A model generated the notes under the pieces. That model had not been told where the DNA came from. It saw only the letters and a program-made list of their open reading frames with translations, and searched no databases. Positions 1-39,092 of a stretch of DNA of 39,092 nt are shown here, one piece after another. Position numbers and translations under genes: made by a program. Origin of the DNA: an uncultured Enterorhabdus sp. (GTDB taxonomy: Bacteria; Actinomycetota; Coriobacteriia; Coriobacteriales; Eggerthellaceae); contig CANPHS010000007.1 in the NCBI GenBank assembly GCA_947573925.1, positions 1-39,092 of the forward strand. The letters run 5' to 3'. Within the stretch, counting starts at the first letter, position 1, and each line of letters starts with the position of its first letter.

Positions 1-24
1 CCGCAGCTGCTCTCGCGGCGCTTC

Positions 25-1539
25 CTACCCGAGGTTGATCTCGCGGTGCAGGAGCTTGGTGAGCACCAGGTAGTAGGCCAGGCCGATGAGGATGAAAATG
101 GCGCCCACGGTGAGGGCCACGTCACCCACGGACAGCATGATGGCGAAGCAGACCGCCGCGCCCAGGGCCGGGAAGATGAGGTGCATGAACACGTTCTTCG
201 CGCCCTTGCGCTGCTTCAGCTGCACCCAGCAGTACATGATGACGGCCAGGTTCAGCAGCGTGTAGGTGGACAGGGCGCCGAAGTTCGAGATCTTCGCCAC
301 GGTGTTCATGTCGATGCCGCTGAAATGGAAGAGCAGCGTCAGCACCACGGACAGGGCGATGATGAAGATGACGGCGTTCAAAGGCGAGTTCGTGCGCTTG
401 TTCATCTTGGCCATGAACTTCGGGAGGCTGCCGCCCTTGGCCATGGTGAACATGACGAAGGCGATGGAGTTCTGCTGGGCGATGGCGGTGAACACGCCCT
501 GGGCCAGGGCCACGCCCACGGCGCACAGAATCATGAGCCAGGGGCCGCCGGCCATCTTGGCCACCAGGTAGAACCCGTTGTCGGTGTTGCCGGCGAAGGC
601 GGCGCCGGTGGGGTCGACGCAGGTGGCGATGAAGCACTGGAGCACGTAGAGCACGCACAGCATGATGGCCATGACCATCATGGCGCGAGACGGCCCGTGC
701 TGGGGGTCTTTCGCCTCTTGGGTCAGCGTGGCGATGGCGCCGAAGCCCACGTAGGACAGCACGGCCAGCGACACGGCGGACATGGTGCCGCCGAGCTCGA
801 ACTTAGACGGGTCGAAGATGTGGGCCGGCGAGAAGTTGGCCGTCTCGGGATGCTGCACCACGAAGATGATGCCGAACACCACGAACAGCGCCAGAATGAC
901 CATCTGGGCCACCAGGGCGATCTTGTTCACCATCATGGCCGTCTTCATGCCGATGAGCGACACGATGGCCACGATGGCCAAAAACCCGAAGCACAGGGCC
1001 AAAATGGGCACGCTGGGGAAGAGCGAGTGAATGGCGATGGCGGCGATCAGGTACACCAGCGCGGGGCTGACCAGGTACTGCAGCAGCATGAGCCAGCCGG
1101 CGATGAAGCCGGGCATCTTCCCGAAGATGTGACTCACGTAGGTGAAGATGGAGCCCGAGGACGGGAAGTGCTGGATCATGATGCCGAAGGAGAACACCGA
1201 GAACAGCACAGCCACGAACCCGATGAGGAACGCCAGGGAAGGCAGCCCGTTGGAGTCGGTGAACACGCCGCCGTAGACGGCCATGGGGGAAATGGGCACC
1301 ATGCAGATGAGGCCCCACACCACCATGTCCTTCACGGTGAGGGTGGCCTTGAAGCTGTCGCCGCTCTTCTGCTGGGTGGCCACGGTGGGCTTGGTGACCG
1401 TGGCGCCGTTGTTCTCGGGCATGGAGAGCCGTGCCGCCGTCGATGGGTCGGTCGCGACGGTCGCGCCCTTGGGGGCGCCCGCTGTGGGCGCCTTGGGCGG
1501 CGTGCCCGTGGTCTTTACTTGTGTAGTCATGAAGAACAC
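25..1539 (-). CDS. APC superfamily amino acid permease
   Basis: 504 aa ORF with ~12 hydrophobic segments; APC-like N-terminal region (TLTVKDMVVWGLICMVPISPMAVYG). Confidence 0.85.
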   Translation of the reverse strand: MFFMTTQVKTTGTPPKAPTAGAPKGATVATDPSTAARLSMPENNGATVTKPTVATQQKSGDSFKATLTVKDMVVWGLICMVPISPMAVYGGVFTDSNGLPSLAFLIGFVAVLFSVFSFGIMIQHFPSSGSIFTYVSHIFGKMPGFIAGWLMLLQYLVSPALVYLIAAIAIHSLFPSVPILALCFGFLAIVAIVSLIGMKTAMMVNKIALVAQMVILALFVVFGIIFVVQHPETANFSPAHIFDPSKFELGGTMSAVSLAVLSYVGFGAIATLTQEAKDPQHGPSRAMMVMAIMLCVLYVLQCFIATCVDPTGAAFAGNTDNGFYLVAKMAGGPWLMILCAVGVALAQGVFTAIAQQNSIAFVMFTMAKGGSLPKFMAKMNKRTNSPLNAVIFIIALSVVLTLLFHFSGIDMNTVAKISNFGALSTYTLLNLAVIMYCWVQLKQRKGAKNVFMHLIFPALGAAVCFAIMLSVGDVALTVGAIFILIGLAYYLVLTKLLHREINLG

Positions 1540-1619
1540 CTCTTTATCCTCAGCTTTCGCAACTGCCGCGCCCGCCGTCGCGGGCGGGAGGCGGCGGTCG
1601 CGAAAGCCGCATCCTCAAA

Positions 1620-1653
1620 GGGCCGCGCCCGCGTCCAGGGGCAGGCGCGGCCC
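1620..1653. terminator. GC-rich hairpin (GGGCCGCGCC/GGCGCGGCCC) between permease genes
   Basis: Perfect 10-bp inverted repeat in the intergenic region; no clear T-tract. Confidence 0.4.
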
Positions 1654-1744
1654 GATTGAAAACCCTGGAACCCTCCGCGGTCACTTCCGCAGGTCCCGGC
1701 GCGAAGGCTCGCAGCGGGCCCAAAAGCGGCGGGCGCAGGAACCG

Positions 1745-3943
1745 CTACTTGCCCTTCGGCGCCGCAGGGGCGTCGCCGGCGGCGGCGTCGCCGTCCGTCG
1801 GGTGGGCCACTTCGCTCTGGGCCTGGTCGGCGGCGGCCTTGGCCTCCTTTATCTCGCGACGGGCGCCGGCCAAGTCGCTGTCGGCCTCCGCCTCCTGCTC
1901 GTAGGCCTCGGCAGCCACGGCCTCGGCGTGGGCGCGGGCGGTGTCGGCCTTCTCGGCGGCCAGGGCGGCCCGCTCGGCCGCAGCGGCACGCTTGGCGTCG
2001 GCGGCCGGGTCGCGAGGCACGCGCTCGGCGGCCACCTTGTCGGCCGGGGCCGCGGGCACCTCGGGGTCGAGCCGCACGGGCTCGGTGCCCTCCACCGGGG
2101 CCGTCGCCTTCAAGCCGGCGGTGGCGGCGGTGCCGATGCCGGCCTTCTTGGAAATGACGGCAGGCTGGCTCATGGGAATGGCACCCAGAGCACCGATGGA
2201 GGTGCCGCTCGTCTTCACCGGGTGGTTCATGGCCGCGGGGTCGTCGCCGGCCTCAATGGCCGGGGAGGACGGATGGTGCTTGCCGGGGACGTACTCGTCG
2301 GGCAGCTCGATCTGCTCGCTGGGGTCCCACAGCTTCTTGATGGGCATGCCCATGGGGTTCTGGCCCTCGCTCATCAGCTCGGACGGCACGTTGGACAGCA
2401 CCTTCTGGGGCTTCTTCAGGCCCTCGATCTGCCAGGTGAACGGCGCGAACACGTTGTTCGGGTCAGCCCAATGATGGCGCTTGGAGGCCTGGTACACGGC
2501 AAAGCACAACGCGAAGGTGACGAGGATGATGGCCAAGATGACCACCACGTAGGTCACCGGGCTGCCCACTTCCTCGGCCACCTGGGCCGGCGGGATAATG
2601 GCCAGCACGATGCCGAAGAAGCACGCCAGCAAACCAACGCCGGCGACGATCCACGCACCCGCGGAACCGCCGGGCACCCGGAACAGACGCGGACGGTTCG
2701 GCTGGTCGTGGCGCAGCTTCAGGAACGACACGAACATGAGCACGTAGTACATCATGTACAGGATGGTGATGGCCTGGGTGATGAGCACCACGAAGCCCTC
2801 GATGTTCGGGATGAGGAAGCACAGGAAGGCGATGGCCGTCATGAAGCCCATCTGCAGGTACATGAGGCGGCTCGGCATGCCGTGCTTGTTGGAGTTCTGC
2901 AGCATCTTCGGCAGGAAGCCGGAGCGACCGGCCTGGCCGAGCATGAAGGACGGACCGGCCATGTTGGTCACAAGCGACGCCATGGAAGCGCCGAGGCCGA
3001 CCCACACGAAGGCCACGTAAATCCACGGGCAGTTGAAGGTGGCGCCGAGGATCTTGTAGGTCTGGAACAGGCCGTAAACCAGGTTCATGTCCGACTTCGG
3101 GGTGACGATGGCGATGCACACGGTACCGGCGATGAAGATGATCAGCGTCAGGATCATGGCGATGAAGATGGACAGCGGGAATTCCTTCTGGGGCTTCTTC
3201 AGCTGCTTGATGTGGGCGGCGTTCATGTCGATGCCCGCGAAGCTGAAGAACACGCCGGCGGCCAGGGCCAGGTTGGTCAGGCTGAAGCCATCGGCGAAGG
3301 GGTTGAAGGCCTCGGGGGTGGGGGTCACGTTGGACACGTTGCCCTGGGCCAACCACACCACGGTGAAGATGACGATGAAGGCCAGCGGGATGAACGTGCC
3401 GATGATGACACCGTACTTGGTCAGACGGGCGAAGGCCTTCACGCCCTTGGTGGAGATGAAGGTGAGGCCCCAGTAGTAGGCCAGCCACGCGATGATGATG
3501 AAGATCTGGTTCTCCGGATGGTTCATGAAGTTGACGGCCCAGTCCCAATCGGGCGTGTAGAAGCCGATGGTGGCCGAGGCCGAGGCCACGCCCATACCGA
3601 AGTTGATGGAGGTCTGGAACCACAGGATCAAGAGGCAGGTGAAAGCCAATCCGGGGCCCATGGCCTCGCCGACCCAACGGAAGATGCCGCCGCGCTGGCC
3701 CCAGCCGGAAGCCAGCTCGGCCGCCACCAGACCGGTGGGCAGGAAGAATACGATGGCGCCGATGATGAAGAGCGTGACGGAGGACAGCCCGTAATAAGCC
3801 TGCTGGACGTCGTTGGCGACGCTGCCGATGATGGTCACGTTCATCATGACCAGAGCCATCAGGCTGATATAGGTTCCACTGCTGGCCTTCGCTGCGCCCT
3901 TCGCCGGCGCGTTGGCCGCATGAGTTGTAGTTTGGGAGCTCAT
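1745..3943 (-). CDS. APC superfamily amino acid permease/antiporter with long Ala/Glu-rich C-terminal extension
   Basis: 732 aa; APC-like membrane core, then ~200 aa low-complexity Ala/Glu/Lys tail. Confidence 0.85.
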   Translation of the reverse strand: MSSQTTTHAANAPAKGAAKASSGTYISLMALVMMNVTIIGSVANDVQQAYYGLSSVTLFIIGAIVFFLPTGLVAAELASGWGQRGGIFRWVGEAMGPGLAFTCLLILWFQTSINFGMGVASASATIGFYTPDWDWAVNFMNHPENQIFIIIAWLAYYWGLTFISTKGVKAFARLTKYGVIIGTFIPLAFIVIFTVVWLAQGNVSNVTPTPEAFNPFADGFSLTNLALAAGVFFSFAGIDMNAAHIKQLKKPQKEFPLSIFIAMILTLIIFIAGTVCIAIVTPKSDMNLVYGLFQTYKILGATFNCPWIYVAFVWVGLGASMASLVTNMAGPSFMLGQAGRSGFLPKMLQNSNKHGMPSRLMYLQMGFMTAIAFLCFLIPNIEGFVVLITQAITILYMMYYVLMFVSFLKLRHDQPNRPRLFRVPGGSAGAWIVAGVGLLACFFGIVLAIIPPAQVAEEVGSPVTYVVVILAIILVTFALCFAVYQASKRHHWADPNNVFAPFTWQIEGLKKPQKVLSNVPSELMSEGQNPMGMPIKKLWDPSEQIELPDEYVPGKHHPSSPAIEAGDDPAAMNHPVKTSGTSIGALGAIPMSQPAVISKKAGIGTAATAGLKATAPVEGTEPVRLDPEVPAAPADKVAAERVPRDPAADAKRAAAAERAALAAEKADTARAHAEAVAAEAYEQEAEADSDLAGARREIKEAKAAADQAQSEVAHPTDGDAAAGDAPAAPKGK

Positions 3944-3964
3944 AGTTACCCCTCACGAAAGGGC

Positions 3965-4002
3965 CCGGCGGGGCGGGGCCGGCATCCCGGACGCCCCGCC
4001 GG
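3965..4002. terminator. Intergenic hairpin (CCGGCGGGGCG/CGCCCCGCCGG)
   Basis: Perfect 11-bp inverted repeat between pepC-like gene and permease. Confidence 0.4.
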
Positions 4003-4030
4003 ACAGCGGATAGTTACTGCGGTTCGCGCC

Positions 4031-5377
4031 TTAGGCGGAAACCGGGTTGAAGGTGTTCCAGAACGGCCACACGATGGGGTCGGATTCCAGGGCTTTCGGC
4101 ATCTCGGGGCTCAGGCGGTCCTTGCGGATGGCCACCTCGTACACGAAGTTGTCGAACCACTCGTCGCTGGCCACGAAGTAGCCGTTGTTGCCGGTCTTCT
4201 GGCCGTGGTTCTCGGTGCCCCAGCTGTTCTCGATCTTCCACTTGGTGGGCTTGCCGTCCTTGATGTCCACACCGGCGATGGTCATGGCGTGGGTCGGCAG
4301 GCTCTCATGGGTGGCGAAGCGCTCGGCCTTGTCCATGGTGAACTTCACGCCGAACAGGGCTTCCAAATCGTACAGGTCGGAGGCCATGACGCCGGCGTTG
4401 CGGTCGCACCACTGCAGCACGTCGGAGCCGAACCAGATGGGCTCGCCGTCCTTCAGCGAATCGATGACGTAGCCCTTCAGCTCGTCCATGGGCACGTTCA
4501 GGTAGAGGTTGCGGCGCTCGGGAATCTGGTCGGAATCCTGAATGGCGTACAGGCGGCCGTAGGGGTTCGCGTCGCCCGGCACGTTGATGACGCCGATGTA
4601 GTCGTCCAGGTTGATGGGCACGTACTTCTTCAGGAATTCCAGCGGGGTGAGGCCGAGGTCCGCATGGTACTTGCCCTTGGCGTCGTTGTAGGTGAAGTCG
4701 AACTTCTGCACCGGCTCGCCGAAGCAGACGCACAGGATGCGGTACACCTCGTTCAGCATCTCTTCCTGGGTGGCCTTGGTGTCCTTCTGCTCCTGGGCCA
4801 TGGTGCGCAGCTTCAGGGCGTCCTGGCGCAGCAGGTGCGAGAGCACGGTGTTCACCTCGGCGGTGTCATTGGTGCAGTGGGTCTCAGCCTGAGCCTCGTG
4901 GGGCACCACGCCGTACTTCTTCACCAGGGCGCACACCATGTCCCAGTCGCCGCCGTCGGCCATGGGCGTGGTGAACAGCCAATCGACCTCGCGGTCGTCC
5001 AGCGGCTTGTCGGCCGTGGCCACCACGTGCTCCAAGAACCAGGCGGCGCGCTCCAGCTTGTTGAAGAACGCCAGGTAGGCCTGGGACAACTCGAAGGTGC
5101 CCTTAGGCAGGTCAAGCTCCTTCTCGATGTGGAAGCGCAGCACGTTCAGGCAGGCGAACATCCAGCAACGGCCCGACATCTTCTGGTTGGCCACGGCCTG
5201 GTCGTCCACGTCGATGGAGAACGCGAAGTTCGCGGGGCTCATGCGCTTGAGCACCTCCACGCTCTCCGCCGATTCCAGGATGCCGTTCTTGGTCACGGCA
5301 CGCTGGGCCACCTGCTGGGTCTCAGCCTTCTTGTAGGATTCGGCCATCTTGGCCAGTTGTTCCTTTGAGATTTCCAT
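4031..5377 (-). CDS. pepC: C1B family aminopeptidase (PepC/bleomycin hydrolase-like)
   Basis: 448 aa; NQKMSGRCWMFACLNVLR catalytic Cys motif, THAMTIAGVD His motif, KWKIENSWGTENHGQKTGNNGYF Asn motif. Confidence 0.93.
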   Translation of the reverse strand: MEISKEQLAKMAESYKKAETQQVAQRAVTKNGILESAESVEVLKRMSPANFAFSIDVDDQAVANQKMSGRCWMFACLNVLRFHIEKELDLPKGTFELSQAYLAFFNKLERAAWFLEHVVATADKPLDDREVDWLFTTPMADGGDWDMVCALVKKYGVVPHEAQAETHCTNDTAEVNTVLSHLLRQDALKLRTMAQEQKDTKATQEEMLNEVYRILCVCFGEPVQKFDFTYNDAKGKYHADLGLTPLEFLKKYVPINLDDYIGVINVPGDANPYGRLYAIQDSDQIPERRNLYLNVPMDELKGYVIDSLKDGEPIWFGSDVLQWCDRNAGVMASDLYDLEALFGVKFTMDKAERFATHESLPTHAMTIAGVDIKDGKPTKWKIENSWGTENHGQKTGNNGYFVASDEWFDNFVYEVAIRKDRLSPEMPKALESDPIVWPFWNTFNPVSA

Positions 5378-5472
5378 GATCTATACTCCTTGTCCTCGGT
5401 TGGTAGAACGTCGATCTATGTGGACGGGGCGCGGTGCCGTGGAAAAGCGCCGGGTCCGAGTTCCCGAGAGAG

Positions 5473-5507
5473 CCGGTCGGGCGGGCGCAGGGCCGGCGCC
5501 CGACCGG
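5473..5507. terminator. Hairpin just downstream of the C45 gene (CCGGTCGGGCG/CGCCCGACCGG)
   Basis: Perfect 11-bp inverted repeat adjacent to the stop codon. Confidence 0.4.
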
Positions 5508-5514
5508 GTGGTGC

Positions 5515-6873
5515 CTAGTCGAACAACGTCCAGGGCTGGGTGGGGCGGTCCTCCAGGTAGCCGTCCATCCACCGCCACAGCGGATGCTGGTCCATGAAGT
5601 CGCGGGCCACGAACTCCACGCCGTCGGCGCGGCCGTAGCGGCCCCACATCTTCATATGCTTCACGTCGTCGGGGCCGGCGGCCTTGGCGTCGCAGGAGCC
5701 GGCCGGGTAGAACGGGATGTTCCACACAGCGTCGGGATCGTCGGCGTAGTACTGCGGGTCCACGTCGTAGTGGGCGCAGATGTCGCGGCTCGACGGGCAG
5801 TTGTAGCCCAGGTACACGTCGTAGGTGTCGGCCAGCATCTTCTTCACGACCTCCAGGTCGATCTTGCCGTAGTACTGGTCGATGAGCTCCATCCAGCGCT
5901 GGCGACGGGCGCCGGTCTGCTGGCGCGGGTCGTTGAAGCCGTTGTCCTTGCACTCCAGGTTGCGGATGCGCGGATCGAACACGGCGTTGCAGCCGAAGAA
6001 GGTGCCGTCCATGGTGCGCTCCAGGCTCGTGAATTCCAGGCCCTGCTCGAAGCGGGCGATCTCGCCGGTGTTGTGGTCGGCGATGAGCCAGGCGTTGGCG
6101 TAGCCGCCGTTGTTCTGCTTATTCAAGCGCTCAACGAACTCGTCGATGGTGGCCGCGTACTGCACGGCGTCGCGGATGCGCACCCACTCGGGCATGCCGG
6201 CGTCGTCGTAGCGGTCGAAGCCGGCCAGCGTGGTCTCGGTGATGTTGAGGCCTGCGGCGGTCACGTAGAAGTCGGTCATGGAAGACAGCATGCACGGGGC
6301 CGAGGCCTGCATGATGAAGGCGTAGCCGTCGTCGGGCTCCACGCGCTTGCATACGTTGAAGTACTGGCCGCTCCAGAACTCGTCGAAGCTCTCGTGGCCG
6401 AGGTAGGGCTTGCCGTCCACGGTGGCCGAGCCCGTGGCCGCGATGGCGGAGCAGTGCTCCTTGCGGTGGGTCTTCATGAGCGGGCGGCTCATGATCTTCC
6501 CGGCGTTCTGGGGCCACCAGTAGCCGGTGATTTCCATCCAGTCGTTCCAGGCGATCATGTCGTCGGTGGTGGTGGGCACGCCGGCGGCGGTCAGGCCCTC
6601 GGCCATGCCGCGCAGCTCTTCCAGCCAGCGGGTGGGAATCATGTCGCGGTGCAGCTTCAGCGCCTGCTCGGCGAACCATTCGTAGGTCATGCCGAAGGTC
6701 TCAAGCGTCATGAACTTGTACACGCGCAGGGCGTCTTTGTACTCGTCGGCCAGAAGGTAGCCCTCCTGGAAGCCGCACTCGTAGGGGGTGCCCTTCACCT
6801 TGATGTGTTGCCAGCCGTTGATCTTCTGCAGCTGGGCGTGATCGATGATCGATTGCTGCTCGGGGGTGATCAT
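5515..6873 (-). CDS. C45-family autoproteolytic acyltransferase/hydrolase-like (phospholipase B/NAAA-like fold)
   Basis: 452 aa; candidate nucleophile Cys in EHCSAIAATGSATVDGKPYLGHESFDEF; overall pattern of the C45/Ntn hydrolase group. Confidence 0.7.
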   Translation of the reverse strand: MITPEQQSIIDHAQLQKINGWQHIKVKGTPYECGFQEGYLLADEYKDALRVYKFMTLETFGMTYEWFAEQALKLHRDMIPTRWLEELRGMAEGLTAAGVPTTTDDMIAWNDWMEITGYWWPQNAGKIMSRPLMKTHRKEHCSAIAATGSATVDGKPYLGHESFDEFWSGQYFNVCKRVEPDDGYAFIMQASAPCMLSSMTDFYVTAAGLNITETTLAGFDRYDDAGMPEWVRIRDAVQYAATIDEFVERLNKQNNGGYANAWLIADHNTGEIARFEQGLEFTSLERTMDGTFFGCNAVFDPRIRNLECKDNGFNDPRQQTGARRQRWMELIDQYYGKIDLEVVKKMLADTYDVYLGYNCPSSRDICAHYDVDPQYYADDPDAVWNIPFYPAGSCDAKAAGPDDVKHMKMWGRYGRADGVEFVARDFMDQHPLWRWMDGYLEDRPTQPWTLFD

Positions 6874-7116
6874 TGCCGTTTCCTTTCCTTGCGCGGTGAG
6901 CGCACGTTGTCCGTGGAATCAACATGTATCCTGCTCCCTCGGGCACGGCTTTAGGTGACGGGCGGCTTTTTCGTTGCCCCGCCGTTATAGATTAGTTCCC
7001 CGCTGATTTTCTTCGCCCGACGCAGGCTTCTAACTGGGCGTTTTCCGACGGGAGCACCTGGAGGGCCCGGGCCCGCGGGCGGGGTACCCTGATTCGCTCA
7101 GACAGTCCTCGCTTTG

Positions 7117-7141
7117 GGAACGTGCCCACTGGGCACGTTCC
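7117..7141. promoter_or_regulatory. Perfect hairpin GGAACGTGCCC-ACT-GGGCACGTTCC
   Basis: 11-bp arms, 3-nt loop, in the divergent intergenic region. Confidence 0.6.
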
Positions 7142-7320
7142 GTCGCTGTGGAACTCGCTCGGTCGGGGCACCCCGCCCTCGGGCCCTCCCCTCGCTCTCT
7201 CGAAAAGCCGGAACGTTCCGGTTCACCGTCTGGTGTCAAATGGGGAAGGCGGGCGGCGCAGCGAGCGTGTCATGGGATGATGGCGGCGCTTGCATGAACC
7301 CGAAAGCTAGGAGGCTTCCC

Positions 7321-7485
7321 ATGGCCAAGTACATCTGCGACGTGTGCGGTTACATCTACGATCCCGAGCTGGGCGACCCGGACGGCGGCATCGAGCCCGG
7401 CACCGCCTTCGAGGACATCCCCGAGGACTGGGTCTGCCCCGTCTGCGGCGTCGGCAAGGACGACTTCTCGCTGTACGAGGAGTAG
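7321..7485 (+). CDS. Rubredoxin
   Basis: 54 aa [54 protein letters not shown]; two CxxCG motifs; SD aggagg upstream. Confidence 0.97.
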
Positions 7486-7703
7486 GGGTCGCGCCCGTCG
7501 GGGCGGCGCCCACCGAGGCGAAGCCCGCGGCGACGCGGGCCTTCCGCACCGCGCCCGCGACAGCGCAAAACTTATAGCCCACTCCAAGTTTACTGGCGGC
7601 CCTTCGGGGTCGCCTTTTCGGTGTTCCCTTGCTCTTTCCGGCGGCGGCGCTACACTGGTGGCGGCTGGCATATCTGCTCGTTTGCGACCGCAAGGGGGAG
7701 CCC

Positions 7704-8978
7704 ATGTCCCACGCCGCCAAGCCCCATCGCCTGCTGTACTTCATCGTGGCCTTCGTGTTGCTCATGTTCTTCGGGCTCATTTACGCCTGGTCGCTGTTCG
7801 TCGACCCCCTGGAAGCGGAATTCGGTTGGGACCGATCGGCCACGTCAGTGGTGTTCACCCTGTCCATCATCACCTTCTGCGCCGGCATGCTGGTGGCCGG
7901 CGTGCTGGAGGAGCGCACCTCGCCGCGCACGGTCATGCTCATCACGGCGGCCTGCCTGGGCGCGGGGCTCGTGGCCTCGGCGTTCACCGAGTCGCTGCCC
8001 TTCATTTACGCCACCTACGGCATTCTGGTCGGCGCGGGCGTGGGCCTCGGCACCGACTGCGTCATGTCCGTCACGCTGAAATGGTTCCCCGACAAGCAGG
8101 GCCTGGCCTCCGGGGCCATGCTCATGGGTTTCGGCGGGGGCACCATGCTGCTGTCACCGGTGGTCACCGCCATGCTCGGCGCCCTCGGCTGGCGCATGAC
8201 CTTCGGGGTATTGGGCGTGGTGTTCACGGCGCTGGTGGCCGCGGCGGCCTTCGTCATGAAGCTGCCCACGGCAGAATACGTAGCGCCTCTGCTGGAGAAG
8301 GCCCGGAAGAGCGCCGTGGTGGCCGCGGTGGATATGAACGGCCGCGAAATGGTGCGCACCCGCGCCTTCTGGATGTTCATGGTATACCTGATGCTCGTCA
8401 CCTGCGGCGGCTTGGCCCTCATCAGCCAGGCGGTGCCCGCGGCCATGGAGCTGCTCATGGGCAGCGCAGCCACCGGGGCCGCAGCGGGGGCGGCGGGCGC
8501 GGCCCTGCCCGAAGCCGAGGCCCTCATGCTGGCCACGGCGGCCATGGGCAGCGTGTCGGCCATGAACGGGCTCGGGCGCCTTATCAACGGCTTCGTGTGG
8601 GACCGGTTCGGCTACCGCGTGTGCCTCACCTTCATCGCCGTGGCCTTCGCCGTGGGCATGCTGCTGTGCGCCTTCGCCATGATGGGCGGCAACTTCCCGC
8701 TGCTCGTGGCCGGGTTCATGCTGCTCGGGTTCATGTACGGTGCCAACATGTGCTCCATGTCCACCATGGTGGGCACCTTCTTCGGCCCGAAATACTACGG
8801 CATCAACTACGCCATCGCCACCTGCCAGATGATCCCCGCCGCCATCATCGGCCCGCAGATCCTGGCCCTGTCCCAGATGGGCTCGGGCAGCTACCTCGGC
8901 GCCTTCTGGGTCTTCTTCGCCGTCGCCCTGGCCGCCCTCGTTGTGTCGTTCTTCATCAAGCCCCCGAAGCAGGCCTAA
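7704..8978 (+). CDS. MFS transporter (OxlT-like subgroup)
   Basis: Start ATG at 7704 after gggggagccc; 12-TM MFS pattern (FFGLIYAWSLFVDPLEAEFGWDRSATSVVFT). Confidence 0.85.
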   Translation: MSHAAKPHRLLYFIVAFVLLMFFGLIYAWSLFVDPLEAEFGWDRSATSVVFTLSIITFCAGMLVAGVLEERTSPRTVMLITAACLGAGLVASAFTESLPFIYATYGILVGAGVGLGTDCVMSVTLKWFPDKQGLASGAMLMGFGGGTMLLSPVVTAMLGALGWRMTFGVLGVVFTALVAAAAFVMKLPTAEYVAPLLEKARKSAVVAAVDMNGREMVRTRAFWMFMVYLMLVTCGGLALISQAVPAAMELLMGSAATGAAAGAAGAALPEAEALMLATAAMGSVSAMNGLGRLINGFVWDRFGYRVCLTFIAVAFAVGMLLCAFAMMGGNFPLLVAGFMLLGFMYGANMCSMSTMVGTFFGPKYYGINYAIATCQMIPAAIIGPQILALSQMGSGSYLGAFWVFFAVALAALVVSFFIKPPKQA

Positions 8979-9054
8979 ACCATTTAGGATGCCGGCATGC
9001 CGATGGGAGAGCGGTTTCCCAGACAGGGCCCAATCACCTCACACCACCAGTCCC

Positions 9055-9196
9055 GCGAGGCCTGAATCTTATTTGCTTCTTATTTGCTTCGTTGGAGCGA
9101 AAATCGGTCTTTTTGAAAGGTGAAAATCAGAATCCCCAGTTCAACGCTTTGTCATGAACGAAAATCTTATTTGCTTCTTATTTGCTTCGTTGAGGT
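9055..9196. repeat. Left copy of ~120-140 bp direct repeat flanking the AlbA_2 gene
   Basis: GCCTGAATCTTATTTGCTTCTTATTTGCTTCGTTGGAGCGAAAATCGGTCTTTTTGAAAGG... matches 10675-10805. Confidence 0.85.
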
Positions 9197-9226
9197 AAAA
9201 TCGTTGCAGTCGAAGAAAGGAACTCC

Positions 9227-10687
9227 ATGCCGAGCAATCTGGAAACCCTCATAGAGAACCTCGCGAAGCTTCCCGCCGAAAACGAGTACGTCGAATTCAA
9301 GGAGAACTTCGCAGAGCCCGAAAGAGAGGGGCGCGACATATCGGCACTCGCCAATTCCGCCGCCTATCATGACGCGCGTTTCGCTTACAAAGTCTGGGGC
9401 GTACATGACGGCACCCACAAAATCGTCGGCACGGCATTTCGCCCCCACAAGGAAAAGGTCGGCAATGCTCCGCTCGTCATGTGGCTCAAGCAGAACCTCA
9501 GTGACAACGCCGGCTTTGAATTCGAGGAAGGCAGTCATCGGGACAAAGACATCGTGGTATTGAGAATATGGCCGGCACTCCACCACCCCGTCGAATTCCA
9601 GCACCAAGCCTATCTCCGGAAAGGCTCCCATACCCACAAGGTCAAATCGGGTTCGCTGGACGAAAACGAACTCTGGAGCCATATCCAAAAGCAAGATTTC
9701 GAAGGCCAGACGGCCGCCGAGGGGCTCTCGCCCGAGCAGGCACTCGAACTCCTTGACGCCAACCGATACTTTGATTTGACGGGAATTCCCCGGCCCTCGT
9801 CTCCCGATGAAGTTCTCCATTATCTGGCCGCTGAGAAGCTGCTGGCTCTGGAAGACGACGGCACCGTGACCATTGCCAATGCAGGAGCGCTGCTCTTTGC
9901 CAAAAATCTTGACGATTTCGCATCTGTCAAACGGAAGAAGATCCGCGTCTCGAAATACGAAGGCAAAGGAAGGTCGGCGCCGCGCAGCGAGCGGGAGTTC
10001 AAGGCGGGGTATGCGCTGGAGCTGGACGCCGTGTACAACTATTTGGAAGGCATGCTGGAACTGCCCGACATGATTAACGGAGTGCGGCGGGAAAGGCGCA
10101 CGGCTTACTCTGAAATTGCATTGAGAGAACTCATCGTCAATGCGCTTATCCATCAGAATCTTGCCATCCGCGGGGCAGGGCCGCTCATTGAGATCTTCGA
10201 CAACCGGATAGAGATAACCAATCCCGGCGCACCGCTCATCCAAGTCGAACGGCTCGTCAACGACCCGCCACGCTCGCGCAACGAAGTGCTTTCCGCCCTC
10301 ATGCGTCGATTCAGCTACTGCGAGGAATCGGGCACCGGCTGGGATAAAGTCATTGAGGGATGCGAGCTTTGCCATGCTCCAGCCCCCAAAATTGAAGTGC
10401 AGACCGAGGGAAGCGACAGCATGCGCGTTGTCCTCTTCCAGCCGCGCGAGTTCAAGAGCCTGGCTTTGCAAGAGCGGCTCGATGCCTGCTACTGGCACGC
10501 GTGCATTCAGCTTGCCAATCGCGAATATGTGAGCAACGCCACCCTGCGCGAGCGATTCGGACTGGAATCCTCGAAGACGGCCCAAATATCGCGCCTCATC
10601 AAGGAGGCAGTAGCCGCTGGAATCATTAAACCCGTGGACGCCGAGGCATCGCAAAAGTTCATGCGCTACCAGCCCCACTGGGCCTGA
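9227..10687 (+). CDS. AlbA_2 (Schlafen-like) domain / RecG-like ATP-binding putative transcriptional regulator
   Basis: N-terminal ENEYVEFKENF (AlbA_2 signature); GHKL-like ATPase region (ALRELIVNALIHQNLAIRGAGPLIEIFDNRIEITNPG, EESGTGWDKV); C-terminal winged HTH. Confidence 0.88.
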   Translation: MPSNLETLIENLAKLPAENEYVEFKENFAEPEREGRDISALANSAAYHDARFAYKVWGVHDGTHKIVGTAFRPHKEKVGNAPLVMWLKQNLSDNAGFEFEEGSHRDKDIVVLRIWPALHHPVEFQHQAYLRKGSHTHKVKSGSLDENELWSHIQKQDFEGQTAAEGLSPEQALELLDANRYFDLTGIPRPSSPDEVLHYLAAEKLLALEDDGTVTIANAGALLFAKNLDDFASVKRKKIRVSKYEGKGRSAPRSEREFKAGYALELDAVYNYLEGMLELPDMINGVRRERRTAYSEIALRELIVNALIHQNLAIRGAGPLIEIFDNRIEITNPGAPLIQVERLVNDPPRSRNEVLSALMRRFSYCEESGTGWDKVIEGCELCHAPAPKIEVQTEGSDSMRVVLFQPREFKSLALQERLDACYWHACIQLANREYVSNATLRERFGLESSKTAQISRLIKEAVAAGIIKPVDAEASQKFMRYQPHWA

Positions 10688-10805
10688 ATTTTATTTGCTT
10701 CTTATTTGCTTCGTTGGAACGAAAATCGGCCTTTTTGAAAGGCAGAAAATAGAATTCGCAGTTCAACGCCTTGTCTTTCATGAAAATCTTATTTGCTTCG
10801 TTAAC
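10675..10805. repeat. Right copy of the direct repeat flanking the AlbA_2 gene
   Basis: Begins within the gene 3' end (GGGCCTGAATTTTATTTGCTTCTTATTTGCTTCGTTGG...). Confidence 0.85.
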
Positions 10806-10832
10806 TGACAAGAAGGGATCGATCCAATAAAA

Positions 10833-10864
10833 GACCGCCTGCGCGATGGGGCGCGGGCGGCTTT
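10833..10864 (+). terminator. Rho-independent-like hairpin
   Basis: CCGCCTGCGC/GCGCGGGCGG imperfect stem followed by CTTT. Confidence 0.45.
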
Positions 10865-10917
10865 GCGAACTGAGGGACGACTTTGCGGGGCGAAAGCGGC
10901 CTTGGCGGAGGCGTCGG

Positions 10918-11451
10918 TTAGCGATCCTTGTTGGAGCACAGAAGCAGGATGCCGGCTACCAGGGAGCAGAAGATGAGGGTGCATACGCCGAAGGCGACGG
11001 TGTTGGCCTTGGTGCCCTTGTAGATGCCCCAGCAGATGACGGTCATGGGGATCATCCACGCGAGCGGAACGATGAGCCAGCAGGAGCCCACGAGCGACAG
11101 CACGCAGAAGATGAACGCCACGAGGCGCAGGTTGCGGTCGGTGTCGGTCATGGGGTACAGCGCCGTCGGCGCGGCGGCGGCCACGGGCTGGGCGTACACC
11201 TGCTGGTAGGCCGGCTGCGGCTGTTCGTAGGTGGCCTGGTAGGGCTGCTGGCCGCAGGGCTGCTGGGCACCATAGCCGTAAGGCTGTTGAGTGGCACCCG
11301 TGGCCGAGCCTTGGCAGGGATCGTAAGCGCCTTGGGCCGCTTCATAGGTCTGACCGGCAGCAGCCTGGGCCTGCTGCTCAGCCTGAGCCGGATCGGGGGC
11401 GGCTGGCGGTTCGGGCATCGTGCCGAAGGGGTTGTTCTGCGAATCGGTCAT
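10918..11451 (-). CDS. Small membrane protein with Gln/Tyr/Pro-rich N-terminal region
   Basis: Start MTDSQNNPFG at 11451; low-complexity Q/Y/P region then two hydrophobic helices. Confidence 0.7.
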   Translation of the reverse strand: MTDSQNNPFGTMPEPPAAPDPAQAEQQAQAAAGQTYEAAQGAYDPCQGSATGATQQPYGYGAQQPCGQQPYQATYEQPQPAYQQVYAQPVAAAAPTALYPMTDTDRNLRLVAFIFCVLSLVGSCWLIVPLAWMIPMTVICWGIYKGTKANTVAFGVCTLIFCSLVAGILLLCSNKDR

Positions 11452-11630
11452 GGCAAAACCTCCTGGTTCGAAATATCTGCCACCCAGTATAGCCCCTTCC
11501 GCACTGGCCGTGGGCGCAATCTCCCTTTCATTCCCGTAAGAAAATGGGGTGCTCGAATGGAACGCCCTACCGGCCGGGTTGGTTGTCTCACTTCCCGATA
11601 CCGCCGCAAGCGATCCACGCATTTGACCGC

Positions 11631-11716
11631 CTTTTTACATCCCAAACGTACAAACCTTCCTGTCTTGTGCACATTTCGTCGAATGGGACGTACATTTGCA
11701 CGACTTTTTACAACCC
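11631..11716. repeat. Intergenic repeat copy A (CTTTTTACATCCCAAACGTACAAA...GACGTACATTTGCACG)
   Basis: Aligns by eye with 26051-26125. Confidence 0.65.
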
Positions 11717-11886
11717 GCTTCCCCGAAAACAAGCCGCCAGCAACGAGAACCCGCGGGAGGGGCGGGTTCTCGTGAGGGAGGGTATGGAAGACAGGACTCG
11801 AGCCGTGGCCGGGGTGCCGGGATTCGGTATCCCGGGCGCGTGCTATCCAGCGCCCCGGGGACGAACATCCCGGCGTCCCGGGCGCC

Positions 11887-13524
11887 TTACAGCCCGGCGA
11901 CGTGCTTGCCGGCCAGATAGCCGCCGGTGATGGCGCGGCCGATGGAGAGGCCGAGCACGTCCATGGGGTAGTCGACGCCGCCGTAGAAGCAGCCGGACAC
12001 GTTGCCCACGGCGAAGAGCCCCTCGATGGGCGTGTGCTCGTCGGCCTTCAGCACCTGGTTGTCGGCGTTCACGAGCAGGCCGCCAATGATGGCCGACAGA
12101 CCCATGCCGAACTCATGGGGCACTACCATGAACGGCGGCGTGTCGATGGCGCGCATGAAGGTGGGGTTCTTGCCGAAGTCGTCGTCGGAGCCCTTGGCGC
12201 AAAGCTCGTTGTAGCGGTCCACGGTGGCCTGCACGGCCGCGGCGTCCAGCTCGTAGGCACCGCTCTCAGCATCGGCGGCCATGGCGGCGCAGGCCTCGGC
12301 GATGGTCGCGCCCTCGTAGAACCACTTGCAGTTCGAGGCGTCGATCTCCGGGTCGATGGCCTTCCATTCCGCAATCTGGTCCTGCCACTTCGCGTCCACG
12401 ATGGTGTAGAGGTTGCCGGCCTTCGCGTCGCCGCCGGCCTCGTGGATGTACTCGCGTACGTAGTTGTTGAGGTAGCCCTGCATGGGGCCCTCGCACATGA
12501 AGCGCTCGCCCTTGGCGTTCACCAGCAGATGCGGGGTGTCCACGCGGCCGACGCGGGCGTCGTGGATCATCTTGGTGTGGGTGGTCGGCTCGATCTCGCC
12601 GCCGGCCCACACGCCCATCTTGTGGCCGTCGCCGGTGCGGTTCATTTGGCAGGGCGGGAACTCCTTGATGTCGGGGCAGTAGTAGGCCACCATCTCCGGA
12701 TCGCACTGGTAGTCGCCCGTGGCCAGGATAACGCCCTTGCTGGCGTTGAACAACACGTTTTGGCCATTCTCCTCGCACACCACGCCGGTCACGCGGCCGC
12801 CCTCATCGGTAACGAGCTGCTGGGCCGGGCAGCTGAAGAAGAAGTTGACGCCCGCCGCCTCGGCGCCCGGCGCGATGGCCTTCACCACCTCGTCGTGGCC
12901 GATGCGGAAGTAGGTGTTGGCGTGCAGGTACACGTCGTAGCCGTTGATGGTCAGCACGCGGTCGGCCTGGGGCTCGTCGGGGTTCACGTCGATGCCGCCG
13001 GCGGACGCGGCCTCCTTGAACCAGGCGAGGGCCTCGAAGGAGTTGTCGGCCCAGGCCTCGATGAGGGCGCGGTTGCTGCGGTGGTCGGCCAGCTTGATGA
13101 GATAGCTCACGAGGGCCTGCTTGCCGGCCTCGCTCGTCTGGTTGAGATCGACGCCGGCGGCCATGTTGCCCTGGGACGAGGGCGTGGCCTCCCGCTGCAC
13201 GCAGGCGATCTTCGCCCCGGCCTCGGCGGCAGACATCGCCGCGGCCATGCCGGACACGCCGGCGCCGACGACGACCACTTCAAAATCGCGGGTCTCGGCG
13301 ATGTCGGTAATGGGCTCGGGCGCAATGAGGAAGCTCGGGGTGCCGTCGGCGGCAGCGGACGGGGCGTCCTCGCCCGTGGCGGCCGTGGGCGTGCCCTGCT
13401 GCGGAGCGCAGCCGGCCAGCGAGGCGCCGGCCACAGCGGCGGTGGCCAAGCCGCCGAGCTTGAACAGGCCGCGGCGGCTGATGGCGGCGGACGGGGTGGT
13501 GGACTTGGTGAATTTCGCGTTCAT
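11887..13524 (-). CDS. Tat-exported FAD-dependent oxidoreductase (fumarate/urocanate reductase flavoprotein-like)
   Basis: ISRRGLFKLGGLATAAVAGASLAGC Tat/lipoprotein-like signal; VVVGAGVSGMAAAMSAAEAGA FAD-binding motif. Confidence 0.9.
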   Translation of the reverse strand: MNAKFTKSTTPSAAISRRGLFKLGGLATAAVAGASLAGCAPQQGTPTAATGEDAPSAAADGTPSFLIAPEPITDIAETRDFEVVVVGAGVSGMAAAMSAAEAGAKIACVQREATPSSQGNMAAGVDLNQTSEAGKQALVSYLIKLADHRSNRALIEAWADNSFEALAWFKEAASAGGIDVNPDEPQADRVLTINGYDVYLHANTYFRIGHDEVVKAIAPGAEAAGVNFFFSCPAQQLVTDEGGRVTGVVCEENGQNVLFNASKGVILATGDYQCDPEMVAYYCPDIKEFPPCQMNRTGDGHKMGVWAGGEIEPTTHTKMIHDARVGRVDTPHLLVNAKGERFMCEGPMQGYLNNYVREYIHEAGGDAKAGNLYTIVDAKWQDQIAEWKAIDPEIDASNCKWFYEGATIAEACAAMAADAESGAYELDAAAVQATVDRYNELCAKGSDDDFGKNPTFMRAIDTPPFMVVPHEFGMGLSAIIGGLLVNADNQVLKADEHTPIEGLFAVGNVSGCFYGGVDYPMDVLGLSIGRAITGGYLAGKHVAGL

Positions 13525-13709
13525 GGGGAACCCTCCTCTGGTTCGCTTTCCCTCCCGCCGCGCCGGGGCTTTTGCCTGCGGGGGATCTCCCGAGGGCTCG
13601 CTTCCGGCGAGGCTCCTCAGTGCTTTCCGTCCCCGTGGCGCGGCGGCTTTGCTGGGACGAACTATGCCCCTCGGGGCGGTCGCTGCGCATCGCCCGCCGG
13701 GGCGTTTCG

Positions 13710-13729
13710 CTGTTTATCTTTGTAAACAG
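13710..13729. promoter_or_regulatory. Dyad CTGTTTA-tctttg-TAAACAG
   Basis: Perfect 7-bp arms in the divergent flavoprotein/LuxR intergenic region. Confidence 0.6.
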
Positions 13730-13746
13730 GCGGCATAAACACCCTG

Positions 13747-13803
13747 TTTTCCCGGGAAACGCCGTGACCGCATTCCCCGGGAAAACCGCCGTGTCGCCCG
13801 GGA
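13747..13803. promoter_or_regulatory. Three CCCGGG-centred sites upstream of the LuxR gene
   Basis: CCCGGG cores at 13751, 13776 and 13797 (first is TTTCCCGGGAAA); TATAAT at 13821-13826. Confidence 0.55.
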
Positions 13804-13911
13804 GGGGCCGCACGGCACGCTATAATGGGTGCGGGCCGCGGGGAATGCGGAGGTTCTCGCCATCCACCGGCCGTCTTCGGGGACTCATTGGGAAGGAGAG
13901 AGGGGGGCGCC

Positions 13912-15333
13912 ATGACCCACGGCACCGATTCCACCGCGCCGCGCTCGCTCGGCGCCCTGCTGGACATGCCGCTGGCGTTCCTCGGCTTCGCCCTGTGGCG
14001 GGCCTGGGTATCGCTCACCTACGCGAACCCCTCCATCCCCATGCCCGTGAACGCCGAGGCGGGCCAGTTCTTCTACGACGTGGTGCTGTCGATCACCGCC
14101 ATTGCCATCGCCCTGTTCGCGCGGCGCATCGCGCCTTTGGCGGCTCGGCGGTTCATATACCCGGCCATCGCGCTGCTGCTCGCCTTCTCCATGGCGGCGA
14201 ACGTGGCCGCCGTGGCCCAACCGTCGCTTGCCAGCCCCCTCGCCGTTCCCGCTACCCTGACCGGAGGCGTGGGATCGGCCCTGCTCATCCTGCTTTGGTG
14301 CGAGCTGTACAGCTGCCTGGCCGCTCCACGCGTGGCCCTGTACTACACGCTTTCGCTCATGGGCGGCGTGGCCCTCTCCTACCTGCTGGAGGGGTTCCGC
14401 GACGGCTACCTCTACGGCGTCCTCGCGGTGCTGCCGGCCCTTTCCGCCGCCCTGGCGTGGCGCTGCTGGCGCCGTTACGTGCCCGTGGAAGACCGCCCCG
14501 CCCCATCGCAGCGGCGGCTCGTTCCCTGGAAGTTCTTCCTCATTCTGGCCCTGTTCGAGCTGGTGGCCAGCTACAGCCGCGCCCACCTGGGCGATCAGTA
14601 CGCCTCGCTCATCGGCTCCCATTCCACCTGGACCACAGCCGTCGGCGGCCTCATCCTGTTCGTGTGGGTGTGGTGGTTCTCCGACCGATTGCCCCTGTCG
14701 GCTCTGTACCGGGCGCCAGCCATCATCATCTGCTGCGGCCTTCTAGCCGTGCCCCTGTTCGGCCTGGGCGGCAGCATCCTCGGCAGTTTCTGCACAGCCG
14801 TAGGTGTTACCCTGTTCAACGCCATCGTGTTCCTGTTCCTTTGCGACATTGCGAAGCGCTTCGGCGTGAACGCCCTTCTGCTGTTCGGCATTGAGGAGGC
14901 GCTGCTACTCGTGGGCTGGGCCGGCCGCGGAGCCGCCCTGGCGCTGGACGGCCAGGGGCTCTTCGGCACCCTGGGCCCGGCGGTGGGCGCGGTGGTCGGC
15001 GTGGCGGTGATTGCCCTGGTTACCGCCCTGGTGCTGAACAAGCGAGAGGTGGACGAACGCTGGGGCATCGCCTTCATGGGGAAGCGGCCGCCCGAGGAAA
15101 CCGAGCGCACGCGCCTGGCGCGCCGCTGCGCCGAGGTGGCCGAACGGGGGCGACTCACCCCGCGCGAGCGGGAGGTGATGGAGCTTCTGGCCCAGGGCAA
15201 GTCGCTGTCGGGGGTGGCCGGCGAGCTCATCATCGCCGAGGGCACCGCCAAGGCCCACACCCGCCACATCTACGAGAAGCTGGGCATCAACACCCGCCAG
15301 GAGCTGCTGGACCTACTGATGGCGGAACAGTAG
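13912..15333 (+). CDS. Membrane-anchored LuxR-family transcriptional regulator
   Basis: Multi-TM N-terminal half; C-terminal LTPREREVMELLAQGKSLSGVAGELIIAEGTAKAHTRHIYEKLGINTRQELLDLL. Confidence 0.92.
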   Translation: MTHGTDSTAPRSLGALLDMPLAFLGFALWRAWVSLTYANPSIPMPVNAEAGQFFYDVVLSITAIAIALFARRIAPLAARRFIYPAIALLLAFSMAANVAAVAQPSLASPLAVPATLTGGVGSALLILLWCELYSCLAAPRVALYYTLSLMGGVALSYLLEGFRDGYLYGVLAVLPALSAALAWRCWRRYVPVEDRPAPSQRRLVPWKFFLILALFELVASYSRAHLGDQYASLIGSHSTWTTAVGGLILFVWVWWFSDRLPLSALYRAPAIIICCGLLAVPLFGLGGSILGSFCTAVGVTLFNAIVFLFLCDIAKRFGVNALLLFGIEEALLLVGWAGRGAALALDGQGLFGTLGPAVGAVVGVAVIALVTALVLNKREVDERWGIAFMGKRPPEETERTRLARRCAEVAERGRLTPREREVMELLAQGKSLSGVAGELIIAEGTAKAHTRHIYEKLGINTRQELLDLLMAEQ

Positions 15334-15946
15334 GGAGTGCGCCCCTGCACGCCGAAAGGACGGCGGCGCGGCCGGTGGCGTCGGGAGCGATACGGGTGCA
15401 GTTGGGCCAGGCCGGGGCGAGGAGGGCTTCGACGTCGTCGGCCAGATAGTCGCGCACCACCACGAGGGCGTGGGGAAAGGCGGCCGTGGAGCCCCGGCGC
15501 AGAAGGCGCACCGCCGACGTAAGGCCTTCGCCGCGCCAGACTTCCAGGCGGCCGAGCTCATCGACGACGAGCAGGCCGGGGATAGGAGTAGCCGCCTGCT
15601 GGGCCAATCCATCGAAATGGGCGTTTACCTGGGCGATGGCGTCGTCGGCGATATGCCAGGCCAGCTCGGCGCGGGCCGCTTGGCTGGTTTCGTCGAAGGT
15701 GCCGTCGGCCCGGGCCAAGTCGCCGCGCCGCGCGAAGGGGATGCGCTCGCCACCCGGTAGGAGCACGTTGTCGATGCCGAGTTTCTCATAGCCGTTCCCG
15801 TCGGCTCGCTCGCCCGCAGACGGCACCCATTGTCCCGGGGCCAACACGCCGGCCACGGGCACGCCGCGCCCGGCCAGGTCGGCCGCGAGCGACTCCAGCC
15901 AGCGGGTCTTCCCGGTTTGCACCTCACCGGTCAGCAGGAACAGCAT
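15287..15946 (-). CDS. P-loop NTPase (THEP1/nucleoside-triphosphatase-like)
   Basis: MLFLLTGEVQTGKTRWLESLAADL P-loop; LLVVDELGRLE Walker B; 3' end overlaps the LuxR gene by 47 bp. Confidence 0.7.
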   Translation of the reverse strand: MLFLLTGEVQTGKTRWLESLAADLAGRGVPVAGVLAPGQWVPSAGERADGNGYEKLGIDNVLLPGGERIPFARRGDLARADGTFDETSQAARAELAWHIADDAIAQVNAHFDGLAQQAATPIPGLLVVDELGRLEVWRGEGLTSAVRLLRRGSTAAFPHALVVVRDYLADDVEALLAPAWPNCTRIAPDATGRAAVLSACRGALPTVPPSVGPAAPGGC

Positions 15947-16032
15947 CGGCCGAATCCCTTTCCTTCCAAAACAAGCGAGACGATGGGGGCGCGGGCTGCT
16001 GCCCCCGCCCGCCTCCGCCGGGCATCTCGCGC

Positions 16033-16896
16033 CTAGGCTTCCGGATTGCGGAGAGCGGCCATGGTCAGGGCTTCACCGAAGAACTGGCCGGCGCCGTTCT
16101 TCACGGCGAAGCGGGCCTTTTCGGGGTCGGCCACCACGCTTCCGGCCAGCATGTCCACGCCCCAGCGGAACAGAAACGGCGCCATGACCACGCTCGGCCC
16201 CACGAGCACCGTGGTGGCGCCGGCGGACAAATCCAGCAGTCGCGGAGCCGTCTTGTTGATGAGGGTCACGCCGGTCATGAACACGTAGTCGGCCCCGGGG
16301 ATGACGTACTCGCAAGCCGGGTCGGGCACGTCGTTGGCCTGGGAGCACCTGCGCTCCAGCACCGTGAGCCGCGCGTACTCCTCGATGCGCTCCACGTGGG
16401 GGAAGTGCCCCACCACCACGACCGAGGCGTCGCCGCCGGCGGCTGCGATCTGTGGGCGGTACATCTCGAAGGCGTCCATCTTGCGAAGGGTGCCGTCGGG
16501 CACTTCCACCGCCGCATCGTAGACGCACCCGAGGCCGTCCAGCAGCGACCGCTGGGCGTACCAGGCGTTCAGGGCCGCCACGCCGAGGCTCGCCTCCTCG
16601 AAGCACCACGATTTCGCCAGCTCGGCCATCTCGCGCAAGGGACGGCCGCGGAAGTCGTCGGCGAAGCGCCGCCGAGCACCGCCCGAGGTGGTGAAGCTCA
16701 CGCCCATGCCGCTGTCGGCCTCCACGTAGGACCAGTGGGTGCCCAGGCACCAGTCGCGCACGAGCACCTCCTCGGGAATAGCGCCGATCAGGTGGTTGTA
16801 CAGCTTCCACGGCGTGTTCGGCCCGTAGGTTCCGGGGAACATCACCGCTCCCGTCGGCTCCCCCTTCGTGCAGCAATCTTTCTCCGGACAACCCAT
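16033..16896 (-). CDS. DUF364/DUF4213-like putative heavy-metal chelation protein
   Basis: Start MGCPEKDCC at 16896; Rossmann-like C-terminal half with TGVTLINKTAPRLLDLSAGATTVLVGPSVVMAP pattern. Confidence 0.7.
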   Translation of the reverse strand: MGCPEKDCCTKGEPTGAVMFPGTYGPNTPWKLYNHLIGAIPEEVLVRDWCLGTHWSYVEADSGMGVSFTTSGGARRRFADDFRGRPLREMAELAKSWCFEEASLGVAALNAWYAQRSLLDGLGCVYDAAVEVPDGTLRKMDAFEMYRPQIAAAGGDASVVVVGHFPHVERIEEYARLTVLERRCSQANDVPDPACEYVIPGADYVFMTGVTLINKTAPRLLDLSAGATTVLVGPSVVMAPFLFRWGVDMLAGSVVADPEKARFAVKNGAGQFFGEALTMAALRNPEA

Positions 16897-16944
16897 GGCT
16901 TCTCCTTTCACCTGATGCGGCCCGCGAGTCCTCGCCTGGCGCGA

Positions 16945-17033
16945 CCCGCGGTCCTCCGCCCGACGCAACCCGCGAGCCCGACGGCGCAAGCCCGACGGCG
17001 CGACCCGCGAGCCCGACGGCGCGGCCCCAACTC
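16945..17033. repeat. Degenerate tandem repeat (CGACCCGCGAGCCCGACGGCG-type units)
   Basis: Repeated GAGCCCGACGGCGC / AAGCCCGACGGCGC / CGACCCGCG blocks. Confidence 0.65.
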
Positions 17034-17071
17034 CGCGGCCCCATTATGCCGCGCCGGCCGTTCTCCGTTCA

Positions 17072-17129
17072 ATTATTCATAGTAGCGAATAATTCTCACT
17101 TGTAAATTATTCACAGTTGAGAATATAAT
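17072..17129 (+). promoter_or_regulatory. Promoter with nested inverted repeats (candidate metalloregulator operator)
   Basis: TTGTAA (17100-17105), 18 bp, TATAAT (17124-17129); TTATTC/GAATAA and ATTCTCA/TGAGAAT inverted repeats. Confidence 0.6.
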
Positions 17130-17166
17130 GGAACTGGTCATATATCCCACCGACGAGGAGACCACC

Positions 17167-18213
17167 GTGAAACAGGGAGTGCAGACATCGCCGCCAAGCG
17201 CCTCGGCCACGGCCCGACGGGCCCGCGCCGTCGTGGTCGCGCTGGCCGTGCTCATGGCGGCGGCCATCTCGGTGTCGCTGCTGCTCGGCCGCTACCCCAT
17301 CGCCCCGGGCGAGGCCGCTTCCATGCTGGCGAACCTCGTGGTGCCCCAGGCCCCCACCTGGACCGAGCAGCAGGCAACGCTCTTCTTCAACGTGCGCCTG
17401 CCCCGCGTGCTGCTGGCCCTCATGGTGGGCTGCTGCCTGGCCGTGGCCGGCGCCGCCTACCAGGGCACCTTCCAGAACCCGCTCGTGTCTCCGGACATTC
17501 TCGGCGCCAGCCAGGGCGCCGCGTTCGGCGCGGCCGTCGCCATCCTGCTGGGCCTCGGATCGGTGGGCGTGTCGCTGCTCGCCTTCGCCATGGCGCTCTT
17601 CACCGTGCTTCTCGTGCTGCTCATCAGCGCACGGGCCAAGGGCAACCACATGATGGTGGTGGTGCTGGCAGGCGTGATGGTCAGCTCGCTGTTCCAGGCG
17701 GGCGTGTCCTACGCCAAGCTGGTGGCCGACCCCACCGACGAGCTGGCCGACATCACCTACTGGCTCATGGGGTCGCTCACCGGCGCGAAGATGAGCGAGG
17801 TGGCCACGGTCTTCCCCATTATGCTGCTCGGCTGCGGCACGCTGTTCGCCCTGCGCTGGCGCATCAACATCCTCACCATGGGCGACGAGGAGGCGGCCAC
17901 CATGGGCGTGAACGCGCGGGCGGTGCGCATCGTCGTCATCGTGGCGGCCACGCTCATCACCGCGGCCAGCGTGTGCGTCACGGGCATGATCGGCTGGGTG
18001 GGGCTCGTCATCCCCCATCTGTGCCGCATGCTCGTGGGTCCCGACTACCGCCGGCTCATCCCCGCGTCCATGCTGATGGGTGCCACGTTCCTGCTCGTCG
18101 TGGACGACATCGCGCGGCTGGCCACCACGGCCGAGATTCCCATCGGCATCCTCACGGCCTTCGTGGGCGCCCCGTTCTTTCTGTTCCTCATCACGCGGAA
18201 GAAGAAGCTATGA
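17167..18213 (+). CDS. FecCD-type ABC transporter permease
   Basis: RLPRVLLALMVGCCLAVAGAAYQGTFQNPLVSPDILGASQGAAFGA; GTG at 17167 with GAGGAG SD preferred over upstream ATG 17128. Confidence 0.9.
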   Translation: MKQGVQTSPPSASATARRARAVVVALAVLMAAAISVSLLLGRYPIAPGEAASMLANLVVPQAPTWTEQQATLFFNVRLPRVLLALMVGCCLAVAGAAYQGTFQNPLVSPDILGASQGAAFGAAVAILLGLGSVGVSLLAFAMALFTVLLVLLISARAKGNHMMVVVLAGVMVSSLFQAGVSYAKLVADPTDELADITYWLMGSLTGAKMSEVATVFPIMLLGCGTLFALRWRINILTMGDEEAATMGVNARAVRIVVIVAATLITAASVCVTGMIGWVGLVIPHLCRMLVGPDYRRLIPASMLMGATFLLVVDDIARLATTAEIPIGILTAFVGAPFFLFLITRKKKL

Positions 18214-18995
18214 GCATCGATGTGACCGGTTTGAGCTTCTCCTACGGAAGCCGCGACATCCTGCGCGACCTGACGTTCTCCATCCCCGACGGGTGCCTCG
18301 TGAACGTGCTCGGGCCCAACGGCGTGGGGAAATCCACCCTGTTCCGCTGCATTTTGGGGCTGAACCGCGCCTACACCGGCGAGGTGCGCGTGAACGGGAA
18401 GGACCTGCGGGCGCTCACGGTGCGCGAGCGGGCCCGGGAGATCTCCTACATTCCCCAGTCCCACGCGCCGGTGTACGACTACGAGGTGGTGGACGTGGTG
18501 CTCATGGCCTGCGGAAACGACCTGAAAATGCTCTCGACCCCCGGTCGGGCGCAGCTGGAGCGGGCCCAGGGGGCCCTGGAGCGCATCGGCATCGGGCATT
18601 TGGCCCACCGCACTTACACGCAGATTTCCGGCGGCGAGCAGCAGCTGGTGCTCATCGCCCGGGCGCTCGCCCAGAACGCCCGTACCATCATCATGGACGA
18701 GCCCACGAGCGCCCTGGACTACGGCAACACCGTGCGGGTGCTGTCCTGCGTGCAGCAGTTGGCGCGGGAGGGGCTTTCCATCGTGCAATCGACCCACAAC
18801 CCCGACCACGCGTTCCTGTACTCCGACGCCACCATGGTGCTGGCCGACGGGCGGCTCGCGGCGTTCGGCGATCCACGGGAGGTCGTCACGTCCGACCTGA
18901 TCAGCGCTTTGTACGACCTGGACGTGGAGGTCAATTCCCTATACGGCGACACGGTGCGCGTCTGCGTGCCCCTGCGCGAGATAGAAGGCCGGTAA
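18210..18995 (+). CDS. FecE/BtuD-type ABC transporter ATPase
   Basis: GPNGVGKSTLFR Walker A, ISGGEQQLVLIARAL signature, TIIMDEPTSALD Walker B; ATGA overlap with permease. Confidence 0.96.
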   Translation: MSIDVTGLSFSYGSRDILRDLTFSIPDGCLVNVLGPNGVGKSTLFRCILGLNRAYTGEVRVNGKDLRALTVRERAREISYIPQSHAPVYDYEVVDVVLMACGNDLKMLSTPGRAQLERAQGALERIGIGHLAHRTYTQISGGEQQLVLIARALAQNARTIIMDEPTSALDYGNTVRVLSCVQQLAREGLSIVQSTHNPDHAFLYSDATMVLADGRLAAFGDPREVVTSDLISALYDLDVEVNSLYGDTVRVCVPLREIEGR

Positions 18996-19030
18996 AGGCC
19001 GGCGAACCGACGGGAGAAAGGTTGTTTCCC

Positions 19031-20218
19031 ATGAGAATGGCCCTGGAGAAGAAGTTGCGCCGCGCGGGCGCCCTGTTGGCGGCGGCAGCCCTGGCGCTGT
19101 GCCTGGCGGTCGGCGCGGGCGGCTGCGCAGGCGGCGGGGACGCAGACGCGGGCGGCGCGGCGGTCGCGGCAGGTGCGGCGGCCGAACAGGACGCGGGCGC
19201 GGCGGCGGCCGATGGAGCGGGCGGCGCCTCCGCCGACGCCGGCACCTACGAGTTCACCGACGACCTCGGCCGCACGGTCACGCTGCCGACGACCATCGAG
19301 GCGATCTGCCCCTCGGGCTTCACCGCCCAGCAGGTGCTGCTCACCATTGCCCCCGAGAAGATGGTGGGCCTGGCCCAGGAGCTGAACGCCGAGCAGTTGA
19401 AGATCTTCGGCGAGGCCTTCGCCGACTACCCCGCGTTCGGGGCGGTGCTCGGTGCCAAGGACGACCTGAACCGCGAGGCCGTGGCCGCCGCCGCACCCCA
19501 GGTCATCATCGACACCGGTGAGGCCAAGAAGGGCGCCAAGGAGGACCTGGACGCGCTCCAGGAGCAGCTGGGCATTCCTGTGGTGTTCATCGAGGCGAAG
19601 CTGTCCGACTACGGCGCGGCCTACGAGCGTTTGGGCGAGATGCTCGGCGTGCAGGAGCGCGGTGCCGAGCTGGCCGCCTACTGCCGCGACGCCTACCAAA
19701 CCACCGAGGACGCCATGGCCGGCATCCCCGCCGATCAGCGCGTGAAGATGGCCTACCTGCTCGGCGAGAACGGGCTGAACGCCATCGCGAAGACCTCGTT
19801 CCAGGGCGCCGTCATGGACATGGTGGCCGACAACGTGGTCATGGTGGACGACGTGTCCGGCAAGGGCAACGGCAACGAGATCAGCCTGGAGCAGATCGCC
19901 CTGTGGAACCCCGAGCTCATCATCTTCCAGAGCGGCAGCATCTACAACACCGTGGGCGACGACCCGGCCTGGGCCGGCATCGCGGCCATCGACTCGGGCA
20001 ACTACTACCAAGTACCCAACGACCCCTACTGCTGGATGAACAACCCGCCCACTGTGAACCAGCTCATGGGCCTGCAGTGGCTGCCGCGCCTTCTGTACCC
20101 TGACGCCTTCGACGACTCCATCGAGGACGTCACCCGCGCCTACTACCAAACGATGTACCGCTACGACCTGAGCGACCAGGAGCTGGCCGACCTTTTGCAA
20201 GACGCCGTGCGGAAGTGA
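19031..20218 (+). CDS. Periplasmic-binding lipoprotein of metal/siderophore ABC transporter
   Basis: Signal/lipobox (LCLAVGAGGCAGG), then YEFTDDLGRTVTLP start of a TroA/FecB-like fold. Confidence 0.92.
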   Translation: MRMALEKKLRRAGALLAAAALALCLAVGAGGCAGGGDADAGGAAVAAGAAAEQDAGAAAADGAGGASADAGTYEFTDDLGRTVTLPTTIEAICPSGFTAQQVLLTIAPEKMVGLAQELNAEQLKIFGEAFADYPAFGAVLGAKDDLNREAVAAAAPQVIIDTGEAKKGAKEDLDALQEQLGIPVVFIEAKLSDYGAAYERLGEMLGVQERGAELAAYCRDAYQTTEDAMAGIPADQRVKMAYLLGENGLNAIAKTSFQGAVMDMVADNVVMVDDVSGKGNGNEISLEQIALWNPELIIFQSGSIYNTVGDDPAWAGIAAIDSGNYYQVPNDPYCWMNNPPTVNQLMGLQWLPRLLYPDAFDDSIEDVTRAYYQTMYRYDLSDQELADLLQDAVRK

Positions 20219-20270
20219 CGTCCGCCGCGCCCACTCTGTCTGGCTGGCGCAACCACTGACCGACCACCAC

Positions 20271-20302
20271 GAAGGGATCCGCCGACGGGTCCCTTCTTTT
20301 TG
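20271..20302 (+). terminator. Rho-independent terminator of the ABC operon
   Basis: GAAGGGATCC-GCCGAC-GGGTCCCTTC followed by TTTTT. Confidence 0.85.
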
Positions 20303-20359
20303 ATGTCGCAACGCGCGACGTCGAGCTCGGCGCTCAGAAAAGCACGGCGCAAGCTGTCT

Positions 20360-20818
20360 CTACCGGGAGGGCGGAAGGGGCACCTCGTCGTAGACGAGAC
20401 CCTTCTCGCGTTCTAAGTAGTGGAGAAACTCGGCCGCCGTCATGGCCGGGACCGGGCACTTTTCCGCGAGCGCTTTATCGCGCGTTATGAAAAACTGGGC
20501 ATCGGCCCGCCGAGCGGAATGGGCTATGAGATAGTCTTCGACATCGTCCCAGTCAGATTCAAGAGCTGGCTTCAAATCGGCGGCAAACGTCCCCACGACC
20601 AGGAAAAATTCCAACGTTGCCGCGAGGGCGCCCTTCACTTCGCTTTTCGGCGCCGATCGCCCCAAAACGTAATAGGCATCGGCGTAGGATTGCGTGCTGA
20701 TCCAAAGCTGCACGTCGCCGAAGTACGAGGCGATGCAGAGCTTTTTGACATCGGAGGCAAAAGGCTCCCGACGAGCCGCCAAGTCTATGAGGGCATTCGT
20801 GTCAAGAAACAGCTTCAT
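20360..20818 (-). CDS. PIN-domain toxin (VapC-like ribonuclease)
   Basis: MKLFLDTNALIDLAARREPF ... DAQFFITRDKAL, PIN-domain acidic positions. Confidence 0.88.
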   Translation of the reverse strand: MKLFLDTNALIDLAARREPFASDVKKLCIASYFGDVQLWISTQSYADAYYVLGRSAPKSEVKGALAATLEFFLVVGTFAADLKPALESDWDDVEDYLIAHSARRADAQFFITRDKALAEKCPVPAMTAAEFLHYLEREKGLVYDEVPLPPSR

Positions 20819-21116
20819 ACTTAGCCTCCCGACCCTGGTGCGCTATTTCTTTGTCGTATCCCACGTCGGAGGGAATGGAAATATCGAGCTGGCACGATGC
20901 CAGCTTTCGCTCAAGAGACGCCCGCTGCTCTGTGGAGAGCCGTCTCTGAACCGCTTCCTTCTTTTCGCGAAGCGGCCGGGGGAGCGAGCGTTCTTGCAGC
21001 AGGTAATCAAAGGCCGCCTTGACGAGCTGCGTCTGGGTTGCGCCGAGCTCCTCCAGCTGGGCGCAACCCTGAGCGAACAGAGCATCGGGAATGCGTGCGG
21101 AAACCATCTTGCTCAT
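20802..21116 (-). CDS. RHH-type antitoxin (RelB/DinJ-like)
   Basis: KMVSARIPDALFAQGCAQLEELGATQTQLVKAAFDYL; overlaps the downstream toxin by 17 bp. Confidence 0.82.
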   Translation of the reverse strand: MSKMVSARIPDALFAQGCAQLEELGATQTQLVKAAFDYLLQERSLPRPLREKKEAVQRRLSTEQRASLERKLASCQLDISIPSDVGYDKEIAHQGREAKYEAVS

Positions 21117-21122
21117 AGGGGC

Positions 21123-21175
21123 TCCTTACAATGTCTGACGTATGACATTGTAAGGAAACTTATCGAGATTGTCAA
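21123..21175 (-). promoter_or_regulatory. TA operon promoter overlapping a perfect dyad operator
   Basis: Minus strand TTGACA-17 bp-TACAAT; dyad TCCTTACAATGTC-tgacgtat-GACATTGTAAGGA (21123-21156). Confidence 0.88.
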
Positions 21176-21202
21176 TGGCTGCCCGCCACGGCATTGCGGC
21201 TC

Positions 21203-21967
21203 CTACCAGCCGAACACGTCGCCGACCTTCGCGGGAATGCAGAGGTCGGCGTTCTTGTCGGCAGCGGTGGGGCTGAGGTTCACGATGGCCAGGTGGCTGC
21301 CCTGGAAGTAGCGCAGAAGGCCCGCGGCCGGGTACACCACGAGCGACGTGCCCGCCACCACGAGCAGGCTCGCCCGGGCGATGGCGTCCACAGCGGCCTC
21401 GAGCACCGCCTCGTCGAGCGGCTCCTCGTAGAGCACCACGTCCGGCTTCACGATGGCACCGCAATCGGGGCAGCGCGGCACGCCGTCGGAGGAGGCCTCG
21501 TGCAGGGCCATGATGGCCGACAGGTCGAAGCGGCAGTCGCAGCCGGTACACGTGTTGCGGTGCACGGAGCCGTGGAGCTCGTGCACGGCGCGGCTGCCGG
21601 CAGCCTGATGCAGCCCGTCGATGTTCTGGGTGATAACGGCCGAGCAGATGCCCCGGGCTTCCAGTTCCGCCAGCTTCTCGTGGGCCCGGTTCGGACGCGC
21701 GTCCGGCGCGATCATGCGGTCGAAGTAGAACTGGAAGAACTCCCTGGGATGCGCCTCGAAGAAGCTGTGGGACACCATGGTCTCGGGCGGATAGGGGTAG
21801 CGCTGCGCGTACAGACCGCCCGTGCTGCGGAAGTCGGGAATGCCGCTTTCCGTAGACACCCCGGCCCCGCCGAAAAACACCATGCCGCCAGGAGGGCACC
21901 CGTCGATCCACTCCCGCAGCGTCTCGATGTGCCGCCGCACCTCATCTTGCGCCACCGCTTCAGCCAT
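21203..21967 (-). CDS. Sir2-family NAD-dependent deacylase
   Basis: FFGGAGVSTESGIPDFRS, ITQNIDGLHQAAGS, ELHGS, CxxC...CxxC zinc site. Confidence 0.95.
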   Translation of the reverse strand: MAEAVAQDEVRRHIETLREWIDGCPPGGMVFFGGAGVSTESGIPDFRSTGGLYAQRYPYPPETMVSHSFFEAHPREFFQFYFDRMIAPDARPNRAHEKLAELEARGICSAVITQNIDGLHQAAGSRAVHELHGSVHRNTCTGCDCRFDLSAIMALHEASSDGVPRCPDCGAIVKPDVVLYEEPLDEAVLEAAVDAIARASLLVVAGTSLVVYPAAGLLRYFQGSHLAIVNLSPTAADKNADLCIPAKVGDVFGW

Positions 21968-22149
21968 GACCCGCTCCTTTCCACCTGCCCATTCGCTTCC
22001 GCTGGCATTATTGTAGCGTTTCCCGCTGGCGAAGCACGGCCCACGATCCGTTGACAGATTCGGTCAGAGAAAGAAATACCAGGCCGCACGCAGTAGGATG
22101 GGCTAACGCGGACGGTTTCTGCACCGACGATCCTGCGAAAGGGGGCATC

Positions 22150-23187
22150 GTGGCTTTGTTTCTCACACCGTTGGACGATCCCTACGGTTACGATGCCTAT
22201 CGGCTTTTGCGGTCGAAGGTGGTGCCGGCGGGGCTGGCCACGGTGGTGCTCGGGTGCGCCCTCGGGTCCTTCGCCGTGTGGCTGCCGCCGCTGCGCAACG
22301 AGGACGCCCACGCCATCGCCACGGAACTGACCGACTTTCTGGGCATGGTGTCCGGCGGCGCCCTGAAGCTGGGGTTCGCCGACCGCAACGCCGCCGTGTC
22401 GCTCGTGGTGATGATCTTCCTCGTGATCGGGTTCTCGCTTCTGGCCTACGCGCGGAACAACCGGCGCAACTACATGGCGGCCTACCCGCGCATCCGGAAC
22501 TTCTACACGCCCTCGCAAATTCGCCAGGCCCGGCGGCTGCGGCGGCGCTGGATTGCCGCCGGCATCGCGGGGCTGGCGCTGTCGGCCATGGCGGGGGCGG
22601 CGGTAGCCGCGGCCACGGGAGCGCTGGGGAATGCGGGAGACATGCTGGCACGAGCGGTCGGCGGGGGCGGCACCCAAGCAGTCGGCGGGACGGGCGCCCC
22701 GGGAGCCGCGGCGGCCGATCATCGCCTGCTGGCGGTGCCCGTGGGCGTGATGCTCGCTGGGGCGGCGCCGAGTTTGTGGATGATTGCCCACGGGGTCATC
22801 GTCGGCGACCGGGTGGACATCTTCGAATACAACTACCAGGCCTTAAGCCTGACGAACCGCTACGACATCGCCGCGAACCAGGCGGGCGACCGCCAGCGGG
22901 TCATGCTGGCCGAGCAGCGCATCTCGGCCCGGTGCCGCCTGGTGAACCGGGCCGTGACCGGCGTGGGCATCTTCTGCACGGTTATGCTGTACGTCGTGCC
23001 GTCGCTGCACACGCCCTTCGCCCTGGGGCCGCTGCTGGTCGCGCTCGCGCTGTGGTACGCCGTGTACAAGATCGGCGAGGAATACGCCCGCCGCCGCTAC
23101 GAGGCCCCCGACCCCGATGTCTTCGAAGTGGCCGAAAAGGACGCCCTGCCCGCGCGACCGCCGAAGGCGGGACAGCCTACCCGGTAA
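22150..23187 (+). CDS. Uncharacterised multi-TM membrane protein
   Basis: GTG start at 22150 preceded by GAAAGGGGG; several hydrophobic segments. Confidence 0.65.
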   Translation: MALFLTPLDDPYGYDAYRLLRSKVVPAGLATVVLGCALGSFAVWLPPLRNEDAHAIATELTDFLGMVSGGALKLGFADRNAAVSLVVMIFLVIGFSLLAYARNNRRNYMAAYPRIRNFYTPSQIRQARRLRRRWIAAGIAGLALSAMAGAAVAAATGALGNAGDMLARAVGGGGTQAVGGTGAPGAAAADHRLLAVPVGVMLAGAAPSLWMIAHGVIVGDRVDIFEYNYQALSLTNRYDIAANQAGDRQRVMLAEQRISARCRLVNRAVTGVGIFCTVMLYVVPSLHTPFALGPLLVALALWYAVYKIGEEYARRRYEAPDPDVFEVAEKDALPARPPKAGQPTR

Positions 23188-23310
23188 AAAGTGGGACACC
23201 CTACCGGGTAAGTTGTCCCAGCGGCTGCCCCACTCGCGCTTTCTGGGACAGATTGCCGGGCATGGTGTCCCAGTTTGGCGTCCCACCCAGGCCGTCCCAC
23301 CTTCTACCCG
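23167..23310. repeat. Repeat cluster with TGGGACA/TGTCCCA units between convergent genes
   Basis: 24-bp tandem pair GCGGGACAGCCTACCCGGTAAAAA / GTGGGACACCCTACCGGGTAAGTT plus further TGTCCCA/GTCCCA copies. Confidence 0.75.
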
Positions 23311-24206
23311 AGCAGCGCCGACACCTTCCCGAGCAGGGGCTCGAAGGAGACGCCGCGGGCCTCGAAGTCGGGCTGCTTGGCGGACACCACCATGGCGTCG
23401 GCGGTGAAGTCGGCGGCGAAGCGGGTGGCCTCGGCCAGGTCGCGGCCGGCCATGACGGCGGCCAGAAGCGTGCTCGCGAATACGTCGCCGGTGCCGTGGA
23501 GCATGTAGGGCAGCTTGGCGTTGGTGGTCTCGGTGAAGTCCACGCTGTCGCCCCACACGTAGTTGTGGATGAGGCCGTCGCCGTGCTCGATGCCCTTCAG
23601 CACCACGTTCTTCGCGCCGCGTTCCCGCAGCTCGAGGATCATCTCGCGCACCGTGGCCTCGTCCACGTCGGCCCCTTCCCACGCGCGGCCCAGGATGATG
23701 GCCGCCTCGGTGAGGTTCGGCGTGAGGATGTCGGCGCCGTGGGCGAGCGTGCCCATGGCCTCCACGAGCTCGGGCGTGTAGGTGGGATACACCTTGCCGT
23801 GGTCGGCCATGACCGGGTCCACCACGCGCAGGGCGTCCGGGTAGGCCTCCCACACCTGGCGGATGATGTCCACCTGCTCCGGCGCCCCGAGGAAGCCCGA
23901 GTACACCGCATCCAGTTCCACGCCGATGCCGGCCCAGGCGGTCAGGTAGTCGTTCAGGATGGCGGTGGTGTCGTGCATGTACCAGCCGGGGAAGGCCGTG
24001 TGGCTGGAGAACAGCCCCGTGGGCACCGGGCACACGTCGCAGCCGGCCGCCGACAGCACGGGAATGGCCACGCCGAGCGAGCACTTGCCGTAGCCGCACA
24101 GGTCGTGGATGGCCGCCACGCGAGGGATGTAGGCGCCGTCGCGCTCGTAGAGACGGGTGGCCGGGACGGTCGGTTGGGCAGTCGATTGCGGGTTCGCCAG
24201 GGTCAT
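23304..24206 (-). CDS. Pyridoxamine/pyridoxal kinase (PdxY-like, PfkB superfamily)
   Basis: AAIHDLCGYGKCSLGVAIPVLSAAGCDVCPVPTGLFSSHT; DPVMADHGKVY; GTGDVFAS. Confidence 0.92.
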   Translation of the reverse strand: MTLANPQSTAQPTVPATRLYERDGAYIPRVAAIHDLCGYGKCSLGVAIPVLSAAGCDVCPVPTGLFSSHTAFPGWYMHDTTAILNDYLTAWAGIGVELDAVYSGFLGAPEQVDIIRQVWEAYPDALRVVDPVMADHGKVYPTYTPELVEAMGTLAHGADILTPNLTEAAIILGRAWEGADVDEATVREMILELRERGAKNVVLKGIEHGDGLIHNYVWGDSVDFTETTNAKLPYMLHGTGDVFASTLLAAVMAGRDLAEATRFAADFTADAMVVSAKQPDFEARGVSFEPLLGKVSALLG

Positions 24207-24381
24207 GGGGCGCTCCTTCCGTTGGGGTTTCGGGTGATTCTACCCCTTCGCGGGGCGCCGCGGCCCTAGGTTTTTCCGAAGGCCGGCCCACAATCTCATA
24301 ACAGGCGCGAAACGCAGGTGCAGCAACCTGCTTCCGGGAACTACCATACAGGCACCGACACCCCCGCCCAAGGAGGTCCCC

Positions 24382-26019
24382 ATGCTGGAGAACGATCGCA
24401 TCAAAGTGGCCCAGGGCCAAAAGCCCTGCTACCTGCTGCTCAACCAGGCGAACCGCCACGGGCTCGTGGCCGGGGCGTCGGGCACGGGCAAGACCGTCAC
24501 GGTGAAGGTGCTGGCCGAGGCGTTTTCCCAGGCCGGCGTGCCGGTGTTCATGGCCGACGTGAAGGGCGACGTCCTCGGCATCGCCCAGCCCGGCGACGAC
24601 ACGCCGGCCATCCGCGAGCGGGCGGCGAAGCTGGGCGCCGAAGGGTGGGAACCCGCGGGCTGCCCTACACGCCGGTGGGACATGCTCGGCGGCGACGGCA
24701 TTCCCGTGCGCGTGACCGTGTCGGACATGGGGCCCGACCTCCTGTCCCGGCTGCTGGACCTCACCGACGTGCAGGCCGGGGTGCTGGCCGTGGCCTTCCG
24801 TGTGGCCGACGACAATGGCATGCTGCTCATTGACCTGAAGGACCTCCGCGCCATGCTCACCTACCTGGGCGAGCACGCGAAGGACGTGGAACTGACCTAC
24901 GGCCGCGTGTCGAGCCAGTCCATCGGCGCCATCCAGCGGGCGCTGCTCGCCGTGGAGGAGGAAGGCGGCGACATCTTCTTCGGCGAACCGGCCCTGGAGC
25001 TGACCGACTGGCTGACCTGCGACGACGCCGGCCGCGGCATCGTGAACGTGCTGGCAGCCGAGCGGCTCATGGCCAGCCCGCGCATCTACGCCATGTTCCT
25101 GCTGTGGATGCTCGGCGAGCTGTACGAGACCCTGCCGGAAGTGGGTGACGTGGACCGCCCGAAGTTCGTGTTCTTCTTCGACGAGGCCCACCTGCTGTTC
25201 AACGACATGCCGAAGGAGCTGACCGACAAAATCGTGCAGACGGTGAAGCTCATCCGCTCCAAGGGCGTGGGGCTCTACTTCATCAGCCAGTCGGCCGCCG
25301 ACATCCCCGACGCGGTGCTGGCCCAGCTCTCGAACCGCATCCAGCACGGGCTGCGGGCCTACACGCCGGCCGAGCAGAAGGCCGTGCGGGCCGCGACCGA
25401 GTCGTTCCGCGAGAACCCCGCCTTCGACGCCGCCGAGGCGCTTTTGGAAGTGGGCACCGGCGAGGCCTTGGTGTCGTGTCTGAACGAGGACGGCCAGCCT
25501 TGCGTGGTGGAACGGGCGAAGGTGCTGCCGCCGCAATGCCTCATGGCGGCCCCGTCGGAGGAAACCGTGGAAGCGGTGCGGGCGGCCAGCGCCCCGCTCA
25601 TGGAGAAGTACGGCCAGGCGGTGGACCGCGAGAGCCCCTACGAGCTCATCAACGCCGCGCGGGCCGAGGCAGCCGAGCCCGACGCCCTGACGAAGGAGCG
25701 GGAAGCCCTGGAAGCCGAGCGGGCCGCCTTCGAGAAGGAAAAGGCCGCCGCCGAGGCCAAGGCCCAGAAGGAGGCCGAGCGCGAGGCCGCCGCTGCCGCG
25801 AAGGCCGCGGAACGCGAGGCTGCCAAAGCCGAAGCCGCCGCGCAGCGCGAAGCGGAGCGAGCCGCCCGCGAGGCCGAGCACGAAGCAGAGCGAGCGGCCA
25901 AGGCCGAGGCGAAGCAACGCGAGCAGATGGCGAAAACGGTGAACTCCGTCATCGGTCAGATCGGCCGCGAAGCCGGCCGACAGCTCATGCGCGGCCTCTT
26001 CGGCAACCTGCGTCGGTAG
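24382..26019 (+). CDS. HerA-like/DUF853 ATPase with Ala/Glu-rich coiled-coil tail
   Basis: LVAGASGTGKTVTVKVLAEAF Walker A; FVFFFDEAHLLF Walker B; ISQSAADIPDAVLAQLSNRIQHGLRAYTP. Confidence 0.9.
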   Translation: MLENDRIKVAQGQKPCYLLLNQANRHGLVAGASGTGKTVTVKVLAEAFSQAGVPVFMADVKGDVLGIAQPGDDTPAIRERAAKLGAEGWEPAGCPTRRWDMLGGDGIPVRVTVSDMGPDLLSRLLDLTDVQAGVLAVAFRVADDNGMLLIDLKDLRAMLTYLGEHAKDVELTYGRVSSQSIGAIQRALLAVEEEGGDIFFGEPALELTDWLTCDDAGRGIVNVLAAERLMASPRIYAMFLLWMLGELYETLPEVGDVDRPKFVFFFDEAHLLFNDMPKELTDKIVQTVKLIRSKGVGLYFISQSAADIPDAVLAQLSNRIQHGLRAYTPAEQKAVRAATESFRENPAFDAAEALLEVGTGEALVSCLNEDGQPCVVERAKVLPPQCLMAAPSEETVEAVRAASAPLMEKYGQAVDRESPYELINAARAEAAEPDALTKEREALEAERAAFEKEKAAAEAKAQKEAEREAAAAAKAAEREAAKAEAAAQREAERAAREAEHEAERAAKAEAKQREQMAKTVNSVIGQIGREAGRQLMRGLFGNLRR

Positions 26020-26031
26020 CCTCTTCCGCAC

Positions 26032-26128
26032 GAATCCGTGCAAATGCACGGCTTTTTGCAACCGAAACGTACAAAGCTGCCCTGAATCCGCCATTTTCCG
26101 GCAACGAGGCGTACATTTGCACGGATTC
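26032..26128. repeat. Intergenic repeat copy B bounded by GAATCCGTGCAAATG/CATTTGCACGGATTC
   Basis: Perfect 15-bp inverted ends; interior aligns with 11631-11702. Confidence 0.75.
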
Positions 26129-26194
26129 TCGTCACGGCCAACCGTGCGAGGCCCCGTGCCCCGCAGGCCCCGTGCCCCGCGGGCGCCCCGAGCC

Positions 26195-27256
26195 CTAGCG
26201 GTTCTCGATGGCGCCGATGTTCTTCAGCGCGATCTCGATGCGGCCGTCGGGGGTGCTGAAGAACTCGATGAAGTCGGGGTTCTCGCCGTATTCCGCGGGG
26301 AATGTCAGCTCGATGCCCGTGTCGGTGCGGATCTTGTGGTTCTTCGTCACCCGCTTGGCCACGGCCTTCTCCACCACCACGCGCTCGGGCAGGGCGCCCT
26401 CGTTCACCGCGGCCTCGAAGCGCTCCTGCAGCACCGGTTCGTCGGCGAACACCTCGCGGCCCAGTTCGTGGGCGTCCACCTCGTCGGACTCCTCGGCGTT
26501 CTCGGCCACGTAGGCCTTGGCCCGCGCCATGGCCCAGGCGGTGTTGGCGCCGTACTCCTCGGCCACCTCTTCCACCACCGTGGTCACCGCCTGCAGCACC
26601 TCCTTGCTGGAGGCCTCCATGGAGCATTGCAACAGGCCGTCGGGGATAATCCAGCGCTTCTCGCCGGCAATTTCCCGCTCCTTGTCGGTGAACCACACGG
26701 CCAGCGTATCGCCGTCGATGAGCGCGAAGGACGTCACCTTCTGCGAAGGGTTCGGCAGGATGGCGTGGTGCCGCGCGATGGTGGTGGCGGTGTCGCCGAA
26801 GTCGTTGCTGCCCACCTCGTGCATGTAGGCCTGGCGGCTCTCCAGCAAGATGATGGCGAAGTACCGCGTGCCGCGCCCCTTGTAGGCAGCCTCGGCCTCC
26901 TCGTCGGTCATCACGCGCACGGTCTCGTCCAAGTCGCCCTCGAAGTCGATGACGAGCAGGTCGCAGGACGGGGTCTTCTCCATCTGGGACAGCTCGCCCA
27001 CCAAGTACTCGCCGATCTGCTGCGACAGCCCCACGAAGTCGCGCTCGCCGCGGAAGTAGGCCCGCAGCTCTTCCGCAAACAGGCTGTTTGCCGCGAAGGT
27101 GCCGCGCTTGCTGTCCAGGTTGCCCACCGCCCGCTTGGCCTGGCTCGTCACGTAGCGCTTCGCCACCTTGTTCCCCAAATCCATTTCCGTCTGGGCGAAC
27201 ACATTCACGCAGGATGTGAAATCGAACACGTGCAAAATGGCCTTGTTGATGTTCAT
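26195..27256 (-). CDS. Nucleoid-associated protein (NdpA/YejK-like)
   Basis: Start MNINKAILHVFDF at 27256; MHEVGSNDFGDTATTIARHHAILPNPSQKVTSFALID and C-terminal pattern of the 37-kDa nucleoid-associated family. Confidence 0.75.
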   Translation of the reverse strand: MNINKAILHVFDFTSCVNVFAQTEMDLGNKVAKRYVTSQAKRAVGNLDSKRGTFAANSLFAEELRAYFRGERDFVGLSQQIGEYLVGELSQMEKTPSCDLLVIDFEGDLDETVRVMTDEEAEAAYKGRGTRYFAIILLESRQAYMHEVGSNDFGDTATTIARHHAILPNPSQKVTSFALIDGDTLAVWFTDKEREIAGEKRWIIPDGLLQCSMEASSKEVLQAVTTVVEEVAEEYGANTAWAMARAKAYVAENAEESDEVDAHELGREVFADEPVLQERFEAAVNEGALPERVVVEKAVAKRVTKNHKIRTDTGIELTFPAEYGENPDFIEFFSTPDGRIEIALKNIGAIENR

Positions 27257-27281
27257 CGGCCGGGCTTCCTTTCGCTCGCTT

Positions 27282-27382
27282 ACGAAACCTCCCATTTTGC
27301 AGCCATTTCAAACTCCTATTATGACCTGGGATAACTCAAGTTTCGCCAGATCAGAAGCTGGCTGCAAAAAGGGAGGTTTCGT
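27282..27382. repeat. Foldback element with 24-bp terminal inverted repeats
   Basis: ACGAAACCTCCCATTTTGCAGCCA (27282-27305) vs TGGCTGCAAAAAGGGAGGTTTCGT (27359-27382): 23/24 complementary. Confidence 0.9.
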
Positions 27383-27453
27383 CATTCTCGGGTCGTTTCC
27401 ATCGCCTGGAGCCATTATAGGGGAAGGCGGCCGAACCCGTGAGTGCGGGAGCC

Positions 27454-28278
27454 CTAGGCGGTTTCGAACCAAATGTTGAGGTCGGCGGGGGTGTTGATGC
27501 CCGGCACGGTACCGGTGTTGGTGTACTGCCACAGGGCGAAGTTGAAGGGAGCCGAAGGGGCTTCCACCCCGTATTCCGCCAGCCACAGCGGCCACGCCCG
27601 ACGCTCGTTCGCGGTCAGGCGCAGCAGATCGGTTTGGTTGCCATACAGCATGGGGGCGTAGCCGGCCTGGGCCACCGCCTCGCAAAAAGCCCGGGCATTG
27701 GCCGTGAACTGATGGGCGGGCAAATCGTTGGCCCGGGCGCCGTCGATATCCACGGGCTCGTGGTCGTAGGCCACGTACTGGAACGATGCGCCGCCCTGCT
27801 CGGCCACGCGCAGCTGCTCCATGGCGAAGGCGGCTTCCTCACGGGCCTCATCCTCGTTCACCGACTGCGAGAAAAAGTACGCGCTGAGCGGTATACCGGC
27901 TCGGGTGGCCCCGTCGGCATTCTGGAAGAAGAACTCGTCCACCCCGAGCAGCCCCTCGGTGGCACCGCGATTCCCAATGCGCACGAAGGCGAATTGCACG
28001 CCGGCAGCGGCCACGGCCTCCCAGTCGACCCGCTGCTGGTGCTCGGACACGTCCACGCCCCAACGGGAAACGACGGCATCGCCCCCATAATAGACTGGAC
28101 GCCCCTCTTCCCAGCGCAAGTTCGCCCAGTTGTAAGGGCACGGATCATCTTGCGAGGCCGATGACGACGAACCCTTCGTGCCACAACCAGCAAGCAACCC
28201 CGCAGCCGTCAGGGTGCTCAATCCCACGAAAGCGCGACGCGTGAGTAATGAACGAGCCTGTGATATGAGTAATGTCAT
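27454..28278 (-). CDS. GH25-family lysozyme-like lipoprotein
   Basis: LLAGCGTK lipobox; WGVDVSEHQQRVDWEAVAAAGVQFAFVRIGNRG; YDHEPVD; LWQYTNTGTVPGI. Confidence 0.92.
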   Translation of the reverse strand: MTLLISQARSLLTRRAFVGLSTLTAAGLLAGCGTKGSSSSASQDDPCPYNWANLRWEEGRPVYYGGDAVVSRWGVDVSEHQQRVDWEAVAAAGVQFAFVRIGNRGATEGLLGVDEFFFQNADGATRAGIPLSAYFFSQSVNEDEAREEAAFAMEQLRVAEQGGASFQYVAYDHEPVDIDGARANDLPAHQFTANARAFCEAVAQAGYAPMLYGNQTDLLRLTANERRAWPLWLAEYGVEAPSAPFNFALWQYTNTGTVPGINTPADLNIWFETA

Positions 28279-28311
28279 GGGATCTTCTTCAAACGGACGA
28301 ACAAACCGCGC

Positions 28312-28746
28312 CTATTTTACGCCATCATCGCGCAGAGCGGGGCTGAGGTAGAAGCCGTCGGACGAGAAACGCTTTCTATAGGTGAGAAAGCAGATCATCA
28401 CGATGGCAAGCGTGGTGGCCGCCGAGGACAGGGTATTGCCGAGAATCATGCCTGAGATGGGAATGAGGTCCTGGGCGTTGTACCACGGATTCGCATGAAT
28501 GATGCCATCCACCACGATAAACGCGATGACCATCGATGACACAAAAATGGAGAGGAACACGTCGAACCACAGCCCGCGCACCGCATGCTTCGTGCGACCC
28601 ACGGCAATTTGGGTGGCTGCCAGGGTCATGGCCAAAAGCACCAGGCACACGAGCCACCAGCTTTGGTAGCGGAACAAATACACCAGCAGAAAGCCCATGG
28701 CCAGAAGCTGCAGAAACGCCCGCACCGTGACCTTTTTGCTACACAA
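28312..28746 (-). pseudogene. FetB (UPF0014 permease)-like remnant, N-terminally truncated and internally deleted
   Basis: PWYNAQDLIPISGMILGNTL (mid-protein FetB motif) joins directly to SSAATTLAIVMICFLTYRKRF (C-terminal-type segment); TTG start; ~144 aa versus ~260 aa expected. Confidence 0.65.
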
Positions 28747-28836
28747 CAGTTCCGAACGAAAGGGGGCACTCCAACACCCGCGAAGCTACTCGGAAGCCCC
28801 TCGGAAGCCCACGTCGCATCCCTTCCTCGACTGAAA

Positions 28837-28919
28837 ATCGCGCCAATCGCGCCATAATCGCGCCAATCGCGCCATAATCGCGCCATAATCGCGCCAATCG
28901 CGCCATAATCGCGCCATAG
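28837..28919. repeat. Tandem array of AATCGCGCC (9 bp) and ATAATCGCGCC (11 bp) units
   Basis: Eight units read in order: 9,9,11,9,11,11,9,11. Confidence 0.95.
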
Positions 28920-28943
28920 CACCATTCCAGAAAGGAACCGACC

Positions 28944-30395
28944 GTGGGCGCACAGGAACTGCAACGCATCATTGCCGAGGGAGAAAACGAGCGCCTCGAG
29001 TTCAAACGCTGTGGCAATCAGCCTGAAAAGGACCTCTTCGAGTCCATTTGCTCCTTCGCCAACACGTTCGGCGGCGTCATATTGCTCGGCGTGGAAGACG
29101 ACGGAACCCTCTGCGGCATCGATCCGGACAACGTGCTTTCCATCACGCGGAACATCCTCAACGTCGTCAACAACCCCAATGCCTTCGATATGCCCGTTCC
29201 CCTGGAGTTCGAGCACATCGCCATCGACGGCCGCCAAGTCGTCAAGATCGACGTTCCCAACAGCCCCCAGATGCACAGCTTCAAAGGCCGGGTCTTCGAG
29301 CGCCGGGGCGATGCCGACATGGTGGTGCGCGGGAGTGCCCCACTGGCAGAGCTGTGCATTCGCAAGCAGGGTATCTACACCGAGCAACGCATTTTCGAGC
29401 ACGTGACCTTCGACGACCTGCGCCCCGATCTCATCGACGAGGCGCGACGCGCCGCTCTGGCGAAGCGCCAGGATCACCCGTGGGGCGCCATGACCAACGA
29501 GCAACTGGTGGAATCAGCGGGGCTCTTCGGGAAGGACTACGCCACAGGGAAGGTGGGCTACAACCTGGCCGCCATCGTCCTGCTGGGAAAGGATGGCACC
29601 ATCCGCTCACTCTGTCCCGCCTACAAGACCGACGCCCTCGTGCGCACCCACGACGTGGAGCGCTACGACGACCGCCTGATCGTGACCACCAATCTTCTGG
29701 ACGCCTACCGCCTCCTCGCCGATTTCGGGCGCAAGCACCTGCCCGACCGGTTCGCCATGGAGGGGGACTACGCCGTGAGCCCCCGCGACACCATCCTGCG
29801 CGAGCTTCTGGTGAACTGCCTCGTTCACCGGGAGTTCACGAGTCCCTTTCCCGCCAAGGTCGTTATTGACCGCGAGGGCATTCGCACCGAGAACGCCAGC
29901 CGCGCCTCATTCGAGGGGCCCTTGGAGCCCGACACGTTCAACCCGCTGCCGAAAAATCCGATCATCGCATCGTTCTTTTCCCATATCGGCCTGACCGAGG
30001 AATTGGGCAGCGGCACCCAGAAGCTGTTCAGAAGCTCGCGTCTGTATACGGGCCGCGACCCGGAGCTGGAAGAAGGCCTCGTGTTCCGTGCCTTCGTGCC
30101 GACAATCCCAGCAACGAACGCGACGAGCGCTTCGGCTTCCCCGCAGCCCCGGCCCCCCGAGGCCACCGTGTCCGAAACACAGACCACCGCGACCACCGTT
30201 GCGACGGGCGGCATTCTCAGCGAGGCACTGGCTCTGGCAACTCGTCCGGAAGGCCTGCGCACGGCCGATCTCGTAGAGGCCGGCCATTCCCGCCGCACCG
30301 CCCAGCGAGCCATCAAAGAGCTTACGGAACAGGGATGTCTCGTACCTCACGGCAACGGCCGCAGCCGCGTGTACCGGTGCAGCAAGCAGAGCTAG
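28944..30395 (+). CDS. Second AlbA_2/RecG-like putative transcriptional regulator
   Basis: GENERLEFKRCGNQPEKDLFESICSFANTFGGVILLGVEDDG; ILRELLVNCLVHREF; C-terminal HTH; GTG start. Confidence 0.9.
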   Translation: MGAQELQRIIAEGENERLEFKRCGNQPEKDLFESICSFANTFGGVILLGVEDDGTLCGIDPDNVLSITRNILNVVNNPNAFDMPVPLEFEHIAIDGRQVVKIDVPNSPQMHSFKGRVFERRGDADMVVRGSAPLAELCIRKQGIYTEQRIFEHVTFDDLRPDLIDEARRAALAKRQDHPWGAMTNEQLVESAGLFGKDYATGKVGYNLAAIVLLGKDGTIRSLCPAYKTDALVRTHDVERYDDRLIVTTNLLDAYRLLADFGRKHLPDRFAMEGDYAVSPRDTILRELLVNCLVHREFTSPFPAKVVIDREGIRTENASRASFEGPLEPDTFNPLPKNPIIASFFSHIGLTEELGSGTQKLFRSSRLYTGRDPELEEGLVFRAFVPTIPATNATSASASPQPRPPEATVSETQTTATTVATGGILSEALALATRPEGLRTADLVEAGHSRRTAQRAIKELTEQGCLVPHGNGRSRVYRCSKQS

Positions 30396-30575
30396 CCCTC
30401 GGATGCGCAGGGCCTGCGATGCCCTGGCAACAAGTTGGCAAAGGGACGCCGCCCTCCTCGTCGCGCCGGCTCGCAGGCCCTCTAAGATAGGTGACGTACC
30501 TGCGGCGCGGGCGAAGGACCTGCGCCTTTTCCGCGGCTGCTTCGGCGGCCACGCAATCATGAAAGAAGGTTTCCC

Positions 30576-31112
30576 ATGGCTGAATCAACGATGGTTCTGC
30601 ATCAGCTGAAAACGGCGGCCAACTACAGCAAGCTGGCCATGCACAAATGCGGCCCGCGCAGCTTCAAAGAGGGGCAGGGCGCCCTGGTGAAGGTGCTCTA
30701 CAAGTTCGGTGACGGCAAACTGTCGCTCGGCAAGTTGAAGGAGCATTTGGGCTGGAGCGGCCACGAGGTACTGGCCGTGGCCGAGAAGGCCCAGGCCAAC
30801 GGCTACGTGGCCTTCGCCACCAGCAAGAAGGGCAAGTTGCGCGTGAAGCTGACCGAGAAGGGCACGCTCGTCATTAAGAAGCGCCTGGCCGCCGAGGACC
30901 GCGCTGCCGACGAGGTGCTGGCGGGCCTCTCCGACAAAGAACGCGCGTGCCTGGTGAAGCTCTGCGGCAAGGTGATCGACACCTGCCAGGCCATGGGCGT
31001 CGACTACCGCACCATCGCCGTCAAGGGCAACCCCGACCGCAAGCCGGGCCGCCACCATGGCCACCACGGCCACCGCTGCGGCTGCCACGGCCACCGCAGT
31101 CATCGCCGATAA
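30576..31112 (+). CDS. MarR-like winged-helix regulator with His/Cys-rich C-terminus
   Basis: wHTH-like middle (LSLGKLKEHLGWSGHEVLAVAEKAQANGYVAFATSKKGKLRVKLTEKG); tail HHGHHGHRCGCHGHRSHRR. Confidence 0.7.
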   Translation: MAESTMVLHQLKTAANYSKLAMHKCGPRSFKEGQGALVKVLYKFGDGKLSLGKLKEHLGWSGHEVLAVAEKAQANGYVAFATSKKGKLRVKLTEKGTLVIKKRLAAEDRAADEVLAGLSDKERACLVKLCGKVIDTCQAMGVDYRTIAVKGNPDRKPGRHHGHHGHRCGCHGHRSHRR

Positions 31113-31165
31113 ACGCCGCCAAGACGCCCGGCGTCTCCTCTCCCGCTTTCGCCTGCCATTTCCAC

Positions 31166-31198
31166 CGAGACCCCGTATTCCCCGGGGTCTCGTTTTTT
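31166..31198 (+). terminator. Rho-independent terminator
   Basis: CGAGACCCC-GTATTCC-CCGGGGTCTCG-TTTTTT. Confidence 0.88.
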
Positions 31199-31277
31199 CG
31201 CAGCGTTGCGAACTTTCGAGAGTATGATGGGACGCAACAGCCGAAGTGAACCGAAGCGATGCGAAAGCGAGGCGACC

Positions 31278-31802
31278 ATGATCTACAACGAACGCGAGCT
31301 GCGACGGGAACAGGCATTGGATATCGCCCAGAAGATGTGCGTGGCGGCGCGGACGGCCCCCAAGGGCAAAGGCATCGACATCGTGGAGTGTGCCGTGGTG
31401 GACGGCGATGAGCAGGAGGCGCTTGCCCACACCATGGAAGCCATCGGCGAAGAGCGCGGCCACGAATTCTTCCTGCGTGATGCCGGCTGCGTGCGCCAGA
31501 GCCTGGCCGTGGTGCTCGTGGGCACCCGCACGAAGATGCAGGGCCTCAACTGCGCCCGCTGCGGCTTTGCCACCTGCGGCGAGAAGCCAGCGGCGGTCCC
31601 CTGCGAGGTGAACGCCGTAGACGTGGGCATCGCCCTGGGCTCGGCCGCAGCCAAGGGCGCCGACTACCGCGTGGACACCCGCATCATGTTCTCCGCCGGC
31701 GTCGCCGCCGAACGTCTGGGCCTACTCGGCGAAGGCGTCGGCCAAATCTACGCCATCCCGGTGAGCATCAGCTCGAAGAGCCCCCTGTTCGACAGAGGGT
31801 AA
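31278..31802 (+). CDS. DUF2148-like ferredoxin-domain protein
   Basis: MIYNERELRREQALDIAQKMCVAARTAPKGKGID; cluster CVRQSLAVVLVGTRTKMQGLNCARCGFATC; start ATG 31278. Confidence 0.75.
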   Translation: MIYNERELRREQALDIAQKMCVAARTAPKGKGIDIVECAVVDGDEQEALAHTMEAIGEERGHEFFLRDAGCVRQSLAVVLVGTRTKMQGLNCARCGFATCGEKPAAVPCEVNAVDVGIALGSAAAKGADYRVDTRIMFSAGVAAERLGLLGEGVGQIYAIPVSISSKSPLFDRG

Positions 31803-31956
31803 TGAGCGCCAATCGCGCCATCACCACGCTGACAATACATTTGATTGGCAGTCCCTTTCTTGGTGAACTTGTTCGACTTTGGAACAAGTTGGGCCGCATC
31901 CCCAAAAAGTTCTGGGTCTGCTCTGGGTTTTTCGGGCCGTTTGACCCAGAAGCAGC

Positions 31957-31986
31957 AAAAAGGTCAGCAGCGATAAGCTGCTGACC
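31957..31986 (-). terminator. Rho-independent terminator of the minus-strand tRNA-Met locus
   Basis: GGTCAGCAGC-GATAA-GCTGCTGACC with AAAAA on + (TTTTT on -), directly 3' of the tRNA fragment. Confidence 0.85.
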
Positions 31987-31996
31987 TGGCATTTCT

Positions 31997-32042
31997 TGGT
32001 CGCGGGGGGCGGATTTGAACCACCGACCTTCGGGTTATGAGG
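31997..32042 (-). other. 3' fragment of a tRNA-Met gene (att site)
   Basis: Minus strand CCTCATAACCCGAAGGTCGGTGGTTCAAATCCGCCCCCCGCGACCA: CAU anticodon, T-arm, acceptor 3' strand and CCA, but no matching 5' half. Confidence 0.88.
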
Positions 32043-32200
32043 ACGCGGAGGTCAAGTTCAGTCCAACCTAGCTCAAACCAAGAAATAGCAGCCGCCTCGC
32101 AAAACGCCTGATAGGGATCCTAGTTCTTATGGGGGCCTCAATGGGCCTTCGTTAATACTACCCGATTCAAGCCAGCTCGTGCTACTGGTTTTTAGTGAAT

Positions 32201-32253
32201 CCGCACACTTCCCGCACACTTGCGAGTACAGTCCGCACACTTCCCGCACACTT
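32201..32253. repeat. Four CCGCACACTT repeats (candidate integrase arm-type sites)
   Basis: Copies at 32201, 32212, 32233, 32244; spacing 11/21/11 bp. Confidence 0.85.
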
Positions 32254-32336
32254 CGCTGAAAGAGAACATTTGTACTGACTATCAGGGATTTCCGATACCA
32301 AGAAGGAAAAACCGAGATAGTTAGGAGCGCAGCATT

Positions 32337-33548
32337 ATGTTGAAGCTAGAAATTAAAGGCAAGGGAGAGATTATTGAGGTATCTCGTGGCGAGAAGTACC
32401 GCATTAAGTTCAAGTACCGCGACCCCAGCACAGGCAAATGGAAGTACGCCCCCCAGCGCACCATAAAGGGCAACAAGGCTAAGGCTAGGCGCGAGCTTGA
32501 GACCTATAAGGCAGAGTTCGAGCTGGAATGGAACGAGCCTAAATCCACCTCAACATTCGGCGACTACGCCCGCGACTGGCAGCAGACCCGCAGGGAGCTG
32601 GCGACTATCACGGTGCTGGCTCTCGACCGCGACGAGATCGAGATCGCGCGAATCAACGAATACCTGGGTCATATCACGATGACCGACCTTACCGCCGACG
32701 ATATTGAGGGATCTATCTTGGCCCTCAAGAAGAAGGGCCTTAGCGAGAGCGGTCTACATAAGTATTGGCAAAAGGTGAACCAAATCCTCAAGCACGCCGT
32801 GAAGCGCAGGGTCATCCCCTTCAACCCATGTGACCAGTTAGAGCCGATCAAGCGCCCCGACGCTAAGGAGAGGAAGGCGCTCGACTTCGAGCAGGCAGCG
32901 AAATTCGCCCTAGAATTGAAGAACGAGAACCGCGACGGAAAGATAGTAGCGGTATGGCTCGCCCTCGCTCTGGGACTGCGTAGAGGAGAGTGCTTAGGGT
33001 TGAGGTGGATGGATATTGATTTTGATGAGAGGATAGTTCATATCCGCAAGCAGTATGATGTTCACCACAACCTGCGCAAGCCGAAATGCGCATCGATTCG
33101 CGATCTTCCCGTTGACGAGGGCACCATTGCGTTCCTGCGTGAATGGCAGTCGATCATCCTGACCATGTTCCCCTTTACTGAGATTCCCGCCGAGTTCCCC
33201 GTGTGCTGCACCGAGATCGGAGAGTTCATCGACCCCACCTACTTCGATAAGTGGCGCCGCAAGTTCTTCATTAACCACGGCCTCGGTGAGTATACCAAGG
33301 TAGAGGAGTGGCGCGATAAGCGCGGTATCAAGCGCTACCGCTGCTCGGGCTACGAGGGCTATAACCTGCACGAGCTGAGGCACACCCAGGCAACCCTGCT
33401 CATCGGCCTCGGGGCCGATCTGAAGGCAGTCCAGGATATTATGGGACATTCTTCAATGCAGATGACGATGCAGTACACCCACTCCATCACCGCGAACCAG
33501 CGCAAGGCCACCAGCGCATTCGACCAGGCGATTCTACAGGCTCACTAG
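32337..33548 (+). CDS. int: Tyrosine site-specific recombinase (phage/ICE-type integrase)
   Basis: 403 aa; ALGLRRGECLGLRW, HELRHTQATLLIGLGADLKAVQDIMGHSSMQMTMQYTH catalytic R...HxxR...Y. Confidence 0.96.
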   Translation: MLKLEIKGKGEIIEVSRGEKYRIKFKYRDPSTGKWKYAPQRTIKGNKAKARRELETYKAEFELEWNEPKSTSTFGDYARDWQQTRRELATITVLALDRDEIEIARINEYLGHITMTDLTADDIEGSILALKKKGLSESGLHKYWQKVNQILKHAVKRRVIPFNPCDQLEPIKRPDAKERKALDFEQAAKFALELKNENRDGKIVAVWLALALGLRRGECLGLRWMDIDFDERIVHIRKQYDVHHNLRKPKCASIRDLPVDEGTIAFLREWQSIILTMFPFTEIPAEFPVCCTEIGEFIDPTYFDKWRRKFFINHGLGEYTKVEEWRDKRGIKRYRCSGYEGYNLHELRHTQATLLIGLGADLKAVQDIMGHSSMQMTMQYTHSITANQRKATSAFDQAILQAH

Positions 33549-33959
33549 AGCGCCGCGCATAATACACCCCGACCCCTTCCCCGCCGAAGTATTTTACGGA
33601 CGCAGGAGGGGGTCTCTCTTTTCCTGAGCATCCTAGATAGGCGGCTGTGAGCGCTGTCGCGGAACAGCGGAGCGTAGCGGAGTGCCCTGCGAAGCAAAGG
33701 GGCAACGGAGCTGATAGCGGAGCTGATGGAGCGCGAGCGAGCGCCCCTAGACTCACCGAAAATGGCCCATTTTCTTGTCTTCACAATTTCTACTTATCTA
33801 TTATGAGAATAATTTTGAACTGGGTAGAAAAATCTACGGCCATATAATTATGAGGGTATTTGTTTCTCGCCCCTGATTTGCACGAAAGCTCAAGCAGTCA
33901 AAAAATCGTGGTGTATGCTTCGCTCGAAATGTCAGCCAACCAATGAAAGGAGGCAATCA

Positions 33960-34283
33960 ATGAGCGCATACGAGCGCACGCACGGCACGTTCATGGATGC
34001 CAACGACATCATGGAGTTCACGGGGCGAGGAACGACCTTCGCTGGCTACGCGCTCCACTCCATCGGCGAGGTCTGCGGCACGTATCACTTCGGCACGCGC
34101 TGCCCTATGATCGCCTACGAGGACTACCAGTGGTGGATACGGGCCATGGGAGGCCTGAAGATGGACTGGTCTCGCCAGTGCCTAGAGGGCATCGAGACAG
34201 CCAAGAGGCAGTGGGAGGCGCGAGACACGCACCCCGCCAACAACTGGGTCAAGCGACCCGACGAATACCAACTCGACAACTAA
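33960..34283 (+). CDS. Hypothetical small element protein
   Basis: 107 aa from MSAYERTHGTFMDAND; strong SD AAAGGAGG. Confidence 0.7.
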   Translation: MSAYERTHGTFMDANDIMEFTGRGTTFAGYALHSIGEVCGTYHFGTRCPMIAYEDYQWWIRAMGGLKMDWSRQCLEGIETAKRQWEARDTHPANNWVKRPDEYQLDN

Positions 34284-34292
34284 GGAGCCATC

Positions 34293-34778
34293 ATGTCAGA
34301 TCAGATTTTTTCAACCGACACCCCGCAAACCAGCGCCGCGCCCTCGCTAGTGGAGCAATACGCCCCTACCGACGAGGAAGGTAGGCCGATCATAATCGTT
34401 GACGGGAAGATCACCGCCACCAACCTCGTCGAGCCGAACACCTACCACTGCCTCAGCGCGTGGGTCGAGGGCGAGCTGCGCGGTGGAGGCCACTTCAGCG
34501 GCTTCGTCACCTCCCGCAACCCCGAGATCAACATCTTCTCGGTTTCCGACCCGAATCCCATTGACCCGTCCCTAGTCGACGGCAAGAAATGGCAGGGCAC
34601 GGCCTTCCTCTACGAGGACAAGGGCCTCAAGGGCACGGTCAAACGCTTCAAGACCCTCATCTTCGACATCGAGAGCGGCCCTGTGACGACCTCTCCCCAC
34701 AAGATCGACAGCGGCTACGCCACCAACCCGCTCATGTCGGTACGGGCATCGAGCGCTCCTGCGGGTGAGGCTCAGTAG
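34293..34778 (+). CDS. Hypothetical element protein
   Basis: 161 aa, SD AAGGAG, closely spaced downstream of 33960-34283. Confidence 0.72.
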   Translation: MSDQIFSTDTPQTSAAPSLVEQYAPTDEEGRPIIIVDGKITATNLVEPNTYHCLSAWVEGELRGGGHFSGFVTSRNPEINIFSVSDPNPIDPSLVDGKKWQGTAFLYEDKGLKGTVKRFKTLIFDIESGPVTTSPHKIDSGYATNPLMSVRASSAPAGEAQ

Positions 34779-34810
34779 GCTATAGGAGGTTCCTGAGCAT
34801 GGCTGGGACT

Positions 34811-34841
34811 AAGGGCGAGCGACACTCGCCCTTTCTTTTTT
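34811..34841 (+). terminator. Rho-independent terminator
   Basis: AAGGGCGAG-CGACA-CTCGCCCTT followed by TCTTTTTT. Confidence 0.88.
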
Positions 34842-34870
34842 GGGGTCGATGCTGACTGGGCGTATTTTCA

Positions 34871-35093
34871 GGGGTTAAGCCTCTTTTTGCTCCTTTGCGC
34901 GCGAAACCGTTGGCCTTGTAGAAAACGGTTTCGCAAACGAAACACCTGGTAAATCCTCAAAAATCTTCTTCTCGTCATCATCCCGAAATCCGCCTCTACC
35001 AGCCTCTTCAAACGAGGCTTAACCCGAGGCTTAAGCCAAGGCTTAACCCCAGGCTTGACCCCTTAAGCCTCGTTTTCAGGCCCCTTAAGCCTC
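34871..35093. other. Candidate replication origin: hairpin plus iterons
   Basis: GCGAAACCGTT/AACGGTTTCGC hairpin (34901-34934); AGGCTTAACCCC-type units in tandem 35014-35062, inverted copies at 34871-34883, 35063-35072 and 35085-35093. Confidence 0.75.
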
Positions 35094-35346
35094 ATTCAGT
35101 GGTGGTCAGTAGTGCTCGCTAACGCTCGCAGCCATCGCTCCCCCGCCTACGCCCCCAGGCTCCTGTGCCTCCTGCCTTCGGCACGGCACATACGCCCCAG
35201 GGCTACGGCGCTCCGCGATGGCCTATACCTATGTCCATTCATGCATAGGTGAGGAGCAGAGCATATATCCAGGTCAGCGTGGAATTAGTGATAACTAAAA
35301 CTGAATTAAGCTCAGTTAGGACATACAGCGAATAAGGAGGATTCAG

Positions 35347-37260
35347 ATGGCTAACACCTACAAGAACGTGAACGGCAGCTCATACCTGAAGCCAGAGTTC
35401 TGGAAGGCCCAGAGCGAGGAAGACCAGGAGGTACTCAATGAGCTGGTTGTTAGGGCGTGCGACCCCAGTATCCCCGATGCCGAGGCAGTGAAGGGTCTGG
35501 CTGACTTCATCGTGGCCCAGGCTGAGGCGGATGGAGTGGAGTTCGATTGCGCCTATTTTGCCCGCCACTTCAAGGACGAGCCAGGGGCAGCGGACATCAC
35601 CGACCCAGCCACGGGCAAGAAGTACCCTCACCTCCACTTCGTCCTGCACATAGGAGGCGAGAGCGAGGGATGCTCATGGCCCCAGTGGGAGCGCTATATA
35701 GGCATCTCGCGCACCCTCATCGAGAAGCTGAAGAAGGGCAACTCAGAGCAGCAGAAAGACAACGTCATCAGCTACCTCACCCATATCAAGTACCCCGAAA
35801 AGACCCAGTACGGCCCCGAGATCGTTTATACCGCCAGGGGTCGTGATTACATGGAGGTCTACTCCCAGCGTTATTCCGCTTGGATAGTAGGCCGCACTGT
35901 CATCGCGCAGACCAACGCCACCTCGAAGGAGCGCAAGGCAATGGTCATCGACCAGATCAACCACGATCAGCTCTCTTACCAGGAGCTCATTTCAACGGAT
36001 GAAGGGCGCTTGCTCTATTCGAAGTGCAAGAAGGATATTGATAACCTCTACGCCACCGTCGCTGAATCCAAGCGCTTGAGGAAGTTGGAGTCCTATACCG
36101 ATCACCCTTTCGTGCGCACCAATATCTACTTCTCTGGCGCTAGCGGCCACGGGAAGACCTGGACGGCCAATCAGCTCGCTCAGCGTATCGTCGAGTACGT
36201 GAGAGCGGCGACGGGAGAGGAGTGGACTATCTTCGACCCAGCCGACGGCCCCAATGGCAACGAGGACTACGCGGGTCAGGAGATCATCGTCTTCGACGAT
36301 TTGAAGTCCTCCGATATGACGTGGGAGAAGATGAAGCGCTTCTTCGACCCTTTCAAGCCGATCAGCTCTTTCGGCGCGAGATACAAGAACTCCCAGTACT
36401 GCGCCAGGGTCAACATCATCACGAACACGGCCAACATCTATGAATACTTTTATGATAACCGCACCCGCGCCCCCCGCGAGCATATCGACCAGGGCCTGAG
36501 GAGAATCGACTTCTGCGTTGAAACTTATAATGTTGCCGCCGATGCCGATACCGAAAGCCTCGTCAACGTAGAGCCTACCAACGCCACCATGCGCCTCTCT
36601 CTGAAGACGCTCCATCGCTTCTCACGCCTCGACCCCATGCACCTGAAGATCGCCAATCCCCGCGACTACGGTAAGGGCGACTACAAGGTGCACTACGTTC
36701 ATCGCGTACCCTCGTCCCTGCCCACCTGGCTGCGCCCCGATGATGCCATCGAACTCATATTGGAAAAGGTAATGGAGAACAACGGCATCCCCTACCAGCG
36801 CTCCCCTCAGACCGCCCAAAACATTAGCGATGCCCTCATACTCGACGAGCAGTACGACCCCCGCCGCGAGTGCAGCATCGTCGAGGTAGGCCGCGCCAGC
36901 GAGGTCGGCGCTCTTAAAAGTGACGAGCAGGGCCAGGAGCAGAGGCCCGCCATCAAGCAGGTGTACCTCGCCCCCGACTGCTTCTATCTGGCTGGCTTCT
37001 ACGATAAGTACTCGCTTGACCTGCCGCCCTTTGATGACTGTGATGAGTACTCCAAGATGCGCCCCCTGTTCGACCTCTATGGTTTGCGCGACTACCTGAA
37101 CGAGCTCATCCAGCAGGACGAGGCAGACTACAAGGCCCTGATAGACGACGAGCCAGAGCGCATTGATCTCGGAGGCAACATATTCAACATGCGCGCCGAA
37201 GACCTCCCGTTTGAGCGCCGCCAGTATATCCCAATCCGAATGGAAAAAAGAAAGAGGTAA
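35347..37260 (+). CDS. rep: Replication initiator: HUH/Rep_2-like endonuclease plus SF3-helicase-like domain (CRESS/pCRESS-type Rep)
   Basis: YPHLHFVLHIGG (HUH), VISYLTHIKYPEKTQY (candidate catalytic Tyr), IYFSGASGHGKTWTANQLA (Walker A), EIIVFDDLKSSDM (Walker B), RVNIITNTANIYEYF (motif C); SD AAGGAGG. Confidence 0.85.
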   Translation: MANTYKNVNGSSYLKPEFWKAQSEEDQEVLNELVVRACDPSIPDAEAVKGLADFIVAQAEADGVEFDCAYFARHFKDEPGAADITDPATGKKYPHLHFVLHIGGESEGCSWPQWERYIGISRTLIEKLKKGNSEQQKDNVISYLTHIKYPEKTQYGPEIVYTARGRDYMEVYSQRYSAWIVGRTVIAQTNATSKERKAMVIDQINHDQLSYQELISTDEGRLLYSKCKKDIDNLYATVAESKRLRKLESYTDHPFVRTNIYFSGASGHGKTWTANQLAQRIVEYVRAATGEEWTIFDPADGPNGNEDYAGQEIIVFDDLKSSDMTWEKMKRFFDPFKPISSFGARYKNSQYCARVNIITNTANIYEYFYDNRTRAPREHIDQGLRRIDFCVETYNVAADADTESLVNVEPTNATMRLSLKTLHRFSRLDPMHLKIANPRDYGKGDYKVHYVHRVPSSLPTWLRPDDAIELILEKVMENNGIPYQRSPQTAQNISDALILDEQYDPRRECSIVEVGRASEVGALKSDEQGQEQRPAIKQVYLAPDCFYLAGFYDKYSLDLPPFDDCDEYSKMRPLFDLYGLRDYLNELIQQDEADYKALIDDEPERIDLGGNIFNMRAEDLPFERRQYIPIRMEKRKR

Positions 37261-37265
37261 CAACC

Positions 37266-37949
37266 ATGGCTAACATTCAACCCTTATCCGAAGTGGAACC
37301 GTTCGACTATTTTGCTCAGGAAGAAGACGAGAATATCCTCGATGACTTCCCGCCCCAGCCAGGCGATGAGAAGATCGACATTAGTACCTACATTGAGATA
37401 GGCCGCGCCTACAACCAAGAGCGCCAGCGCACGGGCAACGCAGATCTGGACTTCAATGAGTTTAAGGCCCAGTACCTTCGAGAGAATGTCAGCGAGTTCT
37501 CGGGCACTCATACCACCACGGGGAAGACCGATCTCGACTCCGACTCCCTCTTTTATGAGATCGATGACTTCTTTTCCGAGGGCGTGCATCAGACCTACGA
37601 TGCCAGCGGTCGCAGAGTCCTCGATGCTGGCGAGCCTGAAGACGATTTCCTCGCCTACCAGCGCTCTGTGATGGAGTCCGATGACGAGGAGTGGAGGAGA
37701 AGGTACCTTTCAATGCAAGCCGAGATGGCTGAGCAGAGAGAGCGCGTGAACCGCCGTCGGATGCACGGTAATCCATTCCTTCATGAGGAGAGAGCGCTGA
37801 ACATCGACCTCGACCGAGAATTGATGAAGCAGAATGCCCGCATGGACGAGCTGCGCCAGTACGACGAGGCCGCTGATTATTTTGATCGTGAGCCTGAGTT
37901 CAACGAGACCGAGTACATGAGAGAACGGGAGGATAGTTACCCCTGGTGA
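37266..37949 (+). CDS. Acidic hypothetical protein co-transcribed with Rep
   Basis: 227 aa, 5 nt after the rep stop; Asp/Glu-rich, C-terminal charged helical region. Confidence 0.72.
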   Translation: MANIQPLSEVEPFDYFAQEEDENILDDFPPQPGDEKIDISTYIEIGRAYNQERQRTGNADLDFNEFKAQYLRENVSEFSGTHTTTGKTDLDSDSLFYEIDDFFSEGVHQTYDASGRRVLDAGEPEDDFLAYQRSVMESDDEEWRRRYLSMQAEMAEQRERVNRRRMHGNPFLHEERALNIDLDRELMKQNARMDELRQYDEAADYFDREPEFNETEYMREREDSYPW

Positions 37950-37986
37950 CTATCGCATTAGTTAACCGAAGATAACTTTCGATAAT

Positions 37987-38017
37987 TAAAAGGTGCAGGT
38001 CAGAGCACCTTTTCTTT
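37987..38017 (+). terminator. Rho-independent terminator of the rep operon
   Basis: AAAAGGTGC-aggtcaga-GCACCTTTT then CTTTT. Confidence 0.88.
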
Positions 38018-38047
38018 TGTAATGTGAAGCACAACGAAAGGTTAATC

Positions 38048-39092
38048 ATGAACGAACTAACAGTACGCGAAAAGAAAAAGAGTGCGGGAATATTGGCGAT
38101 AGTGCTGTGCGCCCTGGCTGTGGTCTGCACGGGAACCCTCGCCTATTTCACTGCGAAGGACACCGTGATCAACGATTTCAGCATAGCCGATGGCGTGAAG
38201 GTGAAGGTAGTGGAGCCTAACTGGAATCCTGATGAGGCGGTGAACCTCCTGCCCACCCAGACGGTTCCGAAAGACCCAGCGGTGCAGAACCTCAGCGAGA
38301 TTCCTGTCTACGTCACTGCTGAAGTGACCGTTCCCACTAAGGACATAATGACAGCCGAGCTTGACGGCACGCCGAAACCCCAGCAGGTGACTGATCTCTT
38401 TAGCTACGAAGTCAATGACAAGTGGACACTCGATGACGTCATTACAGGCGATGGCACGGTGACTTACCGCTACACCTACACCGAGCCATTGGAGCCAGGC
38501 GACACCACCCAGAGCATCTTCGACTCCGTGACCGTCTGCAACTACGTGAACGGCCAGCTCACCCCCGATGAGCTACACCAGCAGGTAATCGTCGTGGGCT
38601 ACGGCATCCAGACCGAGGGCATCGAGGCCCCTGAGGACGCTGCTGCAATCCTCTTCGCGCAGACCACGCCCAAGGTCACTTACGCCGTGTTCGCGGCCTC
38701 TGACGGCTCCCTCGACTTCTATAAGCGCACCTCCATGCCCGAGTCGGGGAACGGCATCGAGGTCTATCCGATAGACGAGGAGAACTGCGACTACACCGAC
38801 GGCACGGCACCCTGGAATGCGCACACGCGCGAGATCAAGAGCATCACAGTGGTCGATGACGGCATCAGCCCGACCTCGATGGGAGAATGGTTCGCTGGCT
38901 GCGAGAACTGCCTGACCATTGACGTTACGAAGCTGGACGTCGAGAGGGTGCGCACCTTCTGGGCCACCTTCGCGGCGTGCGCCTCCGTGGAGACCCTAGA
39001 CCTCTCCACCTGGAACGTTCCCGCTGATGTGGAGACCACCAACTATATGTTCTTCGAGATGCGCGATGTGGTGACAATCTACGCCAACGACT
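38048..39092 (+). CDS. Surface/secreted protein with TasA/camelysin-like N-terminus and BspA-like C-terminal part (truncated by window end)
   Basis: Read manually: MNELTVREKKKSAGILAIVLCALAVVCTGTLAYFTAKDTVINDFSIADGVKVKVVEPNW...; later GEWFAGCENCLTIDVTKLDVERVRTFWATFAACASVETLDLSTWNVPADVETTNYMFFEM; open to the last base, absent from the ORF track. Confidence 0.8.
   Translation, partial: MNELTVREKKKSAGILAIVLCALAVVCTGTLAYFTAKDTVINDFSIADGVKVKVVEPNWNPDEAVNLLPTQTVPKDPAVQNLSEIPVYVTAEVTVPTKDIMTAELDGTPKPQQVTDLFSYEVNDKWTLDDVITGDGTVTYRYTYTEPLEPGDTTQSIFDSVTVCNYVNGQLTPDELHQQVIVVGYGIQTEGIEAPEDAAAILFAQTTPKVTYAVFAASDGSLDFYKRTSMPESGNGIEVYPIDEENCDYTDGTAPWNAHTREIKSITVVDDGISPTSMGEWFAGCENCLTIDVTKLDVERVRTFWATFAACASVETLDLSTWNVPADVETTNYMFFEMRDVVTIYAND

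Follow-up and report, generated by a model that had tools for sequence, protein, structure and literature searches.

The window analysed here is a single stretch of 39,092 nucleotides (contig CANPHS010000007.1) from an uncultured Enterorhabdus sp., and it carries part of an element integrated at a tRNA gene. The integrase end of the element is marked by an att repeat that corresponds to the 3' portion of tRNA-Met (31992-32041, minus strand); contig C25 of the same genome, which holds a complete tRNA-Met at 4385-4462, repeats this stretch at 4380-4429 with 2 mismatches. Inward from the repeat, all on the plus strand, lie a tyrosine integrase gene (32337-33548; PF00589, E 9.7e-20; PF13102, E 9e-7), the conserved orf161 (34293-34778), rep (35347-37260), the conserved orf227 (37266-37949), and a gene for a secreted or surface protein with DUF285 repeats (38024-39091; PF03382, E 1.3e-4, below the cut-off), which runs off the contig. 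The product of orf161 has no Pfam or PHROG match and is 42% identical to that of an equally placed gene in a sister element of Adlercreutzia caecimuris B7 (locus L005), and orf227 is 95% identical to its counterpart there. The surface protein, which has a TasA/camelysin-like start and 89% identity to L005 11666-13480, is probably cargo.

Contig C25 carries an FtsK-type gene alongside the repeat of the tRNA-Met end, and we infer that the element, split over two unjoined contigs, has its far end there. The genes scanned included no recognisable viral structural or capsid gene; they do not cover the middle part of the element, which lies off the contig. In addition, TCCGCACACTTCCCGCACACTT occurs beside the integrase gene (32192-32221 and 32232-32253) and again near the element end on C25 (L087 4300-4329), and these repeats are possibly arm-binding sites of the integrase.

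The product of rep is a protein of 637 aa in which, by Pfam, profile match, and alignment, an HUH nuclease is fused to an SF3 helicase. Its nuclease motifs are the HUH pair H95-L-H97 and motif III Y143-L-T-H146 (YLTH); the helicase has a P-loop at 263-271 and a Walker B motif, IIVFDD, at 313-318. PF00910 was matched above the cut-off (E 4e-6) and PF01719, the origin-binding domain, below it (E 0.0065), the latter reaching E 0.01 or better in seven of nine aligned Reps. Across these nine the H/H/Y/H residues are invariant, the P-loop and Walker B aspartates are also kept, and a profile made from them matches solved Rep helicase domains at E 1.7e-10. A tblastn search with Rep found plasmid Reps of Lactococcus and phytoplasma. 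No segment of the nine-sequence profile was conserved enough for a collection-wide scan, and the matches of a phylum-wide profile search outside Coriobacteriia were confined to short segments around the P-loop in other ATPases. Protein scans of viral contigs and a DNA-pattern scan found no relative, and the phage collection gave no match. An AlphaFold2 model of Rep built from two sequences had a mean pLDDT of 33.8 and was discarded.

Hairpin and iterons before rep

Between orf161 and rep lies an intergenic gap of 568 bp (34779-35346), which holds a hairpin, four tandem units, and three inverted copies of the same repeat. Close to orf161 is its intrinsic terminator (34811-34840, plus strand), a 9-bp stem (34811-34833) followed by TCTTTTTT. 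The putative nic hairpin (34901-34934, plus strand) has 11-bp arms, GCGAAACCGTT at 34901-34911 and AACGGTTTCGC at 34924-34934, around the loop GGCCTTGTAGAA with its conserved GGNCTTGT core; in relatives the loop is kept and the stem has covaried. Downstream of it stands the putative bind locus (35014-35061, plus strand; consensus NAGGCTTAACCC), in which GAGGCTTAACCC (35014-35025), GAGGCTTAAGCC (35026-35037), AAGGCTTAACCC (35038-35049), and CAGGCTTGACCC (35050-35061) follow one another as direct units of 12 bp with no spacers between. Repeat scans also located the inverted copies on the minus strand: GGGGTTAAGCCTC (34871-34883) upstream of the hairpin, with a counterpart at 5520-5533 of L005, and CTTAAGCCTC at both 35062-35071 and 35084-35093. 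Next to rep lies its leader (35097-35346, plus strand; fold z -2.25), possibly an sso, a promoter, or a control region. A scan for the sigma-70 consensus upstream of rep gave no match, and Rfam matches were only at chance level and below the cut-off.

The first-pass annotation had proposed an origin here, from an 11-bp hairpin, four consecutive units of 12-13 bp, inverted copies behind these and one before the hairpin, and a noncoding placement ahead of rep. The hairpin was recovered with the same arms and loop, as were all three inverted copies, and the placement holds, since rep begins at 35347 and everything from orf161 to that point is intergenic. The four units are present and abut as described; their length needs correcting to exactly 12 bp.

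These structures are rare in shuffled sequence. Of 1000 dinucleotide shuffles of the gap, 3 gave a perfect hairpin with arms of 11 bp; of 300, none gave a 9-mer with seven copies (both strands, at most one mismatch), the shuffle maximum being five. Allowing one mismatch, GAGGCTTAAC has six matches in the 39 kb, every one within the array, against 1.2 expected. When the region is folded as a single DNA strand, its stability exceeds that of shuffles by 4.45 sd, and the outer iterons pair as a larger stem that carries the hairpin at its tip.

The sister element in Adlercreutzia caecimuris

The A. caecimuris B7 element is whole on one contig and spans ~15.0 kb between 23-bp repeats at tRNA-Ser. 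An FtsK_SpoIIIE protein (PF01580, E 5e-11) is encoded between these att repeats. Compared with those of the window's element, its FtsK (99%), orf227, and surface protein are highly similar, and its Rep (65%), orf161, and integrase (32%) much less so. With the surface protein 89% identical but the integrase only 32%, the element is a mosaic. The FtsK_SpoIIIE genes themselves lie at L087 2534-3340 and L086 16490-17296, and their 99% identity between the elements of two species points to recent exchange of this module.

The origin gap has the same layout in both elements. In A. caecimuris, GAGGTTTTGGCC is repeated four times in tandem (spacing 12, 11, 12) at the same place, with inverted copies on either side, and the hairpin reads CGGGACGGT-GGTCTTGTCGATA-ACCGTCCCG. 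Between the window and A. caecimuris the iterons have shifted in unison from GAGGCTTAACCC to GAGGTTTTGGCC, as would be expected of binding sites for one protein. Both stem arms of the hairpin have also changed around a nearly constant loop (GGYCTTGTMGA). Directly beside the changed iterons, the 250 bp adjoining rep keep an identity of ~0.8-0.9. Stem, loop, and iterons have been maintained while changing in concert from one species to the other, which points to selection on the site.

Within the nuclease domain of Rep, the deepest dip in identity lies immediately past the HUH strand (window 35649-35677), ahead of the stretch that, judged by its position, might match the recognition helix of RepB (PMC9943647). 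As a pair, the two Adlercreutzia elements are well suited to the study of joint change in a Rep and the repeats that it would bind.

The loop motif in wider relatives

A two-row Rep profile yielded seven further nuclease-helicase Reps of Coriobacteriia, and a GGGCTTGT-type motif (GGGCTTGTC or TGGCTTGTC) precedes the gene in all seven of these first-found distant HUH+SF3 Reps; in four, it sits in a perfect stem of 10-12 bp. At L017, L019, and L023, which belong to one genus, the loop motif is present and the stem is either a 4-bp perfect one or not clear. A larger profile, run after the hairpin prediction had been made, added three more nuclease-helicase Reps, and each is preceded by a hairpin with arms of 11-14 bp. 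None of four control Reps (three PF01719-type without helicase and one of another type) has such a hairpin.

The motif extends beyond Coriobacteriia. In the Lactococcus plasmid pQA504, GCGGTTTGGT-TGGGCTTGTCGACT-ACCAAACCGC stands 262 bp before rep, and the hairpin also precedes rep in the free circular plasmids pOYNIM, p09PLY-1, pPABN1, and the aster yellows plasmid; these four phytoplasma plasmids have GGCTTGT loops on stems of 12-14 bp. Relatives with the loop include free circular plasmids of only 3-4 kb. Loops that vary by one base were seen in S. haemolyticus p4 (GGGCTCGT), pCPa (GGGCTGTC), and pRGI00478 (GGGCCTGTC). The family consensus, GGGCTTGTC, is thus common to elements and plasmids of three bacterial phyla.

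A count over both strands of 295 kb gave 16 hairpins whose loop contains CTTGT and whose arms reach 9 bp or more; 14 are these origins, all on the rep-sense strand. Over 12 hairpins, each of the nine innermost stem positions is filled by three or all four Watson-Crick pair types; part of this comparison was selected by arm complementarity, so that perfect pairing is partly a product of the selection. The conservation of the loop and the control counts are independent of that choice. Since the arms were found by complementarity, what the comparison shows is that the stem is free in sequence and the loop fixed, rather than, independently, that the arms pair.

The iterons are less uniform. Private 9-mer clusters between hairpin and rep are significant in L017, L023, and L047 and weaker in L018, L019, and L021; by the same simple 9-mer test, L020, L022, L024, L048, L050, and L081 have no significant cluster. 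The iteron part is therefore not universal, and we regard the loop as the constant part of the site and the iterons as the variable part.

Three side observations concern these relatives. The sequence AACGAAACACCTGGTAAATCC (window 34938-34958; L005 about 5581-5600) resembles the box AACGAAACCGCAGGTCAGACC of the distant relative L023, and in the hairpin-to-rep interval of the other relatives (L017-L023) there are one or two copies of CCGCAGGTCA or TTTACCTGCGG. At L021 (G341:C1:176045-177935), rep is split over two frames and the GGGCTTGTC hairpin is intact, which probably reflects a decaying element or a sequencing error. Lastly, six of nine genomes of the genus encode a PF01719 Rep in a short frame of 193-301 aa (L093 at G000:C157:1948-2307, L092, and L094-L097), probably without an SF3 helicase; no GGGCTTGT hairpin lies nearby, and these form a second rolling-circle replicon type.

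Proposed function and known systems

We consider it very probable, on the evidence of sequence comparison, that an integrative, plasmid-like element has its double-strand (leading-strand) origin at this site and, once excised, replicates by the rolling-circle mode. The best reading is that it belongs with the YLxH (pCRESS4-8) Rep group and would be nicked in the hairpin loop by a Rep seated on the iterons. The origin proposed in the first-pass annotation is thus the best-supported interpretation, given the same anatomy in the sister element and the same loop motif and position in three phyla. The putative nick motif, the CRESS-like HUH+SF3 Rep, and a role in mobilization or as an oriT that the site may also have go beyond it.

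In the mechanism we propose, Rep would bind the 12-bp iterons of the bind locus by way of its HUH/origin-binding domain, and the hairpin some 90-100 bp upstream would be extruded. Rep would then cut the plus strand within the loop GGCCTTGTAGAA (family consensus GGGCTTGTC), Tyr143 staying linked to the 5' end and a 3'-OH being left. From there synthesis would presumably run rightwards through the iterons and rep, with the fused SF3 helicase unwinding the DNA.

Could the hairpin instead terminate or attenuate transcription, with the repeats as operators for Rep or another repressor of rep? A noncoding region before rep with short symmetric repeats would suit such a role, and origin iterons often double as autoregulation sites. 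However, the hairpin has no T-run on the rep strand, the upstream gene has a terminator of its own in the separate stem at 34811-34833, and in a terminator one would not expect a loop conserved across phyla on a changing stem. We therefore rejected the terminator and operator readings of the hairpin, and regard this account of the site as very unlikely. It is equally hard to believe that the element has decayed and that the site is a functionless remnant. The element is indeed chromosomally integrated, its draft contig breaks off before the element does, and the relative L021 has its broken rep; yet in the window rep is intact over 637 codons, and the coordinated change of stem, loop, and iterons between two species points to selection.

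A more serious alternative, although still an improbable one, is that the site is mainly an oriT, with Rep as a relaxase that nicks the loop, an FtsK/TcpA-type coupling protein, and vegetative replication secondary or absent. Streptococcal IMEs with a tyrosine integrase and a PF01719+PF00910 protein, often together with TcpA, are described as mobilizable (PMC5357655), and an FtsK_SpoIIIE gene lies between the att repeats of A. caecimuris, its 99% identical relative being on C25, the presumed other end of the window's element. The same hairpin, however, precedes rep in small plasmids for which hardly any other gene is annotated, and pQA504, where it also occurs, has a MOBP relaxase of its own. 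Moreover, replication and transfer are compatible, as MobT of ICEBs1 does both (PMC5357655). We therefore keep to a replication origin, to which the tRNA-directed integrase and the FtsK-type gene may add a role in transfer.

More broadly, and only tentatively, the GGGCTTGTC hairpin loop may be a general nick site for nuclease-helicase Reps of the YLxH type across Actinomycetota, Bacillota, and Mycoplasmatota, unlike the pMV158 and CRESS-virus sites; in integrative elements it would serve both replication and FtsK/TcpA-assisted transfer, and iterons and Rep would change specificity together. This generality rests on roughly 20 loci examined. The consensus provides a concrete putative cutting site, which should be cuttable in the test tube as a short oligonucleotide, and a marker with which to find and delimit such elements.

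Among known systems, the AICEs were considered and set aside, as they are defined by a RepSA, RepAM, or Prim-Pol replication protein and the window's Rep is of the HUH(YLxH)+SF3 type; a survey by those definitions lists none in Coriobacteridae (PMC3218068). The gene set also fits class 4 of the streptococcal IMEs (Rel_PF01719-PF00910; Coluzzi et al. 2017, PMC5357655), in that it combines a tyrosine integrase with a PF01719+PF00910-type protein and an FtsK/TcpA-like gene, the last on another contig of the same genome for the window and within the att repeats for its sister, and this makes use as a transfer origin a live possibility. The window's element, known here from its genes, differs in belonging to Coriobacteriia, in its tRNA target, in its surface-protein cargo, and in its gene order.

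The origin itself is most readily compared with that of pMV158, where Rep binds tandem repeats 84 bp from the nic hairpin and cuts in its loop (PMC9943647). As in pMV158 and pE194, a nick hairpin is followed ~84-95 bp downstream by tandem direct repeats of 11-12 bp and then by the rep region, the window's array starting about 95 bp from CTTGT against 84 bp in pMV158, and the nuclease domains are related (YLxH). In contrast, the cut site of the pMV158 family, TACTAC(C)G/A (PMC3541243), is not present in the window in its form TACTACGAC, the loop GGCCTTGTAGAA being GGGCTTGTC-like; the window's iterons are also inverted, on both sides; no copG was recognised upstream; and the short pMV158 Rep lacks a helicase, whereas the window's has 637 aa with SF3. 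The circo-, gemini-, and nanoviruses among the CRESS-DNA viruses similarly share a conserved-loop hairpin near rep, iterons, and an HUH+SF3 Rep, but their nonanucleotide TAGTATTAC is absent from the window. With both of these sites missing, the origin is of neither type, though it would operate in a similar way.

The closest fit is to the pCRESS description. In Kazlauskas et al. 2019 (PMC6668415), YLxH is given as the signature of pCRESS4-8, and bacterial Reps of this kind are positioned close to the root of the CRESS-DNA virus replication proteins. The window's Rep, an HUH nuclease with a single-Tyr YLxH motif III and a fused SF3 helicase, and its rep gene, carried on a site-specifically integrated element with a tyrosine integrase and a tRNA-Met att repeat, fit this supergroup (4-8 as a whole) by sequence features. 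No origin or nick sequence for the YLxH group appears in the searched passages from two papers on pCRESS or in the other open-licence papers found, and a search of the literature for the loop letters gave no relevant match among the matches listed. The Rep type and the hairpin/iteron layout were already known; what appears to be new, relative to those texts, is a loop consensus for YLxH Reps, and with it a point of comparison between the pMV158 origin and the origins of viruses.
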